Origin: Planctomycetota bacterium
GTDB lineage: Bacteria; Planctomycetota; Phycisphaerae; Sedimentisphaerales; Anaerohalosphaeraceae
Assembly: GCA_013349435.1 (NCBI GenBank)
Contig: DUZQ01000005.1
Span: 1 to 64,000, forward strand
DNA: 64,000 bases
Reading direction: 5' to 3'
The notes under the pieces were generated by a model. That model made no database searches, was not told the origin of the DNA, and saw only the letters and a list, made by a program, of their open reading frames with translations. Position numbers and translations under genes: made by a program. Below are positions 1-64,000 of this stretch, piece after piece (the stretch's first letter is position 1; each line of letters starts with the position of its first letter).

Positions 1-160
1 TCAAAAATTAAAGTGCAAAATTGTGGTGTCGCTACGCGACGGCAGTTTTATCCTGGATTCCGGCTCGTGGGCCGGAATGACATAGAAAATGCAAAAATCA
101 AAAATTAAAGTGCAAAATTGTGGAGTCGCTACGCGACGGCAGTTTTATGCTGGATTCCGG
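1..160. repeat. Tandem pair of palindrome-containing repeats
   Basis: Two near-identical copies about 97 bp apart (starting near 1 and 98) each contain the palindrome GTCGCTACGCGAC followed by a CTGGATTCCGG stretch. The first copy ends in GGAATGACA and the second in GAATGACA. They belong to the GTCATTC / GGAATGAC family of dispersed intergenic elements seen elsewhere in this window. They lie just 3' of the methyltransferase gene. No coding potential was seen. Confidence 0.75.
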
Positions 161-161
161 A

Positions 162-989
162 TTAAATCCCGAATGACAGTTGTGTGCTGAATTTCAGCCG
201 GGACAGGTCCTCGGCGTGTTTTGGTTTGCGAAAGACAAACAAATGCTCGTGCATGATTAGATAGAACTTATCGCGTTTTGCCTTCCACTCCCAGCGTTTA
301 GTATAGGCGCAGTTGTGCTGGACTTTGACGATGTCCTCCTTTAGGACGAATCCGACATTTAAGAATCTTTGCATGACGTTAAAGGCAAGTGGGACGAAGT
401 GTTTGCCCCTGCGAGTGTCGCCGATGAGTATGGCGCAGTATCTGTCGGGTTTGAGGACGCGGAACAATTCGGCGGCTATGGTTTCAACTGCATCGCAGAA
501 TTTCGGTAAGCTGCCGATATTCGAGAGGTCTGCGGGTATTTTGCCTTCGGAGTATTTTATGATGTTCATATAAGGCGGATGGGTGAGGATTAAATCAAAG
601 GAGTTATCTTTCAAGAAGGATAAGTCCCGTGCATCGGCGACCTTGACTTTTTGTTTACTTGGCGGGTGATGGGTGAAGTTGAGTGCCTTTTCGGTAAGAG
701 CGACAAAGGCAGGGTTGATATCGAGGCCGAGGGCGTTACGGGCGAGGAGTTTGGCTTCGATGAGAGTTGTGCCGCCGCCCGCCATAGGGTCGAGGATTGA
801 TTCGCCCTTAGCCGAATACATCTCAATAATATTCCGCGCTACCTGCGGTGCGAAGTTGCCGCGAAAACCGGGACTGTGCGTAGCCCAATTACCACGCTGG
901 GGGAATGACCAGACGGTTGTGTATTCCAAAGGCCCAAATGGGGCCTCGGAGATATCTGTGAACAGGTTGTTTGCTGTTGCGCTCGCCAC
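162..989 (-). CDS. DNA methyltransferase (N4-cytosine/N6-adenine class)
   Basis: A 275-residue SAM-dependent DNA amino-methyltransferase. The SAM-binding motif I is DPMAGGGTT (residues 67-75) and the catalytic motif IV is THPPY (136-140), in the order I then IV. The xPPY tetrapeptide marks exocyclic-amino methylases of DNA, but the residue before PPY is His rather than Asp/Asn/Ser, so base preference (N4C or N6A) cannot be decided. The start is GTG at 989. The gene lies 119 bp downstream of a DpnI-family nuclease on the same strand, and that gap carries a GATC cluster and a C-box-like palindrome. It is inferred to be the modification part of a regulated restriction-modification locus. A solitary regulatory methylase is the alternative. 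Confidence 0.85.
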   Translation of the reverse strand: MASATANNLFTDISEAPFGPLEYTTVWSFPQRGNWATHSPGFRGNFAPQVARNIIEMYSAKGESILDPMAGGGTTLIEAKLLARNALGLDINPAFVALTEKALNFTHHPPSKQKVKVADARDLSFLKDNSFDLILTHPPYMNIIKYSEGKIPADLSNIGSLPKFCDAVETIAAELFRVLKPDRYCAILIGDTRRGKHFVPLAFNVMQRFLNVGFVLKEDIVKVQHNCAYTKRWEWKAKRDKFYLIMHEHLFVFRKPKHAEDLSRLKFSTQLSFGI

Positions 990-993
990 AATT

Positions 994-1109
994 CCCGATC
1001 AAAAAAATTCGATCGGGATCGTAACGACTAAAATGAAATGATCGACTGCCTATAGGTAGCAATTTTAAAAATTGGAAAATTGTCATGATCAGAGGAGATC
1101 TACTCGATC
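994..1109. promoter_or_regulatory. GATC cluster with C-box-like palindrome upstream of methyltransferase
   Basis: Seven GATC sites begin at 997, 1011, 1017, 1040, 1087, 1097 and 1106. The first two lie in a perfect 7-bp inverted repeat (CCCGATC / GATCGGG, 994-1017). A second imperfect palindrome, CTGCC-tata-GGTAG, spans 1046-1059. The string CTATAGGTAGCAATTTT at 1050-1066 reappears with one mismatch (CTATAAGTAGCAATTTT, 2992-3008) upstream of the HTH regulator gene. The methyltransferase starts at 989, so this is its likely control region. GATC is the DpnI recognition core. Methylation-sensitive control is an inference. Confidence 0.6.
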
Positions 1110-1879
1110 TACTGATTCCTTTTCCAGCGATAATGGCCGGGTGATATGAACTGTAAATATCCGAGGTCGCGCAGGATTTGCAACTGCTGGCGTATTTTCG
1201 GTCTTACGTTTTTGTTGTCAGGGTGCATCTTCGACAAAACCTTTTCGAATGAATATGCATCGGCTATAGTAAACTCACGTTTGTTGAGAGAGCGAAGAAC
1301 GGTAAGGACATCGAGTGTCCAGCCTCTCTTTTTGACCGACATATCTGCAAGAGGTTTTACAGTGCGGAAGTTTTTTCTTACTGATGATTTCGGAACTATG
1401 CCGCCGGATTTTATTACCGGGATTCGGCCCTCCGGCGGAACCAGGTCCAGAAGGATATTACAGCCGACCCACCCTGCACGTCGGGCGGTAGGGCTGAGTG
1501 GATTCCGGGCTTCTATGGCGGAAGGGGGTAAGCAAAAATTGGGTATCAACAACAAATCGCTGACGGTCAAGTTATTATAGGTTAGAAAAAGAAAGTGCGG
1601 CAGGCGGTTTTGGAGAACCGCGCGCATCATTGCATCGTAAGCGGCATCGACTATTTTTCGTCCTATCGAACCGGATTTAGCTTTGAGTTGAAAAGTAGAA
1701 TCACAACGGGCGCAGAGAAAATCGACGGCTTCGGTGCCGTCTTTGGTAGGTGTTAAACTATTCGATACACACGCAGGGCAGAACATATTTCTGTGCATCC
1801 ATGTTTCGGTAATGACGCGGGTCCTTTGCGATGCGCTTTTGTAACCCTCGGCTGCTTCAATAGGTAAGTTCAAGATCAT
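1109..1879 (-). CDS. DpnI-family restriction endonuclease with winged-helix domain
   Basis: A 256-residue protein close in architecture and length to DpnI. There is an N-terminal PD-(D/E)XK nuclease domain with a four-Cys zinc site (C34, C37, C56, C59), then SPTARRAGWVGCN, then a C-terminal winged helix (KIRQQLQILRDLGYL). From memory DpnI uses D53, E64 and K66. Here the equivalents are D53, Q64 and K66, so Gln replaces the catalytic Glu, a substitution tolerated in Mrr-type nucleases. Characterised relatives cut adenine-methylated GATC. Pairing with a methyltransferase and a C-protein-like regulator suggests either altered methyl-specificity or a methylase of another sequence. The start is ATG at 1879, with GATC sites at 1873 and 1884. 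Confidence 0.88.
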   Translation of the reverse strand: MILNLPIEAAEGYKSASQRTRVITETWMHRNMFCPACVSNSLTPTKDGTEAVDFLCARCDSTFQLKAKSGSIGRKIVDAAYDAMMRAVLQNRLPHFLFLTYNNLTVSDLLLIPNFCLPPSAIEARNPLSPTARRAGWVGCNILLDLVPPEGRIPVIKSGGIVPKSSVRKNFRTVKPLADMSVKKRGWTLDVLTVLRSLNKREFTIADAYSFEKVLSKMHPDNKNVRPKIRQQLQILRDLGYLQFISPGHYRWKRNQ

Positions 1880-2085
1880 TTTGGATCGTTTCTCTTATTC
1901 TTCGAATATATTGATGGATTAGTTGAAACTTTTGAAGTCTTAAGAATATATTTCCGATTCATGAACCATCTGGATTATTATTAACCGATTTCGGGAATTA
2001 GTCAAACCTGAACTAAAATATTTACGATATAAGAGAAAGCTGAAATTGTGAAACATGAAATTCGAATATATAGAGGAATAGAATC
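1880..2085. promoter_or_regulatory. Divergent control region of nuclease and DUF3841-like gene
   Basis: This 206-bp AT-rich spacer separates the divergently transcribed nuclease and the 178-residue gene. The 11-mer TTCGAATATAT, which contains the palindrome TTCGAA, occurs at 1901-1911 and again at 2061-2071, near the 5' end of each gene. No clear sigma-70 promoter was recognised. An operator role is an inference from position and repetition only. Confidence 0.35.
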
Positions 2086-2622
2086 GTGCGTTTGTGGACG
2101 TGGCAAAAAAAGGATTTTTCGCTTACCGAGGGAAAAGTAGAAAGCCTTGAACATTCTGATTATCTAAATCACCCTTGTATACCAGAGTGCGAAAAGGCTC
2201 TCTTTAGGGAAGCGTATAAAAAACTTCGGGAACGACTCGGAACGGGTCAATTCTTGTGGTGTTTCGCAAATGAAGAGGAGGCTAAAAACAATCCCAGCAA
2301 ACTGGAATATGAAGGCAAAGTGCTTTGGGAAATAGAAGTTCCTGACAATAGTATATTCAGGATTGTTTGTAATACGGCATGGAATATAATCATAGGTACT
2401 GGGCCCTCTTCGGAAAAATATCGTTTAGTAGAAAATTTTGATGATTGGTGGCGCGCAATAACATTTGACGAAACGTGGAATATGCTCTTCGTAGATAAAG
2501 GAAAATTAAAACATAGCCTTTTAAGAGAAATGATAAAAGGATGCACGCAAGTTATAATTCGTCATCCTGTAGAAAAAGAATGGGTTAAGGGCTCTTGGCC
2601 TTGGAAAGATGTTTATTCTTAG
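2086..2622 (+). CDS. Uncharacterised protein, DUF3841-like
   Basis: A 178-residue cytoplasmic protein with no signal peptide or membrane segment. It opens MRLWTWQ, continues with an acidic helical stretch, and has a strand-like LWEIEVPDNSIFRIV segment near the middle. The opening and this segment resemble DUF3841 proteins, but the match is from memory and tentative. The start is GTG at 2086, and an AGAGGAA stretch upstream can serve as ribosome binding site. It is divergent from the DpnI-like nuclease and convergent with the HTH regulator, so it sits inside the restriction-modification locus. No function is assigned. Confidence 0.55.
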   Translation: MRLWTWQKKDFSLTEGKVESLEHSDYLNHPCIPECEKALFREAYKKLRERLGTGQFLWCFANEEEAKNNPSKLEYEGKVLWEIEVPDNSIFRIVCNTAWNIIIGTGPSSEKYRLVENFDDWWRAITFDETWNMLFVDKGKLKHSLLREMIKGCTQVIIRHPVEKEWVKGSWPWKDVYS

Positions 2623-2654
2623 GCGACTACCCATATGTGATGAATTTGGTGGGG

Positions 2655-2873
2655 TTAAGGATTCGGTACATCTAATAAAACTCGCACTGATACGCTTAGT
2701 GCATTTGCTATTTTTTGTAGGTTTTTCAGGCCGATGTTTTTTTCGCCGCGTTCAATATGACCAATGTATGCGCGGTGCAGGCCGGCAAGCTTTGAGAGCT
2801 GTACCTGGGTCAGGCCTTTTTCCTCTCTGATTTTCCTGATCCTGAACCCAACTTCCTTGTTAATGTTTTTCAT
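2655..2873 (-). CDS. XRE-family HTH regulator, restriction-modification C-protein-like
   Basis: A 72-residue single-domain helix-turn-helix protein (HTH roughly residues 10-62: KGLTQVQLSKLAGLHRAYIG then HIERGEKN). Size and the stretch RAYIGHIERGEKNIGLKNL resemble C proteins of type II restriction-modification systems, which carry R(T)YIS-IERG-xRN at this place. C proteins bind C-boxes (GACTTATAGTC-like). ACTTATAGTC is present on the minus strand about 120 bp upstream of this gene, and a related sequence precedes the methyltransferase. It is preceded by CAGGAGAAA as ribosome binding site. The likely role is timed expression of the nuclease/methyltransferase pair. A generic XRE repressor cannot be excluded. 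Confidence 0.8.
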   Translation of the reverse strand: MKNINKEVGFRIRKIREEKGLTQVQLSKLAGLHRAYIGHIERGEKNIGLKNLQKIANALSVSVRVLLDVPNP

Positions 2874-2885
2874 AGTTTTCTCCTG

Positions 2886-3009
2886 AGTACAATGTGGGTA
2901 TGTTAGTACAAAGCCGGCTACCTTTTGGTAGCATTCTGAAATTTTTCATTTTTTTTCATTATTGATCGTTCGTTTGGTTGTGTAAACGAGACTATAAGTA
3001 GCAATTTTT
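2886..3009. promoter_or_regulatory. Operator-like repeats upstream of the HTH regulator
   Basis: Three elements lie 5' of the regulator gene. There is a direct repeat AGTACAA at 2886-2892 and 2905-2911 (19-bp period). There is a perfect inverted repeat GCTACC-tttt-GGTAGC at 2917-2932. There is also ACTATAAGTAGC at 2991-3002, whose reverse complement contains the classical C-box core ACTTATAGT. The last two share the GTAGCA half-site with the element at 1046-1061. Autoregulation by the encoded protein is inferred. Confidence 0.5.
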
Positions 3010-3029
3010 CACGGCCATCACGTCGGCGG

Positions 3030-3500
3030 AAGTTGTTAGTCGTTAGTGATTCGTGGCTTGTCGCTCGTCGCTGGTGGTTCGTGATTCGTGTAGCGTACAT
3101 CGTATAGCGGACGTTGCGATTTTATTCCCGCCTGCGCGGGCACAAGCATTGTATATTTGATATTTTATATTGGATTGAGATTCTTCGCTGAGGAAAAATG
3201 AAAAAAAGAACAACCAAGCCATCATTGTCAATCCTTATCATTACCGTTCGTTAAATTAGCGTGCAGCGTGCAGCGTATAGCGTTAAAATAGCGTACAGCG
3301 TATAGTGGGGGGCGTGATTCGTGATGTGACGTGCGTGATGCGTAAATAGTGAATTTAGATTCTTCACTTCGTTCAGAATGACGGAATGAACGTCGAACGT
3401 CCAACACTCAACTTCGAATGTGGAGTCGCTTCGCGACGCTGATTAAAAAGATTCCTCCGCTACGGTCGGAATGACAGGGACAAGTTCGGAATGACAGGCG
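3030..3500. repeat. Degenerate repeat-rich intergenic stretch
   Basis: The stretch contains variants of CGTTAGTGATTCGTGGC, GTGATTCGTGT, GCGTGCAGCGTGCAGCGTATAG and GCGTACAGCGTATAG, then CTTCGTTCAGAATGACGG, GTCGCTTCGCGAC (compare 1-160) and two GGAATGACAGG tails. All are dispersed intergenic repeat types, with no plausible gene. The small ORFs of the track here are low-complexity shadows. Confidence 0.6.
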
Positions 3501-3521
3501 TAAGTTTCGAGAATCGAGCGG

Positions 3522-5888
3522 CTAAGCTGGTTTTTCTGCGGTTGTTTGTTTTGTGGTGGCTTTTGGGTGAATTTCTTTAATTGCCTGTCGTTTTTTTTCA
3601 TCCGGGGGCTCTGCCTCGGGTGTCAAAAAAAAATTCTCATCGGCCGACTTTCCGGTTGCGGTATATCCTTCCACTACGCACAACAGACTCAGCAGAAAAC
3701 TGAGCATGCTCTCGGCACCCTGGTTGACGTTTACACCGCTCGGGGTCAGGCCGTCCGAACAGCCCTTTGTCCTGAAGTCATAGACCGGGACGTGTAAATC
3801 ATTTTCACCGAGGAACCAGTCGAAAGCCTTTTTCTGTATCTTCAGATATTCCCTTCGGCCGGTGGCATCAAATGCGGCCCTTAACATCATAACGGTGCTT
3901 GCCGCCTCGATTGGCTGCTGGTCGAAGACCGCTCTTTCCCCGCGGCGTTTGTACCATCCCTTACAGCCGACGAAACTGAAACTCTGACCGTCAAATGTAT
4001 TTTCCAGCAGGAATTCGGATGTTTTGTTCGCAATCTGGAGGTATTTTTCCTCACCCACGGTCAGTGCCGCCTTATAGAGTGCATCCGGAAGGGCCGCATT
4101 GTCGTAGGTCAGTTCATTTGCAAACCACTGCCAGTTAGGCGCCGAGCATTCTTTATATCTGGCGATAATATCATCAGCGGCCTGTGCCAAATATCGCTTT
4201 ATATCGCTTGCGCCGGGAAATTGCCTGAGGTACTGAGCCATTCCGAATATCGAATAAGCCTTGCCGCGGAGAGAAAGGCTGGGAACATGTTTTACGGATT
4301 TATCAAAACAGTCTTTTATCACCGGCAGATACCTCGGCAGCGGGGGTGAAGCCATAACGGCTCCGAAGGCCCATAATGTTCTTCCGAGCGCATCGTGCAC
4401 CGGTTCATTCGGCATCCATCGGCGGTCGAAGCCCATAAAGTTTCGTACCGTCCCATCGGCCTGCTGAGCGTGACAGACAAATGACAAATACGTCTCGAAC
4501 AGTCGCAGTGCCGCGGTTTCTGCATACTGTGCGCAATACTTTGTCATCGCAACCACCGCCCGAGAATTATCATCTGTACAGTAACCATGCTGCCTGTCCG
4601 GGATTGTGAACTTTGCGTGTTGCCACAAACCCGTGTCGTCGGTAAGCCTCTGCAAATGGTCCAGTGGCGGCTCCGGGACCTCAAGTATTGAAACAGCTTC
4701 ATCAACTGAAGCGATAGCCTTTGCAGGTGCACCGGCCGGCGGTCTTTTTGCGCTGAAAGTCTGCCAGTAGGTTTTACCTATCTGCGGCCAGGTCATTTTT
4801 CTTCCGTGTTCGTATGCCTTTCTCCTGAGCGAGTAGAACAATGACTCATTTGCTGCTACTTCTATTATAGATTCAGCCAGGTGAGCGGGGTCATTAAATC
4901 TGACGAGTCTTCCCCTTCCCCTTGCCAGGAGGTCCTGTGCGGCCCAGTAGGGCGTTGAGACAACCGCTTTTCCTGTTCCCACGGCGTAGGCAAGGGTTCC
5001 GCTGGTCATCTGCTCCCTGTTTAGATAAGGCGTAACGTAAATATCCGCTGCGCAAAGGAAATTCTGTAGTTCCTCGTTACTGACAAACCGGTTATGGAAA
5101 ATCACATGTTCTGTGAGGCCAAGATCTTTTACCATTCGATTCAGACTGAGCCTGTACGCCTCGCCTTCGTGGCGGGCGACTTCGGGGTGCGTTGTTCCCA
5201 ATATGATGTACAAAACAGTGGGGTCGGCTTTGACTATTTCGGGCATCGCTTTTAGCATCATCTCGATACCTTTGCTTCTGCTCAACAGGCCGAATGTGAG
5301 GATAGTCCTTCGGCCGTCTATTCCGAACTTGTGTTTGTAATAGCTGCTGTCAACAAAGGGCAAATCCGGCATCCCGTGCGGTATAAGGTCCACTTTTTTG
5401 GAAGTTACCGAGTATATATCCCTGAGCATCTTTACGGCGCGTTTGTTCATAACGATGATTTTGCTTGAAGCTTCGCAGACAGCTACCATAGCCCTGTAAT
5501 AGGGAGTCTGCGGTTCATCGAGTACGGTATGTAATGTTGTAATTACGGGTGCGTTTACCCTTCGCAGCAACAGGTTCAGATGAGAACCGGCATCGCCCCC
5601 GAAAATGCCGAATTCGTGCTGAACGGATATGAAGTCCACATGACTGAAGTTTATATAATCTGCAGCGGAGACGTAGTCGTTCTTGACATTTTGTCGTATC
5701 TCAAACTTGACGGGATTTGCATACTGGCAGGGACTTCCCGCCTGCATCGCAACAACCAGCGGCTCAAAGTCTTTTCCGGCCACTGTGCTGACGCTTTTGA
5801 CCAGGTCTGACGTGAAGGTAGCGATGCCGCATCTTCTCGGAGGAAAGGACGAAATAAATGCAACCTTCCTGGCCGAAGTTTTTGCCAT
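3522..5888 (-). CDS. GT4 glycosyltransferase fused to a helical C-terminal domain
   Basis: 788 residues in two parts. Residues 1 to about 380 form a GT-B glycosyltransferase of family 4: an N-terminal PPRRCGIATFTSDL donor/acceptor loop, HDxH-like HVDFISVQHEFGIFGG, TFGLLSRSKGIEMML, and the C-terminal TSGTLAYAVGTGKAVVSTPY region. Residues about 400-740 are alpha-helical with the motif DDNSRAVVAM and repeated aromatic/Trp segments, resembling an (alpha/alpha) toroid as in glycoside hydrolases. Such fusions occur in mannose/cell-surface glycan loci. The acceptor is unknown. The tail is basic and low-complexity. It is monocistronic with 500 bp of noncoding DNA upstream. Confidence 0.8.
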   Translation of the reverse strand: MAKTSARKVAFISSFPPRRCGIATFTSDLVKSVSTVAGKDFEPLVVAMQAGSPCQYANPVKFEIRQNVKNDYVSAADYINFSHVDFISVQHEFGIFGGDAGSHLNLLLRRVNAPVITTLHTVLDEPQTPYYRAMVAVCEASSKIIVMNKRAVKMLRDIYSVTSKKVDLIPHGMPDLPFVDSSYYKHKFGIDGRRTILTFGLLSRSKGIEMMLKAMPEIVKADPTVLYIILGTTHPEVARHEGEAYRLSLNRMVKDLGLTEHVIFHNRFVSNEELQNFLCAADIYVTPYLNREQMTSGTLAYAVGTGKAVVSTPYWAAQDLLARGRGRLVRFNDPAHLAESIIEVAANESLFYSLRRKAYEHGRKMTWPQIGKTYWQTFSAKRPPAGAPAKAIASVDEAVSILEVPEPPLDHLQRLTDDTGLWQHAKFTIPDRQHGYCTDDNSRAVVAMTKYCAQYAETAALRLFETYLSFVCHAQQADGTVRNFMGFDRRWMPNEPVHDALGRTLWAFGAVMASPPLPRYLPVIKDCFDKSVKHVPSLSLRGKAYSIFGMAQYLRQFPGASDIKRYLAQAADDIIARYKECSAPNWQWFANELTYDNAALPDALYKAALTVGEEKYLQIANKTSEFLLENTFDGQSFSFVGCKGWYKRRGERAVFDQQPIEAASTVMMLRAAFDATGRREYLKIQKKAFDWFLGENDLHVPVYDFRTKGCSDGLTPSGVNVNQGAESMLSFLLSLLCVVEGYTATGKSADENFFLTPEAEPPDEKKRQAIKEIHPKATTKQTTAEKPA

Positions 5889-6324
5889 ATTTTGCCTCCC
5901 TGCCGTTAATTAGAAAAGCATTAATCAGAAGCAGAGATATTTTATGCCTGATGTTACAGGCTGTCAAGCGAAATTTATATTTTTCCGCGTTAAAGCCAAG
6001 AAAAGGGTATTGTGTCAATTTGTGATACGAAGAACCAAACAGAATATTGTTGCGCACACAAATATACGACAAAAAATATGGCTATACTAACAACATCTGG
6101 TATTTTTTTCATACAAAAGAAAGGTTTGTTCCTGATGGTTGACTTTTTTAGAGGGTGGTTTTTATGGCCCTTTCAGGCTTTTTATGGGGTTGACGTTGGC
6201 CCTGGGTTTTTACCCTGTGTTATTGTTTTTCAACTTGTAATACTCATCAGGAGAGATGCGGTTATTGGTCATTGGCAGCGGAGCAGGCGTGCGGATAAGG
6301 TTACGAATGGTTTAAAACACGTTC

Positions 6325-6353
6325 TTGCATACTCTGCCGGAAAATGTTAGACT
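6325..6353 (+). promoter_or_regulatory. Candidate sigma-70 promoter of asd-truA
   Basis: TTGCAT (6325-6330), a 17-bp spacer, then TAGACT (6348-6353), 60 bp before the asd start. TAAGGAG (6397-6403) is its ribosome binding site. The rest of 5889-6324 holds no gene. It includes a GGCCCTTTCAGGC fragment near 6168 resembling the palindromes at 40.1 kb. Confidence 0.5.
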
Positions 6354-6413
6354 AACCAGCCTTAACACACTCTATATCGTTTTTTATAAAGCAAAGTAAG
6401 GAGTTTTATTTAA

Positions 6414-7415
6414 ATGGGCAAAAATGTAGCTATAGCAGGTGTTACCGGCGCGGTCGGACAGGAGTTTCTTAAAATTCTGTCCGAGAGGGATTTTCCTATT
6501 GATTCACTGCGTGTCTTGGCGAGCCAGCGTTCTAAAGGCAAGAAGATCGAGTTTAAGGGCAAAGAATATACGGTCGAGGTTCTGAGTAATGACAGCTTCG
6601 ATAATATCGATATCGCTTTGTTTTCCGCAGGTGCCGGGCGCAGCAAGGAATTCGCCCCTGCTGCGGTCGAAGCCGGGGCGGTCGTTGTAGATAACTCCTC
6701 GGCGTTCAGAATGGACCCTCAAGTGCCTCTGGTTGTCCCGGAGATAAACCCGGAGGCCATAGGCCAACACAAGGGGATAATCGCAAATCCCAACTGCTCG
6801 ACAATAATAGGTATTGTACCGGTCTGGCCGCTGCACAAGGCCAATCCGGTAAAGCGGATGGTGGTAAGCACCTATCAGGCCGCCAGCGGGGCCGGTATGG
6901 CTGCGATGCTGGAGCTTGAGCAGCAGGCAAGGGAAATTTTAGACGGCAAAGAGCCGACCTGTAACGTACTTCAATATCAGCTTGCGTTTAACGTATTCAG
7001 TCACAACTCAGCACTTGACAAAGATGGTTACAATCTCGAAGAGGTCAAGATGGTCAAGGAGACCAGAAAAATCTTCAACTGTCCTGATATTGCCATCACG
7101 TGCACCTGCATACGTGTACCCGTTCTTCGTGCTCATTGTGAGAGTATAAATCTTGAGTTCACCGACCCGATTACCCCACAGCAGGTAACGGAGCTTTTGA
7201 GCATGTCTCCCGGTGTAAGTGTAATTGACGACCGAGCCAATAACCGCTTTCCTATGCCTATCGATGCGGCGGGCAAAGACGATTGTTTTGTCGGCCGAAT
7301 CCGGCAGGATTTATCCATTCCTGATGAGCGTGGGATAAATTTCTGGGTCGCCGGCGACCAGCTCCGAAAAGGAGCGGCGCTTAACGCGGTCCAGATCGCC
7401 GAAAAGCTCCTTTGA
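6414..7415 (+). CDS. asd: Aspartate-semialdehyde dehydrogenase
   Basis: 333 residues. It reduces aspartyl-4-phosphate to aspartate semialdehyde with NADPH, the branch step to lysine/diaminopimelate, threonine and methionine. The N-terminal Rossmann motif is VAIAGVTGAVGQEFL. The catalytic Cys lies in ANPNCSTI (C128) and the catalytic His in RVPVLRAHCESI. Length is normal for the family. The start is ATG with a strong upstream AAGGAG. It is followed after 10 bp by truA on the same strand. Confidence 0.95.
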   Translation: MGKNVAIAGVTGAVGQEFLKILSERDFPIDSLRVLASQRSKGKKIEFKGKEYTVEVLSNDSFDNIDIALFSAGAGRSKEFAPAAVEAGAVVVDNSSAFRMDPQVPLVVPEINPEAIGQHKGIIANPNCSTIIGIVPVWPLHKANPVKRMVVSTYQAASGAGMAAMLELEQQAREILDGKEPTCNVLQYQLAFNVFSHNSALDKDGYNLEEVKMVKETRKIFNCPDIAITCTCIRVPVLRAHCESINLEFTDPITPQQVTELLSMSPGVSVIDDRANNRFPMPIDAAGKDDCFVGRIRQDLSIPDERGINFWVAGDQLRKGAALNAVQIAEKLL

Positions 7416-7425
7416 TGCAGGCACG

Positions 7426-8166
7426 ATGGCTGTGCGTAATATAAAACTTACCGTTCATTATGACGGCAGTAATTATCACGGCTGGCAGGTCCAACCGGAC
7501 CATTTGACCGTGCAGGCGGAGATTACCGGCGCGATTGCCAGGCTCACGGGCAAGGATGTCATTGTCAACGGCGCAAGTCGTACAGACGCCGGGGTGAGTG
7601 CTCTGGGCCAGGTTGCCAATGTCAGAATTGACACGCCCATTCCGACGGAAAACTTTGTAAAGGCCCTTACCGAGATTCTTCCAAATGATATTGCAGTTAC
7701 CGAAGCCGTTGATGTGCCCTATGAATTTGACGCTATAACCTCGGCTAAGCATAAATTATACCGCTATAGTATTTATACCGGCCCTGTCCGGCCGGTTCTG
7801 GACATCAGGCACTGCTGGCACCTTCCGAGAAAGCTCGACGCCGACCGTATGGATAGAGGGGCAAAACTGCTTGTCGGCACAAAGGATTTTAAGTCTTTTG
7901 CTTCCGCTGCCGACAAACGCCAAAGCTCTGTAAGGACCGTTACCCGGTGTGATGTAAAAACCGAAGGCGAATGGATATATATTGCTGTCGAAGCGGACGG
8001 CTTTTTGTATAATATGGTGCGTAACATTGTAGGAACACTTGTCGAGATTGGCCGTGGGCGCTGGAGAGCTGAGAGGATAACCGAGATTCTTGAAGCAAGG
8101 GATCGCACTGCAGCAGGACCGATTGCACCGGCAGCGGGCCTTTGTCTTATACAAATTGAATACTGA
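7426..8166 (+). CDS. truA: tRNA pseudouridine(38-40) synthase TruA
   Basis: 246 residues. It isomerises uridines 38-40 of the tRNA anticodon arm. The catalytic Asp sits in SRTDAGVSA (D54). Also diagnostic are HYDGSNYHGWQ at the N terminus, HKLYRYSIYTG, FKSFAS and GFLYNMVRNIVGTLVEIGRG. It lies 10 bp downstream of asd and is probably cotranscribed with it. There is nothing unusual. Confidence 0.95.
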   Translation: MAVRNIKLTVHYDGSNYHGWQVQPDHLTVQAEITGAIARLTGKDVIVNGASRTDAGVSALGQVANVRIDTPIPTENFVKALTEILPNDIAVTEAVDVPYEFDAITSAKHKLYRYSIYTGPVRPVLDIRHCWHLPRKLDADRMDRGAKLLVGTKDFKSFASAADKRQSSVRTVTRCDVKTEGEWIYIAVEADGFLYNMVRNIVGTLVEIGRGRWRAERITEILEARDRTAAGPIAPAAGLCLIQIEY

Positions 8167-8241
8167 AGCCTCAGGGAGTTAAAAAGAAAATATTCTTAGC
8201 CAAAGATAAATTGAAGAAAAAAAACTCTGTGGCAAGATAAT

Positions 8242-9423
8242 ATGAGAATTGTTCACATAATAACCCGGCTCATACTCGGCGGCGCGCAAGAGAACACGCT
8301 GATTACCTGCAAGCTCTTAGCTGAGCGGGGCCATGATGTAACGCTTATAACAGGGCCTGCCCTTGGTCCGGAAGGAGCGCTTTTTCAGCAGGCCTTGAGC
8401 GAAAATTACAGAGTTGTCGTGATTAACAAGATGCGTCGAGCGATACACCCGCTTTATGATGCGATAAGTTATCTGCAAATCAAAATGTACTTGAAGCGGA
8501 TACAGCCGGACATTGTCCACACTCACTCGGCCAAGGCGGGCATATTGGGCCGATACGCCGCCCACAGCCTGAAGGGCAAACCGGGCGGCAAAGGCCGAAA
8601 CGTCCCCCGTGTTGTTCACACCATCCACGGCCTGGCGTTTCATCCTTATCAAAGTGATTGGCTGAACAAGTTTTACATTGCCATCGAAAAGGCGGCCGCT
8701 CACAAGACCGATGCCTTCATATCCGTTGCCGATGCGATGACTGAAAAGGCCGTTGCCGCTGGTCTCGGAAAAACTGAAGATTTCACCACTGCCTACTCCG
8801 CCATTGATGAAGCCGATTTCCTAAGCTCCCCAGACCCGGAGGAGATAAGAAGCTTTCGGCGGAAGTACGGGATAGGCCGGCAGGCGATTGTTCTTGTTAC
8901 TATTGGTCGTCTTTTTGAACTGAAAGGACACGAGTATATAATCGAGTCCGCCCGAAGACTGGCACCGAAGTATGAAAATCTGGTATGGCTTTTTGTCGGC
9001 GACGGCAAATTGGCCGGCCAAATCAAATCCGACATCCACTTAGCCAACCTCGGTTACAAATTCAGATTCACAGGCCTCCTTGGCCCCGAACAGATACCAC
9101 TCGCTATACACGCCTCGGATATACTCGTACACTGCTCGCTACGTGAAGGTCTGGCCCGCGTGCTGCCCCAGGCGATGCTTTGCGCTAAACCCGTTGTCAG
9201 CTTCGATATTGACGGGGCAAAAGAGGTTGTAAGCAGGAAAACGGGTTTCCTAGTCGAACCTGAAAATATTGAACAGTTGACGCAGGCATGTGAACAACTG
9301 GTAACAAATCCTGAGTTGAGGATTAGGCTGGGCCAGTCGGGCAGGGAGTTTGTCAAGGAACAATTCGCCCCGGAGACAATGGTCGACACCATTGAACAAG
9401 TCTATCAAAAACTGACAAAGTAA
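8242..9423 (+). CDS. GT4 family glycosyltransferase
   Basis: 393 residues, GT-B fold. The N-terminal domain starts MRIVHIITRLILGGAQENTL, the glycine-rich acceptor loop usual in exopolysaccharide/LPS-type GT4 enzymes. The C-terminal domain has VTIGRLFELKGHEYIIE and the donor-binding segment LREGLARVLPQAMLCAKPVV. There is no membrane segment, so it is probably peripheral at the cytoplasmic face. The sugar and acceptor are not inferable. It lies 75 bp after truA, and a SAM methyltransferase follows. Confidence 0.88.
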   Translation: MRIVHIITRLILGGAQENTLITCKLLAERGHDVTLITGPALGPEGALFQQALSENYRVVVINKMRRAIHPLYDAISYLQIKMYLKRIQPDIVHTHSAKAGILGRYAAHSLKGKPGGKGRNVPRVVHTIHGLAFHPYQSDWLNKFYIAIEKAAAHKTDAFISVADAMTEKAVAAGLGKTEDFTTAYSAIDEADFLSSPDPEEIRSFRRKYGIGRQAIVLVTIGRLFELKGHEYIIESARRLAPKYENLVWLFVGDGKLAGQIKSDIHLANLGYKFRFTGLLGPEQIPLAIHASDILVHCSLREGLARVLPQAMLCAKPVVSFDIDGAKEVVSRKTGFLVEPENIEQLTQACEQLVTNPELRIRLGQSGREFVKEQFAPETMVDTIEQVYQKLTK

Positions 9424-9509
9424 CTCTGTATTTTAACTATGTCGGCATGGTTCGCTCTTGAGGTTATGGAAGGTGTTTACCAAAGTAGTAATTAGCGGAG
9501 AAATATCAG

Positions 9510-10382
9510 ATGACAAAAGACCTTATCAACATCTTGGACTTAGTTGGTCGTAAAGCCGTACCAGAGCCTTGGGCAGAGGGGGATAATATTCCCTGGAGCG
9601 AACCTGGTTTCAGTGAGAGAATGCTAAAGCAGCATTTGTCACAGGCCCATGATTTGGCGAGCAGGCGATTTGAGACCATTGATACGCATATTGCGTGGAT
9701 TCATCAAAAATTACTGGAAGGTAAACAATCTAAAATCCTTGATCTTGGTTGTGGGCCGGGCTTTTATGCCGGCCGATTGGCAAAGCTGGGCCATGAATGT
9801 GTTGGGATTGATTATTCGCCGGCTTCGATAAAATATGCTGCCGAACAGGCAGGCAAAGAAAAGCTGATTTGTAATTATTTGCATGAGGATATAAGAAAGG
9901 CTGAATTCAACATCGGATTCGACCTGGTTATGCTTATCTATGGTGAATTGAACGTTTTTCGGCCTGCTGATGCTACGGCTATTCTTAAAAAAGCTAATCG
10001 TGCTCTCAGCGAACACGGGATTTTGCTTCTTGAACCACATTCTTTTGGTGTGGTTAAGAGCATCGGCGAGCAGCCATCTTCTTGGTATTCCGCAAAGTCG
10101 GGACTTTTTTCAGATAAGCCTCACATTTGCCTTGAGGAAGGTTTTTGGGACGGGCAAAGCAACACCTCAACAAAGAGATACTTCATAATTGATGCGTCAA
10201 CTGTTGATGTAGCCCATTATGCAACAACTTATCAGGCTTATACGGACCAGCAGTACAGCAGTTTACTTAAAGAGAGCGGCTTTGAAGCGATAGAATTTTA
10301 CCCATCATTGGGAGAATCTAAGGATAAATATCAGGAGGATCTGATTGCGATAGTTGCAAAGAAAAGTAATGATGGCAAATGA
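9510..10382 (+). CDS. Class I SAM-dependent methyltransferase
   Basis: 290 residues with motif I ILDLGCGPGFYAGRLA, then HECVGIDYSPASIKYA (motif II acidic end) and FDLVMLIYGELNVF (motif III/IV). The C-terminal half has a YSSLLKESGFEAIEFYPSLG strand-helix typical of small-molecule methyltransferases. There is no membrane segment. The substrate is unknown. It lies 86 bp after the glycosyltransferase on the same strand, so a role in modifying a glycan or lipid is possible but unsupported. Confidence 0.82.
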   Translation: MTKDLINILDLVGRKAVPEPWAEGDNIPWSEPGFSERMLKQHLSQAHDLASRRFETIDTHIAWIHQKLLEGKQSKILDLGCGPGFYAGRLAKLGHECVGIDYSPASIKYAAEQAGKEKLICNYLHEDIRKAEFNIGFDLVMLIYGELNVFRPADATAILKKANRALSEHGILLLEPHSFGVVKSIGEQPSSWYSAKSGLFSDKPHICLEEGFWDGQSNTSTKRYFIIDASTVDVAHYATTYQAYTDQQYSSLLKESGFEAIEFYPSLGESKDKYQEDLIAIVAKKSNDGK

Positions 10383-10477
10383 ATAACCTTTGATATAAGG
10401 GCAACGACACAGGCACAAGGCATTATAGCAAAAAGACCGGATATTAACCGGCGAGTAAATGCAAGGAGAATAACATT

Positions 10478-10894
10478 ATGAGAAGTTACAGAAAAGAGTT
10501 GTGGTTTCAAACAAAACAAAGACGTGAATTTATCAACATCACTCCAGAGATCCAGGCCTGCCTTGCCGAGAGCGGCATTAAGGAAGGTTTCGTGCTTTGC
10601 AACGCCATGCACATTACCGCAAGCGTCTTCATAAACGACAACGAGTCCGGACTGCACCATGATTTTGAGGTATGGCTCGAAAAGCTCGCCCCGGAAAAAC
10701 CTTACTCCCAGTACCGACATAACGGCTACGAGGACAACGCCGATGCACACCTTAAGCGTACCGTAATGGGCAGGGAAGTGGTCGTTGCGGTAACAAACGG
10801 CAGGCTCGACTTTGGTCCGTGGGAGCAGATTTTCTACGGCGAGTTCGACGGCAAACGCAAAAAACGCGTCCTTGTAAAAATTATCGGCGAATAG
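10478..10894 (+). CDS. YjbQ/UPF0047 family protein
   Basis: 138 residues matching the YjbQ fold: [17 protein letters not shown], then [20 protein letters not shown] and [21 protein letters not shown], which carry the conserved His/Asp/Asn residues. Members are annotated as secondary thiamine-phosphate synthase on the basis of suppressor activity in E. coli, but the native role is unsettled. AAGGAG lies upstream of the ATG. A LysE-type exporter follows after about 18 bp. Confidence 0.88.
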
Positions 10895-10912
10895 AAAGCG
10901 GACACCTTTGTG

Positions 10913-11545
10913 ATGAGTACGCTTACATTTCTTGCCAGTGCCGTTATTATATCGCTGTCCGGCGTGATGGCGCCGGGAGCACTTACAGCCGCCACCATAG
11001 CACAAGGCACACGCTCGAAAAATGCAGGTTCACTTATCGCCATAGGTCATGCTGTCATCGAAATCCCGCTAATAGGCCTACTTGTGCTCGGCTTTGATAT
11101 TTTTCTTAAAAGTGAAAAAACACAAATTGTTATCGGCTTTGCAGGCGGTCTTTTTCTGCTCTGGATGGGTATTGGAATGATTCGAGGCCTTCAAAAGGCC
11201 GAGCACTCCTGTTCCGACATCTATAAAACCGGCCCGGTCATGACGGGTTTTATTCTTTCAGTCAGCAACCCGTACTTTCTGCTTTGGTGGGCAACTGTAG
11301 GGCTGAACCTTGCATTGAAGGCACAGGCTCTTGGTGTGCTTGCGCTGGTGCTTTTTACCGCCGTTCACTGGCTGTGCGACCTTGTGTGGCTGGGCGCTCT
11401 GTCATTTGCAAGCTTCAAAGGTTCTGCGCTTCTAAGCCCCCGAAGACAGAAATTCGTGTTCGGCTTTTGTGCAGCCGCTCTGGTTTGTTTCGGCGCCAAA
11501 TTCATCTATGACGCCTCATCGGCATTGTCGGGCCTCTATCGGTAA
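10913..11545 (+). CDS. LysE/RhtB-type amino-acid exporter
   Basis: About 210 residues, strongly hydrophobic with six likely membrane helices. It starts TFLASAVIISLSGVMAPGAL, and the Pro-Gly of the LysE superfamily signature (usually PGP) is retained as APGAL. SNPYFLLWWATVGLNL matches the conserved (N)P(K) helix-break segment. It is probably an efflux carrier for an amino acid or related metabolite in the inner membrane. Both GTG (10910) and ATG (10913) are possible starts, and ATG is preferred. It is convergent with the AsmA-like gene, 15 bp away. Confidence 0.82.
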   Translation: MSTLTFLASAVIISLSGVMAPGALTAATIAQGTRSKNAGSLIAIGHAVIEIPLIGLLVLGFDIFLKSEKTQIVIGFAGGLFLLWMGIGMIRGLQKAEHSCSDIYKTGPVMTGFILSVSNPYFLLWWATVGLNLALKAQALGVLALVLFTAVHWLCDLVWLGALSFASFKGSALLSPRRQKFVFGFCAAALVCFGAKFIYDASSALSGLYR

Positions 11546-11560
11546 AGTCCTTTTAACGTG

Positions 11561-14221
11561 CTACTTCAAAACTTTCTCCAAGAGTCTCAGTCCCTGTCTG
11601 ATTGCTTCGGATTCGAGGAGCTTTTGGACATTGATTTTAGGATTGTCCAGGGTTCCCTCAATCGGAAGTTTGATTCTGTCGGCGGCAGTTTCTCCCCCTT
11701 TAACAGTTCCACCGCTGAATGTGTACGGCAGCGTTACGTTCATATCAAGGCTTTTGTCCAGGCCGATTTTGCCTGCAAAGTTTACGGGATTCTCGCCGAC
11801 ATTTATCTGCATGTCATCGTAGCTTAAAACTCCCTTTTGAAGAACAAATTTTGTCGGCATCATCGTCATATCCACACCGCGTCCGCCCGTTACCGAAACA
11901 ATCTGAGCCAACAAATCCGACGCCTCCAGTCGCATCTTTTCTATACTTACAGTCCCCGCAACGACCGCATCGCCTTTTGCGGCGCCTTCAAGTGGAATGC
12001 TCAGTTTCTCACAGTAAAAATCGGCTACCCCGCGAACATTTACCGCATCGGCGAAAACAGGATTAAGATACATTAGTAACTGTCTGCTTGTATCATCGTT
12101 TATATTAACCTTTTCTATTATCCGCATAGGTCCGGAAATCTTGAAAAGCACAGGTTTTTCTTTGAGGTTCACCGCCCCTGCCAGATTGAGTTTGCCGTTG
12201 TTGACGGTCGCCGAAAAAGGCTCAATCGAAAGAGCGCCCTGTTTGACCGTGATTTGCATCTCTGTCGGACCGAAGTGCAGACCTTTATATGTTGCTTTGT
12301 CGAAACCGAATTTCGCAGCAGTATTCAGATTTGCAAGCAGGGAACCTTTTTCGGCGGGGTTGTATTCTGATTCAATTTCTATATCAGTGGTTCGTTTTCC
12401 CTCCATTGTCAACCCACTTGGGATAAATGCACCGGCTATGGTAGAGGCCGCGGCAAGGTCGTACTCGGCATCGATTCGGCCGCTCAATTTGGTTCTTTCC
12501 GCGGCGCCGGTCTGTGTAAGATTGCCGGTTACATCTATCTGTGAGCTGTCAATCCGTAAATCCCGTATCTGGTAAGTCTTTTCAGTAAAATCCAGGAGCA
12601 CATCTGCAAAGATACTAATCAACTTTTCTTCAAAAGGTTTTTTCCCGGGCAGGTTTATCCGGGCATCGGTAATCTGTGTTGAGTCGGTTGCCACTGTCAG
12701 TTTCCTGTTTTCCCCGGCGACCGAAAGGTCTGACTTTAAGTTGCCGCTTACCGTCATCCCTTCAGCAAGCGGTTTGACAAGTTCGATAAAGGGCTGTGCC
12801 TTTTGCAGGTCGATGTCCGCTTTAATCCCCAGTCCAAGCTTCTGAGCGGCTTGTTCACCCAGTGGCACAACCGAATCTGCAATTTTCACCCTTCCGAAAT
12901 CTGCCGTTGTTTGAAATGAATTGATATTCAGGAGGTCCCCTTCCGTATCGACCCCAAGCACGAAATCCATATCAACAGAAGAAGCTGGCGTCGCTTTTTT
13001 TCCGTTGCCGGCAATAAATTGTTCAATAACAGCCTGTCCGCGGACGGTTATTTTTTCGTCGTCGAAAGATATTTTGCCCGTCTCTGTAGCCCTGCCTGCA
13101 ATCGTGTAATCACCGAAGTCTATGAACTGTCCGGCAAAGGCCTGCAAGCCGGCAAGGTCCGCTGTTGCTTCATAGTCAACGGAATTTATTCCGCCTCCAC
13201 AGTCAATGGTGCAAAAAGATGATTTTAAGTTGAGCTTGTCGATAATAATGTTTTTGTCGTCGGAGGATATTTGGGCATCCATTGTAACAGGCTCGGCAAT
13301 TGCCGTTTTTTTTCCGCGTATATCCTTTTCAAAACCCGACAAGACGGCGCTTGCCTGCAGCTTTTCGAATCTACCGTCGTCGATTCCGGCGGTTATATCT
13401 CCGTTAAGTATGCCGGCGGCGTCTATTTCCCTGCCCGCCAAGGCAAAAAGCGGGCCAAGAGTTTCCAGGTCGAGGTTTTCAACCTTGACGGTAAAATCTC
13501 CACTTGTTTGCTTTAGTGTCCAGCTCTTTTTTGTAGCAGGTGTCAGGTTTCCCTTCGCGGAGATTTTGGATTCGGTCCGGCTGTCGGCCACCTTAATCGC
13601 AACGTCAAAAGTCGATTTTTTCCCCAATGGATTCAGGTCCAGTTTCGATCCTATGTTGCTGACTTTAAGGACGTTAAGGTCCCTTTGCCCGGATGCCGGT
13701 ATTATCGTTAGGTCCCCCCCATTTACGGTAAGGTCAACCTTTGCCAGAGCCAGTCGGGTGTTTTTTTCTTTTTCTGCAGCAGTTTTTTCCCCCGGCGGTG
13801 CAGTCTTATCGTCTGTGTCTTTGGTCCGGCCTTTGACATTGATTATCACCTGCGGCTCATCAATCAAAGTTTCACCGAGGGCCACTATTCCAAGAAGCAA
13901 CGGCATATAGTGGGGTTTTGTAGAAAACTCCTTAATCCTGGCCGAAGTCGCTCCGGAGTCATCTTCAAAGGTCAAATCCCTGACTCTGATTCCCTTGTAC
14001 CACCCCATGGAAAAATCCCCCATACCTACTTTTCCGTTGACAGAGCGATTTATTTTACCGAGGATGAAGTTTTTGCCGCTGTTTGAAGACAGGTATAGCG
14101 GCATAACAATAACAAGCAGCAAGACAAATACCACAGCAATTACTGCTATCCAGCCTATAGTTTTGATTTTAACGAGGCCTTTGCTTTTTTCCGTATGTAC
14201 AGAATTGTCGGCGGTGCGCAT
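11561..14221 (-). CDS. AsmA-like envelope protein
   Basis: 886 residues. A short cytoplasmic N terminus and one transmembrane helix (TIGWIAVIAVVFVLLLVIVM, about residues 21-40) are followed by a long periplasmic region of repeated beta-strand segments and many I/V/F-x-G-x-L patterns. Like AsmA/YhdP/TamB relatives it ends with a segment of predicted beta structure (NVGENPVNFAGKIGLDKSLDMNVTLPYTF). Such proteins are implicated in lipid transport and outer-membrane homeostasis. The gene follows frr on the same strand, 76 bp downstream. Confidence 0.7.
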   Translation of the reverse strand: MRTADNSVHTEKSKGLVKIKTIGWIAVIAVVFVLLLVIVMPLYLSSNSGKNFILGKINRSVNGKVGMGDFSMGWYKGIRVRDLTFEDDSGATSARIKEFSTKPHYMPLLLGIVALGETLIDEPQVIINVKGRTKDTDDKTAPPGEKTAAEKEKNTRLALAKVDLTVNGGDLTIIPASGQRDLNVLKVSNIGSKLDLNPLGKKSTFDVAIKVADSRTESKISAKGNLTPATKKSWTLKQTSGDFTVKVENLDLETLGPLFALAGREIDAAGILNGDITAGIDDGRFEKLQASAVLSGFEKDIRGKKTAIAEPVTMDAQISSDDKNIIIDKLNLKSSFCTIDCGGGINSVDYEATADLAGLQAFAGQFIDFGDYTIAGRATETGKISFDDEKITVRGQAVIEQFIAGNGKKATPASSVDMDFVLGVDTEGDLLNINSFQTTADFGRVKIADSVVPLGEQAAQKLGLGIKADIDLQKAQPFIELVKPLAEGMTVSGNLKSDLSVAGENRKLTVATDSTQITDARINLPGKKPFEEKLISIFADVLLDFTEKTYQIRDLRIDSSQIDVTGNLTQTGAAERTKLSGRIDAEYDLAAASTIAGAFIPSGLTMEGKRTTDIEIESEYNPAEKGSLLANLNTAAKFGFDKATYKGLHFGPTEMQITVKQGALSIEPFSATVNNGKLNLAGAVNLKEKPVLFKISGPMRIIEKVNINDDTSRQLLMYLNPVFADAVNVRGVADFYCEKLSIPLEGAAKGDAVVAGTVSIEKMRLEASDLLAQIVSVTGGRGVDMTMMPTKFVLQKGVLSYDDMQINVGENPVNFAGKIGLDKSLDMNVTLPYTFSGGTVKGGETAADRIKLPIEGTLDNPKINVQKLLESEAIRQGLRLLEKVLK

Positions 14222-14297
14222 TTTTCCAGTCCTTCGAAAAACGTTTTTGAGATTTGCTTCTTTCGGCCCGGCCCGTCAGACGTCCACTGATGTAAAA

Positions 14298-14858
14298 TCA
14301 GTCCGACATAATTTCATCCGACTTTGTCTTAATAACCACATCCACCTTTTCGGTATATTCTTTGGTAAGATTGTCTATTTTCTTCTTGCCTCTGTCCCGC
14401 TGGTCTTCGGTAATAAGCTTTTCCTTTTCCTTTTCGTCCAACTGTTTGTTGGCGTCGCGTCTTATGTTCCTGATACCCACCTTGGTCTTTTCGCCCATCT
14501 GCTTTACCTGTTGTGTAAGCTGCTTTCTTCTTTCGACACTCAAAGGCGGAATATTCAGCCGAATAATTTTTGCATCGGCAATGGGATTAAGGCTCAGGTC
14601 ACTGTTTTTGATGGCTTTTTCAATATCTTTGAGGCTTGCCGGGTCGAACGGCTTAATGACTATAGTGGCAGGTTCGGGGGTGGCAATGGTCGCCAACTGT
14701 TTCAGGGGAGTCCTACTGCCGTAATAATCGACCATGACGTTTTCCACGAGTCCGGAGGAGGCCCTTCCGGTGCGAACCGAACGCAGTTCGGTTTGCAGAA
14801 ACTGGACCGATTTGTCCATGTGCTGCTTGTGCTCTTCAATTATCTGTCTTCCGGGCAT
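14298..14858 (-). CDS. frr: Ribosome recycling factor
   Basis: 186 residues, the standard length. It splits post-termination ribosomes with EF-G. Diagnostic segments are ELRSVRTGRASSGLVENVMVDYYG at the N-terminal helix and LNIPPLSVERRKQLTQQVKQMGEKTKVGIRNIRRDAN. It is the last gene of the rpsB-tsf-pyrH-frr cluster, separated from pyrH by 207 bp containing REP-like repeats. Confidence 0.96.
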   Translation of the reverse strand: MPGRQIIEEHKQHMDKSVQFLQTELRSVRTGRASSGLVENVMVDYYGSRTPLKQLATIATPEPATIVIKPFDPASLKDIEKAIKNSDLSLNPIADAKIIRLNIPPLSVERRKQLTQQVKQMGEKTKVGIRNIRRDANKQLDEKEKEKLITEDQRDRGKKKIDNLTKEYTEKVDVVIKTKSDEIMSD

Positions 14859-14895
14859 ATTTGTTAATCCCCTTCTTGATAAAAATTCACCTCAA

Positions 14896-15062
14896 CCCCG
14901 CGTAAAATGCGGGGCTAAATAAATGTAGTGTGCGATGTATCGCACCACTCCTATCGGGCGGCTCGCGCCGCCGCGCTTCTGTTTCTTTTGCTTTTCTATC
15001 GGCTCGCGCCGCCGGGCTTCTGTTTCTTTGCGTATCGGGCGGCTTGTGCCGATGCGCTTTTG
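14896..15062. repeat. Hairpins and REP-like palindromes between pyrH and frr
   Basis: Two short inverted repeats, CCCCGC-7nt-GCGGGG (14896-14914) and GTGCGAT-gt-ATCGCAC (14930-14945), are followed by three copies of the REP-like unit TCGGGCGGCTCGCGCCGCCG / CGCTTCTG (near 14957, 14999 and 15029, decaying). The same unit brackets the transposase at 25 kb. Its presence inside the frr-pyrH operon may shape mRNA stability. Confidence 0.7.
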
Positions 15063-15065
15063 TTT

Positions 15066-15782
15066 TCAACTGATGAGCGTCCCGATGTCCTGGCCGTAAA
15101 GAGCTTTTGTAATGTTACCCTTCTTGAAGATGTTCAGAACCACAATGGGAATATTGTTGTCGCTGCAAAGACTTATTGCCGCCGGGTCTATCACACGCAG
15201 ACCACGCTTCAAAACGTCATTGTATCTCAACGCCTTCAGCAGTTTTGCCTCGGGTTTCTTCATTGGGTCATCCGTATAAACGCCATCAACCTTGGTGGCC
15301 TTTATGATAACATCTGCATCAAGTTCAGCCGCCCTAAGCGCTGCGCAGGTATCCGTTGAGAAGAACGGATTTCCCGTCCCGCCCGCCAGAATCGCAACTC
15401 TGCCAAGTTCCAGGTGTCTGAGGCATCTGCGCCGTATGAAAGGCTCACAAATCGCCGCGACCTCGATAGCACTTAAAACCCTCGTCGGCTGACCGAGCCT
15501 TTCCAGAGTTTCCTGCAGTGCACAGGCGTTAATCACGGTAGCCAGCATACCCATATAGTCGGCGGTGTTTTGGGGGATGTGGCTTTGTTTCGAGAACGTC
15601 TCGCCTCTAAGGAAATTTCCACCACCGACGACAATCGCAACCTGTGGGCCGAGCTTGCATATCTGGGCAATCCGTTGGGCAATGGACTCAAGAGCATCTC
15701 CGTCGATACCAAAACCGCCCGGCCGGCAAAAACTCTCACCCGACAGTTTCAACAACACGCGCTTGTACTTTATTTTTTCCAT
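15066..15782 (-). CDS. pyrH: UMP kinase
   Basis: 238 residues. It phosphorylates UMP to UDP (amino-acid kinase fold, hexameric). Diagnostic are KRVLLKLSGESF, VAIVVGGGNFLRG, DYMGMLATVINACALQ, FILAGGTGNPFFSTDT-like VAILAGGTGNPFFSTDTCAALRA and ATKVDGVYTDDP. Length is typical. It lies 63 bp downstream of tsf in the conserved translation cluster. Confidence 0.96.
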   Translation of the reverse strand: MEKIKYKRVLLKLSGESFCRPGGFGIDGDALESIAQRIAQICKLGPQVAIVVGGGNFLRGETFSKQSHIPQNTADYMGMLATVINACALQETLERLGQPTRVLSAIEVAAICEPFIRRRCLRHLELGRVAILAGGTGNPFFSTDTCAALRAAELDADVIIKATKVDGVYTDDPMKKPEAKLLKALRYNDVLKRGLRVIDPAAISLCSDNNIPIVVLNIFKKGNITKALYGQDIGTLIS

Positions 15783-15845
15783 TCGCCTGCCGAAATACCC
15801 AAAACATCGTAAGATGATTTTGCCGATGTTGATTATATCGCTGTT

Positions 15846-16706
15846 TCAGCCGATTTCAAATCGTACAAATTTCTTTATTTTTGCCTCGCCCCCCGCCTGC
15901 TTAGCCACCTCTGCCAAGACCTGGGCGACCGTCTTACTGTCATCCTTTACAAAGGGTTGTTCAACAAGGCAGTTTTCTTTGAAGAACTTTTTCATTTTTC
16001 CTTCAACGATTTTGTCAATGATGTTCGCAGGCTTATTTTTCATCTGCTCGGCGGCGATTTCCTTTTCCCTCTGTATAATTGCCGGGTCAATCTTATCGCT
16101 GTCCACCGCCACGGGCTTTATTGCCGTAATGTGCATCGCAATATCGGCGGCTATCGTTGACAAAGCACCTGCCGACTCGTCTGTATCCGCTTCAATCTGG
16201 ACCATTGCTCCCACTTTATTATTAAAGTGAACATAAGTCCCGATAACGCCTGAGTCTGGTACAGTGTACCTCGTAAAATCACCAACTTCAATTTTCTCCC
16301 CAGTCTTGCTTACCGCCTCGGTTAGTACCTCTGAGAATTTTTTGCCTTCAACATCGGTCTCAAGAATAGCATCGGTTCCCTCATCACTCCGGCAAGCCAG
16401 CATATATTTTCCGAGTTCATGCGCGGCGGTGGTGAAATCGTCGCTTTTTGCAACAAAATCCGTCTCGCAGCAAAGTGCCGCCATTGCCGCAGTGGTGCTA
16501 TTTGCATCTTTTTTGCAAACGATTATTCCCTCGGTAGTTTCTCTTGCGGCCCGTTTTGCTAATGTTGCCAGGCCTTTCTTTCGCAGAAGCGCCATTGCTT
16601 CTGTTATGTCACCATTTGTTTCGACAAGTGCCTTCTTACAGTCCATCATACCCTGACCGCTCATCTTACGAAGCTTCATTACAACCGAAGCAGCAATCTC
16701 CGCCAT
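15846..16706 (-). CDS. tsf: Elongation factor Ts
   Basis: 286 residues. It is the nucleotide exchange factor for EF-Tu. The N-terminal UBA-like domain has VMKLRKMSGQGMMDCKKALVE, and the core contains the conserved CETDFVAKSDDF. The C-terminal part has LVEQPFVKDDSKTVAQVL. It sits between rpsB and pyrH as in most bacteria. Confidence 0.96.
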   Translation of the reverse strand: MAEIAASVVMKLRKMSGQGMMDCKKALVETNGDITEAMALLRKKGLATLAKRAARETTEGIIVCKKDANSTTAAMAALCCETDFVAKSDDFTTAAHELGKYMLACRSDEGTDAILETDVEGKKFSEVLTEAVSKTGEKIEVGDFTRYTVPDSGVIGTYVHFNNKVGAMVQIEADTDESAGALSTIAADIAMHITAIKPVAVDSDKIDPAIIQREKEIAAEQMKNKPANIIDKIVEGKMKKFFKENCLVEQPFVKDDSKTVAQVLAEVAKQAGGEAKIKKFVRFEIG

Positions 16707-16748
16707 TTCTTTATGCTCCCATAAAAACTAAAAAACTCAAACCTCTAT

Positions 16749-16834
16749 GCCATTCTGAGGCGAAGCCGAAAAATCTCAATTCTCCGAAAATGTCATTCCG
16801 AACCCATTCGGCTGCGCTCCTTCCAGAATGACAT
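16749..16834. repeat. GTCATTC-type dispersed palindromic element in rpsB-tsf spacer
   Basis: It begins with CATTCTGAGGCGAAGCCG and contains TGTCATTCCG (from 16791) facing CCAGAATGACA (to 16834) with a GGCTGCGCTCC loop. It is the same family as the elements at 1-160, 19773, 44925 and 55767. It fills most of the rpsB-tsf spacer without interrupting either gene. Confidence 0.7.
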
Positions 16835-16859
16835 ACACCTCTGACTTCTGACTTCCGAC

Positions 16860-17762
16860 TTAGGCAGAACCGTTTTTCGGCTCTTCATCTGTCGCCTTAG
16901 TCTCTTTTGTTTGAACCTGCACCGCAGCACCGGTTTCGATTTTTTCCGGCTCGTCGACACTCCGGGCGGGCTGTTCGTTTTTCGCCTCCTGCTCCTTTTT
17001 ATCGGCACCTGCGCTGGCTAACGCCCGTCTTCTGGAACGTCCACGAACACTAGCCGCCGGCCCGGCGGCCTGTTTAAACATAGTCTTTCCCGCTGCTACC
17101 GCATCGACTAACTCTGTAAGCAATAACTCAATAGCCTTGATTGAATCATCATTTGCCGGGATAGCCACGTCAACCATATCCGGGTCTGAATCCGTGTCGA
17201 TAATACCGATGGTTGCGATACCCAGTTTTCTCGCCTCTCGCAAGGCGATGGTTTCATTTCTTACGTCCACCACCACCACAACGCCCGGCAGCCTGCCCAT
17301 CTTGCGTACACCCTCGAGGTTCGTCTTGATTTTGCGCATCTGGCGCCGCAGGCGCGAACCCTGTTTCTTGCTCTGGGCTGCAAGCTGACCGCTCGACTCC
17401 ATTTCTTCCAGTTCTTCGAGTCTTTGCAAACGAGAACGTACCGTTCGGAAGTTGGTCAGCATCCCCCCAAGCCAACGCTCACAAACATAGTGCATGCCGC
17501 ACTTGCCCGCTGCCTCCAATATCGGTTTTTTCGCCTGACGCTTCGTGCCGACAAATACAGCGTCTTTTCCAGAAGAAACCACGTCGATAAGGAGCTTTTT
17601 GGCAATCAGCAGCCCCTTAAGTGTTTCCTTCACGTTAATAATGTGGATCATACCGCGTTTTCCGAAGATATACGGCTCCATCTTCGGATTCCATCGGCTG
17701 ACCGCATGGCCAAAATGTACGCCCGCGCTTATCAGTTCACGGGCCAATTGCTTATTCACCAA
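16860..17762 (-). CDS. rpsB: 30S ribosomal protein S2
   Basis: 300 residues. The S2 signatures are LISAGVHFGHAVSRWNPKMEPYIFGKRGMIHIINV, VGTKRQAKKPI, RWLGGMLTNFRTV and PDMVDVAIPANDDSIKAI. It is longer than the usual ~240 because of a charged, low-complexity C-terminal tail (Ala/Glu/Lys/Arg-rich) of about 60 residues after the core, a common kind of S2 extension. It is the first gene of the rpsB-tsf-pyrH-frr group. Confidence 0.97.
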   Translation of the reverse strand: MVNKQLARELISAGVHFGHAVSRWNPKMEPYIFGKRGMIHIINVKETLKGLLIAKKLLIDVVSSGKDAVFVGTKRQAKKPILEAAGKCGMHYVCERWLGGMLTNFRTVRSRLQRLEELEEMESSGQLAAQSKKQGSRLRRQMRKIKTNLEGVRKMGRLPGVVVVVDVRNETIALREARKLGIATIGIIDTDSDPDMVDVAIPANDDSIKAIELLLTELVDAVAAGKTMFKQAAGPAASVRGRSRRRALASAGADKKEQEAKNEQPARSVDEPEKIETGAAVQVQTKETKATDEEPKNGSA

Positions 17763-17933
17763 TACTTTACCTCCAGAGAACCATCTTTTATTTCTATCCA
17801 GCTATCAAGGCCATTGCACCGTTGCCTTGGCCTATAAAGACAGTAAAGTAATACAAGTTGTTCGTAATGTCCAACAAATTCTGCCGATTATGAAATTTTT
17901 TGCACCCCCGCAAACCTGAACCCCAAAACTCGT

Positions 17934-19760
17934 TTACCCGGCTCGTTTTTTCAAATAAATCTGCAAAACGGTGATGTCAGCGGGGCTGATTCCGGCTATC
18001 CTTGCCGCCTGGGCAAGCGTGGCGGGGCGAAACGCCGACAATTTTTCCTTGGCTTCGGCGCGCAGATGGATTATATCCTGATATTCTAAATCAGCCGGCA
18101 GCTTTATATTCTCGAGATTCCGGAAACCTGCGACCTGTTTGGCCTGTTTGACAAGATAACCTTCATATTTCGCATCAATGGTCGCTGCCCTGAGTACGTC
18201 CGTCTGTAAATTCATTTTTTTGACATCCGCCATATCATGCAGGTCCCGCTCAAGAGGATTTTTCGGTTGCTTGAGCAGATGCCACAGGCTTTGGCCGTTT
18301 CGCCTTGTCTTTTTTAAATAACCGCTCAATCTGCTGATATCTTCGATTTTCTTTTGATACCTCTGCCATCGCGAGTCTTCAACAAGCCCAATCTCTCTGC
18401 CGACAGGAGTGAGCCGACGGTCGGCATTGTCCGACCGCAGTGAAAGTCTGTACTCGGCCCTCGAAGTGAACATTCTGTAGGGTTCGGCAATATTCTTTGT
18501 CAGGAGGTCGTCAATCAGTACTCCGATATATGCCTGGTCTCTTCGCAGTACAACAGGTTCTTTGCCCTCCAGTTTCCTTGCGGCGTTTATGCCGGCGATA
18601 ATGCCCTGTGCAGCGGCCTCTTCGTACCCGCTTGTGCCGTTAATCTGTCCTGCAAGGAACAGACCTGTTATCTTTTTCGTCTCCAGGCTCGGCTTCAATT
18701 GAATCGGCGGGCAATAATCATACTCAACCGCGTACGCATAATAAACAATTCGCGCGTTTTGGGTCCCCGGCAACATCCTGAGCATCTGTCCCTGAACATC
18801 CGCCGGCATGGATGTGAATATACCGTTACAGTAAATCGTCTTTATCTGTTCCTCCTCCGGCTCCAGGAAGATACGGTGCTGCTTTTTGTCGGCGAACCTG
18901 ACCACCTTTGCCTCGATACTCGGGCAGTAACGAGGGTCCGTCCCGGTTATCCGGCCCGACGAAAGCGGGGCCCGGTGCAGATTGTCCCGAAGCAGTTTGT
19001 GTATTTTTTCATTGGTGTATGTTATCCAGCAGGGAATCTGGGGGCGTTCTATTCTGTCTGTTATAAAGGAAAACGGCACCGGCGACTCATCGCCCGGCTG
19101 TATTTCCAATCGGTCAACACCCACCGTTTGCGCGTCGAGCCTCGGCGTCGTATCTGTCGCCATTCGTCCAAGCTGCAACCCAATTCTTCTCAGACTGTCT
19201 GAAAGCCGGTCGCTTGCAGGCTCATCCCGTCTGCCGCCCGGCCATTTGTGCTCGCCCATATACAACATCGCACCCAAAAACGTCCCCGGCGTCAAAATCA
19301 CAGTCTCAGCACGGCATTTTGACCCATCTTTGCACGCTACCGCTTCCACTTCGCTGTTTTTCGCTCGTATCTGCGTTGCTGTTGACTCGATAATGGTAAG
19401 GTTCTCGGTTTTTTCGAGCCTGTGCTGCATCCACTTTTGATACTTACCCCGGTCGGCCTGTGCCCGCGGAGACTGCACCGCAGGACCTTTCGACCGGTTC
19501 AGCATCCGAAACTGAATCCCTGTCGCATCTATCGCCAGACCCATCAGTCCGCCAAGGGCGTCAATCTCACGTGCAATTTGCCCCTTTGCAAGCCCTCCGA
19601 CAGCCGGATTGCAGCTCATCTCGGCGATTTTGTCCCGGCTCATTGTTATAAGGGCGGTCTTAGCGCCGAGCCTCGACGCCGCATGGGCAGCCTCGACACC
19701 TGCGTGCCCTGCCCCTACAACAATGCAATCAAAGCAGTTTAGTTTCTTAGTCATATCCAT
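17934..19760 (-). CDS. mnmG: tRNA uridine-5-carboxymethylaminomethyl modification enzyme MnmG
   Basis: About 608 residues. An FAD-dependent enzyme that with MnmE modifies U34 of tRNAs. The FAD motif is DCIVVGAGHAGVEAAHAASRLGA. MSCNPAVGGLAKG, CRAETVILTPGTFL and the C-terminal LSGYLKK / AARIAGISPADI regions match the family. The ORF track starts at 19778, but that ATG lies inside the GTCATTCC repeat, and GGGG just upstream of the ATG at 19760/19763 favours the later start. mnmG is often near the origin, but no DnaA-box cluster is seen here. Confidence 0.95.
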   Translation of the reverse strand: MDMTKKLNCFDCIVVGAGHAGVEAAHAASRLGAKTALITMSRDKIAEMSCNPAVGGLAKGQIAREIDALGGLMGLAIDATGIQFRMLNRSKGPAVQSPRAQADRGKYQKWMQHRLEKTENLTIIESTATQIRAKNSEVEAVACKDGSKCRAETVILTPGTFLGAMLYMGEHKWPGGRRDEPASDRLSDSLRRIGLQLGRMATDTTPRLDAQTVGVDRLEIQPGDESPVPFSFITDRIERPQIPCWITYTNEKIHKLLRDNLHRAPLSSGRITGTDPRYCPSIEAKVVRFADKKQHRIFLEPEEEQIKTIYCNGIFTSMPADVQGQMLRMLPGTQNARIVYYAYAVEYDYCPPIQLKPSLETKKITGLFLAGQINGTSGYEEAAAQGIIAGINAARKLEGKEPVVLRRDQAYIGVLIDDLLTKNIAEPYRMFTSRAEYRLSLRSDNADRRLTPVGREIGLVEDSRWQRYQKKIEDISRLSGYLKKTRRNGQSLWHLLKQPKNPLERDLHDMADVKKMNLQTDVLRAATIDAKYEGYLVKQAKQVAGFRNLENIKLPADLEYQDIIHLRAEAKEKLSAFRPATLAQAARIAGISPADITVLQIYLKKRAG

Positions 19761-19772
19761 CATATACCCCAA

Positions 19773-19862
19773 TGTCATTCCTGCGAAAGTTTGTCACCCC
19801 TGCGAAGGCAGGGGCCCACATCCAGAAGAAAACATGGATTCCGTGTCAAGCCCAGAATGACA
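19773..19862. repeat. GTCATTC-type dispersed palindromic element
   Basis: TGTCATTCCTGCGAAAG at the left and CCCAGAATGACA at the right enclose CCTGCGAAGGCAGGGGCC and ATGGATTCCG. It lies immediately 5' of mnmG and marks the border to the accessory island at 20.0-21.5 kb. Confidence 0.7.
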
Positions 19863-20063
19863 ACAGCAAAGTGTTTTTCATCAAAGGCTTTAGCCAGTAT
19901 AGCTGTTTGAACTTTCAAATCAAGTCTTGACAACCGATGTTATTTTTTTCATAATGGTATCAAAATTTGCAGTAGAGACTGTTATGGTCAAAGAAAGCAA
20001 AGAACTATCATTAGCGCTTTGCATAGAGAATACCGAATGTGAGGATTCGGAGAAGACAAAGAC

Positions 20064-20567
20064 ATGCAGAATAACTTTCTGGAAGAGATTGTCGCCGAGT
20101 GGCTCGAATACGAAGGGTATATTGTTAAAAGGAATGAGCGAGTCGGTCGCCGTGCCGTCGGCGGACATGAAGGGGAACTGGATGTTGTGGGCTTCAATCC
20201 AAAGACAAAGCATCTCATCCATGTCGAAACGTCAACAGATGCCGACTCCTGGAAAGTCAGAGAAAAAAGATTCGAGAAAAAATTTTCCTCCGGCGACAAA
20301 TATATCAAAAAACTTTTCGAAGGATTAGCCATTCCCAATCAGGTGGAGAAGAAGGCAATCTTTGCTATCGGCAGTGACAAGAACCACAAGGAGATAGGCG
20401 GCGGCGAAGTTGTTATTGCTGAGGACTTCATCTTGGAGATTCTCCACAAGTTCAAAGGCACGTCTTTCCTCTCGCGAGCGGTGCCTGAGAAATACCCGAT
20501 CCTCCGGGTTCTTCAAATGATATCTCATCATCACAAGAAGGTTGTCAGAGAACTGAAAGAGGAATAA
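20064..20567 (+). CDS. Uncharacterised protein with PD-(D/E)XK-like signature
   Basis: 167 residues, no signal peptide. The N-terminal helix (LEEIVAEWLEYEGYIVKRNE) is followed by HEGELDVVGF and then KHLIHVETSTDADSW, the arrangement of a restriction-endonuclease-like fold (E, then D, then E-x-K). Here the last motif reads VETS, so the usual Lys is replaced. It could be an inactive or divergent nuclease or a DNA-binding relative. GGAGAAG upstream supports the ATG. It is the first gene of a small accessory island that also holds HicBA. No precise function is assigned. Confidence 0.6.
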   Translation: MQNNFLEEIVAEWLEYEGYIVKRNERVGRRAVGGHEGELDVVGFNPKTKHLIHVETSTDADSWKVREKRFEKKFSSGDKYIKKLFEGLAIPNQVEKKAIFAIGSDKNHKEIGGGEVVIAEDFILEILHKFKGTSFLSRAVPEKYPILRVLQMISHHHKKVVRELKEE

Positions 20568-20734
20568 CCGCCAAACCAAAGGGTTGAGTATCTGCTCCGG
20601 CTCAGTTTTATGTGCTTTTAGAGCTTGAAATTGAATACAATCCAGTCCAGCTACGGCTCATCGGAGGTTTTGGCCGGAGGCGAGAGGCCGAGCTGTAGCC
20701 GGATTAGATATAACGAATTAATGATATAAATTGC

Positions 20735-20763
20735 TTGATTTTTCAGACGTTATCTGGTATTCT
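20735..20763 (+). promoter_or_regulatory. Candidate promoter of hicBA
   Basis: TTGATT (20735-20740), 17-bp spacer, TATTCT (20758-20763), 22 bp before the hicB ATG. GAGGTGA supplies the ribosome binding site. Upstream, 20643-20707 holds an imperfect inverted repeat (arms related to TCCAGCTACGGCTC) of unknown role. Confidence 0.5.
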
Positions 20764-20784
20764 TATTATCGAGGTGATTAAAAA

Positions 20785-21015
20785 ATGAAAAAACGCTATC
20801 AGTTGCCAATATTAATAGAAAAAGACGAAGATGGGTTTTACGTAGTTGAATGCCCTGTATTTTCGGGATGCTACAGCCAGGGAAAAACTATGGACCAGGC
20901 CCTGAAAAATATTCGTCAGGTAATCGACTTATGTCTAGAAGAGAAAGAAAATAGGCAAGCCCTTAAAGATTTCCATCCCCAGGAGTTGAGTTTCTACACG
21001 TTATCTTATGCCTAA
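20785..21015 (+). CDS. hicB: HicB-family antitoxin
   Basis: 76 residues forming the HicB N-terminal RNase-H-like fold: LPILIEKDEDGFYVVECPVFSGCYSQGKTMDQALKNI. It is short and lacks an obvious C-terminal DNA-binding domain, as in the HicB-like single-domain group. It neutralises the HicA mRNA interferase. It overlaps hicA by 8 bp, which ensures coupled translation, and the antitoxin is encoded first. Confidence 0.88.
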   Translation: MKKRYQLPILIEKDEDGFYVVECPVFSGCYSQGKTMDQALKNIRQVIDLCLEEKENRQALKDFHPQELSFYTLSYA

Positions 21016-21235
21016 ATTACCCGTTATTTCCGGCAATCAAGCTATAAAGTGTTTTGAAAAGGCAGGCTACCGAGTAATTCGTCAACGAGGTAGCCATGTG
21101 CGGATGTGTCACAAAGGTAATAGCACTAAACAGCCCTTAACCATACCTCGTCACAAGATACTGGGCAAAGGTCTCATGCGCAAATTATTGCGTGATGCTG
21201 AACTTACTATTGAAGAATTTTTAAAGTTACTTTAG
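21008..21235 (+). CDS. hicA: HicA-family mRNA interferase toxin
   Basis: 75 residues, double-stranded-RNA-binding-like fold with the catalytic His in GYRVIRQRGSHVRMCHKG and the second conserved segment LTIPRHKILGKGLMRKLLRDAELT. It cleaves mRNA (and tmRNA in characterised members) when released from HicB. Length and motifs are complete, so the toxin is probably functional. Confidence 0.9.
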   Translation: MPKLPVISGNQAIKCFEKAGYRVIRQRGSHVRMCHKGNSTKQPLTIPRHKILGKGLMRKLLRDAELTIEEFLKLL

Positions 21236-21271
21236 CGCTGTAAATTATTTCGGTACGACTGTCCAGGAAAA

Positions 21272-21514
21272 ATGAGATGGATATTTATGAGAGCTAACGA
21301 ATTTGACAAAAAGTTTGATGACGGCAAGGACATTTCCAAGTACCTTGATATTTCAAAAGCCGTACGGCCCGGACAAGAACAGAAAAGGGTAAATGTTGAT
21401 TTCCCTCTATGGATGATCCACTTATTAGATAAAGAGGCAAAACGTCTGGGCGTGCCCCGACAATCCATCATCAAAGTGTGGATAGCCGAACGCATGAAAA
21501 AAGTCCCATTCTAA
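21272..21514 (+). CDS. BrnA/CopG-like antitoxin, orphan
   Basis: 80 residues with a C-terminal ribbon-helix-helix: KRVNVDFPLWMIHLLDKEAKRLGVPRQSIIKVWIAERM. The N-terminal DISKYLDISKAVRPGQEQKR resembles BrnA antitoxins. A BrnT toxin normally precedes brnA, but only 36 bp separate this gene from hicA, so it has no cognate toxin. It may be a solitary antitoxin acquired with the island or may act together with HicBA. AGGAAAA just upstream supports the ATG at 21272. Confidence 0.75.
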   Translation: MRWIFMRANEFDKKFDDGKDISKYLDISKAVRPGQEQKRVNVDFPLWMIHLLDKEAKRLGVPRQSIIKVWIAERMKKVPF

Positions 21515-21542
21515 ACATCTGATTCTAAACTATTCACCACGC

Positions 21543-21923
21543 CTATCTTTTTGTCAGTGCCACCGCTGAGGCAATGGCGAAATTAGCGGTATGTGTAATA
21601 CTAAGTGCTATTTCTTTTATCCCGGCCTCGGTTGCGATTCTTTTAACTTCACCGTCGATTTTGACTTCGGGCTGACCCAAGGCATTATTGACGATTTCTA
21701 TATCGGTCCAGGCGATTTTACCCCGCCAGCCTGTGCCGAGCAGCTTCAGCACCGCCTCCTTTGCGGCAAATCGTCCGGCAAGCTTTTCCACCTGATTGTG
21801 CACGGCCTGTGCGTCCGCCTGTTCCCGCTTTGTAAAAACACGGTCGAGGAACCGCTCACTGTGACGGGCGACCATCGATTCAATCCTCGGAAAATCCACC
21901 AGATCTATTCCGTGTAATATCAT
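21543..21923 (-). CDS. acpS: Holo-[acyl-carrier-protein] synthase
   Basis: 126 residues. It transfers 4'-phosphopantetheine from CoA to apo-ACP. GIDLVDFPRIESM carries the Mg-binding Asp, and FAAKEAVLKLLGTGW the second metal-binding Glu. HTANFAIASAVAL forms the C-terminal strand. Length is typical. It lies 18 bp downstream of the PpiC lipoprotein gene on the same strand. Confidence 0.94.
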   Translation of the reverse strand: MILHGIDLVDFPRIESMVARHSERFLDRVFTKREQADAQAVHNQVEKLAGRFAAKEAVLKLLGTGWRGKIAWTDIEIVNNALGQPEVKIDGEVKRIATEAGIKEIALSITHTANFAIASAVALTKR

Positions 21924-21941
21924 TTTCAGTAACCTGAAGAT

Positions 21942-23108
21942 TCAAAGATTATGTCGTGTGCTGGTAATGCGCCTGTAAGCCGATTCGACACAGAAGTTAA
22001 TGAAAGGTTCCATATTGGCAATGTTTGCCTGTCTTATCAACCTGTTAATCATCTCATCAAAGGCGGCTTTTCGCCGCTGGAACTGTATCTCGGCCTCGAT
22101 CCTGGTCTGAACGTCCTGAAATGGCTGGTAACCCGGCTCTGTTTTGTCTTCAAGCTTCATAATGAAGATGTGCCCGTCGGCTTCTATAGGTCCGTTCACT
22201 TCGCCGATCTTCATTTTTTGTGCCGCCTTTTCAAGAACATCGTGAGGGGGTGCCAGCGAACCGGGTGTTACCGGATCCCACAAACCGCCCTTTTTCACAC
22301 GGTGTGGGGCGTCGTTCGAGTATATCCGGGCCAACTCACCGAAATCGCGGCCCCGGCTGATTTTTCCCAAGAGTTTGCCGGCAAGTTCCATCGCCGTCTG
22401 TTTTTGTGTACCCGATTCCGGGGGCTGAATTGTTTCTATTTTGTCAATCGCAATGTCGATGAGGCGAAACTGTATTTGACCCTTCTGCGAAAAATACTCG
22501 TCCTTCATTTGGTTATACTTTTTTAGCAGCTCAGTGTGTGTTACAGGCTCTTGTGCGCCCAGTTCCTGTGATATATAGTACTGGGTCAGTAACAACTTCT
22601 TCTGATAGTCGTGAAACCGGCGCCAATCCATCCCCATCTCTTCAAGCACCCTGTTGGCTTCAGGAAGGTTGCCCCGGTAATTTGCGATGAATTTGTTGAC
22701 CTCAGCCTGTGCGGCTTTGTCGATCGCACTGTCGTTTATGTTTCCGTCCGCCTGTTTTTTTGCCTGCTGGTACAATAGCGCATCGGCAGTCTTGCTCATT
22801 ACGACCTGTGAAATCACAGGCCTTGCCTGCAAAATAAACCTGCCAAAATCTCCGCCCTCGGCCATAGGCTTAAGTGTCGTCATTATCGGAGAAATAATTT
22901 CATCGACGGTTATTGTCTCTTTATTTATGCTAAGCACAAGTCCCCCGGAAGGTGCCGGTAGATTTTGGCGCAGCGGAAGTTCATACTCAGCCATTTGTTC
23001 GGCGGTGAATTTGCCCTGTTTTACCCGGGTGTTTTGACACCCGGTTGTGGCCACTGCAAAAGTCACCAAAAGAGCACCACCGAGTATATATATAAACAAC
23101 TGCCTCAT
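21942..23108 (-). CDS. PpiC/SurA-like peptidyl-prolyl isomerase lipoprotein
   Basis: 388 residues. An N-terminal lipoprotein signal ends in the lipobox ATTGC (Cys24). A helical SurA-like chaperone region (about residues 60-200) is followed by a parvulin domain (about 210-320: RGRDFGELARIYSNDAPHR, GPIEADGHIFIMKLEDK). It is probably a periplasmic foldase anchored in the envelope that helps outer-membrane or secreted proteins. The C terminus carries an extra helical stretch. It is in tandem with acpS. Confidence 0.88.
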   Translation of the reverse strand: MRQLFIYILGGALLVTFAVATTGCQNTRVKQGKFTAEQMAEYELPLRQNLPAPSGGLVLSINKETITVDEIISPIMTTLKPMAEGGDFGRFILQARPVISQVVMSKTADALLYQQAKKQADGNINDSAIDKAAQAEVNKFIANYRGNLPEANRVLEEMGMDWRRFHDYQKKLLLTQYYISQELGAQEPVTHTELLKKYNQMKDEYFSQKGQIQFRLIDIAIDKIETIQPPESGTQKQTAMELAGKLLGKISRGRDFGELARIYSNDAPHRVKKGGLWDPVTPGSLAPPHDVLEKAAQKMKIGEVNGPIEADGHIFIMKLEDKTEPGYQPFQDVQTRIEAEIQFQRRKAAFDEMINRLIRQANIANMEPFINFCVESAYRRITSTRHNL

Positions 23109-23175
23109 TTTGCTCGTTTACCTTATTGACTTCAGTTCTGCAAAAGCTCCACGGTCAAACAGAAATACGATACTG

Positions 23176-24009
23176 TTACTGGTTTTCAGATGGCTGGGCC
23201 TTTAAGATTTCCAGAAAAGCCGGGTGTGTTTTTTTGCCCGCTGCAAGGATGTTGTATTCCCGGCCTGTGTAATTTTCCGGGTCGGCAGGAAAGACCTTGT
23301 TTCCGGCGAGATCGGTCATAATACCATCGGCGTTGGCGATTAACAGTGCGCCTGCGGCGATATCCCACAGCTTTGCATCTATTGCGATGGCGCCGAGCAA
23401 AGCGCCCCTGGCAACATAGGCAAAGTGAAGCGAGCCGCTTCCAAGAGCACGAAATTTTGTCCGGCGCATTATTTCATTAACACCTGCTGCGTGTTCCGGT
23501 TTGAAATGCGTGTCAATACCGAAGGCGGCAAATTCGTTTATATCCTCGCCGCTTACGGTTATTCTCGAAGCATTAAGCTGGGCGTCGGTATCCTTTGCAG
23601 CGGTGTACATAGACTCGGTTGCCGGTTCAAAGATTACCGCTGCGACAGGGTGTCCCTGGTATAGTGCCGCGACAGCGACGGTGAAGAAAAGCAGGCCGTG
23701 CGCGTAATTACTGCTGCCGTCGATCGGGTCGATAATCCACCAGACAGGCTCCGACGACCTCGGCGGCTGTTTGAGCATCTGGTCGCCGGGGCCTTCTTCA
23801 GCTATAAAACCATGGTCGGGATATGTTTCCTTGATGCGATTTACAATCAAATCCTGGCAGATGCGGTCCGCATTTGTGACAATTTGGCGGTTTTTCTTTA
23901 TCGAGGTTTTTACATACTTTATTTCTTCCATTGCTCGCTGGCCTGCAAGGCGTGCGGCAACAACCGCAACCTCCAACATTCGACTGATTTCAGTATGTTC
24001 CAGTGGCAT
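23176..24009 (-). CDS. Inositol-monophosphatase family protein
   Basis: 277 residues. The Mg-dependent phosphatase motifs are present: FIAEEGPGD (metal-binding Glu), WWIIDPIDGSSNYAHG (DPxDGT-like, with Ser in place of Thr) and WDIAAGALLIANADG. The substrate could be inositol phosphate, fructose bisphosphate or a nucleotide bisphosphate. A second family member at 27,047 looks like CysQ, so this one is less likely to be the PAP phosphatase. Confidence 0.87.
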   Translation of the reverse strand: MPLEHTEISRMLEVAVVAARLAGQRAMEEIKYVKTSIKKNRQIVTNADRICQDLIVNRIKETYPDHGFIAEEGPGDQMLKQPPRSSEPVWWIIDPIDGSSNYAHGLLFFTVAVAALYQGHPVAAVIFEPATESMYTAAKDTDAQLNASRITVSGEDINEFAAFGIDTHFKPEHAAGVNEIMRRTKFRALGSGSLHFAYVARGALLGAIAIDAKLWDIAAGALLIANADGIMTDLAGNKVFPADPENYTGREYNILAAGKKTHPAFLEILKAQPSENQ

Positions 24010-24250
24010 ATCAAACCTTTTAAATCACAATGAACCGGCAGTCAATCATTTTAACTTAATAACCCCGGCCTGCAAGCAATTTTCAACGATGCTACTCATA
24101 CCTGGTTTCTCACAGGCTTAGTGCAATAAAAGAGAACCCGTAGCCGTCTTTAAGTTGGAAGTCCGGTATTGGAAACGCGGCTTGCATGCCGGCGGTCGGC
24201 GTGCCAACCAACCTGAATGGAAACTTTAAACTGTTTCGGAGACTGATGTT

Positions 24251-24802
24251 ATGAAAAAGTATGAAATGTTAGTGTTGGCAATCCTTGCAGGTTTGGCGGT
24301 AGCGTGGCCCCTGTTCGCCCAGGAAAAAGGCCAACGCGAGGAAGGAAGAAGCCGCCTGCAACGCAGCGGACGGCGCTGGATGAGCCAAGAGGAGCAACAG
24401 AAAGCTTTTGCGACGATCGAGGAGCAATTGGGCAAGATGAAGGCAGGTACCGAAGGTATGCCCCGCAGCAGGGAAGGGTGGCGCGACCTTTCCGATGAAG
24501 AGCGAGACAAACTGAGAGAAAAATTCAGGATGATGCGGGACGAGCGACAGAAATCACTTGAGGTTATCGCCGAGCAAATCGACAAGCTGAAAGGGCCGAG
24601 GCAGCTAAGACGTGAACACGAAGAGGCTATCAGCCAACTGCAAGACGTTCTCAAGTTGGCTCAAAAGGAAAAGGCCAAGGAGACGATTGCGAGTATCGAA
24701 AAGCTGATTGCCGAGAAAAAAAAACGGCTTGAGGAAAAGCTCAAAGCGATTGGTTTCGATCCTGACGCCGGTCGTGAAAGGCGACAGAGACGTCCGCTGT
24801 AA
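24251..24802 (+). CDS. Secreted Arg/Glu-rich coiled-coil protein
   Basis: 183 residues. A signal peptide (MLVLAILAGLAVAWPLFAQ) is followed by a highly charged, all-helical mature part (REKFRMMRDERQKSLEVIAEQIDKL, then KETIASIEKLIAEKKKRLEEKLKAIG), predicted coiled coil. No enzymatic motif was seen. Composition recalls the secreted proteins of the ECF operon at 53-54.8 kb and periplasmic Spy/CpxP-like chaperones, but no specific match was made. It is monocistronic, with a strong terminator 70 bp downstream. Confidence 0.7.
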   Translation: MKKYEMLVLAILAGLAVAWPLFAQEKGQREEGRSRLQRSGRRWMSQEEQQKAFATIEEQLGKMKAGTEGMPRSREGWRDLSDEERDKLREKFRMMRDERQKSLEVIAEQIDKLKGPRQLRREHEEAISQLQDVLKLAQKEKAKETIASIEKLIAEKKKRLEEKLKAIGFDPDAGRERRQRRPL

Positions 24803-24870
24803 GGAGGTATCCGTTTGGCCCGTAAGCAGGAGCAGGGCAATAAGTGGTGCATAACATTTATCTTGACTGG

Positions 24871-24898
24871 GACCGGGTAAAATTACCCGGTCTTTTTA
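24871..24898 (+). terminator. Rho-independent terminator
   Basis: GACCGGGT (24871-24878) pairs with ACCCGGTC (24885-24892) around an AT-rich loop, followed by TTTTTA. It ends the 24,251-24,802 transcript. Confidence 0.85.
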
Positions 24899-24991
24899 GT
24901 TGTTAAAAAGCGGGCGATTTTGTACGATGAAAGAATCTTGATGTTTGTTCTATTGGTCGTGTTTGTGGGGGTATAGTTTTTTGAGTGTTTT

Positions 24992-25125
24992 TCGGGCGGC
25001 TTGCGCCGCCGCGCTTGTGCTGTTGATTGTTTTAGTTTCTACAGAAGCCGAGCCGCGCAAGCGGCCGAATTAAAGGGTGGAATAACAGAATTGTCTTTCG
25101 GGCGGCTTGCGCCGCCGCGCTTCTG
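24992..25125. repeat. REP-like palindromes upstream of transposase
   Basis: Three units lie here: forward TCGGGCGGCTTGCGCCGCCG...CTTGTG (24992-25019), inverted CAGAAGCCGAGCCGCG...GGCCGA (25042-25068) and forward again (25098-25125). Each has a GGCGGC/GCCGCC hairpin and a CTTCTG-type foot. The forward-inverted-forward arrangement with conserved linkers (TGTTGATTGTTTTAGTTTCT; AAAGGGT) matches a BIME-type mosaic. Confidence 0.85.
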
Positions 25126-25164
25126 CTGGAAAATTGGATATATGTAATTTTTAGGGGATAGTTT

Positions 25165-25661
25165 TTGTATAATAAGCCGGTGGCGTATTTTATTACATTT
25201 ACAACACACGGAAGCTGGCTGCATGGTGACCTGCGAAACAGTATCGTCCGGGATGACGGCATACCAAAACTAATCGGAGTCAATACACGTCTCTATCGGC
25301 AGAAACAAGCAAAGCTGAAAACGCCACCTGTCTCTTTGAATAAGGAACAGCAGTTTATTTGGAAACAATCATTCAACACTGTCGCATCAGGCAATGGCAA
25401 TTGATAGCTGCGCACGTCAGGGGCAGTCATGTACATATACTGGTCCGGGCCGACCAGGCCATCGGCAAGGTTGTGAATGAACTGAAAGCATGGTCCAAAC
25501 GAAAACTCCGAAAGGCAGGATATCATATCCCGAAGGTCTGGACTGTCGGAGGCAGTAAACCATATGTATTTACGGATGCGAAGCTTCGGGAAAAAATTCA
25601 CTACGTGATCCATGAGCAGGGCCGGATGATGGAGCATTATCTGGATAAAGGTTTTCGTTAG
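25165..25661 (+). pseudogene. REP-associated (Y1/IS200-like) transposase, frameshifted
   Basis: Two overlapping ORFs (25165-25404 and 25359-25661) together make one Y1 single-strand transposase of about 165 residues. The first has AYFITFTTHGSWLHGDLR, the second VRGSHVHILVRA with the metal-binding HUH motif and the candidate catalytic Tyr in KIHYVIHEQG. The second frame remains family-like further upstream (AVYLETIIQHC), so the break lies near 25351. Restoring one G there gives KEQAVYLETIIQ. No slippery heptamer was seen, so this is probably a recent inactivating 1-bp deletion or a sequencing error. REP-like units flank it on both sides. Confidence 0.85.
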
Positions 25662-25666
25662 TTTCC

Positions 25667-25911
25667 ACAGAAACCGGGCCACGCAGGCGGTCGAATTAAA
25701 GGGTAATGTTATTATTTTTTCCTTCGGGCGGCTTGCGCCGCCGCGCTTCTGCTGTTGATTGTTTTAGTTTCTACAGAAGCCGAGCCGCGCAAGCGGCCGA
25801 ATCAAAGGGTGGAATAATAAAATTATCCTTCGGGCGGCTCGCGCCGCCGCGATTGTGTTATTATGGCGCGTTGCCGCGCTTCTGTTGTTATGGCGCGCCG
25901 CCGCGATTGTG
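25667..25911. repeat. REP-like palindromes downstream of transposase
   Basis: Alternating units: inverted CAGAAACCGGGCC (25667-25693), forward (25723-25750), inverted (25773-25800), forward (25829-25857), then two shorter GGCGCG...CCGCGCTTCTG relics. The linkers match those upstream of the transposase. The array fills the spacer to the siroheme synthase gene. Confidence 0.85.
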
Positions 25912-25959
25912 CCGGGGAATTGAAGCCAAAGCTCAGGACACTTTCTTTGCCAGTATCTT

Positions 25960-26595
25960 CTATTGAGTTTGGGTGATTATTTTTTGGGCGTATGACCGCC
26001 AGTCTGTAGCGCCGTTGTCGAGGAAATAATCAAAGGATTTGTCGCCGGCTAACCGACCTAAGACGGCTTTTCGTTCGGCAGGGTCGGCGACCTGATCTAT
26101 GATATGTTTTCTTATAGATTCAAGCTCGATAACAAATCGGCCGTGGTCATCGGTGAACTGGTCCTGGAGTTTTTTTCTTAAGTGTCCTGCATAGGCGGGG
26201 CAGTTGCCATCGGTTCCGACAGCGATTTGCAACGGGCCGCGCTTGACGACTGCGGGAACGAAGAAATCGCACAGGTCCGGCTGGTCAACCACGTTACACA
26301 GCACATCAAGCTCCTGGCAGTCTTTGTAGATTCTGCGATTCAGTTCGAGGTCGTTTGTCGCAGCTATAGCGAGAACAGCCTCTGCGAGGTAGTCCTTTGA
26401 ATAAGCACTTATGACAACCTCTACATTCGGCAACTTGCAGGATTTCTCGAAGACGGGATCCACTTTTTTGGCGATGACGATTACCCTTGCACCGGCTTCG
26501 TGCAGGGAGCTTACCTTTCGGGCGGCGACTTGGCCTGCACCAATGACAACGACGCGTTTACCGGCGAGTTCGAGATATATGGGGTACTTAGCCAT
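25960..26595 (-). CDS. Precorrin-2 dehydrogenase / sirohydrochlorin ferrochelatase
   Basis: 211 residues, a Met8p/CysG N-terminal-type bifunctional enzyme making siroheme from precorrin-2. The NAD-binding motif KRVVVIGAGQVAARKVSSL is followed by AIAATNDLELNRRIYKDCQELDVLCNVVDQPDLCDFFVPAVVKRGPLQIAV, with the catalytic Asp in NVVDQPD. The SUMT methylase half of CysG is absent. Siroheme is the cofactor of sulfite reductase, which fits the neighbouring sulfate-activation cluster. Confidence 0.92.
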   Translation of the reverse strand: MAKYPIYLELAGKRVVVIGAGQVAARKVSSLHEAGARVIVIAKKVDPVFEKSCKLPNVEVVISAYSKDYLAEAVLAIAATNDLELNRRIYKDCQELDVLCNVVDQPDLCDFFVPAVVKRGPLQIAVGTDGNCPAYAGHLRKKLQDQFTDDHGRFVIELESIRKHIIDQVADPAERKAVLGRLAGDKSFDYFLDNGATDWRSYAQKIITQTQ

Positions 26596-26791
26596 TGGTT
26601 CCGATTATACCTGCTGCGTAAGAACAGGCAACAATTCAATTGGATAAAATTTTGGGGCGAAAAATATTATCGATGTTTTCTCAGAAAATGGAAAAAACAG
26701 AGTCTCCGTAGCTGTAGTTGATACCGTGACCTTGATATTATGAGACTTTAAGGCGATTTTGCAACAATCTTAACTTTGGCTTCATATATCC

Positions 26792-26820
26792 TTGACATAG
26801 CTTAGCGATTATGATATACT
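26792..26820 (+). promoter_or_regulatory. Near-consensus sigma-70 promoter
   Basis: TTGACA (26792-26797), exactly 17 bp, TATACT (26815-26820). This is among the best promoters in the window. It drives the small ORF that begins at 26848, preceded by a strong GAGGGGAGAAG ribosome binding site. Confidence 0.75.
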
Positions 26821-26847
26821 AACATTGTATTAATGAGGGGAGAAGAT

Positions 26848-27021
26848 ATGAGTTTGATAAAAAGCATGCTCAGATTTTTCGAGGTGGTTGAATCGGGGCG
26901 GGGTCCGCCGGTTAACCAGGGAGGAAAGCTTTTTGGTCGTTATGTTATCCGTTCAGAAACAAATCTTGCGCCCATCATTTCAGATTCAAAATCTCTGAAT
27001 TTTCAGTACAAATCATTGTGA
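26848..27021 (+). CDS. Small protein of unknown function
   Basis: 57 residues (MSLIKSMLRFFEVVESGRG...). The ORF track starts at 26833, but that ATG is inside the purine-rich ribosome binding site, so ATG 26848 is preferred. A near-consensus promoter and a strong ribosome binding site support real expression. It is basic and amphipathic at the N terminus, with no Cys or signal peptide. It is convergent with cysQ and isolated on its strand. It could instead mark a regulatory RNA. No family was recognised. Confidence 0.5.
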   Translation: MSLIKSMLRFFEVVESGRGPPVNQGGKLFGRYVIRSETNLAPIISDSKSLNFQYKSL

Positions 27022-27046
27022 TGCGAGTCTGCGCCCTGATTTAGCT

Positions 27047-27832
27047 TTATGGTTGTGGTTCGATGCCGAGCATTTCCGTGAGTGGGCCGAACAATCGAGG
27101 TCCTGCGGCGACGAGCCCTTTAAGACGTGTTTGACGGCGGTTGAAGATAAGACAAGCCCCCTGCGTGTCGCTCACCTTGCCACCGGCGGCGGTAACCAAA
27201 AAGGTGCCGGCAGCAATATCCCACTCGTTCTTAGGAACGAGGGTAAAAGTGGCATCGGCCAAACCGGCGGCGACGAGGGCAAGTTTATAAGCTACCGAGC
27301 CGACAGGCACAACAGTAAACTCACTATCGGCAAAACGCTCCCACAGCCCCCTACCAACTTCAGTTCGGCTGGCTAAAATCCTTGCCCCGGCAAGAGCGGA
27401 ATGATTGCTTGTGGTTACAGGTCTGCCGTTGAAGGTAACGCCCGTTCGGCGTGAGCCGAGGAAAAGCCGGTCCGCGGCGGGATTGCAGATACCAGCAGCG
27501 GTTACGTGCCCATCAACCGCTAATGCGACGGATATACACCATTGGTCTATCCCCTCGATAAACTCGCGTGTGCCGTCTAACGGGTCAACTATCCATACAC
27601 GTCTTTTTTTCAGTCGTCCCAGGTCGTCTGCGGTTTCTTCGGAAAGCCAGCCGTCATCGGCATCGACAAGTGTCTCTCGCAGGAGCCGGTCAAGCTCAAT
27701 ATCAGCGGCGGTAACCGGATCACCTCCCGTTTTAAGCTCGGCCCTGATGCGACCGCTTGTGAAGGTGCCCACCACAGTCCGTGCCAGTTCGAGTGCGTGC
27801 TCAATCTTTGCAAGGTCTTTATCCGATGACAT
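27047..27832 (-). CDS. cysQ: 3'(2'),5'-bisphosphate nucleotidase CysQ-like
   Basis: 261 residues of the inositol-monophosphatase superfamily. Motifs are WLSEETADD, VWIVDPLDGTREFIEGI and NEWDIAAGTFLVTAAGG. CysQ hydrolyses PAP (and PAPS) formed in sulfate assimilation. Assignment to CysQ rests mainly on position: it is the last gene of the run cysC-cysD-cysN-cysQ, 40 bp after cysN. The alternative is a generic family phosphatase. Confidence 0.85.
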   Translation of the reverse strand: MSSDKDLAKIEHALELARTVVGTFTSGRIRAELKTGGDPVTAADIELDRLLRETLVDADDGWLSEETADDLGRLKKRRVWIVDPLDGTREFIEGIDQWCISVALAVDGHVTAAGICNPAADRLFLGSRRTGVTFNGRPVTTSNHSALAGARILASRTEVGRGLWERFADSEFTVVPVGSVAYKLALVAAGLADATFTLVPKNEWDIAAGTFLVTAAGGKVSDTQGACLIFNRRQTRLKGLVAAGPRLFGPLTEMLGIEPQP

Positions 27833-27872
27833 GCATATTTCCTTTACCGGAAGTTGGTGGCATGATACGGCC

Positions 27873-29696
27873 TTAAGGCTTGAAAATAATGCCCTTATCC
27901 TGCAACATCATTTTTACCTCCTCGACGGTATCATTCAGGTCCCAGCCCTCGGATACAAGTAAATCATAGTTGACATCTGTAAGATTTGGTCCGACCCACA
28001 CAACCTCAATCGAGTCGGTATCGACGGCGGCACTTATGATGTCGAGGTCGCTTTGCGTGAGGGCTATCGCGGTTACTACGAGAATCGTTCCGGCGTCCAG
28101 CATTATGTTTGCAACCTCCGCAAGTCTTCTTAAGTGCTCGTCTCTGTTTTCTGCGGTTCCTGCCACCTTTATATCCGCATCGACACCGTACAGGATGTTT
28201 CCGATTCCCATAAAGTACACAATCTTGCCGTCGGCGAAGAGCCTTGCTTCTACGGCTTTGGCGATTGTCTTTTTGCCCACGTCTTTTCGGCCCGTAACGA
28301 GGACGAGAGTGGGTTTTTGGTTGTACCTTTCGGCCCTGTCCTCGCGCGATATGGTACTGGTCTGCCACTTGTAGTTCCTCGTCATCACATAATCGCGCAT
28401 CCACAACTGTGTATCTGTAAGGGCTTCTGTGATAATTCCACCGCCGCAAATCTCGTAATCATCGACTATTACGAACCGGCCGGTGGCGGCTATCTCATCG
28501 GCGCAGTCGAAGGCAACAGCGCGGTGTACCGACAAAATACACTCGGCAACATCATGGTATTCGATACAGTTCTTTGCTTCTGTAGAGCTTAAGTCCGATG
28601 CGTTAATAACTCTTTTGACCTCATCAAGCTCGACGGGCTGTTTTGCTGTGCCAACCTTAATCAGGTAGGTCTTGTCTTTTATCATGGGTTTAGCGCCCAT
28701 CCAGAAGAGACTTGCCCGGATACGGCTGGTTACCCGGGGTTTGGTTTGTTTTTGCCTTGCGGCTATTTCGCCTCGTGTAACATAGATTTGCCTGTCAAGG
28801 GTAAAAGCACAGGGCTGACCTGCCTGCGCCGAGGTTTGGGGGGGCTGGTTGAAGCCCTCGATGCTCTTTATTGTGCTGGTTTTGCCGGACGGATAAAAGA
28901 CGACTTCGTCTCCAGCGGCAATTCGGCCTGATTCAATAGTGCCTGCGACAATACGGCGTTTATCACCGGCCCTGGTGAATTTATATACGTCCTGAACGGG
29001 CATTCTAAACGGTTTATCGACAGGCTGAGGTTCCTTTTCAAATGCATCAAGAGCCTGCAAAACCGTTCTGCCGGTGTACCATCCGAGCCTCTCGCTGCCG
29101 ACGGCGATGTTGTCTCCCGCCTTTCCGCTTACCGGGACAAAGTCGCAGGTTATGCCTATCTCGGCAAGAAACCTTGTGTACTCAGCCATAATACGGTCAA
29201 ATGTGTCTTTGCTGTATTCGACCAGGTCCATCTTGCTGACGAGCACTACAATTTGTCTGATACCTAACATCGAAAGCATATATCCATGTCTTCGAGAGTT
29301 TTCCTGCACTCCTTCGACTGCATCTATCACAACAAGTGCAGCTTCGGCGCGGGAGGCGCCCGTAACCATATTGCGCAGAAAGTCTATATGTCCGGGAGCA
29401 TCAATAATAATGTAATCGCGTGCAGAGGTACTGAAAAAAACGCGGGCCGAATCAATCGTAATTCCCTGAGACTGCTCGTCTTTTAGGGCATCGAGCAGGA
29501 AAGCGTATTCGAAGGGCTTCGAATTTCGCCGGCACGTCTGCCTGATATGCTCAAGTTTTCCTTTCGGCAGTGAACCGGTGTCGGCCAGGAGTCTGCCGAT
29601 AATCGTACTTTTGCCGTGGTCAACGTGGCCGGCAATAACAATGTTCATCCGTTCTGTTGTTTGTTCGTCCGCCATTTTTATATCAGGGGTACTCAC
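27873..29696 (-). CDS. cysN: Sulfate adenylyltransferase subunit 1 with a degenerate APS-kinase-like domain
   Basis: 607 residues. Residues ~15-440 are the CysN GTPase that powers Cys[10 protein letters not shown] (23-31), [16 protein letters not shown] in place of NKMD, and the EF-Tu-like beta-barrel domains. Residues ~445-607 resemble CysC but are decayed. The P-loop reads GRKDVGKKT (CysC: GLSGSGKST) and the DGDN motif reads GIGN, although [21 protein letters not shown] is kept. A separate intact cysC lies two genes upstream, so the fused domain is probably structural or regulatory. It sits between cysD and cysQ. Confidence 0.92.
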
Positions 29697-29748
29697 TTTC
29701 TTTCATTCCAAACCTGATTTCCCGATTTATTCGGTCAGTTTGAGTATT

Positions 29749-30630
29749 CTACATATAACCGTCTCTGCGAAGGGTTTCAAGACCGCCTCCGTCTTCGGCG
29801 TCCTGAGCCCTGCCGGACCGCTCGGCGATATTTGCAAGTTTGCCGCTTTTGAGTTCTTCGATTATCTCTTTGACTGTGGACGCATCGGATTCGATGGGAT
29901 TCGTGCACGGCCGGCAACCAAGCGAACGGTATCTTTTCCCTTCGCCCTGATTATAATAAAGCGAAACCGTTGGAATCTTCTCTCGCTCGATGTATTCCCA
30001 GATATTCAGTTCCGTCCAGTCCAACAGAGGATGAATGCGGACGTGAGTTCCGGGAGCAAAGTCGGTCTTGTACTGATTCCAGAACTCCGGCGGCTGTTCG
30101 GCAATATCCCAGTCGTTTTGCCTGTCACGTGGCGAGAAATATCTTTCCTTCGACCTTGTGCCTTCCTCGTCGGCCCTGACTCCGACAATTACGCCCGTGA
30201 ACGGCTCTGTATTCGAATCAAGCTGGTACTTTTTTTCCGAATGATTGTACCGGTAGCGAGGCCATCTGCCGCTGAGGGTATGCTCAAGGGTTTCTGTCTT
30301 GAGGATACGACAGCACTCGATACGACCGGCATTGCCGTCGGGAAATGTCTGCTTGTTGTTCAACGCCTCGGTGTTAATCCCGTAAATCATATTCAGGTGC
30401 CATTTTTGAGTAAGCCTGTCCCGATATTCTATCATTTCGGGTATTTTGTATCCGGTGTCGATATGAACGAGAGGGAACGGCACATGTCCGATGAAAGCCT
30501 TCCTTGCAAGCCAGAGCAGGACCGTGCTGTCTTTGCCTATGGACCAGAGCATACACAGTTGCTTGAAATTGGCGTATGCCTCCCGCAGGATGTGTACGCT
30601 TATACTTTCCAACTGTTCCAGGTGGTCCAT
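29749..30630 (-). CDS. cysD: Sulfate adenylyltransferase subunit 2
   Basis: 293 residues. The ATP-pyrophosphatase-type subunit forms APS from ATP and sulfate in complex with CysN. Diagnostic are [19 protein letters not shown] (PP-loop), [40 protein letters not shown] and [17 protein letters not shown]. It lies 52 bp upstream of cysN and 10 bp downstream of cysC. Confidence 0.95.
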
Positions 30631-30640
30631 TGTAGTTCCC

Positions 30641-31165
30641 TCAAAGATATTTTCCTATAAAATCGATAATCACAGAAGCCGATTCATCCACACTCTGTTC
30701 GTCTGTATTGACGATTATATCGGGTTTTTCCGGCTCCTCGTATGGGTCGTCCAGGCCGGTGAAGTTTTTGATTTGCCCGGCCCTGGCCCTGGTGTACAAT
30801 CCCTTGACATCCCGCTTCTCACAAACATCCAACGGCGCGTGTACATACACCTCAATGAAGTTTTTGCATACGTCTCTGACGAATCGCCGGGCGTTTCTGT
30901 AGGGCGAAATAAAGGAAGCCACCACAATTACACCGTGTTTTTCGAGCATCGAGGCCATAAATCCCACTCTTTTGATATGTTCATCTCTCTGCTGCCTTGT
31001 AAAACCCGTCGCAGGAAAGAAGCCTCGCAGGATGTCCCCGTCGAGTTTTTCGACACTGAGGCCTTTTTTACTTATAAATTCATATATCCTGTCGGCCAGG
31101 GTGGTCTTTCCGGAACCTGACAGGCCCGTCAGCCACAAAACAAACGCTTTATCGGGTTCTTTCAC
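30641..31165 (-). CDS. cysC: Adenylyl-sulfate kinase
   Basis: 174 residues from a GTG at 31165, preceded by GAGGGAAG. It phosphorylates APS to PAPS. Intact motifs are [17 protein letters not shown] (P-loop), [28 protein letters not shown] and [23 protein letters not shown]. The ORF track extends to 31339, but the extra 58 residues are Cys/His/Lys-rich, overlap the aminotransferase gene and have no counterpart in the family, so the shorter start is preferred. It provides the kinase activity that the CysN-fused copy appears to lack. Confidence 0.92.
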
Positions 31166-31325
31166 TTCAGTCTTCCCTCGGACCGATAATTTGAGGCGGT
31201 TTCCCAAAACCTTTGCCGTACGGTTTTGGACATATTTGCATCGGCATATATTTAAGGCATGGTGAGTCTTTTTGCAAGCATGTGTTGGGATATAATCGGT
31301 ATATTTGCCAAAGCCCTGTTCTGAT

Positions 31326-32168
31326 TCAACTTTGAGCAACGAATTCTTTGAATGCGTCTATCAATAATTTTGTGTATCTGCCCGGCCTGCCCGTTCCGAT
31401 TCCGGCACCATCAAACCGTACAACCGGCACAATATCCAATGTTGTTACAGCTATAAAAAGCTCATCGGCCTTTTGTGCTTCGGCCGGCGTTATCGCCTGC
31501 TCCAAAACATCCAGCCCCACTTGTGAAGTAAGGCCCATTACGAAACGCCGGGTTATTGAAGCGAGGATTTCCGAACCAAGGGGTCTTGTTACCAGTCTGC
31601 CGCCGGCGAATATCGCAAAAAAGGCCGAGCCGGCCGCCTCCGTAATAAAACCGTCCTCGTTTACAAGTATCGCCTCTGCGCAGCCACGATGCTCGGCTTC
31701 CATCCTTGCAAGCACGTTCGGCAATAAATTGAGCGTTTTAATGTCGCATCTTTTCCAGCGCCAGTCGGGATAGGTGCAGACCGAAATGCCCGTCTCTTTC
31801 TGCTCGCTGCTGTCGGGTAATTCGGTAACCGTCAGGAAGAAGTTCGGCTTCAAATCCCTGTCGCCCGCGTGGCTTCTGAGGTGTGAACCTCTGGTAACAT
31901 GAAAGTAAATCTTTGCATTTGCAATCCCGGCGGTCCGGTATGCCTGTTCGACCCTCCTGCGGATTTGGTCGATATCCACTCCCGTTATACTTATCTCGTT
32001 GAGGCTCCTGACCAATCTTGTAAGGTGCTCCTGGAGCGCGAATATCCTGCCGTCATAACTCCGCACAACCTCGTAAACACCGTCGCCGAAATATGTGCCT
32101 CTGTCCAGGTAAACAGGGTCAAGTTCGCTCAAGGGGACAATTTTGTCTTGTATCATCGCTATCTGCAT
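31326..32168 (-). CDS. Class IV PLP aminotransferase, D-amino-acid aminotransferase-like
   Basis: 280 residues. The fold-type IV signature RCDIKTLNLLPNVLARMEA contains the PLP lysine and is closer to D-alanine aminotransferases than to IlvE or PabC. YLDRGTYFGDGVYEVVRSYDG and ILVNEDGFITEAAGSAFFAI also match. The probable reaction is transamination of D-alanine/D-glutamate for peptidoglycan, or a branched-chain substrate. It lies upstream of cysC on the same strand and 24 bp after a PEGA lipoprotein gene. The link to sulfur genes is not explained. Confidence 0.86.
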   Translation of the reverse strand: MQIAMIQDKIVPLSELDPVYLDRGTYFGDGVYEVVRSYDGRIFALQEHLTRLVRSLNEISITGVDIDQIRRRVEQAYRTAGIANAKIYFHVTRGSHLRSHAGDRDLKPNFFLTVTELPDSSEQKETGISVCTYPDWRWKRCDIKTLNLLPNVLARMEAEHRGCAEAILVNEDGFITEAAGSAFFAIFAGGRLVTRPLGSEILASITRRFVMGLTSQVGLDVLEQAITPAEAQKADELFIAVTTLDIVPVVRFDGAGIGTGRPGRYTKLLIDAFKEFVAQS

Positions 32169-32191
32169 CAGGACCCCTCAAAACCAGCCCT

Positions 32192-32680
32192 CTATTGTGT
32201 CGGGCCGGTGTCTGTCGATTTCTGTTCCTGGGCCTGCTGGCGAAGGCCTTCTTCAAACTCCGCTGCGGCCATCTCCTTCATCTTGTGCGCTTCTTCAATA
32301 AGTTCGGCCCGCTGCGGCGTCTGGTACTCTGTCAGCCGGAAGCTCCACTCGTACTCATCCACAATACGCCCCGGCCAGATGACCTCGGCGAAAAAGTCTA
32401 TCGGAAAACAGTCATGCAGCGGCGCCTTGAGTCTTCGGTGTGTATTGAGCGTTTCGAAGCCTTCTTTACTGATTCGCACCTTATAATCGCCGTACCAGTT
32501 AAACTCGACTGTAACGGGGCTTTGGCCTATCTCTTCGTCATTGAGCCACACAATCGCGCCGGCCGGGGCGGTATTGATAGTCAGCCTCCGCTCGACACAA
32601 CCGGCCTGTGTCAAGAGGGGCAGCAATACAGCCCCCACTGCTATCAACTTCACCGCAAATGAATGTCCTGCTTTACACAT
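32192..32680 (-). CDS. PEGA-domain lipoprotein
   Basis: 162 residues. A lipoprotein signal ends in LTQAGC (Cys28). It is followed by a PEGA-type beta domain: RLTINTAPAGAIVWLNDEEIGQSPVTVEFNWYGDYKVRISKEGFE, a surface or carbohydrate-contact module. A helical, Gln/Glu-rich tail follows. It is probably envelope-anchored. It is cotranscribed with the aminotransferase downstream (24 bp). Confidence 0.82.
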   Translation of the reverse strand: MCKAGHSFAVKLIAVGAVLLPLLTQAGCVERRLTINTAPAGAIVWLNDEEIGQSPVTVEFNWYGDYKVRISKEGFETLNTHRRLKAPLHDCFPIDFFAEVIWPGRIVDEYEWSFRLTEYQTPQRAELIEEAHKMKEMAAAEFEEGLRQQAQEQKSTDTGPTQ

Positions 32681-32828
32681 ATCACATCCTTTATAACGCC
32701 GCCTTGATTCCTTCGTATTATCCTTACATCGAATAAATTACCACCACCCGACTAAAAAAGCAACGAGACAACAAAGGTCATCGGCGCAAGGTCAAGAAAA
32801 ACCGACACATTTACTGAATATATAAGGT

Positions 32829-35666
32829 TCAGTCTTTTTCGGTGCGCACAACCGTTACGGGGGCGATTTTTTCAAGTTCCTCTTTGATTTTGTCGGCATC
32901 ACCTACAACAACGATAATCATTTTATCGGGATTCAGTGTCTCATCGACCAGTTTATCGCAGTCATCTTCGTTGGTTTGTGCGATTTTGTCGAGCAGCCTT
33001 TCAAGATAATCGGCCCCCAGCTTCTGCGATTGAATCAGCCATAAATCCTTTGCAACCTGCTGAGGTGTTTCACGTGTTCTGACAAAACTTCCGGCAAAAT
33101 AGCTTCTGCTGGTCTTAAGTTCCTTTTCGGTGGGTTTTTGGGCCTGCAAACGTCGTATTTCATCGAGGGCTGCTCTTACGGTTTCAGCCGCCGAATCGGT
33201 CTTGGTAAAGGTGTTTACAGTAAAATCGCCGCTTAATGCGTGAGCTGTATAGCCGCCGTAAGCACCATAAGTCAGGCCCTTTTTTACGCGAATAGTTTCG
33301 TTAAGCCTGCTGTTGAAAGAGCCTCCGAAGTAGTATCCTACTACCCTGCTGATAAAATATTCCGGCTGGTCGTGCCGGGTAATGCCCAATTGTCCGATTC
33401 GAATTTCACTTTGCATACTGCCCGGCTGATCCACAAGGTATATGTGCGTATCTTTTGCCGCGGGGATATCCGCCACTTGAATCGCCGGCTGGGCGGTTTG
33501 TTTCTTCCAGCCGCCCAAAGTCATCCCGGCGAGCGACACCGCTTTTTCATAGTCGATATCACCTGCAAAAATCAGGACGGCCTTTTCGGGTCTTACGTAC
33601 CGACTCCACCACTGTTTGAGGTCTTGTACACTCAAAGCTTCGACATCTTCGGGTTCGCCCTCGACCGTTCTGGCGTATGGATGTGCGCCGTAAAGCCTCT
33701 TACGTAATTCCTTGTCGGCCAGGTATCTTGGTGTAGCCGACTCAACTGCAAGAGATGTAAGTACCTGTTTGCGCAGTTTCTCGAATTCGTTTTCGTCGAA
33801 TGTCGGCGCAACCACGACTTCGGCTAACAGTTCCATAGCGCGGCCGATATGTTCGGCAAGACAGTTTGCACTAAGTTGGCTCGTGTCCAGTTGGGCCGAG
33901 CCTTCCAGTGATATCGCATATCGCTCGAGTTCGGCGGCAAGTTCGGCCTCGTTGTGTTCGGCGGTACCCCTGGTGAGCATCTGCATCGCCATAGAGGCGG
34001 TGCCCGGTTTGTTCTCTGTCCAGGTGCCGTTTAAAAGTCCCAGCGTAACGCTGACAAAAGGCACCTCATGATTCGGTACGACCATCACCTTTAAGCCGTT
34101 TTCAAGACTGTCTGAGGTATGCTCAAGCTTCGTTTTGAAGTCTGTCAACTCGGCAAAAGGCGCTTGGGCCGGGAAGTATTCGGGACGCACAACGCCCTTG
34201 CGCCCCGGAGGAGGTGCTTTTCCTTCAGGCTCGGCTGTAATCGGGGCGGTTTCATCATCCTTTGCACCGGCCATCGCACCTTTTGTGTTCCTTTTTACTA
34301 TCACGGTCAGGGCGTGAGAATCTGCAAGGTATCTGTTCGCAACCCTTTGCAAATCTCTTCTTTTTACCGCGCTGATTTCATCCAACATCGTGTTTACACG
34401 CGAGGTATCACCTAATACTACCGCAGCAGAGCCTAACATCCCGGCCTTGCTGCCGACGGTTAAGTTCGTTGTTACTACACGTTTGAGCATCTGGTTGCGG
34501 GCCTTTGTCAACTCCTGTTGGGTAACACCTTCGGACCTTATCTTCTCAATATTTTTATAAATCAGTTCGCGTATGACCGAAAGCTCGGCATTCGGCGTCT
34601 GGACGGCGTCGGCGAAAAAAATCCCATCGTGCTCAAGGTTGTAAGTTGACGCCGAGGCACTGACGGCGAGTTGTTTTTCGGCCACAAGTTCGCGATACAG
34701 CCTGCTGCTGTTACCTCCGCCTAAAATTTCGCCGAGCAAATCGAGCACGACTTCATCTTTGTGCCCGGCCGGGACCGTCCTGAATATAACCTCAACCATA
34801 CCGGCAGGTGCATTCTCATCATCGATTATCAATTCCTCGGCGGCGGTTCTTTCAGGCTCGCGGACCCTAACGCGCTTGGGCTGGTCCCATGTCGGTATCC
34901 AGCCGAAATAGCGCTTCGCAAGGGCCTGAGCCTCGGCGTGTTTGACCGCCCCGACGATAATCAGCGTCGCGTTATTCGGCACATAAAACCTCGTCCAGAA
35001 ATCCCTCAGTTCCCCAACACTGGACGCTCGCAAATGCTCAAGCCTGCCAATCGGCATCCAGCGGTATGGATGCACCTTAAACAACTTCGCGAATGTCTTC
35101 TTTGACAGTGTACCATAAGGCCTGTTTTCACCCATCCGCAGCTCTTCCTCGACCACACTCCTTTCGGTGTCGAATGCATCCTGGTCAATCTTCAAAAAGC
35201 TCATCCGCTCGGCCTCGAGCCACAGGGCAAGAGCAAGTTGATTTGCCGGCAGCGTCTGGAGATATACCGTTTTATCAAAGCTGGTGTATGCGTTGTTCGT
35301 GCCCCCGACGCGCTGGATGAAATCAAAATGTTCACCCGGCCCGACCCGGTCGGTGCCTTTGAACATCATGTGCTCGAACATGTGAGCAAAACCCTGTCTT
35401 TCTGGATTCTCATTTTTCGAGCCAACATGATACCAGACCTGCACCGCAACTATAGGGCACGAGAAATCCTCCAGGGTTATGACCTGCAGGCCGTTATCAA
35501 GTTCAATTTGGCGATAATCAAAAAGAGGCTTGGCTGTTTTTTGCTCTCTGACTTGCTCGGGATATATAATGACTTGCTCACAACCGCCCGCCAGGAATGT
35601 AAATGTCGAGGCCAGCGAGAGTGTTGTCGCTAATGTAATTTTTCTAATCCAGGTGTCTTTATTCAT
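32829..35666 (-). CDS. M16 family zinc metalloprotease, two-domain lipoprotein
   Basis: 945 residues. A lipoprotein-type signal (FTFLAGGC, Cys29) precedes two tandem M16 halves. The first has the inverted zinc motif HMFEH (95-99) and the downstream Glu in TERSVVEEELRMG. The second (from about 480) lacks HxxEH and serves as the pseudo-catalytic half, with QVAKDLWLIQSQKLGADYLE near the end. It resembles pitrilysin/PqqL-like fused peptidases acting in the periplasm or on the cell surface. Upstream lies 670 bp of noncoding repeats. Confidence 0.92.
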   Translation of the reverse strand: MNKDTWIRKITLATTLSLASTFTFLAGGCEQVIIYPEQVREQKTAKPLFDYRQIELDNGLQVITLEDFSCPIVAVQVWYHVGSKNENPERQGFAHMFEHMMFKGTDRVGPGEHFDFIQRVGGTNNAYTSFDKTVYLQTLPANQLALALWLEAERMSFLKIDQDAFDTERSVVEEELRMGENRPYGTLSKKTFAKLFKVHPYRWMPIGRLEHLRASSVGELRDFWTRFYVPNNATLIIVGAVKHAEAQALAKRYFGWIPTWDQPKRVRVREPERTAAEELIIDDENAPAGMVEVIFRTVPAGHKDEVVLDLLGEILGGGNSSRLYRELVAEKQLAVSASASTYNLEHDGIFFADAVQTPNAELSVIRELIYKNIEKIRSEGVTQQELTKARNQMLKRVVTTNLTVGSKAGMLGSAAVVLGDTSRVNTMLDEISAVKRRDLQRVANRYLADSHALTVIVKRNTKGAMAGAKDDETAPITAEPEGKAPPPGRKGVVRPEYFPAQAPFAELTDFKTKLEHTSDSLENGLKVMVVPNHEVPFVSVTLGLLNGTWTENKPGTASMAMQMLTRGTAEHNEAELAAELERYAISLEGSAQLDTSQLSANCLAEHIGRAMELLAEVVVAPTFDENEFEKLRKQVLTSLAVESATPRYLADKELRKRLYGAHPYARTVEGEPEDVEALSVQDLKQWWSRYVRPEKAVLIFAGDIDYEKAVSLAGMTLGGWKKQTAQPAIQVADIPAAKDTHIYLVDQPGSMQSEIRIGQLGITRHDQPEYFISRVVGYYFGGSFNSRLNETIRVKKGLTYGAYGGYTAHALSGDFTVNTFTKTDSAAETVRAALDEIRRLQAQKPTEKELKTSRSYFAGSFVRTRETPQQVAKDLWLIQSQKLGADYLERLLDKIAQTNEDDCDKLVDETLNPDKMIIVVVGDADKIKEELEKIAPVTVVRTEKD

Positions 35667-35826
35667 TGCAAACTCCTGAGACTTTACAAAACTTTACCGT
35701 TTTTAAAAGCTTATCCACTATAAGTTTCGCCGGCGTCAGGGTCAAGAACTTTTACGTACGGGATCCAATATCGGGTGCGTCTGCCCTTTTTATGTAGATG
35801 TTTTGTTTGTTTTTTTGATAATAAAA

Positions 35827-35890
35827 CCCCGGACACCTATCCTTTTTAAAGTACTACGGAGGGTAGGCGGGTGCCGGGGGTAAATTTTTT
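35827..35890 (+). terminator. Orphan terminator-like hairpin
   Basis: CCCCGG and CACC (35827-35837) pair with GGTG and CCGGGG (35870-35879), followed by TTTTTT. No gene ends just upstream on the plus strand. It may be the end of an unrecognised short transcript or a mobile palindrome, as it borders a REP-like array. Confidence 0.45.
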
Positions 35891-35901
35891 GCAGATATAT
35901 G

Positions 35902-36117
35902 TCGGGCGGCTTGCGCCGCAGTGCTTCTGTTGTAGAGTTTGATGGTTCCCGCAGAAGCCGAGCCGCGCAAGCGGCCGAATTAAAGGGTAAAGCAATTATA
36001 TTATGCTTCGGGCGGCTTGCGCCGCCGCGCTTCTGTTATTATGATAGGCCGGTGCGCTTCTGTTGTTATGATGGGCCGGTGCGCTTCTGTTGTTATGATG
36101 GGCCGGTGTGCTTCTGT
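35902..36117. repeat. REP-like array, remote copy
   Basis: Forward (35902-35929), inverted (35951-35978) and forward (36008-36035) units have the same linkers as the arrays around the transposase. They are followed by three short GGCCGGTGCGCTTCTG relics about 25 bp apart (36047-36117). No transposase is nearby, so this copy would have been mobilised in trans. Confidence 0.8.
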
Positions 36118-36274
36118 ACAGTAAAAACCCGGTTTGTGGTTGAAAACCAGTTGCAGCTAAATCGGATAATTCATATAGCTTACACCGGCATTGTTCCAAA
36201 TTTTCCTTGCAAACGTAAAATATTTATTGATAATCCGGTTGTAATGACTGCCACCTGATTTGTCGTGGTTTTCT

Positions 36275-36303
36275 TTGTATTTTATTGTCAACCGGCTTAT
36301 AAA
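36275..36303 (+). promoter_or_regulatory. Candidate promoter of the Rrf2-MazG operon
   Basis: TTGTAT (36275-36280), 17-bp spacer, TATAAA (36298-36303), 36 bp before the Rrf2 ATG. AAGGAGG gives a strong ribosome binding site. Confidence 0.5.
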
Positions 36304-36339
36304 TAGGTGGCGGGAACCTTTTGAAGGAGGTATAAGATA

Positions 36340-36738
36340 ATGAAGATTAGCAGGTCGGCTGAATACGCTTTAATCGCCGTGGGATACATCGCTGAGAATC
36401 GTAAAAATGGTCCTGTATTAACTTCGAGAATCTCGAAAGAATACAACATCACACCCGACTATCTTCCAAAAATCCTACAGCAACTGGTAAGGGCCGGTAT
36501 ATTAAAAAGCAAAAGGGGCCTTCACGGCGGTTTTTTCCTTGCAAGAAATCCCGATGATATTACCCTGCTTGAAATAGTAGAAGCGGTTGACGGCTCATTG
36601 AGGGACCATCCGCGGCTTTCAGTACTGACGAAGGACGCACCGTTCAGCGTTAAGATGGAAGCTGTTTGTCGAAACGCAAGCGAGTACGCCAGGGCAATCT
36701 ACGAAAAATCCACTCTCTCCAGTTTCATAGAGACTTAA
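36340..36738 (+). CDS. Rrf2-family transcriptional regulator
   Basis: 132 residues. Winged helix with MKISRSAEYALIAVGYIAEN, TSRISKEYNITPDYLPKILQQLVRAGILKSKRGLHGGFFLARNPDDITLLEIVEAVDG. The three-Cys cluster of IscR/NsrR types is missing (one Cys in AVCRNA), so Fe-S sensing is unlikely. It lies 21 bp upstream of a MazG-like gene, in one operon. Confidence 0.92.
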   Translation: MKISRSAEYALIAVGYIAENRKNGPVLTSRISKEYNITPDYLPKILQQLVRAGILKSKRGLHGGFFLARNPDDITLLEIVEAVDGSLRDHPRLSVLTKDAPFSVKMEAVCRNASEYARAIYEKSTLSSFIET

Positions 36739-36759
36739 TCAATAAGGACGACTCAAAAG

Positions 36760-37020
36760 ATGCAAATCAGAGAATTCCAAGAATTGATCCGGTGTAAATA
36801 TGGAAGCCGCGATCGCCAGCGCGGCACAGCCGCTACATTTATGTGGTTCATCGAAGAGGTGGGTGAACTTGCAACGGCATTGGGGGCGAACGACAAAAAC
36901 AAAGCCGAAGAATTCGCGGATGTATTGGCGTGGCTTTGTACGCTTGCTAATATTAACGACATCGACCTTCAAGATGCCTGCCGTAAGTACACAAGCGGAG
37001 AGGTTTCAGGATTCAAGTAA
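36760..37020 (+). CDS. MazG-like nucleotide pyrophosphohydrolase
   Basis: 86 residues, all-alpha MazG fold with metal-binding motifs FIEEVGELATAL (ExxE) and EEFADVLAWLCTLANI (ExxxD). It is a single-domain member, so it likely hydrolyses a (d)NTP or related nucleotide. It is cotranscribed with the Rrf2 regulator. Confidence 0.85.
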   Translation: MQIREFQELIRCKYGSRDRQRGTAATFMWFIEEVGELATALGANDKNKAEEFADVLAWLCTLANINDIDLQDACRKYTSGEVSGFK

Positions 37021-37068
37021 AAGTGTCCGGCAAAGCCGGCAGGGAGCGATGAATCGCGGCCTTTTACT

Positions 37069-39138
37069 TTAATCGACAGGACCCGAACTCGGCTCAGGTA
37101 AGTCGGATTCATCTTTGCCCGCAGCGGCCATCGCACGGTAAAAACACCAGCCCAATCCGCCTATTATCATCAGGAGCATCACCCCTAATATTACGTCCGA
37201 CACGCCGGTAAGATGCTCGGCCGGGGCGTGTGTCGCCGTTGCGGTCGGGGCCTTTTTAGTTAAGTTGGTAAGTGTAACAGCCAAGAACGCGCTTATATCG
37301 AGTGTGGCAATAATTCCAGCCCAACCAGCCAGCCACGAAGGAAAAGAATAATCGCCGACGTGCTTGTCCACGATGTAATTGCTTATAAGGATTGCGACAA
37401 TGGCGACCGTCAGGGACTGAAACAGGAAGTAATTTTGGATTTTACCTGAGATGTTACCCCTGAGCACAACTACAGCCAGCATTGCCGCCGATGCTATCGC
37501 CAGACAAAATGCCACGAATCCGCCCATTCTTCCTGCGCAAAGATTCGGGTTCTTTACCCCGGGAACATTATCATATTGCTCGGCTCTTACAGGGCTTTTA
37601 ATCAAGCTCACGGCTACTGCAAGGACCGGAGCTGCGGCTACCACTGTTAAGCCCACACAATTTTTCAGTATCCAGTTTCCCTGTTCGTCAAAAATGAAAC
37701 CGCCTGCCTGGGTGAGGTCTTCAAAAAGGCTCCAGAAGAAAATAGTCCCCAAAACAATGGGGACAACGATTCTAATAGCGTAATTCCACCACCTGCCCAG
37801 GTTCCAGTCGCTCCTGTCGTTGGCATGTGTTCTGAGTGTGTCTATTCGCCAGAGCCAGCCGAGTACAACACACTCGGTAAGCCCAAGGAAAGCGATACCC
37901 CATGTTCCATCAATAAAATCTCCAACCACCTCCAGCCAGTTCAGGCCGCCTTCGGTTGTATAGATAACACCAACGGCGATACCTATCACAGTCATTACGG
38001 GCAGTACAAGACCTCGTCTCCAGCCGGTTTTATCAACCACCGCCGCGAGTACGGATTCAGTAATGGAAAAGCCCGAGTCAATACCTAAGGTAACAAGAGT
38101 AAAGAAGAAAACAAAACTCCACCATGCAGAATACGGCAACTGTGCAAGGGCGTATGGAAACACGATAAACGCCAGTCCCGCGCCGCCTCTGACAACCTGG
38201 TTAATTGCCACCTCCGTGCCGGCCTGTGCAGTAACGAAGGCCATGCCCCCCAAAGTCGAAAAAATCGCCAGACCCGCAATAAAACTCGTTCCGAAGTCCG
38301 CCAGACATATAATCGCAGCGTTGTTGTTAAGGTCGCTTCTTCTGTGCAAAAAACTTGCGTAAGTAATCATTACCCCCCCAAAAGCCAGACTCAAAGAAAA
38401 GAAGGCCTGACCGAATGCAAAACGCCAGGTAGTCGCTTTTGCCAGTTCCGGCCACGAGGGATTAAGATAATAAGCCAGCCCCTGGATACTTCCGGGCAGT
38501 GTCAGTCCGCGTACGGTCAGCACCAACAGCATCAGCCACGGCAAAGGAACGGTAAGCCAGACAATCTTGCCAACCAGCTTAACACCTTTGCATATACAAA
38601 GATACATCACCACCCAGGTGACGACCAGCGGCCAAAAGATATTCCAGCGAATCGCTCCGAGTGCGGAACCGGTTGTGTGGCCGAGATATGTTTTGAGGAA
38701 AAAGTCTTCCGCTTTTTTAACGCCTTCGATTCCCTCGGCCGCCCAGGGCAGCTCGCCTCCGGCCAAAATGCCTTTGAAACTGAACCATAAAAAGCTGAAG
38801 CAGTAAGCCAGCACAACTGCATAGAAGCTGATTATGACAAAACCTAAGATAGTGCTCCACCATCCCACAAATTCGAATCTTTTGTGCCCGTGGGCGAAGG
38901 CATCGGGAGCGGCCCGCTGCGTTAAATGGCCCAGGCCAAATTCCATAATGAGCATCGGCAGACCGACCACGAATACCGCGATTATGTATGGGATAAGAAA
39001 CGCCCCGCCGCCGTGGTCATAAAGTTCATAGGGGAACCTCCACAAATTGCCTAATCCTACAGCCGAACCTATAGCAGCGAGGACAAAGCCTCCACGGGTA
39101 CCCCAGTTTTCCCTTTGTTCTTCCAACATTTCCATCAA
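37069..39138 (-). CDS. Sodium:neurotransmitter symporter family transporter
   Basis: 689 residues with about twelve membrane helices. TM1 has the SNF signature RGGFVLAAIGSAVGLGNLWRFPYELYDHGGGAFLIPY, with the unwound Na/substrate site. GFSITESVLAAVVDKTGWRR follows in the TM8-9 region. Bacterial relatives (LeuT, MhsT) import amino acids with sodium. It is longer than LeuT by a C-terminal extension with extra hydrophobic segments. The gene downstream on the strand is unrelated. Confidence 0.93.
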   Translation of the reverse strand: MMEMLEEQRENWGTRGGFVLAAIGSAVGLGNLWRFPYELYDHGGGAFLIPYIIAVFVVGLPMLIMEFGLGHLTQRAAPDAFAHGHKRFEFVGWWSTILGFVIISFYAVVLAYCFSFLWFSFKGILAGGELPWAAEGIEGVKKAEDFFLKTYLGHTTGSALGAIRWNIFWPLVVTWVVMYLCICKGVKLVGKIVWLTVPLPWLMLLVLTVRGLTLPGSIQGLAYYLNPSWPELAKATTWRFAFGQAFFSLSLAFGGVMITYASFLHRRSDLNNNAAIICLADFGTSFIAGLAIFSTLGGMAFVTAQAGTEVAINQVVRGGAGLAFIVFPYALAQLPYSAWWSFVFFFTLVTLGIDSGFSITESVLAAVVDKTGWRRGLVLPVMTVIGIAVGVIYTTEGGLNWLEVVGDFIDGTWGIAFLGLTECVVLGWLWRIDTLRTHANDRSDWNLGRWWNYAIRIVVPIVLGTIFFWSLFEDLTQAGGFIFDEQGNWILKNCVGLTVVAAAPVLAVAVSLIKSPVRAEQYDNVPGVKNPNLCAGRMGGFVAFCLAIASAAMLAVVVLRGNISGKIQNYFLFQSLTVAIVAILISNYIVDKHVGDYSFPSWLAGWAGIIATLDISAFLAVTLTNLTKKAPTATATHAPAEHLTGVSDVILGVMLLMIIGGLGWCFYRAMAAAGKDESDLPEPSSGPVD

Positions 39139-39167
39139 AAATTACCTCCCTGTAAATTGGTGGAGCA

Positions 39168-39950
39168 CTAACCTTTTCTTACACCCAGAAGAGCAAGGGT
39201 ATCACGCTCGATTATGGCGCGGATTTTTTCTCTGGGAACCGTGGGCAGACTGGTATCGGCCAGGAGCTTGTTAAAGCCCAAGAGTGTCTCTATACAGTTG
39301 TCCGCCCTGGCGAAGGGGTAGCCGCTGCCGAACAGGAGCTTATCCATCACACCCGCTTCGTGGGCACTGAGGACAATGTTGTAAATCTGCCAGACCTTTT
39401 TTGGTGAAATTGTAAGGTCTGCATAAACGTTTTCATGCTTGGCCAACATGGAAATGGTCTGAGATACAAAGGGGACGCCCATGCTGCCGATGATGATTTT
39501 CAGCGAGCCGAATTTCTGCGCGACCTCGTCGAGCAGGTAGGGCTGAGCATACTGGAGTATCGAATCCGGCCCGAAGGCGGCGCCGTTGTGAAAGAAAACG
39601 GGCAGAGCCAGTTCCTCGCAAGCCTCGTAAAGCCGCATTGCCCGCGAGTGAGCGGGGTGGAACTTGCGGTCCGGGCAATACACCACTACGCCGGCCAGAC
39701 CCAGCTCGCTGGTGTTGGCTTTAATAGGGCGTGTGCCGACCTTGTCCCGAGTCGGATTGATTATAGCAAAGCCCACCAGCTTGCGGCGACCTTTAACGTA
39801 TTTGCTTACCTCTTTATTAACCTCGGCACTGTCGCCGGGGCCTCGTGCGAGCACAATACAGGCGTCCACTTTTTCACAAGCCTCTAAGTGTTCGGCGACA
39901 TCTATTTCGCTTGAGGGTGAACTTATGTGTGTATGACAGTCAACTATCAT
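39168..39950 (-). CDS. Amidohydrolase-family TIM-barrel protein
   Basis: 260 residues opening MIVDCHTHISSP, the metal-binding HxH of strand 1. It continues with PVFFHNGAAFG, IIGSMGVPFVSQTI, ENVYADLTISPKKVW and KLLFGSGYPFARADNCIE, a layout of the amidohydrolase-2 (ACMSD/TatD-like) group. Substrate unknown. It is 29 bp upstream of the NSS transporter on the same strand, so it may act on an imported compound. Confidence 0.84.
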   Translation of the reverse strand: MIVDCHTHISSPSSEIDVAEHLEACEKVDACIVLARGPGDSAEVNKEVSKYVKGRRKLVGFAIINPTRDKVGTRPIKANTSELGLAGVVVYCPDRKFHPAHSRAMRLYEACEELALPVFFHNGAAFGPDSILQYAQPYLLDEVAQKFGSLKIIIGSMGVPFVSQTISMLAKHENVYADLTISPKKVWQIYNIVLSAHEAGVMDKLLFGSGYPFARADNCIETLLGFNKLLADTSLPTVPREKIRAIIERDTLALLGVRKG

Positions 39951-40066
39951 AATATTGCTTCGACTCCTTTCACTTTTATCAGCAAGACCCGGCCCTGCCG
40001 CAGACTGTAGTCTTCAATATAATATTGCGGCACCCTTAGACCTGTCAAGTAAAAAGATTCAGGCAC

Positions 40067-40304
40067 ATTTTTTCAGGGTGCATCTGTAGTTTGTAGGGGG
40101 ATTTTTACAAGACGGCAAAATTCATAATAAGGCTTATGGCGCCCTATCAGGGCTTAAAATGAAATGTTCTGCCCTATCCCCAGGGCTTGCGCCCTGGGCT
40201 ATATTATGGCGCCCTTTCAGGGCTGGCTATATTATGTCGCCCTTTCAGGGCTTATAAGGTTGTGGATTTTTTTACCTACAAACGACAGATGCACCCATTT
40301 TTTC
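40067..40304. mobile_element. MITE-like element with terminal inverted repeats
   Basis: Terminal inverted repeats of 22 bp (40076-40097 and 40275-40296, 21 of 22 matching; left end GGGTGCATCTGTAGTTTGTA) bound a 221-bp segment. Both ends are flanked by the direct repeat ATTTTTTC (40067-40074 and 40297-40304), a candidate target-site duplication. Inside are four GCCCT-AGGGC palindromes (such as GCGCCCTTTCAGGGCT). No ORF is present, so it is non-autonomous. It occupies the intergenic space before the HIT-like gene. Confidence 0.7.
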
Positions 40305-40527
40305 GTTTTTTGTGGTTTTTCATTGAAAGATTTCCTTGTATTATGTAAATACTCTGCCGACCGGCCGGCCCTCACGGTCTTAAACTGTCGGACCGGGTTA
40401 TTCGTATATCGAGCCGGCCAGATTACGACACATACAAAAGTTGAATTTCAGTCGTGATTCGGCACTTACCTTGCTTGAGATTAAATGTATTCGTATATAT
40501 GACGCAAGTAACAAAAGGAATATAGAT

Positions 40528-41559
40528 TTGAGCAACTCCGAAGCTGAGCATAATTTAACAAAACAGTTGTCGGCTCTGTACCGTCAGCAGGTTGACTGCG
40601 GATTTGTTCTTTCCGACCCGCTGAACGGCAAAGGCCAGGAGGAGAAACGTTTCTTTGACGAAAGCTGCGGTGTTGAATTTCGTTTTTTGTGGAATCCCAA
40701 TCGAGAGCTGAGGAAAAACCATGAATTGCTGATTCAACGCGGGGTGGTGGCGAAACACGTTGATACGGACAAACTTATCAATAAAGACAAGAATGGAAAG
40801 GCCTGCTATCTCTGCAAGGAGAATATAGCCTTGCAGAATCCGGCTGAAGTGCTGTTTCCCCTCAAGCTGGCGGGTGAAGAGTATTTTGCCGGAGCCAATT
40901 TCGCCTACATAACAAACAACCATTTTACGATAATGAATTCTCTGCACCGACCCCAAAAATACCGCAGGGGCGTGCTTGCGGCGCTCGATGACTTTGTCCT
41001 GCAAACGGATGGTTTCTTTCGGGCGATATTCAACGGATTAGCGGGAGCTTCCATACCATGGCACGAGCACATGCAGGCGACAACGGAAAAGTTTCCTATC
41101 GAAGATATAAAGATTACAGATACCGATATTCTTCGTGATGACGGCCGTATTCGGGCCTCTACGCCGTATTATTATATCAGTGTAGGGCTTGTGGAGGGAA
41201 ATTCGAGGGCCCAGGTTGAGGATACCGCCGACAGGGCAATCGAAAAGTGGCACAGCTTCAACAAAAAACGCCACACCGAGAATGTCATCGCTACTATGAT
41301 TGACGGGCGTTTCCGTATGTTCATCATATTAAGAGACGCCGCTAAACGTGCCGGCAGTGGTAAAGCCGGTGCGATGGCCGCCTTTGAATGTGGCGGCAAT
41401 ATCGTGCTGTCTTACGAACCTCCGGAGACCCAAAGCGATAAAGTAAACGAAAGAATTACATTTGACCGGGCATCGCTCGAAACCGCCAAACAACTGCTTA
41501 GTGATGTTGCTCCCGACTCTGGAACGGCAAAGGCGGCCTTTCAGGAAGCCTGGCTTTAA
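40528..41559 (+). CDS. DUF4922 / HIT-superfamily phosphorylase-like protein
   Basis: About 343 residues. KACYLCKENI carries a Cys pair likely binding zinc, and GASIPWHEHMQATTE gives the HxH nucleotidyl-transfer motif of GDP-L-galactose / ADP-glucose phosphorylase-type HIT proteins, with ITNNHFTIMNSLHRPQK upstream. A nucleotide-sugar phosphorylase role is inferred. The ORF track begins at TTG 40441. AAAAGGAATATAGA before the TTG at 40528 favours that start. Its immediate 5' side is the MITE-like element. Confidence 0.72.
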   Translation: MSNSEAEHNLTKQLSALYRQQVDCGFVLSDPLNGKGQEEKRFFDESCGVEFRFLWNPNRELRKNHELLIQRGVVAKHVDTDKLINKDKNGKACYLCKENIALQNPAEVLFPLKLAGEEYFAGANFAYITNNHFTIMNSLHRPQKYRRGVLAALDDFVLQTDGFFRAIFNGLAGASIPWHEHMQATTEKFPIEDIKITDTDILRDDGRIRASTPYYYISVGLVEGNSRAQVEDTADRAIEKWHSFNKKRHTENVIATMIDGRFRMFIILRDAAKRAGSGKAGAMAAFECGGNIVLSYEPPETQSDKVNERITFDRASLETAKQLLSDVAPDSGTAKAAFQEAWL

Positions 41560-41642
41560 CCTGCCAAGAGATGTTTACATGTGTAGCCGGCGGATCCCTG
41601 CGCAGAAATTTCCTAAGTTATCAGGATTTTTTAAACAAGGCC

Positions 41643-41670
41643 TTGACATTTGCCGAAAACCGTTAATAAT
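41643..41670 (+). promoter_or_regulatory. Promoter of the Ile-rich mini-ORF
   Basis: TTGACA (41643-41648), 16-bp spacer, AATAAT (41665-41670). It lies 36 bp before the ATG of the 40-residue ORF, with AAGGAG as ribosome binding site at 41692-41697. Confidence 0.6.
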
Positions 41671-41706
41671 AGTTACTGTTTTGTTGCTTTCCAAGGAGTT
41701 TTTTAT

Positions 41707-41829
41707 ATGAATAGTATGAGAAGAGACATTCAAATCGAGTCGAGAGATTCGGCCCTGTGCATAAATTATATGCACACACGAATAGTTCTGGGCATCGTTA
41801 TTATTACGGAGAGACTGAAACCGCTCTGA
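41707..41829 (+). CDS. Ile/Val/Leu-rich mini-ORF, candidate leader peptide
   Basis: 40 codons, too short for the ORF track. The peptide ends RIVLGIVIITERLKPL, nine of sixteen residues being Ile, Val or Leu, including IVLGIVII. It has its own promoter, a strong AAGGAG, and a rho-independent terminator 24 bp after its stop, then ileS 210 bp after the stop. This is the layout of a branched-chain amino-acid attenuator such as ilv leaders. Control of ileS by ribosome stalling is inferred. No clear antiterminator was found, and ileS also has a promoter of its own, so an independent small gene remains possible. Confidence 0.55.
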   Translation: MNSMRRDIQIESRDSALCINYMHTRIVLGIVIITERLKPL

Positions 41830-41852
41830 GAAAGCAAAATTGTATTTTACAG

Positions 41853-41887
41853 GCCTTCCGGAGCGACAAGCCCCGGAAGGCTTTTTT
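41853..41887 (+). terminator. Rho-independent terminator (candidate attenuator)
   Basis: GCCTTCCGG (41853-41861) pairs perfectly with CCGGAAGGC (41873-41881) around an 11-nt loop, followed by six T. It sits between the Ile-rich mini-ORF and ileS. Confidence 0.88.
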
Positions 41888-41973
41888 ATTGGTTATTTGT
41901 TTGAAAGAAGGCTGTATGGGCTGCAATTTTCACGATTTGGTGGAAGGGACGGGTTTGCTGCCCATGCTGAAAG

Positions 41974-42002
41974 TTGACACAAATGGTCAGCGCGCGTAGT
42001 AT
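41974..42002 (+). promoter_or_regulatory. Proximal promoter of ileS
   Basis: TTGACA (41974-41979), 17-bp spacer, TAGTAT (41997-42002), 38 bp before the preferred ileS start and downstream of the terminator. Confidence 0.55.
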
Positions 42003-42039
42003 ATGTGATTCTTAATTATGGTTTATGAGGTTTACAGCG

Positions 42040-44919
42040 ATGTCGGATGACAAGAAAAAAGGTTATCGGGATACACTTAATCTGCCGAAGACGGGCTTTT
42101 CGATGAAAGCGAACCTCGTCCAGCGAGAGCCTGCCCAGCGCAAGAGCTGGGCGCAGATGGATATTTACAGCAGGATTTTAGACAATCGAAAAGGTGCGCT
42201 TTCGTACATACTGCACGATGGGCCGCCCTACGCCAACGGTGATATTCACATGGGCCATGTTATAAATAAGGTGCTTAAGGATATTGTAGTCAAATACAAA
42301 ACTATGGCGGGCTTTTGCGCGCCATATGTCCCCGGCTGGGACTGCCACGGCCTGCCTATTGAAGTGAAGGTAATGGCCGAACTTGGCGACAGGGCCAAGG
42401 AAATGGACAAGCTGCAGATTCGCACCCAGTGCAAAAAATATGCGAGCAAGTATGTTAAACTTCAGTCGAAACAGTTTCAGTCGTTGGGGATTTTCGGGGA
42501 TTTTGAAAATCCGTATCTGACGCTCAAACCTCAATATGAGAAAGGCATCCTGGAGATTTTCGCGGAGCTTGTCGGTAACGGCCTTGTTTATAAGCAGTTA
42601 AAACCGATTCACTGGTCGGTGGGCTGCCAGACGGCCTTAGCCGATGCCGAATTAGAGTATCAGGACATAAGCAGCCCGAGCATTTTTGTGAACTTTCCTG
42701 TTGCTGCCGAGTCGGTTGATAAACTTGTCGAATTAGGCCTGGTTGATAAGTCATCGGACACAAAGCCGTGCTTTATGATATGGACCACGACACCGTGGAC
42801 ATTGGCGGCGAACCTGGCGGTTGCGGTGCATCCGCGGCTCGAATACGTCAGTGTCGGTTATGAAAAAGATGGCCGAAAGTTTACATCAATCATCGTGGCA
42901 GACAGACTTGAAGCCGTGCTCGCAGCCGCCGGTCTCGAAAAAGCCGGCTATACCGTGAGCGAACGGATAAGAGGCAGTCAGCTTGAGGGTTTACGATATG
43001 TTCATCCGTTTATCGAGTCCAATCCGACCGACAAGGAAGCTTATATGGTGATAAGCGCCGAGTTTGTTACGACCGAAGACGGCACCGGCATCGTGCATAT
43101 CGCTCCGGGTCATGGTGTAGAGGACTACGTAGCAGGCAGACAGAACGGGCTGGCGGTTTATTCTCCGGTAAAGGATGACGGCTGTTACGATGATACGGTG
43201 CCCGAATGGCTGAGGGGTAAAAATGTTCTGGATGTGGATAAAGACGTCAACAGCCGGTTGCGGGCCGATGGTTACCTTGTACACGATGAAAAGATGCTGC
43301 ACAGCTATCCTCACTGCTGGCGGAGCAAGATGCCGGTGATTTTTCGGGCAACCGAGCAGTGGTTCATCAGCGTTGATACCCCTATTCGGCGAACCGGCAA
43401 GAGCCTCCGGCAAATGGCCCTTGAGGCGGTCAACGGCGTGCAATGGGTGCCCGGCTGGGGCAAGAAGCGAATCGAGGGTATGCTGGAATCCCGGCCCGAC
43501 TGGTGCATCAGCAGACAGAGAAGCTGGGGTTTAGCCATACCTTCCTTTGTAAACGGCAAAGGTTATTCGCTCCTGACGGTTGACCCGGCTGTCGGCAAAA
43601 AGGTGGTGTTGGCGGTAGCCGAACATATCGGGAATAAAGGTTCGGATAGCTGGTTCACAGCTTCTCCAAAGGAAATTCTTGGGGCCGATTTCGATTTGCC
43701 GCAAGGCTTCAGTTGGGATGATTTGCACAAGGAGGAAAATATTTTCGATGTATGGTTCGAGTCGGGCTGTAGCTGGCACAGTGTTGCCGCCGGGGCCGGC
43801 TGGCCGATACCGGTCGATTTGTATCTTGAAGGCTCGGACCAGCACCGCGGCTGGTTTCAACTGTCGCTCTTGCCGGCTCTTGGGTCGGCAGGCAAGGCGC
43901 CCTTTAAGACGGTGCTTACGCACGGCTTTACGGTCGATGAAAAGGGTATGAAGCAATCGAAGTCGGCGGGCAATTATGTAAACGCGCTGGATGAGATACA
44001 TAAATACGGAGCGGATATCCTGCGGCTGTGGGTGGCCAGTGTGAACTATCAGGAGGATATGCGGTGCAGCGATGAGCTTATCGGCAGGCTCCAGGATGCG
44101 TACAGGAAGATAAGAAATACCCTGCGGTATCTTTTGGGCAATACTGATGATTTTGTCCCGGTGTCGATGAAGGTTTCTTATGAGGATATGTTCGAGATTG
44201 ATAGGTGGGCGATGCAGCAGTTGCAAAAACTGATTGTCAGGGTCGGTGACGCTTACGAGAGCTTTGCCTTCCACAGGGTCTTTTCGCTTATTTACAATTT
44301 CTGCACGGTCGAGATGAGCAGCATATATATGGATGTTTTGAAGGACCGGCTCTACTGCGATGCCGCCGACAGTAAATCCAGACGCAGCGCCCAGACGGCA
44401 ATGCACCGGATATTAGACGCCCTGGTACAGATGTTGGCTCCCGTGTTGGCTCACACGGCAGAAGAGGCATGGTCGGCAATGAAGCATAAATCCGAAGACG
44501 TCCAAAGCGTGCATTTAGCTACAATGCCGAAAGTTGACGAATCAATAGATTGGCAAAGCGAAGAAGCAAAATGGGATAAGGTAATGGGCCTTCGAGACGA
44601 GGTCCTTCGTGAGTTAGAAGGCTTAAGACAAGCCCAGAAAATCGCCAGTAACCAGGAATCCGCTGTAAGCATCACCACCGACAACGAAGAATTGATTTCG
44701 CTCGTCAGTGATTTAGGGGTAGAGACTTTTGCAGCGCTCTGTATCGTAAGCGAGGTAAAGCTGCAAAGCGGCGACTGCTTAAAGGTCGCAGCGGATAAAA
44801 GCAGCCACGCCAAGTGTCAGCGCTGCTGGAACTACCGGCCGAGCGTCGGCGCGGTCGGCACTTATCCAGACCTATGCCGGCGGTGCGTCGATGTGGTCAG
44901 CGATAAAAAGCCGGTTTGA
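42040..44919 (+). CDS. ileS: Isoleucyl-tRNA synthetase
   Basis: 959 residues from ATG 42040 (the track's ATG at 42025 adds five residues; ATGAGGT upstream suits 42040). Class I synthetase with ANGDIHMGHVINK (HIGH), an editing domain (WTTTPWTLAANLAV), DLYLEGSDQHRGWF, and KGMKQSKSAGN as KMSKS with Gln in place of Met. A C-terminal zinc finger CQRCWNYRP...CRRC is present. Length is typical of the IleS1 type. The terminator and Ile-rich mini-ORF upstream suggest starvation control. Confidence 0.96.
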   Translation: MSDDKKKGYRDTLNLPKTGFSMKANLVQREPAQRKSWAQMDIYSRILDNRKGALSYILHDGPPYANGDIHMGHVINKVLKDIVVKYKTMAGFCAPYVPGWDCHGLPIEVKVMAELGDRAKEMDKLQIRTQCKKYASKYVKLQSKQFQSLGIFGDFENPYLTLKPQYEKGILEIFAELVGNGLVYKQLKPIHWSVGCQTALADAELEYQDISSPSIFVNFPVAAESVDKLVELGLVDKSSDTKPCFMIWTTTPWTLAANLAVAVHPRLEYVSVGYEKDGRKFTSIIVADRLEAVLAAAGLEKAGYTVSERIRGSQLEGLRYVHPFIESNPTDKEAYMVISAEFVTTEDGTGIVHIAPGHGVEDYVAGRQNGLAVYSPVKDDGCYDDTVPEWLRGKNVLDVDKDVNSRLRADGYLVHDEKMLHSYPHCWRSKMPVIFRATEQWFISVDTPIRRTGKSLRQMALEAVNGVQWVPGWGKKRIEGMLESRPDWCISRQRSWGLAIPSFVNGKGYSLLTVDPAVGKKVVLAVAEHIGNKGSDSWFTASPKEILGADFDLPQGFSWDDLHKEENIFDVWFESGCSWHSVAAGAGWPIPVDLYLEGSDQHRGWFQLSLLPALGSAGKAPFKTVLTHGFTVDEKGMKQSKSAGNYVNALDEIHKYGADILRLWVASVNYQEDMRCSDELIGRLQDAYRKIRNTLRYLLGNTDDFVPVSMKVSYEDMFEIDRWAMQQLQKLIVRVGDAYESFAFHRVFSLIYNFCTVEMSSIYMDVLKDRLYCDAADSKSRRSAQTAMHRILDALVQMLAPVLAHTAEEAWSAMKHKSEDVQSVHLATMPKVDESIDWQSEEAKWDKVMGLRDEVLRELEGLRQAQKIASNQESAVSITTDNEELISLVSDLGVETFAALCIVSEVKLQSGDCLKVAADKSSHAKCQRCWNYRPSVGAVGTYPDLCRRCVDVVSDKKPV

Positions 44920-44924
44920 AAAAA

Positions 44925-45028
44925 TCATTCTGAGCGGAATGCAATGAAGCGAAAAACCTTGGTACACGAAGACGTGAGATTCTTTCCTTAGACAAGCTCA
45001 GGACAGGCTAATTGCGCCTCAGAATGAC
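44925..45028. repeat. GTCATTC-type dispersed palindromic element
   Basis: TCATTCTGAG at the left faces CTCAGAATGA at the right. The interior has AGATTCTTTCCTTAGACAAG and CTCAGGACAGGC, as in the outer element at 55,767. It fills the ileS-queG spacer. Confidence 0.7.
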
Positions 45029-45081
45029 ATCCGTGCCCTCAGAAAGACATTTTGTGATTTTGAGTTCTGATAATCTCTTCG

Positions 45082-46035
45082 ATGAACCTTACAGAGGCCA
45101 CAAAGCAAAAAGCGATTGAGCTTGGTTTCGACGTTGTTGGTATAACAAGCGCCGAACCAATAGACTCCGTTCAAACCGAGGAACTCAGGAACTGGCTGGG
45201 CACAGGCCGGGCCGCAGGCATGAGTTTTATGCACAGAAATTTTGCCAGCCGGATTAATCCTGCCGGGCTGCTTGCCGGCGCAAAATCCGTGATTTGTGTA
45301 GGCCTGAATTACAAACCCGGGCCGAGGGAGAATTTGTCCGGCCGAGCCAGAGCCAGTTGCGGCAGAATCGCCAACTATGCGCTGTGGGAGGACTATCACC
45401 CCTTTATCAAGAAGCGTCTGCGAACACTCGCCCGATTTATTAGCGATTCAGCCGAAGCTGACAAATGCTCATTCAAGATATGCGTCGATTCGGCGCCTTT
45501 GGCGGAACGGGCGTTGGCTCAGCGAGCCGGATTGGGCTTTATCGGCACCAATCGCATGCTGATAAATCCGCATCTGGGCCTGCAGATATTTTTGGGCGAA
45601 ATTATTACCGACATCAAACTCGATTACGACACGCCGATGACAACCCGGTGTGCAGAGTGCAATAAGTGTATCCGGGCCTGTCCGACCGGTGCTTTGGATT
45701 GTGCGGGAAATTTCGACGCCAACAAATGCATCAGTTATCTGACCATTGAACACAAGGGCCAAATCCCCGATGAACCTGCCCGCAAAATCGGCGACCGTCT
45801 TTTCGGCTGTGACGAGTGTATCCTTGTGTGCCCCTACAACCTCAATGCCCCCCCCTGCGAAAATACACAGCTTCGTTTCTTCACCGGATACAAAGAGATA
45901 CAGCCTGATTCGGTCCTTACCTGGGACAAGGCGCGATTTGACGGATTTTTTGCGGATTCAAGTATCAAACGCCTGGGACTCGAAAGGTTCAAAAGAAATG
46001 CAAAGCTCTGTCTGGACAACATCGAAACCGGTTAA
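45082..46035 (+). CDS. queG: Epoxyqueuosine reductase QueG
   Basis: 317 residues. A cobalamin- and Fe4S4-dependent enzyme of the last step of tRNA queuosine synthesis. VDSAPLAERALAQRAGLGFIGTN is the family signature, followed by two ferredoxin-like clusters CAECNKCIRACPTGAL and CDECILVCPYN. It is somewhat short at the C terminus (no HEAT repeats). QueA is encoded 4 kb further on, so two Q-pathway genes lie in this window. Its 3' end overlaps the convergent anti-sigma gene by 4 bp. Confidence 0.95.
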   Translation: MNLTEATKQKAIELGFDVVGITSAEPIDSVQTEELRNWLGTGRAAGMSFMHRNFASRINPAGLLAGAKSVICVGLNYKPGPRENLSGRARASCGRIANYALWEDYHPFIKKRLRTLARFISDSAEADKCSFKICVDSAPLAERALAQRAGLGFIGTNRMLINPHLGLQIFLGEIITDIKLDYDTPMTTRCAECNKCIRACPTGALDCAGNFDANKCISYLTIEHKGQIPDEPARKIGDRLFGCDECILVCPYNLNAPPCENTQLRFFTGYKEIQPDSVLTWDKARFDGFFADSSIKRLGLERFKRNAKLCLDNIETG

Positions 46036-47093
46036 GGGGCAAGGAAAATATCTTCCTCGCAACTGGGCACTTCGCAACCCGAATAGTACTCAGCGTCTCT
46101 GACTGTGTAGATGTCGTCGCCAAAGACGACCCTCGTTTTCATAAACGAGCTGCTTCCGTCTCCGAACAGGATGTTTTGTCCACGTCCCGCATGATTTGCA
46201 CTCATGATATTCAAAAGCTGCTTGCTCAGCAAAACCTTTGTGCGCTCGTCAGGTATGCACATCCCCTTTTCCCCCTTGAATATCCTCTCAAACACGGGGT
46301 TCAGGTCGGCCAACAAAACAGTTTCCCGGCCTTTTTGATATTTACCGCAGTTGTCAGTGGTAAACTTAAAACTGTAGCTTATGTGCCATCTCGAAGGAAA
46401 ATCGTGATATTTTGCCAGTTCAGCCTGTCCATATGTGGCTCGGGCGGCATTTTTCATGCCCGGGCAGATGCAGTCTTTGCCGTCAAGATACCCCTTTTTT
46501 ACCAAAAGCCACATATGTCGTGTATTCGACTGGTTTTCTTCGCCCTGGTATCCGACTTTCCACCAGGATGAACCGGCTTTGATAGGTACCGCGGGAAGCG
46601 CGCCGTTGTTGTCATTTGCATATCTGGCAACCGCCTGACCTATACGCATCAGATTTGCCTGGCAAACCGCCCTGGCCCGCATCCTGGAAAGCGAAGGCAG
46701 CGATACTCCCGCTACGATCAGCACAACCGCTGCTATTGCTGCAACCTGTGCAAAATTTTGCCAGAAGCTTCGGCTGGTCGTGGAAGTTTGACTTTCGATG
46801 TGTGGTGTTTTTCTCTGTTCGGCGGCAAGGAGACTTTCCAGGCGAGCCTGCTCCGATGAGGCAGCTAATTTAAGTTTGGCAACGGTAATCTCGACCAGGT
46901 TGTCGGGGCAGGGTTCGTACTTGACACTGTCCAACCACCTGAGACTGTCTTCAAGGCCTGCGTACAATTGAGCAGCTCCGGGATTGGCGGCTATCAGGTC
47001 CCGACCTCTGTTTATTCGCTCATCGTCTCCGCAGCGAAAATAAAAATCAAGGATGACCTCTTTTTCTTCATTACTGAGACTATTCATTATCAA
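46032..47093 (-). CDS. Anti-sigma-like protein fused to a pseudopilin-like domain
   Basis: 353 residues. The cytoplasmic N-terminal ~110 residues (LSNEEKEVILDFYFRCGDDE...) look like a sigma-binding segment. Then comes a single membrane helix (AAIAAVVLIVAGVSLPSLSRMR) followed by ARAVCQANLMRIGQAVARYANDNNGALP, the N-terminal pseudopilin pattern common in planctomycete DUF1559-type proteins, and near the C terminus NHAGRGQNILFGDGS, an H-X10-DG variant of the H-X9-DG motif. The usual prepilin-peptidase motif is absent. It overlaps the upstream ECF sigma gene by 4 bp, so a sensor/anti-sigma role is inferred. Confidence 0.68.
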   Translation of the reverse strand: MIMNSLSNEEKEVILDFYFRCGDDERINRGRDLIAANPGAAQLYAGLEDSLRWLDSVKYEPCPDNLVEITVAKLKLAASSEQARLESLLAAEQRKTPHIESQTSTTSRSFWQNFAQVAAIAAVVLIVAGVSLPSLSRMRARAVCQANLMRIGQAVARYANDNNGALPAVPIKAGSSWWKVGYQGEENQSNTRHMWLLVKKGYLDGKDCICPGMKNAARATYGQAELAKYHDFPSRWHISYSFKFTTDNCGKYQKGRETVLLADLNPVFERIFKGEKGMCIPDERTKVLLSKQLLNIMSANHAGRGQNILFGDGSSSFMKTRVVFGDDIYTVRDAEYYSGCEVPSCEEDIFLAP

Positions 47094-47704
47094 TCATTGC
47101 TCCGGTTCGCGGCTTTATACTTCTTTGTGAAGTAAACCACAGCGGTGTGGAGGCGGCTTTTGACCGTTCCTATAGGTATACTGAGTATCTCGGCCATTTG
47201 TTTGTAAGAAAATTGTTCGAAATATGCCAAAATTAATATTCCGCGTAGTTTTTCCGGCATATCCGCGATAATCTGCCTTACACTTTGAGCAGTTTCATTC
47301 TGGGAGACCTCGTCATCAGGCGTTGTTTTATAAGACGCAAGAAGATTTACCACATCGTCAATCGAAACATCCCCGGCATCGGCGACAACACCTAATTCCA
47401 TTGAAGAGTCCCTTTGCATCTTACGCAGGGCGTCCTTGGCCTTGTTCGCTGCTATTGTAAAGAGCCACGGACGCAACGGCCGGCTCGTGTCAAAGCTCTC
47501 TTTGCTCATATAAAGCTGCAGAAACGTCTCCTGGAAGACGTCCTCGACAAGCTCCTGGCGGTTCAGGAAACGCTTCAAAAATGCGTACAGTGGGTTCTTA
47601 TAACGGCTGATGAGTTCGGCGAATGCATCTTCGTCCCCCGCCATGTAACGGACGAGCAGTTCTGAATCCTTCAGCTTTTTTGTCGATGCGTTCATTATTT
47701 GCAA
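47090..47704 (-). CDS. ECF RNA polymerase sigma factor
   Basis: 204 residues with region 2 (DAFAELISRYKNPLYAFLKRFLNRQELVEDVFQETFLQLY, then RPWLFTIAANKAKDALRK) and region 4 (MPEKLRGILILAYFEQFSYKQMAEILSIPIGTVKSRLHTAVVYF). ATG 47695 is an equally good start. Its stop codon overlaps the start of the anti-sigma/pseudopilin gene (ATGA-type overlap), which indicates translational coupling. Confidence 0.92.
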   Translation of the reverse strand: MQIMNASTKKLKDSELLVRYMAGDEDAFAELISRYKNPLYAFLKRFLNRQELVEDVFQETFLQLYMSKESFDTSRPLRPWLFTIAANKAKDALRKMQRDSSMELGVVADAGDVSIDDVVNLLASYKTTPDDEVSQNETAQSVRQIIADMPEKLRGILILAYFEQFSYKQMAEILSIPIGTVKSRLHTAVVYFTKKYKAANRSND

Positions 47705-47738
47705 TCTTTACTATCGGAAATTACTTGTATAAACCGAC

Positions 47739-48659
47739 TTAATCCGAGACAACCTTCGCCGATTTTATCATTACCTGCTCAGCAGGGACATCAGAATATC
47801 GACCTTTCCGCGCTGTTTTGACTGCTGCTATCGCATCCACAACGTCCATACCTTCGACAACCTTACCGAATACCGCATATCCGGGCTTATCCTTACCGGC
47901 ATAGTTGAGAAAGGTGTTGTCCTTATGATTGATAAAAAACTGACTCGTGGCACTATCAGGGTTGTTTGTACGAGCCATTGCGACTGTACCTCTGTCGTTT
48001 TTCAGACCGTTTGCGGCCTCGTTGACAATTGGTTCGTGGGTTTTTTTCTGCGCCATGTCCGGTGTAAAGCCTCCGCCCTGGACCATAAAGTTCGCTATAA
48101 CACGATGGAAAATGGTACCGTCGTAGAATCCCTCTTTGACGTAGGTTACGAAATTAGCTACAGTTACCGGCGCCGCCTTTTTATCAAGTTCAAGCAAAAT
48201 GTCGCCTTTGCTCGTTTCGAGTTTAATCATTACAGAATCAGCCATCGGTTCATATTTCCTTTCAGAGACAATAAAATTCGGCTTTGAAAATACCGCCACA
48301 CTTCCATTATAAGCCGGCCTTGCTTGTTGGTTTTTGACATCTTTGAGGAGGAACACCCCTGTATCCCCAACTTTAAGGGCCGGGTCAAAACCCTTTTCGC
48401 CACGGCAAGACAAAACCACCTTAAGCGTGCCTGTTCTTGGCTTTCCTTTCAAAACAGCACCGATTCTGATATATACCTCGTCCGCTTCAGTGGAAATTTT
48501 CGAGACCTTAACCACCTCGGCTAAAACGATAACCTCCGCACTATCCGAAAGCTCGGCTAATTCCATCTTCTTTATCTCGGACCCGAATGCCCCCGCCTCG
48601 CATACCAAAACTGCAATTGCACACACCAGCGGCAAATTGAAAATGAACTTTTTCATCAT
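47739..48659 (-). CDS. Secreted cyclophilin-type peptidyl-prolyl isomerase
   Basis: 306 residues. A signal peptide ([18 protein letters not shown]) is followed by an N-terminal beta-rich domain of about 120 residues ([19 protein letters not shown]...[12 protein letters not shown]), then a cyclophilin domain (about 145-300) with [45 protein letters not shown] and [16 protein letters not shown]. The catalytic Arg in FHRV is present. It probably acts in the periplasm. The N-terminal domain is of unknown role. Confidence 0.92.
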
Positions 48660-48947
48660 ACAAACCTTCTTTAATAAACAATACTATTTTACTTTCGTTT
48701 TGAGAGCTTATACACCATCAGTAGTCGAAAGTCAACATTCAAATACCAAGTAATGTTTCCCTGTTCAGCGTGTCCTGTGCTGGTTCAGTTCCTCAGGGAC
48801 GGGGCCGGCCGGAGCAGGACGGTTCAAATGTTTACTTTTTCCAAACCAGAGGACCATTTTACAGGCAAAACCTTTTATCTCTTGAAAAAAGACCGCATTG
48901 CATTTATTTTTATGTATATTCAGTTTCTGGCAATAATGAGATTCCCT

Positions 48948-50375
48948 ATGGACATCGACCAAAGATACCAAAAAGCGGTCAAAAATTTGTCTGCTGTCGG
49001 CCAGAGCCACTTACTGGCTTTCTACGACCGGTTGAGCGACCTCGAGAAGCAGAAATTACTCGGACAAATTGAACGGCTTGACTTCTCACAGATACCCCTC
49101 TGGGTTGAAAAGTATGTTAAAAATTCTCAATCGATTTGTGTTCCGGACATTTATGAGCCTGCCCCGGCCTATCCTCCAAATCCCAAAGGCCCGGCTCAAC
49201 AGGAAAAATATGAATCGGCCCGGAAGCTGGGTGTCGAATTGCTTTCAGCCGGGAAGGTAGCCGCCTTCGTGGTTGCAGGCGGACAGGGCACACGTCTGGG
49301 CTTTGACGGGCCGAAAGGCAATTTTCCAATCAGTCCGATTAAAAACAAGACGCTTTTTCAGATTTTTGCAGAAATGATTCTTTCGGCCGGGGAAAAATAC
49401 GGGGCGAAGCTTTGCTGGTATATTATGACAAGCCCGCAAAATCATAATGCCACCGTCGAGATTTTTGATTCGAACAACTATTACGGCCTTAGCAAAACCG
49501 ATGTATTTATCTTTGAGCAGGGAACGCTGCCGAACTTTTCATTCGAGGGCAAAATACTCCTGGCCAACAAGGCAACAATCGCCACAAGCCCTGACGGGCA
49601 CGGTGGTTCACTGAAAGCCCTTTATAACAGCGGCGCTCTTTCTGCTATGAAGAGCAGGGGCATCGAATACATCAGCTACTGGCAGGTTGACAATCCGCTG
49701 GTCAATATCTTTGACCCGCTTTTTATCGGGCTGCACGCACTCGACGATGCTGAAATGTCGGCAAAGGCACTCGTCAAATCCGGCCCAACCGAAAAAGTCG
49801 GCAATCTCTGCCTCGCAGACGGAAAAGTTACCGTAATAGAGTACAGCGACCTTCCGGATGAGCAGGCCCGGAAGCGAAATCCGGACGGTTCTTTGCTCCT
49901 CGAACTCGGTTCCATCGGGATTCATATTATAAATGCCGCCTTTGTGGAGAAGCTGAACAAAGATGGATTTGCACTGCCAATCCACCGTGCTGTCAAGAAG
50001 ATCCCGCATATCAACACAAACGCAAATGCAGTAAGACCGGCAGAGCCGAATGGTCTGAAGCTCGAAACTTTCGTATTCGACGCCCTTCCGTTGGCTTCAA
50101 AATCCGTGATACTTAAAACCATCCGAAGCGAAGAATTTGCCCCTGTGAAGAACGCCGGCGGCGAAAACAGCCCCGATGTTACCCGAAAAATGATGATTGG
50201 CCGAGCCGCAGGATGGCTGGAATCGGCGGATGTAAGTATCCCTCGAAAACCGGACGGCTCACCCGACTGCATTATAGAAATCGCCCCGGGCTTTGCCCTT
50301 TCAGCCGAGCAGGTCAAGGCCAAAAAGGGTCGGATACCTCCGATAAGGACCGGTGATAAGGTTTATTTGGAATAA
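48948..50375 (+). CDS. UDP-sugar pyrophosphorylase (UDPGP / UAP1 family)
   Basis: 475 residues from ATG 48948. The track's upstream extension (48753) is Cys/Arg-rich and unlike the family. The nucleotide-binding loop is VVAGGQGTRLGFDGPKGNFPISP, followed by TSPQNHNATVEIF, GHGGSLKALYNSGAL, YWQVDNPLVNIFDPLFIGL and KKIPHIN. It forms UDP-GlcNAc (or UDP-glucose) from UTP and sugar-1-phosphate. Eukaryote-like AGX/UAP1 types are frequent in planctomycetes. It is convergent with queA (8 bp between). Confidence 0.9.
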   Translation: MDIDQRYQKAVKNLSAVGQSHLLAFYDRLSDLEKQKLLGQIERLDFSQIPLWVEKYVKNSQSICVPDIYEPAPAYPPNPKGPAQQEKYESARKLGVELLSAGKVAAFVVAGGQGTRLGFDGPKGNFPISPIKNKTLFQIFAEMILSAGEKYGAKLCWYIMTSPQNHNATVEIFDSNNYYGLSKTDVFIFEQGTLPNFSFEGKILLANKATIATSPDGHGGSLKALYNSGALSAMKSRGIEYISYWQVDNPLVNIFDPLFIGLHALDDAEMSAKALVKSGPTEKVGNLCLADGKVTVIEYSDLPDEQARKRNPDGSLLLELGSIGIHIINAAFVEKLNKDGFALPIHRAVKKIPHINTNANAVRPAEPNGLKLETFVFDALPLASKSVILKTIRSEEFAPVKNAGGENSPDVTRKMMIGRAAGWLESADVSIPRKPDGSPDCIIEIAPGFALSAEQVKAKKGRIPPIRTGDKVYLE

Positions 50376-50383
50376 TACCCGGC

Positions 50384-51433
50384 TTAAATAATCAGCATTG
50401 CATCGCCGTAAGAGTAAAATCGGTATCGCTCTTCAACTGCATGATGGTATGCCTCTAAGACTTTATCCAATCCTGCAAAGGCGCAAACCAGAGCAAGCAG
50501 GCTGGAGCGGGGCAGATGAAAATTCGTTATCATAGCGTCAACCATCCGAAATTCATACCCCGGCATAATAAATAAATCCGTTACCCCCTCAAAAGGGGCT
50601 ACTTTCCCATTACGGCAAACCGCTTCCAGAGTTCTTACTGAAGTGGTTCCGACTGCGATAATTCGCCCGCCCTTTTGTTTTGTATCGTTAATGAGGTTCG
50701 CACTGTCCGGCAGGATACTAAACCACTCGGCGTGCATTTTGTGTTCTTCGAGTTTCTCTGTCTTTATTGGAGCAAAAGTGCCGGGCCCAACGTGCAGGGT
50801 AATAAAGGCAAGCCGGACTCCTTTTTGCTTCAATTGCTCTAAAAGTCTCTCTGTAAAGTGCAAACCTGCGGTCGGTGCCGCCACGGCACCTGATTTTTCG
50901 GCATACACCGTCTGGTAACGCCGAAGGTCCGTTTTTGCCAACTGCTTGTTTTCATTGCGCTTAATGTAAGGAGGCAGCGGGGCAAATCCTATTTGAGCCA
51001 AAATCCGGTCTGCATTTTGAGCCGAGCCGACATCAAGCAGCCACCGTCCATCCCTGGTTCTCTCGACAGCTTTTACCCGGTGAAAATCAACCCCTTCCCT
51101 GTTCCGAAGCACTATCATTTCACCGGTTTTAACCTTGCCTGCACCTTTGACCATCACTTCCCACAAACCGTTGCGCCTCTGTGATACAAATAAGGCCTCC
51201 AGCTTTGCCCCCGTCCGGCGTCTGGCAAAAAATCTTGCCGGCAGGACCTTCGTATTATTAAAAACCACACAGTCTCCGGCGCCGATATATTCAAGGACGT
51301 CTGCGAATCGCCTGTCCAAAACCGTTCCCGCCCGCCTGTCCATTACCAAAAGCCGTGAGGTGCCGCGAGTCCTGTTCGGGCTTTGCGCAATCAACTCGCT
51401 CGGCAAGTTATAATTTAAGCATTTGGTCCGCAT
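50384..51433 (-). CDS. queA: S-adenosylmethionine:tRNA ribosyltransferase-isomerase
   Basis: 349 residues. It adds the epoxycyclopentanediol of queuosine to preQ1-tRNA. Diagnostic are YNLPSELIAQSPNRTRGTSRLLVMDR, DCVVFNNTKVLPARFFARR, AVAAPTAGLHFTERLLEQL and HVGPGTFAPIK. Length is typical. It is monocistronic and complements queG in the same window. Confidence 0.96.
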   Translation of the reverse strand: MRTKCLNYNLPSELIAQSPNRTRGTSRLLVMDRRAGTVLDRRFADVLEYIGAGDCVVFNNTKVLPARFFARRRTGAKLEALFVSQRRNGLWEVMVKGAGKVKTGEMIVLRNREGVDFHRVKAVERTRDGRWLLDVGSAQNADRILAQIGFAPLPPYIKRNENKQLAKTDLRRYQTVYAEKSGAVAAPTAGLHFTERLLEQLKQKGVRLAFITLHVGPGTFAPIKTEKLEEHKMHAEWFSILPDSANLINDTKQKGGRIIAVGTTSVRTLEAVCRNGKVAPFEGVTDLFIMPGYEFRMVDAMITNFHLPRSSLLALVCAFAGLDKVLEAYHHAVEERYRFYSYGDAMLII

Positions 51434-51632
51434 AGCCCCACGTTAATACCGCCGGCAATAAATTGCCAGCAAATTCTCCGTTAAGACGTGTGCCTGAGAA
51501 GGCTCATAAAAATTTTCAGAAATTGCACGTTTTTCACAGCCTGACACAACTTCAAAGTTAACCCGCCTTTTTGCTTTACCGATAGCATAACTGTGATTGA
51601 ATGTAACAGCAACACTTTCAGTGGAAAATATC

Positions 51633-51833
51633 ATGGCGTCAACTCGGTCGTATGAACAGGTAGCCTCAGGAGTAAGCTCCTTAACCAAATCACAGCTAAA
51701 GCGTCGTCTGCTCAATTTTAAAGGCCGTTTAAGGCTCGACTTTACCGAGAAATATCTCGACAGTCTGACGGTTGATAAATTAAGACATATCCTCGCCGCA
51801 GCGCTGCTTACAAACATGAAAAATCACGTCTAA
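51633..51833 (+). CDS. Small conserved planctomycete-type protein
   Basis: 66 residues from ATG 51633. The track starts at TTG 51597. The core KSQLKRRLLNFKGRLRLDFTEKYLDSLTVDKLRHILAAALL is well-formed helical sequence, and I recall similar short proteins of unknown role in planctomycetes, but that is not verified. It is basic and cytoplasmic. It is divergent from queA. No ribosome binding site stands out. Confidence 0.6.
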   Translation: MASTRSYEQVASGVSSLTKSQLKRRLLNFKGRLRLDFTEKYLDSLTVDKLRHILAAALLTNMKNHV

Positions 51834-51990
51834 TATATTCACGCTGTTGCGGTAAAGAAAAGCGGCACAGTTAAAATGCCCGGCAAGCCTAAAACGCACA
51901 ATAAGCCTGTCATGCAATTTTGAGTAAGTATGTCCTTTTTGGGTTTATTTTTTCCGTTTTCTGCAATAAAAGCGCTTTACAGTACGTCTA

Positions 51991-52008
51991 AACCAGTGTC
52001 AACTGGTT
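51991..52008 (+). promoter_or_regulatory. Inverted repeat at the ECF sigma gene start
   Basis: A perfect AACCAGT-gtca-ACTGGTT palindrome ends 4 nt before the ATG at 52013, where a Shine-Dalgarno sequence would normally lie. It could be an operator or an mRNA hairpin that limits initiation. Confidence 0.5.
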
Positions 52009-52012
52009 AAAT

Positions 52013-52564
52013 ATGGAATCGCAAAGGGACCTAAAAGAGATAATTGCCGCTTGTCAGGCCGGGAGCAACGATGCGTTTTCGCTGCTGGTTGATATTTACG
52101 CAAGTCGTTGTTACAGCTATTTTTATCGGCTGACGGGCAACTTCGCCCAAAGCAACGACCTGCTCAGTACGCTGTTTTTGAAACTTGTCGAAAAGATTGG
52201 CACCTTCAGACTCACCAGCGGCTCTTTTGAAAAATGGCTTTTTACTATCGCGTCCAATATTTTTCGCGACCATTTGAGGCGCCAATACCGGCAAAAAAAG
52301 CTGCTGGCGGACAAGGCTGAAGAGTTAGAGATTCAGACCGCAACAACTCCGAGCAAAGCCGACATTGAGACGATAGACGAGCTTCAGGTCCAAATGGCCA
52401 AGCTGGACGCAGAAACCGTTGAACTTTTAATGTTACGTTTTTATGGGGGATTAACCTTCCGGCAAATCGCCGAGATGCGGTCCGAGCCTGTCGGAACGGT
52501 CCTTTCAAAAGTCCATCGCGGACTGAAGAGATTAAGAGAACTGATGGAGCGTGGTAATGACTGA
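52013..52564 (+). CDS. ECF RNA polymerase sigma factor
   Basis: 183 residues. Region 2 (DAFSLLVDIYASRCYSYFYRLTGNFAQSNDLLSTLFLKLVEKI, with KWLFTIASNIFRDHLRR) and region 4 (LDAETVELLMLRFYGGLTFRQIAEMRSEPVGTVLSKVHRGLKRLREL). It heads an operon of four genes. The next gene overlaps it by 8-14 bp and encodes the probable anti-sigma factor. The start codon is shadowed by a perfect inverted repeat. Confidence 0.92.
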   Translation: MESQRDLKEIIAACQAGSNDAFSLLVDIYASRCYSYFYRLTGNFAQSNDLLSTLFLKLVEKIGTFRLTSGSFEKWLFTIASNIFRDHLRRQYRQKKLLADKAEELEIQTATTPSKADIETIDELQVQMAKLDAETVELLMLRFYGGLTFRQIAEMRSEPVGTVLSKVHRGLKRLRELMERGND

Positions 52565-53069
52565 GAACAGAGAAAATCTGGATGAACTATTGTCAAGGTT
52601 TTTTGACGAGGGTAAGACCCACGAAGCCGCCGAGGAAATCCGGGCTGGGGAAAAGCTTTTAGCTTCTTTTTCTGCGCCTGTCTGCGACCAGGCCGTGATT
52701 AACAACATAAAGGCCAAAATCAGGCTGCAACTAAAGGCCCGCAAAAGAAGGCAACTGGTCAGGTCGGTTTTCGACCGGGTAGCCGTTGCTGCGGTAATTA
52801 TCGTCCTGGCCATAGCAGGTGTCAGATTCTTCCCTGCATCTGAAAATCGACAAACGACGACAAGCAAATCCGGTGTTGACTTTAACTGGGATGACCAAAG
52901 CGTCGGCAACGGCTATGAGCAATTTGCAGCTTTGACAGACCAAATCGAAGAAATAGAATCAAGCATACTCGCCATCAGGCTGGGTGAGTATGAAGCCGGG
53001 AGCAGCATGATTCTGACGGACCTTGAGGCGGAAATGAGTGAAATTAATGGAGATTTCTGGAAAGGGTAA
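52557..53069 (+). CDS. Membrane-anchored anti-sigma-like protein
   Basis: 170 residues. The cytoplasmic part is (ENRENLDELLSRFFDEGKTHEAAEEIRAGEKLL...), with one membrane helix (VAVAAVIIVLAIAGVRFF, about residues 84-101) and a short extracytoplasmic acidic tail with DQIEEIESSILAIRLGEYE. There is no classical zinc-finger HxxxCxxC. It overlaps the sigma gene, so it is inferred to be its anti-sigma factor. It is followed 4 bp later by the repeat protein. Confidence 0.78.
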   Translation: MTENRENLDELLSRFFDEGKTHEAAEEIRAGEKLLASFSAPVCDQAVINNIKAKIRLQLKARKRRQLVRSVFDRVAVAAVIIVLAIAGVRFFPASENRQTTTSKSGVDFNWDDQSVGNGYEQFAALTDQIEEIESSILAIRLGEYEAGSSMILTDLEAEMSEINGDFWKG

Positions 53070-53073
53070 ACAA

Positions 53074-53721
53074 ATGACAACGCTGAAGAAAAATAATTAT
53101 CTAATCGCAATAGTGCTGAGCGCATTTATCGTACTGCTGTCGGGAATCGGTGTAAGCTACGGCGCCAAAAAGCCGGCGTCTAAGCCGGCGGACAAACAAA
53201 AATCCGGACAACTCGAGAAGCAGAACAGGCAAAAGGTCAATAGGTTTCTTAAAAGAGTGGAAAAAAACAATCCAAAACGAGCGGCTCGACTCAGGCGACT
53301 CCGCAAAAACAATCCGGCGAAGTTCAACGAGAAAGTTCGCAAAGCAGTGCGAGGCCGCGCGCGCAAATCCGAAGCACAGACTAAAAAAGCCTCGAAGCAA
53401 AATTGGCGCAGAGGCGGCCCGCGCAGAGGCGAATGGCCAGGCCGGATGGGTTGGCACAGAGGCGGCCCGGGCAGAGGCGAATGGCCAGGCCGGATGGGTT
53501 GGCGCAGAGGCGGCCCGGACAGAGGCGAATGGCCAGGCCGGATGGGTTGGCGCAGAGGCGGCCCGCGCAGAGGCGAATGGCCAGGCCGGATGGGTTGGCG
53601 CAGAGGCGGCCCGGGCAGAGGCGAGTGGCCAAGCCGGATGGGTTGGCGCAGAGGCAGGCAATTCGAAGGGGCCAAACACCTGCAACACGATGAATCAGAT
53701 ATATGGGGCGACGATGATTAG
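53074..53721 (+). CDS. Secreted basic protein with 16-residue RGG/W repeats
   Basis: 215 residues from ATG 53074 with GGAAAGGG upstream. A signal peptide (LIAIVLSAFIVLLSGIGVSYGA) is followed by a helical module FLKRVEKNNPKRAARLRRLR-KNNPAKFNEKVRKAV (about residues 55-92). Then come five 16-residue repeats RRGGPxRGEWPGRMGW (112-191), and an acidic end DIWGDDD. The Arg/Gly/Trp repeats suggest binding to a polyanion or polysaccharide outside the cell, which is speculative. The helical module recurs in the next gene. Confidence 0.75.
   Translation: MTTLKKNNYLIAIVLSAFIVLLSGIGVSYGAKKPASKPADKQKSGQLEKQNRQKVNRFLKRVEKNNPKRAARLRRLRKNNPAKFNEKVRKAVRGRARKSEAQTKKASKQNWRRGGPRRGEWPGRMGWHRGGPGRGEWPGRMGWRRGGPDRGEWPGRMGWRRGGPRRGEWPGRMGWRRGGPGRGEWPSRMGWRRGRQFEGAKHLQHDESDIWGDDD
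53407..53646 (+). repeat. Coding tandem repeat, five units of 48 bp
   Basis: Five in-frame 48-bp units, plus a 9-bp remnant, encode RRGGPxRGEWPGRMGW. The units differ mainly at residue 6 (Arg, Gly, Asp, Arg, Gly), with single changes to His and Ser elsewhere. Near-identity at DNA level implies recent expansion. It accounts for the long shadow ORFs on both strands here. Confidence 0.95.
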
Positions 53722-53783
53722 GACCGGCAGCAGGCAGGGAAGGTATTTTTGAGTTAACGAGGATTTGTGGAAAGGATAAAGAT

Positions 53784-54770
53784 ATGACAATCAGAAGAAT
53801 CCCCAGATGGCACGTGGCGGCGGCTTTCGCAGCGATACTGACGCTGATTAGCCTGACACCCGCAATTCAGGCCGAGGCCGATGAGGATATGTGGTCGGAT
53901 GAACCGACTGAAATGAGACAACGTCCCGGACTCAGCGACGAGAGAGCCGAGGAGTTTCTCGACCGTCTCGCAGAGCTGCATCCCGAACGCGCCGCGGAAT
54001 TGCGCAAGCTAAGAGAGGACAATCCAGATCAATTCGGCAAAGAAATCCGCCAGGCATTTGCCGAAAGACACCATGTGGGAGATCGCCGGGGCGGCGAGTT
54101 TCGCGGCCAAGGCAGAAGCGGTGAACGCCCAGGACGCAGGACAGGACGCCGAGACAGTGAGCATTCAGGACGCAGGACAGGGCCCGGCCTTATGCGAGAC
54201 AAGCCCGGAGCAGACGGGCAGCGCGAACGCGGAGCCGGACACAGCGGCAGAGGCGAGCGGTGGAGGCAGCACTTTGAAAGGAGACATGATGAGTACATCG
54301 AATGGCTCGATAAGAACTTCCCTGAAGAGGCCGGGAAACTGGCGCGGCTGCGTGAAAGGGAACCGGAGGACCTCGAGGAATACATTCGGCAGGTTATCGA
54401 CAGCAGGGACAAGTTCGGTGAAATAATGGAGGCCGAGGAAAGGAATCCGGAATTAGCAGAGGTACTGAAGGAAGACTTCGAAATAAAACGTGAGCGTGAA
54501 ATACTTCTGGAGAAAATCCGCAGTGCCAAAGGAAAACAAAGCGGCAAACTCAACAAGCAACTTGAGGAATTAGTCAACAGAAGATTCGACCTGATTGTGC
54601 GAAAAAAACAACTTCGGTATGAACACCTTCTCAGAAGGCTTGAAAGACTGCAAAAAGAGGTAAGGCGTCGCGAAGCGGACGTGGAAAAAATGAAGAACAA
54701 AAAGCCGCAGCTAATCAAGGAGCGGCTTGAAGAACTGACAGGCAGGTCAGAAAAGATAAACTGGGACTGA
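53784..54770 (+). CDS. Secreted coiled-coil protein sharing the helical module
   Basis: 328 residues. A signal peptide ends near TPAIQAEA. The module FLDRLAELHPERAAELRKLREDNPDQFGKEIRQAF (about residues 53-88) matches the preceding gene. A Gly/Arg-rich linker follows (about 95-155), and a second diverged copy YIEWLDKNFPEEAGKLARLR...LEEYIRQVI (about 171-206). The last 120 residues are predicted coiled coil (RRLERLQKEVRRREADVEKMKN). It is the last gene of the ECF operon. An envelope-stress or matrix role is inferred only from context. Confidence 0.75.
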   Translation: MTIRRIPRWHVAAAFAAILTLISLTPAIQAEADEDMWSDEPTEMRQRPGLSDERAEEFLDRLAELHPERAAELRKLREDNPDQFGKEIRQAFAERHHVGDRRGGEFRGQGRSGERPGRRTGRRDSEHSGRRTGPGLMRDKPGADGQRERGAGHSGRGERWRQHFERRHDEYIEWLDKNFPEEAGKLARLREREPEDLEEYIRQVIDSRDKFGEIMEAEERNPELAEVLKEDFEIKREREILLEKIRSAKGKQSGKLNKQLEELVNRRFDLIVRKKQLRYEHLLRRLERLQKEVRRREADVEKMKNKKPQLIKERLEELTGRSEKINWD

Positions 54771-54850
54771 ACTGGATAACAGGCCGCAGATAATATAAGA
54801 CAGAAAAGGTTCACCTGCGACCGGGTGATGTTTGTCCATTAAGGTCCGGT

Positions 54851-55690
54851 CTAAATTCCACGCTGCCGGCGTCTGGATGCTTCGCGTAACATTTTCTTTT
54901 CTTTCCGGGTCAGGCTTGTAATCCCGTGTGAGTGAACTTTATCGAGGATTCGGTCAATCTCCGCCTGAAACGCTCTCTGCCGGTTTATATCGCTTTCCCA
55001 CGTGAAGGTTCGTCGGGGCCTTTTTGCCGCGTATTTCTTCCAACGGGGCCACAGCACATAAACGGCACCTGCAGCCATACCGGCAAGATGCGCGGCCTCA
55101 CCGCCGGCGTTGGCACTTCCGGTAACACTCATAAAGTTCAGACATGCAAAAATAATCGCCAAAACATACAGCCGAATCGGAAATATCCCCCAAAAATAGA
55201 CCTGCATATTCGGATGCAGTATTGCACCGGCGGCCAAAAGGCCATAAATCGCGCCTGACGCCCCTATTAAAAAACCTACTTTCAAAATCCCCGCAAAGAC
55301 CAGCAGCGTATATAATACCCCGCCCATCGCTCCACATATCAGGTAGAACACAAGAAACTTTCTGCCGCCCCACTGCCCTTCAAGCATAGGGCCGAAGAAA
55401 TACAGAATAAGCATATTCCAGATGACATGCCAAAAACCGCCGTGCAGAAACTGGTATGTTATCAATCGCCAAATCTGCAACGACATACCAACAGTCTCCG
55501 GAAGCACAGAGAACCATAAAAGAAACAGATTCCCAATGGCCGGTATCATATAGGAAACCACAAACACCACTATGTTAATAATGAGCAGCCACTTTACGAC
55601 ATGCGTCATAGGTGGCAGCGTAATTTGGACCTGCCGGCCGTACATTCCGCCATCCGGTTCGCGGGCGTAATCTCTATCGTAAATTCCCAT
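54851..55690 (-). CDS. Rhomboid-family intramembrane serine protease
   Basis: 279 residues, six or more membrane helices. The catalytic Ser is in GASGAIYGLLAAGA, the catalytic His in GGEAAHLAGMAAGAVY, and TM2 carries HGGFWHVIWNMLILYFFGPMLE. The C-terminal cytoplasmic tail (WESDINRQRAFQAEIDRILDKVHSHGITSLTRKEKKMLREAS) is typical of bacterial rhomboids of this type. Substrates are unknown. It is convergent with the ECF operon, with a weak GACCGG/CCGGTC hairpin between. Confidence 0.92.
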   Translation of the reverse strand: MGIYDRDYAREPDGGMYGRQVQITLPPMTHVVKWLLIINIVVFVVSYMIPAIGNLFLLWFSVLPETVGMSLQIWRLITYQFLHGGFWHVIWNMLILYFFGPMLEGQWGGRKFLVFYLICGAMGGVLYTLLVFAGILKVGFLIGASGAIYGLLAAGAILHPNMQVYFWGIFPIRLYVLAIIFACLNFMSVTGSANAGGEAAHLAGMAAGAVYVLWPRWKKYAAKRPRRTFTWESDINRQRAFQAEIDRILDKVHSHGITSLTRKEKKMLREASRRRQRGI

Positions 55691-55766
55691 AATACCGCAA
55701 AATCACCTATCCTGAATCCATATTCTCCATTATACTATTTACTATGCTCTGAAAAAACCTTATAGA

Positions 55767-55973
55767 TGTCATTCTGATCCCTTCGCTTCGCTCGAGGACA
55801 GGCTCTGTGAAGAATCTCACTGTTTCGAATATGTCATTCCGGGCTTGACCCGGAATCCAGAACTCTAATATCTGGATTCCAGCTGGAGTTTATGCCGTAC
55901 TCTGATACGGTGCTGGAATGACAGACGCAAGCCAGAGATTCTTCACCCCGATAAATCGGGTTTCAGAATGACA
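55767..55973. repeat. Nested pair of GTCATTC-type palindromic elements
   Basis: The outer arms TGTCATTCTGA (55767-55777) and TCAGAATGACA (55963-55973) enclose a second complete element with TGTCATTCC (55832-55840) and GGAATGACA (55915-55923). The inner copy has CCGGGCTTGACCCGG and CTGGATTCCAGC hairpins. The outer copy matches the element at 44,925. The nesting suggests insertion of one element into another. Confidence 0.75.
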
Positions 55974-56040
55974 CAGAGCTTTACTAAAACCCTATTATAG
56001 TATCGGCAGAATATGTCATTGTTCAAGGGAAAATCCAATA

Positions 56041-57231
56041 ATGGATAAATTCGCTTTTCTGCAGGAACAGTTAAGAGAACTTGAAAGCTGCGGTTTGCTC
56101 CGGCGGCTCCTTTGTGTGGAGTCTGCGCAGGGGCCTGTGGTACGGTTTGAAGGTGATCCGGGCGAGAAAGTACTTTTTTGCAGCAATAATTATCTCAACC
56201 TGGCTGAAGACAAGCGGGTCGCTGCCGCTGTTACAGCAGCGGTGAAGCGATACGGCTACGGAGGAGCCGCCTCACGGCTAATCAGCGGCACTATGAAGCC
56301 GCATCTTGATGTTGAGTCGACTTTTTCTGAGTTTTTCGGCACCGAATCTGCGCTTTTATTCCCTTCCGGCTGGACTGCAAACGAGGCGGTCCTGAAGACC
56401 ATACCACAAAAAGGGGACATTGTCCTGCTGGATAGGTTCGACCATGCCTCGATTATAGATGCAGCAAGGGCCGGCGGTGCCGAATTTCGCACCTATCGCC
56501 CCGATAACTTAGACAGACTGGAGAAATTTCTTGCTATTAAAAAGTACAAGCGCAGATTTATTGTTACAGAAAGTGTCTTTTCGATGGACGGCAACGCAGC
56601 AGACCTTGCCAGGCTCGCTGGCCTTAAGAGAGCATATAATGCCGTCTTAATTGTCGATGAAGCACATGCTCTGGGCTGTCTGGGGGAAACCGGAGCGGGT
56701 CTTGCCCAGGAGGTCGGACTGCTCGGCGAGATTGACATTATTGTCGCGCCTCTGGGTAAGGCAGTCGCTGCAACCGGTGCAATTGTTGCCGGCCCGAGAA
56801 CGGTCATCGACTATCTTATTAATAAAGCCAGGGCCTTTATCTATACCACCGCGCCGGCTCCGGTAACCTGTGCAGCGATATCAGCCGCCCTGAAGATAAT
56901 TAAAACCGAGCCGCAAAGGCGGGAAAGATTGAAGGCTAACGCCGAATACATCCGCACCGGATTGGGTAAGCTCGGCGCTGATACCGGCAAAAGTACAACT
57001 CATATCATCCCGGTCATCATAGGCCCCAGTAAAGATACACTACGTATTTCGAAGGATTTGTACGACAGAGGTTTTTTCATCGCGGCAATCAGGCCGCCAA
57101 CGGTGCCTGAAGGCTCGGCAAGACTCAGAATCTCGGTTCAATCGGACCACACAAAAGAACAACTCGACGGTCTTGTCGAAGCGATTGAAGAGATAACAAA
57201 GGGAACGTCGGCTATTTTGCGTTGTCGATGA
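56041..57231 (+). CDS. bioF: 8-amino-7-oxononanoate synthase-like (alpha-oxoamine synthase)
   Basis: 396 residues, PLP fold type I. Features include YLNLAEDKRVAAAVTAAVKRYGYGGAASRLISGTMKPH, DRFDHASIIDAARAGGA, VFSMDGNAADLARL, VDEAHALGCLGETGAG and APLGKAVAATGAIVAG with the PLP lysine. BioF condenses pimeloyl-thioester with alanine for biotin. No other bio gene is present in the window, so a related alpha-oxoamine synthase is possible. Its last 20 bp overlap the convergent dacB. Confidence 0.85.
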   Translation: MDKFAFLQEQLRELESCGLLRRLLCVESAQGPVVRFEGDPGEKVLFCSNNYLNLAEDKRVAAAVTAAVKRYGYGGAASRLISGTMKPHLDVESTFSEFFGTESALLFPSGWTANEAVLKTIPQKGDIVLLDRFDHASIIDAARAGGAEFRTYRPDNLDRLEKFLAIKKYKRRFIVTESVFSMDGNAADLARLAGLKRAYNAVLIVDEAHALGCLGETGAGLAQEVGLLGEIDIIVAPLGKAVAATGAIVAGPRTVIDYLINKARAFIYTTAPAPVTCAAISAALKIIKTEPQRRERLKANAEYIRTGLGKLGADTGKSTTHIIPVIIGPSKDTLRISKDLYDRGFFIAAIRPPTVPEGSARLRISVQSDHTKEQLDGLVEAIEEITKGTSAILRCR

Positions 57232-58621
57232 TTGCCTTTGCGATGTCGTTTATTGCGGTGCGGGTCCGGCCATTTGCACCGGTGGTAAGGATGCTGAATA
57301 TGTAATCGCCGTCGGCGGTGGTGGATACGCCGGAAAAGGACTTGGCAAGTTTTACATAGCCTGTCTTGCCTAATATCCTGCCTTTGTATTTTGCCTCTTC
57401 GAAATATTTTGCAATCGTCCCGTCACTTCCCCCCACCGCTAATGATTCGATATACAACCCGCGATTTTGGCTCTTATAAATATCCAAGAAGACCTTTGTT
57501 ACGGCGTTTGGGCTGAGCTTATTTTCTTTGCTGAGTCCGCTGCCGTCGTCCAGATTAAACTCGCCCGGGTCGATGCCCAGCTTGATGAGATACTGTTTTA
57601 TTAAATTCAGGCCGTGGGGCCAGGAGCCGTTAAGTCTGCCGCTGTTTTCGGCGGATATCGTCTTAACGAGTGCTTCTGCGGCCAGGCCGAGACTGTCTTT
57701 GTTGCAGCGGGAAAGGACGTCGGCGATCGGTGAAGAGTAAGTTTTGAGTATATTGATTCTGCTGTCGTTCCTGACGAGTCTGCCCTCGAGCTTGCCAGTA
57801 ACTTCGATGCCTGCTGCTGCGAGTTTTTCAGCTAAGACAAATCCGAAGAACTCGGCGGGGCTTTCAATAGCCACATCAAAGCCGGCCTGCTTTGTGCACT
57901 TACCCTTAATGGTAAGCTTGTTCGGGGTTGTGTTGCGATAGGCCCCTACCGCGCTATTGCCCCGTGATGTCGGGACGACCTTGTTTACAAGCCGGACGTA
58001 GCCGGTTTGAGGTTGAATGGTTATGCCGACTTTTCCGCCGGTATTTTTTGTGGTTATCCTGACGCAGTTGCAGTTGTAGTTCAGTCCGCTGACTTCGCAG
58101 GCGTAGGGTCGATTGAGTTGGTCGCGGGGCCAATTGGGATGTACACGGTTGTCATCGAAGAATGTGCTGTCAATGATAATCCCGTTGAGGGAGGTGATGC
58201 GGGCTGCTTTTAGTGTGGCGATTATGTCGTTAATTATCCAGTCAGCCGCCCTGTTGTGCTTTTTGTCGGTATTATCGTCTCCGAGCAGTGGGTCGCCGCC
58301 GCCGATAACGGCCAGGGTTTGTTCGAGAAGGCCGACTCTTGTGGTGAACTCGTAATCGGGTCCGAGGTATTCGAGTGCGGCAGCGGAGGTTATTATCTTC
58401 ATATTCGAGGCCGGTATCATAGGTTTGTCGGCGTTGCGTGCGTAGAGAGTTTTGCCGGTTTTGGCGTTTATCACCTTAACGGCGAAGCAGACTTTCTTTT
58501 GGCTCTTTCGGTTGATGATAGAATTGATCCGGCTGGTGAGAGAAGCGCGTGCGAAGGTAGGTGCGTACAAGCTGAAAATCAGCAGAACGAGTAACTTTTT
58601 GCCAATACTTTTTCCAAACAT
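57212..58621 (-). CDS. dacB: D-alanyl-D-alanine carboxypeptidase/endopeptidase (PBP4 type)
   Basis: 469 residues. A signal peptide is followed by a class C penicillin-binding domain: SxxK as SNMK (72-75, PASNMKIITSAAAL) and KTG in RILGKTGYVKLAKSFSG. The SxN motif position reads SLG in CNKDSLGLAAEAL, an unusual loss of Asn. The insertion domains typical of PBP4 lie between SxxK and SxN. It trims peptidoglycan peptides in the periplasm. It overlaps bioF by 20 bp tail to tail. Confidence 0.92.
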   Translation of the reverse strand: MFGKSIGKKLLVLLIFSLYAPTFARASLTSRINSIINRKSQKKVCFAVKVINAKTGKTLYARNADKPMIPASNMKIITSAAALEYLGPDYEFTTRVGLLEQTLAVIGGGDPLLGDDNTDKKHNRAADWIINDIIATLKAARITSLNGIIIDSTFFDDNRVHPNWPRDQLNRPYACEVSGLNYNCNCVRITTKNTGGKVGITIQPQTGYVRLVNKVVPTSRGNSAVGAYRNTTPNKLTIKGKCTKQAGFDVAIESPAEFFGFVLAEKLAAAGIEVTGKLEGRLVRNDSRINILKTYSSPIADVLSRCNKDSLGLAAEALVKTISAENSGRLNGSWPHGLNLIKQYLIKLGIDPGEFNLDDGSGLSKENKLSPNAVTKVFLDIYKSQNRGLYIESLAVGGSDGTIAKYFEEAKYKGRILGKTGYVKLAKSFSGVSTTADGDYIFSILTTGANGRTRTAINDIAKAIIDNAK

Positions 58622-58706
58622 ATATGAATAAATTCAAAATCAGGTACAAGTGTCGCCCTTCTTCGCCGCTGGAGTTTTTCGCAGGAGGGGCGCACGTAGA
58701 TTTCAG

Positions 58707-59027
58707 TTAGTTTTTTCTGAAGACTGCGACGACATTTTCGACTTCTACGACAAAAAGGCGATTATCACCCTCAAAATCTACCGGAATTGCCCCTTTGGGA
58801 TTAAACAAGACCTTGTCATACTGTTTCAAAGGCAGTTCGGCGGAGATTTCGACCTCGGCTGATACGGATACAATCCGCCCTGTGATGGTTGGAATCTCGA
58901 TATTATCGGGCAGTTGAATCCCACCTTTGGTTTGCTTTTTGTCCTGGTCTTTGCGAATCAGGACCCTTTTACCGATAGGCTCAACGGTTTCAAAAATCCC
59001 GGCCTTTGTGTCCTGCTTTTTTGGCAT
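58707..59027 (-). CDS. groS: Co-chaperonin GroES
   Basis: 106 residues. GKRVLIRKDQDKKQTKGGIQLPD includes the mobile loop that contacts GroEL. The C-terminal part VLFNPKGAIPVDFEGDNRLFVVEVENVVAVF completes the beta-barrel. A short N-terminal extension precedes the usual start. groEL is not adjacent, so this copy stands alone, as happens in planctomycetes with several groES genes. Confidence 0.92.
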   Translation of the reverse strand: MPKKQDTKAGIFETVEPIGKRVLIRKDQDKKQTKGGIQLPDNIEIPTITGRIVSVSAEVEISAELPLKQYDKVLFNPKGAIPVDFEGDNRLFVVEVENVVAVFRKN

Positions 59028-59252
59028 TTGAAAATTATTCTCACAAAATATTTTTTTGCTTTAAAGCCGGTTTTAGCTTCGGTCGATATTCAATCGTAGC
59101 TAAAGGAATTTTATTTTTCCTCCTCCATAGCAGTAGCGTGCTTGCCTTCGGCGGTGCGTTACTGCCTTTTTATTCGCAACTTCATTTTTTTATCGGACGC
59201 AAATATACATTTTATGCGTCGCCTTTGTTAAAGTCAAGTCTTTTTGCAATAC

Positions 59253-61637
59253 TCAGGTGTTTTTTGCAGATTCTTTCGCGGCCCTTTTGGTTTTTGCGGA
59301 TTTTCTTCCGAGTAACTCGTCGGCCTGTTCCCATGTTTCGGGCGGCCATTTTCCATCTGCCTGGAGCTTTTTCAGGTTGTCGAGCTGGTTTATACTGATG
59401 ATGGTCCTGCACCTGGGGAATTTGTTGCAGCCGAGAAAGGGGCCCTTTTTGCTCTGGCGTATTACGAGTTGACCGTCCTTGCATTTGTAACATTTTACAC
59501 CGGTAGGCTCGGGCGGCGGTTTAGGCGGCAGGATGTTGCCGTCTTTGTCGATGCCGAGGATGGTTTTGCAGTCCGGATAACCGGAACAGCCCAGGAAGGG
59601 ACCGAAACGCCCCTGCTTGTGTACCATAGGCTTATGGCAGTTGGGACATTTATGTTCGGATTCTTTTTCTTCTATCATTTTACCCTCCTTATCACATGGG
59701 GCCGCGAATTTGCATTTCGGGTAGGCTGAGCAACTCAAAAATCTTCCGTTTTTACCGAAACGATACACCATAGGTTCATTACATTTTGCACATTTGTATT
59801 CGCTGGGTGTTGTCTCGGCCTTTGCATGCTTCATCCTGTCGGTTGCTTTGTCGAGGCTCTTTTTGAAGGGACCGTAAAATTCATTAAGCACGCCGAGCCA
59901 ATCGATGTGCTGCTCTTCAATCCTGTCTAATTGTTCCTCCATATGGCGCGTAAATGTGATATCCATAATATTCGGGAAGAACTCCGAAAGCTTGTCGGTT
60001 ACAACCTCGCCGATATCGGTAGCGTAGAATTTTCGCTCGTTCTTTTCGACATACTTTCTGTCCTGTATGGTCGAGATGATTGAGGCGTAGGTACTGGGCC
60101 TGCCGATACCTTCTTTTTCGAGAGCCTTTACGAGAGAGGCCTCGGTGTATCTGGCTGGGGGTTTTGTGAAGTTCTGTTTTGCCTGGATGTCAACCGGCGC
60201 AAGTGTATCACCAATGTTCATTTTCGGCAGGTGCTGTTCGGCAGAAGAAGTCGTCCAGATTTTTGTAAAACCGTCAAAGACCAGAATCCTGCCGGTGGTT
60301 TTATACCTGCACGGTCCGACATCAGTTTCAGCCTTGATTTCAACCGAGGTGGTGTCCCACCGGGCTGGCGGCATCTGGCAGGCGAGAAAACGCCGCCAGA
60401 TAAGGTCGTATAATTTGAACTGCTCGTCGGTAAGAAACTGCTTTATCTGTGCCGGAGGCAGGTCCGGATCCGTAGGCCGGATTGCTTCGTGAGCCTGCTG
60501 GGCGGTTTTCTTGGCGGCGAATACGTTGGGTTTTTCGGGCAGATATTCGGGCCCGATGTTTCGGGAGATGTAATTTCTGGCAGCGTCCAGTGCCTCGGTG
60601 GAAAGATGTGTGCTGTCGGTTCTCATATATGTAATCAGGCCCAGCGCGCCCATCGAACCCATGTCGATTCCTTCATACAATTGCTGAGCGACTCGCATGG
60701 TTCGCTTTGTGGCGAATCCGAGACGGTTTGCAGCGGCCTGCTGAAGGGTAGAGGTTATAAAGGGCGGCGCCGGCTTTGAGGTTACTGTTTTTGTTTTCAG
60801 GTCAGCGACTCTGAAGTCTGCCTTTTTCAGGGCAGCTAAGATTTTGTTGGCTTTGGCGCCTTCTGCGGCCTCGAACTTTTCATTTTTAACGGTTATAAGC
60901 TCGGCCTTGAAGGCGTTATGCTTTGTGAGCCATTTGTTCTGCTCGGCAATGGTTCGCCCTTTGTCGGGGTCTTTGGCGGATTCGAGGAACTGTTTCCATT
61001 CTTCTGAATAGTCGGTTTTCAAATCCGTTGTAAAAACTGCAGGTATCAGCCAGTACTCAGCCGGCTCAAATGCGCGGATTTCGCGTTCCTTGTCCACGAT
61101 TATTTTCACGGCAACGGACTGTACCCGTCCTGCGCTGAGGCCGCGTGCGACCTTTCGCCACAAAAGCGGGCTTATCTGATAGCCTACTATGCGGTCGAGA
61201 ATCCTGCGGGCCTGCTGGGCCATAACCTTGTCCATATCGATTCGGCCGGGGTCGGCGAATGCATGCTGGATGGCGTTTTGAGTTATGGCGTTGAAGACTA
61301 CGCGGTATGTGTCTTTTTCGGCAAAGCCTAAAACCTCCGAGAGATGCCAGGCGATAGCCTCACCCTCCCGGTCGAGGTCGGTAGCCAAATAAAGCCTGCC
61401 GCTTTTTTTCGCAGCAGATTTTAGAGAGATGACCGTCCGTTTTTTGCCGGGCGAGATTTCGTATGTAGGCGCAAAATCGTTGTCGATATCAACATTTAAG
61501 CCTTTCGAGGGCAGGTCACGTATGTGGCCCATAGAGGCCTTGACCTCGAACCCTGGGCCGAGGTACTTGTTTATAGTTTTAGCCTTTGCCGGCGATTCGA
61601 CAATTACCAACGATTTTCGTTTTGATGCTTTTGCCAT
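59253..61637 (-). CDS. topA: DNA topoisomerase I
   Basis: 794 residues. The Toprim domain (SLVIVESPAKAKTINKYLG, ATDLDREGEAIAWHL) is followed by the type IA core with the catalytic Tyr in GLITYMRTDSTHLS. Three C-terminal C4 zinc ribbons follow: CAKCNEP...CSAYPKC, CPNCHKP...CSGYPDC and CYKCKDG...CNKFPRC. A Lys/Ala-rich tail follows. It relaxes negative supercoils. It is monocistronic. Confidence 0.97.
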   Translation of the reverse strand: MAKASKRKSLVIVESPAKAKTINKYLGPGFEVKASMGHIRDLPSKGLNVDIDNDFAPTYEISPGKKRTVISLKSAAKKSGRLYLATDLDREGEAIAWHLSEVLGFAEKDTYRVVFNAITQNAIQHAFADPGRIDMDKVMAQQARRILDRIVGYQISPLLWRKVARGLSAGRVQSVAVKIIVDKEREIRAFEPAEYWLIPAVFTTDLKTDYSEEWKQFLESAKDPDKGRTIAEQNKWLTKHNAFKAELITVKNEKFEAAEGAKANKILAALKKADFRVADLKTKTVTSKPAPPFITSTLQQAAANRLGFATKRTMRVAQQLYEGIDMGSMGALGLITYMRTDSTHLSTEALDAARNYISRNIGPEYLPEKPNVFAAKKTAQQAHEAIRPTDPDLPPAQIKQFLTDEQFKLYDLIWRRFLACQMPPARWDTTSVEIKAETDVGPCRYKTTGRILVFDGFTKIWTTSSAEQHLPKMNIGDTLAPVDIQAKQNFTKPPARYTEASLVKALEKEGIGRPSTYASIISTIQDRKYVEKNERKFYATDIGEVVTDKLSEFFPNIMDITFTRHMEEQLDRIEEQHIDWLGVLNEFYGPFKKSLDKATDRMKHAKAETTPSEYKCAKCNEPMVYRFGKNGRFLSCSAYPKCKFAAPCDKEGKMIEEKESEHKCPNCHKPMVHKQGRFGPFLGCSGYPDCKTILGIDKDGNILPPKPPPEPTGVKCYKCKDGQLVIRQSKKGPFLGCNKFPRCRTIISINQLDNLKKLQADGKWPPETWEQADELLGRKSAKTKRAAKESAKNT

Positions 61638-61675
61638 AAAGACAGAATAAATAAATTACCCACACTGACTTTTTT

Positions 61676-61745
61676 AATCACGGATTAACACTGTTTTCTT
61701 TAGAACTTTATTAGACACGGATTTACACGGTTTAACACTGCTTTC
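61676..61745. repeat. ACACGGATTAACACTG-type dispersed repeats
   Basis: CACGGATTAACACTG and CACGGATTTACACGGTTTAACACTG occur here, and the same words recur at 63366-63399 after the dockerin gene. Such runs occur as dispersed noncoding repeats. The remaining 61746-61980 shows no gene. Confidence 0.55.
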
Positions 61746-61980
61746 AAGGAAAAATCTTAAAACACTCTTTCATCACTTTACACACCTTTTCGGCGTCTGA
61801 GGCCCAAACCTTGAAAATTCAACAAAAGACAGATAACAAATCGGCGGTAAAGATGTCAATAAAAAAGCGAAAAGGATGGATATCTTGATTTGAGGCGGAA
61901 TATTTTGCCTGCATTTGTAAAATGAGGGTAAAAAACGTTCAGACAGGGTTGATTTCAACATAATAAGGGCAAAAAAGTTC

Positions 61981-62009
61981 TTGATACTTCAGCGGCAGCT
62001 CGCTATAAT
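61981..62009 (+). promoter_or_regulatory. Strong sigma-70 promoter of the dockerin-protein gene
   Basis: TTGATA (61981-61986), exactly 17 bp, TATAAT (62004-62009). It lies 75 bp before the ATG, and AAGGAAGG gives a strong ribosome binding site. Confidence 0.7.
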
Positions 62010-62084
62010 TGTATGGGTTTTCTCGGACCTGCGGAAGTTGTGTTAAATTCAGACTGAAGAATTTAAAGAAAAGGAAGGTGGATT

Positions 62085-63350
62085 ATGATTAAGAAATTGT
62101 TGGTCTTAACAATGCTATTTGGTTTTTGTGCCTGTAATGTGTGGGCAGTGGACATCTTTTCGAGTTGGGTTGGTGATGATGGGGGCTTGTGGGACCAGGC
62201 GAGCAACTGGAATCCGGGCATCGTGCCGGACAATTCCGGTGGAAACAACTTTTATGTAACTATCAGTCCGGCTGGAAGCAACAGCATCCGGTTCACTCAG
62301 GATCGTACTGTCAGCCGGATAACTTGTTACGGCGAGGTTGATTTGGAGATTGGCGAACGCACACTTTCTCTGCTGGACCCTAATGGCCTGATTAACCATG
62401 GGATATTCGAGGCCACTGGCTCAGGGGTGGAACACGAAATAAATGGGAATATACTAAATACTGAAGGCGCAATTATAGAAGTTTCATATTGGTTCCAGCA
62501 TCAAGGTAAATTTGTCAACAACGGACAGCTTATGGTTATTCCGGGCGGCAATGCATCAATTGAGGATGGTAACCTGATAAATAATGGTACGGTTTGGCTC
62601 TACGATGGGACCGCAAGTGCTGATGGTCTGGAAAACAGCGACAGTGGTATAATCAGCGGTTTTGGTTCACTTTATGGAGGACAGGTGATTCAGAACGCCG
62701 GTTCAATCCGAGCTTTTGGTGGTCCATTAACTATTGCCTATGATTTGTCTTTGAACAATTCAGGTTCCCTGGTTAACGAGCCCGGGACTGCGCTGCAGAT
62801 AGGGCCGGTGGGTTCGCCCGAAGATGTAAACGACATAAACAACCATGGTACAATCGAAGTTAATGCGGGCGGTTCGGTTGTTTTTGATGCCGATGTGGTT
62901 AATGAGCCGGATGGTTTCATTGAACTGAATGGCGGGACTTTTGGTGCGCGAACAATAACGCAATCAGCCGGTGCAGAGTTTGAAGGTCTTGGAACGATCA
63001 CAGGTGATGTTGTGATTGAGCCTAACAGTGTGGTTGGGCCTGTTAGTATAATCAGACTTACGGGTCCGACGAATGTTTTTGGTAATGTAACAATCGGCGC
63101 CGGTGCAACGTTTGAAGTAAGTGATGGTACGACGATAATAACCGGCCATACCACCTGTAACAACGGAACCATCCACATGATCGGCGGCAGAGTGATATGT
63201 CAGGGAGGCCTGACGGATAACAACTGTGAGATTATCTGGGAGCCGGGTATCGACAGCAATGCTGCCGACTATAATCTCGACGGCAGGGTGAATCTGGAAG
63301 ACTACGCTCAGTTTGCAAGGACCTGGCTCTGGGAGGCAAGCTGGCGGTAA
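62085..63350 (+). CDS. Secreted beta-repeat protein with C-terminal dockerin-like motif
   Basis: 421 residues. A signal peptide (LLVLTMLFGFCACNVWA) is followed by a low-complexity beta-helix-like body of repeated short N-N-G-T/S-I-x-V units (LINNGTVWLYDG, DINNHGTIEVNAGG, DVVNEPDGFIELNGG). It ends in DYNLDGRVNLEDYAQFARTW, a dockerin-type calcium-binding loop-helix as used in planctomycete secreted proteins. Only one half of the canonical dockerin duplication is evident. It probably sits on the cell surface or is released. No cohesin or enzyme domain was seen. Confidence 0.82.
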   Translation: MIKKLLVLTMLFGFCACNVWAVDIFSSWVGDDGGLWDQASNWNPGIVPDNSGGNNFYVTISPAGSNSIRFTQDRTVSRITCYGEVDLEIGERTLSLLDPNGLINHGIFEATGSGVEHEINGNILNTEGAIIEVSYWFQHQGKFVNNGQLMVIPGGNASIEDGNLINNGTVWLYDGTASADGLENSDSGIISGFGSLYGGQVIQNAGSIRAFGGPLTIAYDLSLNNSGSLVNEPGTALQIGPVGSPEDVNDINNHGTIEVNAGGSVVFDADVVNEPDGFIELNGGTFGARTITQSAGAEFEGLGTITGDVVIEPNSVVGPVSIIRLTGPTNVFGNVTIGAGATFEVSDGTTIITGHTTCNNGTIHMIGGRVICQGGLTDNNCEIIWEPGIDSNAADYNLDGRVNLEDYAQFARTWLWEASWR

Positions 63351-63402
63351 ACCGACCGATGCTATTTTAGACACGGATTAACACAGATTAACACTGATTT
63401 TT

Positions 63403-64000
63403 TTAATCAGCGTAATCCGCGGTTTCAAGCAGTTTTGCAAGTAGTGGTTTTAGTTTTCGGATGGCGTTGCCGCGGTGGGATATTGCGTTTTTTTCTTCAG
63501 AGCCAAGCTGGGCAACGTTCCTGCCGACAGACGGAACGAAAAAGATAGGATCATAGCCGAAGCCGTTACAACCGGCTGGGCTTTGGGCAATAACACCTTC
63601 AAGTTTGCCCTGCGTTTCAATCAAGATTTCTTCCGACTTTGCCAGGCACAGGCTGCAAACGAATCTTGCGGTTCTTTTCTCGGTCGGGACATCTTTTAAC
63701 AAGTCGAGGACTTTGGCGCAATTGCGATAGTCAATCAGACATCTTTCTTGATGTGGGGCGGGTTCGCCGCTAAAGCGTGCGCTTTTTACGCCCGGCGCGC
63801 CATCCAGCGCATCTATGACCAGGCCGGAGTCGTCGGCGATAGTCCACAAACCGGTCGCCTTGGCATATCCAAGGGCCTTTTTTCGAGCGTTTTCCTGAAA
63901 AGTTTGGCCGTCTTCGGCTACTTGGGGCACATCGGGAAAGTCGGAAAGGCTGAGCCAATCAACATCCAAATCGAGCATCGCCGAAAGCTCGGCCATCTTG
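63403..64000 (-). CDS. rdgB: dITP/XTP pyrophosphatase (RdgB/HAM1), 5' end beyond window
   Basis: At least 199 residues. The N-terminal nucleotide loop (typically TxNxGK) lies outside the window, and the visible part begins near residue 15-20 with MAELSAMLDLDVDWLSLSDFPDVPQVAEDGQTFQENARKKA. ATGLWTIADDSGLVIDALDGAPGVKSARFSGEPA and GFGYDPIFFVPSVGR are diagnostic. It hydrolyses deaminated purine triphosphates. The true start is outside the window. Confidence 0.94.
   Translation of the reverse strand, partial: KMAELSAMLDLDVDWLSLSDFPDVPQVAEDGQTFQENARKKALGYAKATGLWTIADDSGLVIDALDGAPGVKSARFSGEPAPHQERCLIDYRNCAKVLDLLKDVPTEKRTARFVCSLCLAKSEEILIETQGKLEGVIAQSPAGCNGFGYDPIFFVPSVGRNVAQLGSEEKNAISHRGNAIRKLKPLLAKLLETADYAD

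Follow-up and report, generated by a model that had tools for sequence, protein, structure and literature searches.

A widespread CysN branch with a degenerate APS-kinase domain, possibly retained as a non-catalytic interaction module of the GTP-driven ATP sulfurylase

This study places the cysN gene of a Planctomycetota contig, analysed within a stretch of 64,000 nucleotides (hereafter the window), in a widespread and unnamed branch of CysN, in which the fused C-terminal APS-kinase domain has lost its active site, and we infer, tentatively, that the dead domain is retained as a working, non-catalytic interaction module of CysDN. In broader terms, the domain has probably been repurposed as a non-catalytic interaction or regulatory part and is not junk; repurposing is preferred over decay because a conserved, non-catalytic domain sits in an operon together with an intact cysC. 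The features of the operon and of the fusion protein are collected in Table 1.

Table 1. Positions of the operon genes and of the CysN fusion protein's parts, numbered along the window.
Feature	Positions	Strand	Basis
cysQ-like PAP phosphatase / inositol monophosphatase-family gene, last of the operon	27047-27832	minus	PF00459
cysN with fused degenerate APS-kinase domain	27873-29696	minus	607 aa from GTG at 29696
CysN GTPase core, EF-1A-like	28425-29648	minus	PF00009, PF03144, PF22594; [14 protein letters not shown] and SKMD motifs
Linker, residues 440-461	28314-28379	minus	family-invariant W444, R454, Q460
Degenerate APS-kinase domain, residues 462-607	27876-28313	minus	PF01583 partial match; AF2 model, predicted APS-kinase fold
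Dead P-loop GRKDVGKKT, residues 469-477	28266-28292	minus	Lys at Ser/Thr position
MGIGN replacing LDGDN, residues 496-500	28197-28211	minus	alignment; Asp roles from PMC4373884
GVDADI loop, residues 504-509	28170-28187	minus	G504, D506, A507, D508 near-invariant in group A
Helix, residues 515-534	28095-28154	minus	E520, R523, R524, E527 retained in groups A, B and C
Deletion site of the ~30-residue lid, after about residue 570	27984-27989	minus	alignment
C-terminal tail KGIIFKP	27876-27896	minus	typical of group A
cysD, ATP sulfurylase catalytic subunit	29749-30630	minus	NF003587, 350 bits, cut-off 195
Intact separate cysC (APS kinase)	30641-31339	minus	TIGR00455, 212 bits, cut-off 138.7; full-length PDB matches

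The fused kinase domain has lost its active site and its lid

Residues ~14-424 of the window protein are CysN, with 345.0 bits against the TIGR02034 membership cut-off of 336.1, and the partner gene expected of a CysN, cysD, adjoins it. Against the bifunctional CysNC model NF004035, the full protein scored 467.9 bits, below the cut-off of 715. The C-terminal domain matched PF01583 at residues 462-560 (45.9 bits, cut-off 21.1), covering profile positions 2-98 of 152 only, and scored 48.2 bits against the APS-kinase equivalog TIGR00455, for which the cut-off is 138.7. A first-pass annotation of this DNA had described ~160 C-terminal residues as aligning with APS kinase; the match to APS kinase is real, but it covers no more than roughly the first two thirds of the profile.

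The degenerate domains were sorted into group A, the window's own, found in many phyla, group B, confined to one planctomycete family, and group C, comprising relatives from the family and order to which the window itself belongs. In an alignment of 96 degenerate domains (85 of group A and 11 of groups B and C) with 59 canonical ones, the P-loop GxxxxGK[ST] was intact in all 59 canonical domains (59/59), in none of the group A (0/85) or group B (0/5) domains, and in 2/6 of group C. In roughly one quarter to one third of group A domains, Arg replaces the Walker Lys, and Asp, Glu or Asn often takes the place of the Gly before it, so that GKK, DRK, GRK, DKK, ERK and NRK all occur at these positions. 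The LDGDN-x-R positions read D, G, D (Q in two) and R in canonical kinases, and in group A they are mostly G, I, G/A and L. The FISPYR motif is likewise replaced, with the Pro and the following conserved Arg changed in the degenerate domains, and the lid, canonically DPKGLYxxARxGxIxxFTGxxxPYE, has gaps at ~30 positions, the KGLY and FTG motifs among them. In M. tuberculosis CysC, the functional residues at these sites are the P-loop Lys and Ser, Asp478, which holds the Mg water, and Asp480, the probable base, while Arg483 and Arg497 contact the phosphosulfate and Lys562 and Arg559 lie in the lid region (PMC4373884).

The first-pass reading of a CysN fused to a kinase domain without its active site is therefore borne out, with Lys for Ser/Thr in the P-loop and MGIGN for LDGDN. 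Because the P-loop, LDGDN and FISPYR residues are changed and the lid is deleted, APS-kinase activity and canonical ATP binding are very unlikely for the window protein. Catalysis on another substrate through relocated residues would draw on the strongly conserved charged residues D506, D508, E520, H521, R523, R524 and E527, but the Walker A Ser/Thr is gone in groups A and B, the Mg-binding Asp in group A, and the lid as well, and we regard such an activity as highly improbable.

The intact APS kinase lies in the same operon

The operon order is cysC-cysD-cysN-cysQ-like, with all four genes on the minus strand. The intact cysC that the first-pass annotation had placed 0.9 kb upstream of cysN was found there, at 0.94 kb, with cysD between them; its product matches PF01583 across the full profile (183 bits) and has all the expected motifs ([18 protein letters not shown] and KGLY...FTGLDDPYE), and its true start is probably inside the open reading frame. 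The separate CysC of operons from Planctomycetota (the window's among them), Gemmatimonadota and some Spirochaetota is a distinct subtype, in which LDGDxLRxxFPxTGF replaces LDGDNxRxGLxxDLGF. The best NCBIfam match of the cysQ-like gene is to CysQ, TIGR01331, below the cut-off of that model, and its position is repeated in other Planctomycetota.

The degenerate fusions form one clade of wide distribution under purifying selection

Scanning GTDB genomes for the degenerate domain yielded 138 loci that encode it; judged by record title, the best 80 of these come from more than a dozen phyla, namely Planctomycetota, Calditrichota, Spirochaetota, Gemmatimonadota, Sumerlaeota, deltaproteobacterial lineages, Bacillota (including the isolate Clostridium yunnanense), Omnitrophota, Bacteroidota, Chlorobiota, Chloroflexota, Neomarinimicrobiota and others, with some risk attached to single phylum labels since many of the loci come from metagenome-assembled genomes. 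Within the phyla sampled, the A type is a minority trait: it occurs in 5/148 genomes (E <1e-60) of the phylum of G214, a deltaproteobacterial metagenome-assembled genome, in 8/121 of the phylum of G222 (Gemmatimonadota by title) and in 7/200 of that of G227 (Bacillota). These counts rest on draft genomes, and the sampling of group A was seeded by similarity to the window. Among the candidates scanned, no viral copies were found.

In the tree of the GTPase core, all degenerate fusions compared form one clade with support of 100/99, which adjoins four active CysNC fusions with support of only 88/77; the kinase-domain tree also joins the degenerate domains in one clade (100/99). Group A as used here is not strictly one clade, as the f30 sequences L008 and L009 are counted with it but branch apart. 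The simplest history suggested by these trees is that an ancestral CysNC lost the kinase once and that the degenerate form then diverged and spread.

For pairs with cores 80-94% identical, the dN/dS of the kinase domain was ~0.02-0.2, equal in range to that of the GTPase core, these values being rough as dS is high for some pairs, and the reading frame is unbroken by frameshift or stop in the window cysN and in close relatives. Since this purifying selection appears to have been long and even, the dead domain most likely has a function. A decaying vestige or a sequence error in this genome could be imagined from the nearby intact cysC, which would make the fused copy redundant; it is rejected, its probability being negligible, by the recurrence of the pattern at the 80 loci fetched, which come from over a dozen phyla, by the single clade in both trees, by the core-like dN/dS and by the unbroken reading frames. 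The relatives with an active fused kinase that the first-pass annotation would have taken as a sign of isolated decay or sequence error do exist, but only as an outgroup to the degenerate fusions, which are one clade under purifying selection.

The APS-kinase fold and a conserved helical face are retained

A PDB search with the full-length model returned mainly elongation factors, together with the CysN 1zun_B, and for this reason the degenerate domain was modelled and searched alone. The AF2 model of residues 441-607, built from 67 aligned sequences, reached a pLDDT of 87 and a pTM of 0.84, and its 50 best Foldseek matches in the PDB were all APS kinases or enzymes with an APS-kinase domain, with TM up to 0.83. 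The structure prediction that the first-pass annotation had proposed as a check thus points to retention of the fold, and the last ~147 residues are predicted to adopt that of APS kinase.

E483, F487, Y494, G504, D506, D508, E520, R523, R524, E527 and G536 are common to groups A, B and C, and in the alignment several of these vary in active kinases. The GVDADI loop has pLDDT <50 in both the full-length and the domain model despite its near-invariance in group A, and it may be a mobile functional loop, possibly ordered by a partner or ligand. From the alignment, we equate the helix at residues 515-534 with a portion of the M. tuberculosis CysC dimer face; in that enzyme, helices alpha2 and alpha3 make most of the dimer interface (PMC4373884 section 8). 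The C-terminal tails differ by group, being GIIF(K/R)P in A and YL(I/P)EYY-like in C.

The retained helix of the canonical dimer face could also be explained if the domain acts within CysDN only, as an oligomerisation or allosteric part that docks neither CysC nor CysH. Such a role has a precedent in the domain of yeast ATP sulfurylase, described as probably structural (PMC4220642) or as without defined function (PMC3779200), and it accounts for the persistence of the domain both with and without cysC. By itself, however, it leaves the group-specific tails and operon partners unexplained, and an unfused CysN in the same genome does without such a domain. We consider this purely structural role somewhat improbable in itself, and almost as likely as the interaction module.

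The unfused CysN belongs to a second sulfate-activation set on contig 37 of the window's genome (G000; locus L133), with genes at 3776-4735, 4759-5643, 5714-6955 and 6960-8243 of the plus strand, encoding in this order CysD, a predicted TSUP-type permease, the unfused CysN (413 aa) and an alkaline-phosphatase-superfamily-like protein; the permease and the phosphatase were assigned by eye.

Genome context differs among the groups

A survey of whether the fusions are accompanied by a second cysC, as the first-pass annotation had suggested, found a separate full APS kinase in 42/44 A-type genomes (one of the exceptions has a truncated fragment at a contig end), in 3/11 genomes whose degenerate fusions are all of B or C type and in 12/21 genomes with active CysNC (Fisher p ~5e-6 for A against B/C and ~3e-4 for A against active CysNC, without phylogenetic correction). 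The operon of group A is usually cysC-cysD-cysN*-cysQ or a variant, with cysC at 55/80 loci, many of which are truncated. In group C, all loci with a readable upstream flank have cysH-cysD-cysN*, in many cases with a sulfite/nitrite-reductase-like gene after it, and each operon CysH bears the iron-sulfur APS-reductase motif CC...CxxC...CGLH. Group B genomes have CysH with the same iron-sulfur motif, mostly outside the cysN operon, and A-type genomes have mostly CysD-type PF01507 matches only, by an estimate of ~33/41 in which the matches were not each classified by motif.

Since the presence and operon context of cysC and cysH split by group, group A looks tied to PAPS and groups B and C to APS reduction; the PAPS of group A is probably used for sulfation, with cysQ recycling PAP. 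Four genomes, G208, G212, G229 and G241, combine an A-type copy with a C-type one, the latter lying beside cysH, and these paralogues seem to be divided between sulfation and reduction. Pairs of degenerate CysN in a cysC operon (A-type) and in a cysH operon (C-type) are seen in L144 with L143, and among L171, L172 and L173.

Because the domain persists in genomes without CysC, neither docking of CysC nor sensing of PAPS can be its sole role. The scaffold for CysC put forward in the first-pass annotation fits group A, but as the role common to the whole family, a CysC-only scaffold or a PAPS sensor is weakened, most group B and C genomes having no separate APS kinase. Regulation of ATP sulfurylase by a domain that senses PAPS, APS or a nucleotide, of the kind found in Penicillium, has a known precedent in the APS-kinase-like domain that binds PAPS as an allosteric inhibitor (PMC3779200), and the invariant, low-confidence GVDADI loop could close over a ligand. 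However, the APS-contacting residues and the lid are missing, whereas the Penicillium domain still aligns lengthwise to canonical APS kinase, and most group B and C genomes retain the domain without a kinase that makes PAPS. Nucleotide sensing through the old ATP pocket, the other role first suggested, has lost ground with the variable P-loop Gly and Lys of group A and the loss of the entire lid, and a sensor of any of these ligands appears quite unlikely.

A proposed role of the domain in APS transfer

The interaction module is favoured because the groups differ in operon partner and tail. In the mechanism we propose, a CysNC fusion that was once active would have lost the active site and the lid of its kinase, a single ancestral event being the simplest assumption, and CysDN, the GTP-driven ATP sulfurylase, would then have kept the dead domain as a module for protein interaction. 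Through its retained helical face and its invariant GVDADI loop, the domain would keep CysDN assembled and/or bind the enzyme that uses APS next, which would be CysC in group A, to which the window belongs, and the APS reductase CysH in group C, and through this docking APS could be passed on and not lost by diffusion. Channelling of APS has precedent, as it is reported to have been shown for Rhodobacter sphaeroides, and a complex of ATP sulfurylase with APS reductase has been reported in vitro for onion (PMC4220642).

Several points keep this proposal tentative. The correlation between group and partner comprises few independent events (A, B and C) and may be explained by co-inheritance of the operon, and the cysH of group B is mostly outside the cysN operon. 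Conservation of the old dimer face could merely preserve the fold, and the unfused cysN with its own cysD in the same genome indicates that CysDN can probably work without the domain. A more specific version, in which the domain is a routing adaptor whose groups, each with its own C-terminal tail, dock different enzymes (CysC for sulfation, APS reductase for reduction), with paralogous CysDN in one cell channelling APS separately, is unlikely. In the genomes with both A-type and C-type copies, the channelling of APS to different fates is directly testable.

Comparison with other dead-domain enzymes of sulfate activation

The window cysN resembles bifunctional CysNC, such as that of Mycobacterium tuberculosis (NF004035), in domain order and operon context, but it lacks the kinase site and the lid, and PAPS synthesis must come from the separate cysC. 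Stand-alone CysN, e.g., Pseudomonas syringae 1zun_B, has a similar GTPase core without the C-terminal domain. The fungal ATP sulfurylases of Penicillium chrysogenum and yeast likewise bear a dead APS-kinase domain at the C-terminus of a sulfate-activating enzyme, which forms an allosteric PAPS site in Penicillium and is probably structural in yeast (PMC3779200, PMC4220642). The fungal domain is fused to a Sat-type ATP sulfurylase and that of the window to the CysN GTPase, therefore the fusions are independent; moreover, the Penicillium domain retains the lid region, whereas the window's does not. The Penicillium 1m8p/1i2d match the window's separate CysC with 119 bits over ~160 residues, and the direct sequence match of the window domain to the fungal domain is marginal (E ~0.5). 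Entamoeba histolytica EhAPSK and Thiobacillus denitrificans 3cr8 are the mirror image, with a dead sulfurylase part and a living kinase, and their dead sulfurylase-like domain is retained and influences activity or assembly (PMC13213808).

The degenerate family is thus the GTP-driven CysN counterpart of the fungal and the Entamoeba/Thiobacillus cases, with the lid removed as well; the open-access literature searched held no description of a CysN with a dead kinase domain. Sulfate activation thereby offers several independent natural cases of a retained dead domain, in which the reasons for retention can be compared. For many genes resembling bifunctional sulfate adenylyltransferase/adenylylsulfate kinase, the product is probably unable to make PAPS, and pathway predictions are affected by this wherever there is no cysC.

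Further features of the window locus

An in-frame ATG at 29675, 21 bases inside the open reading frame, gives a cysN product of 600 aa and seems the likelier start than the GTG, because conservation starts close to it. In the full-length model, part of the GTPase switch region (residues 77-83) also has pLDDT <50. The GTPase G4 motif (window 29226-29237, residues 154-157) is SKMD, whereas 101/108 compared proteins have NKMD; SKMD was otherwise seen only in L037. PF01507 matches in the window's genome comprise two cysD genes and one weak fragment. A siroheme-synthase N-terminal gene (PF13241, PF14824; window 25960-26595) lies near the operon, in a draft genome without a clear cysH, and a second inositol-monophosphatase-family gene (PF00459; window 23176-24009) lies near the cysQ-like gene.
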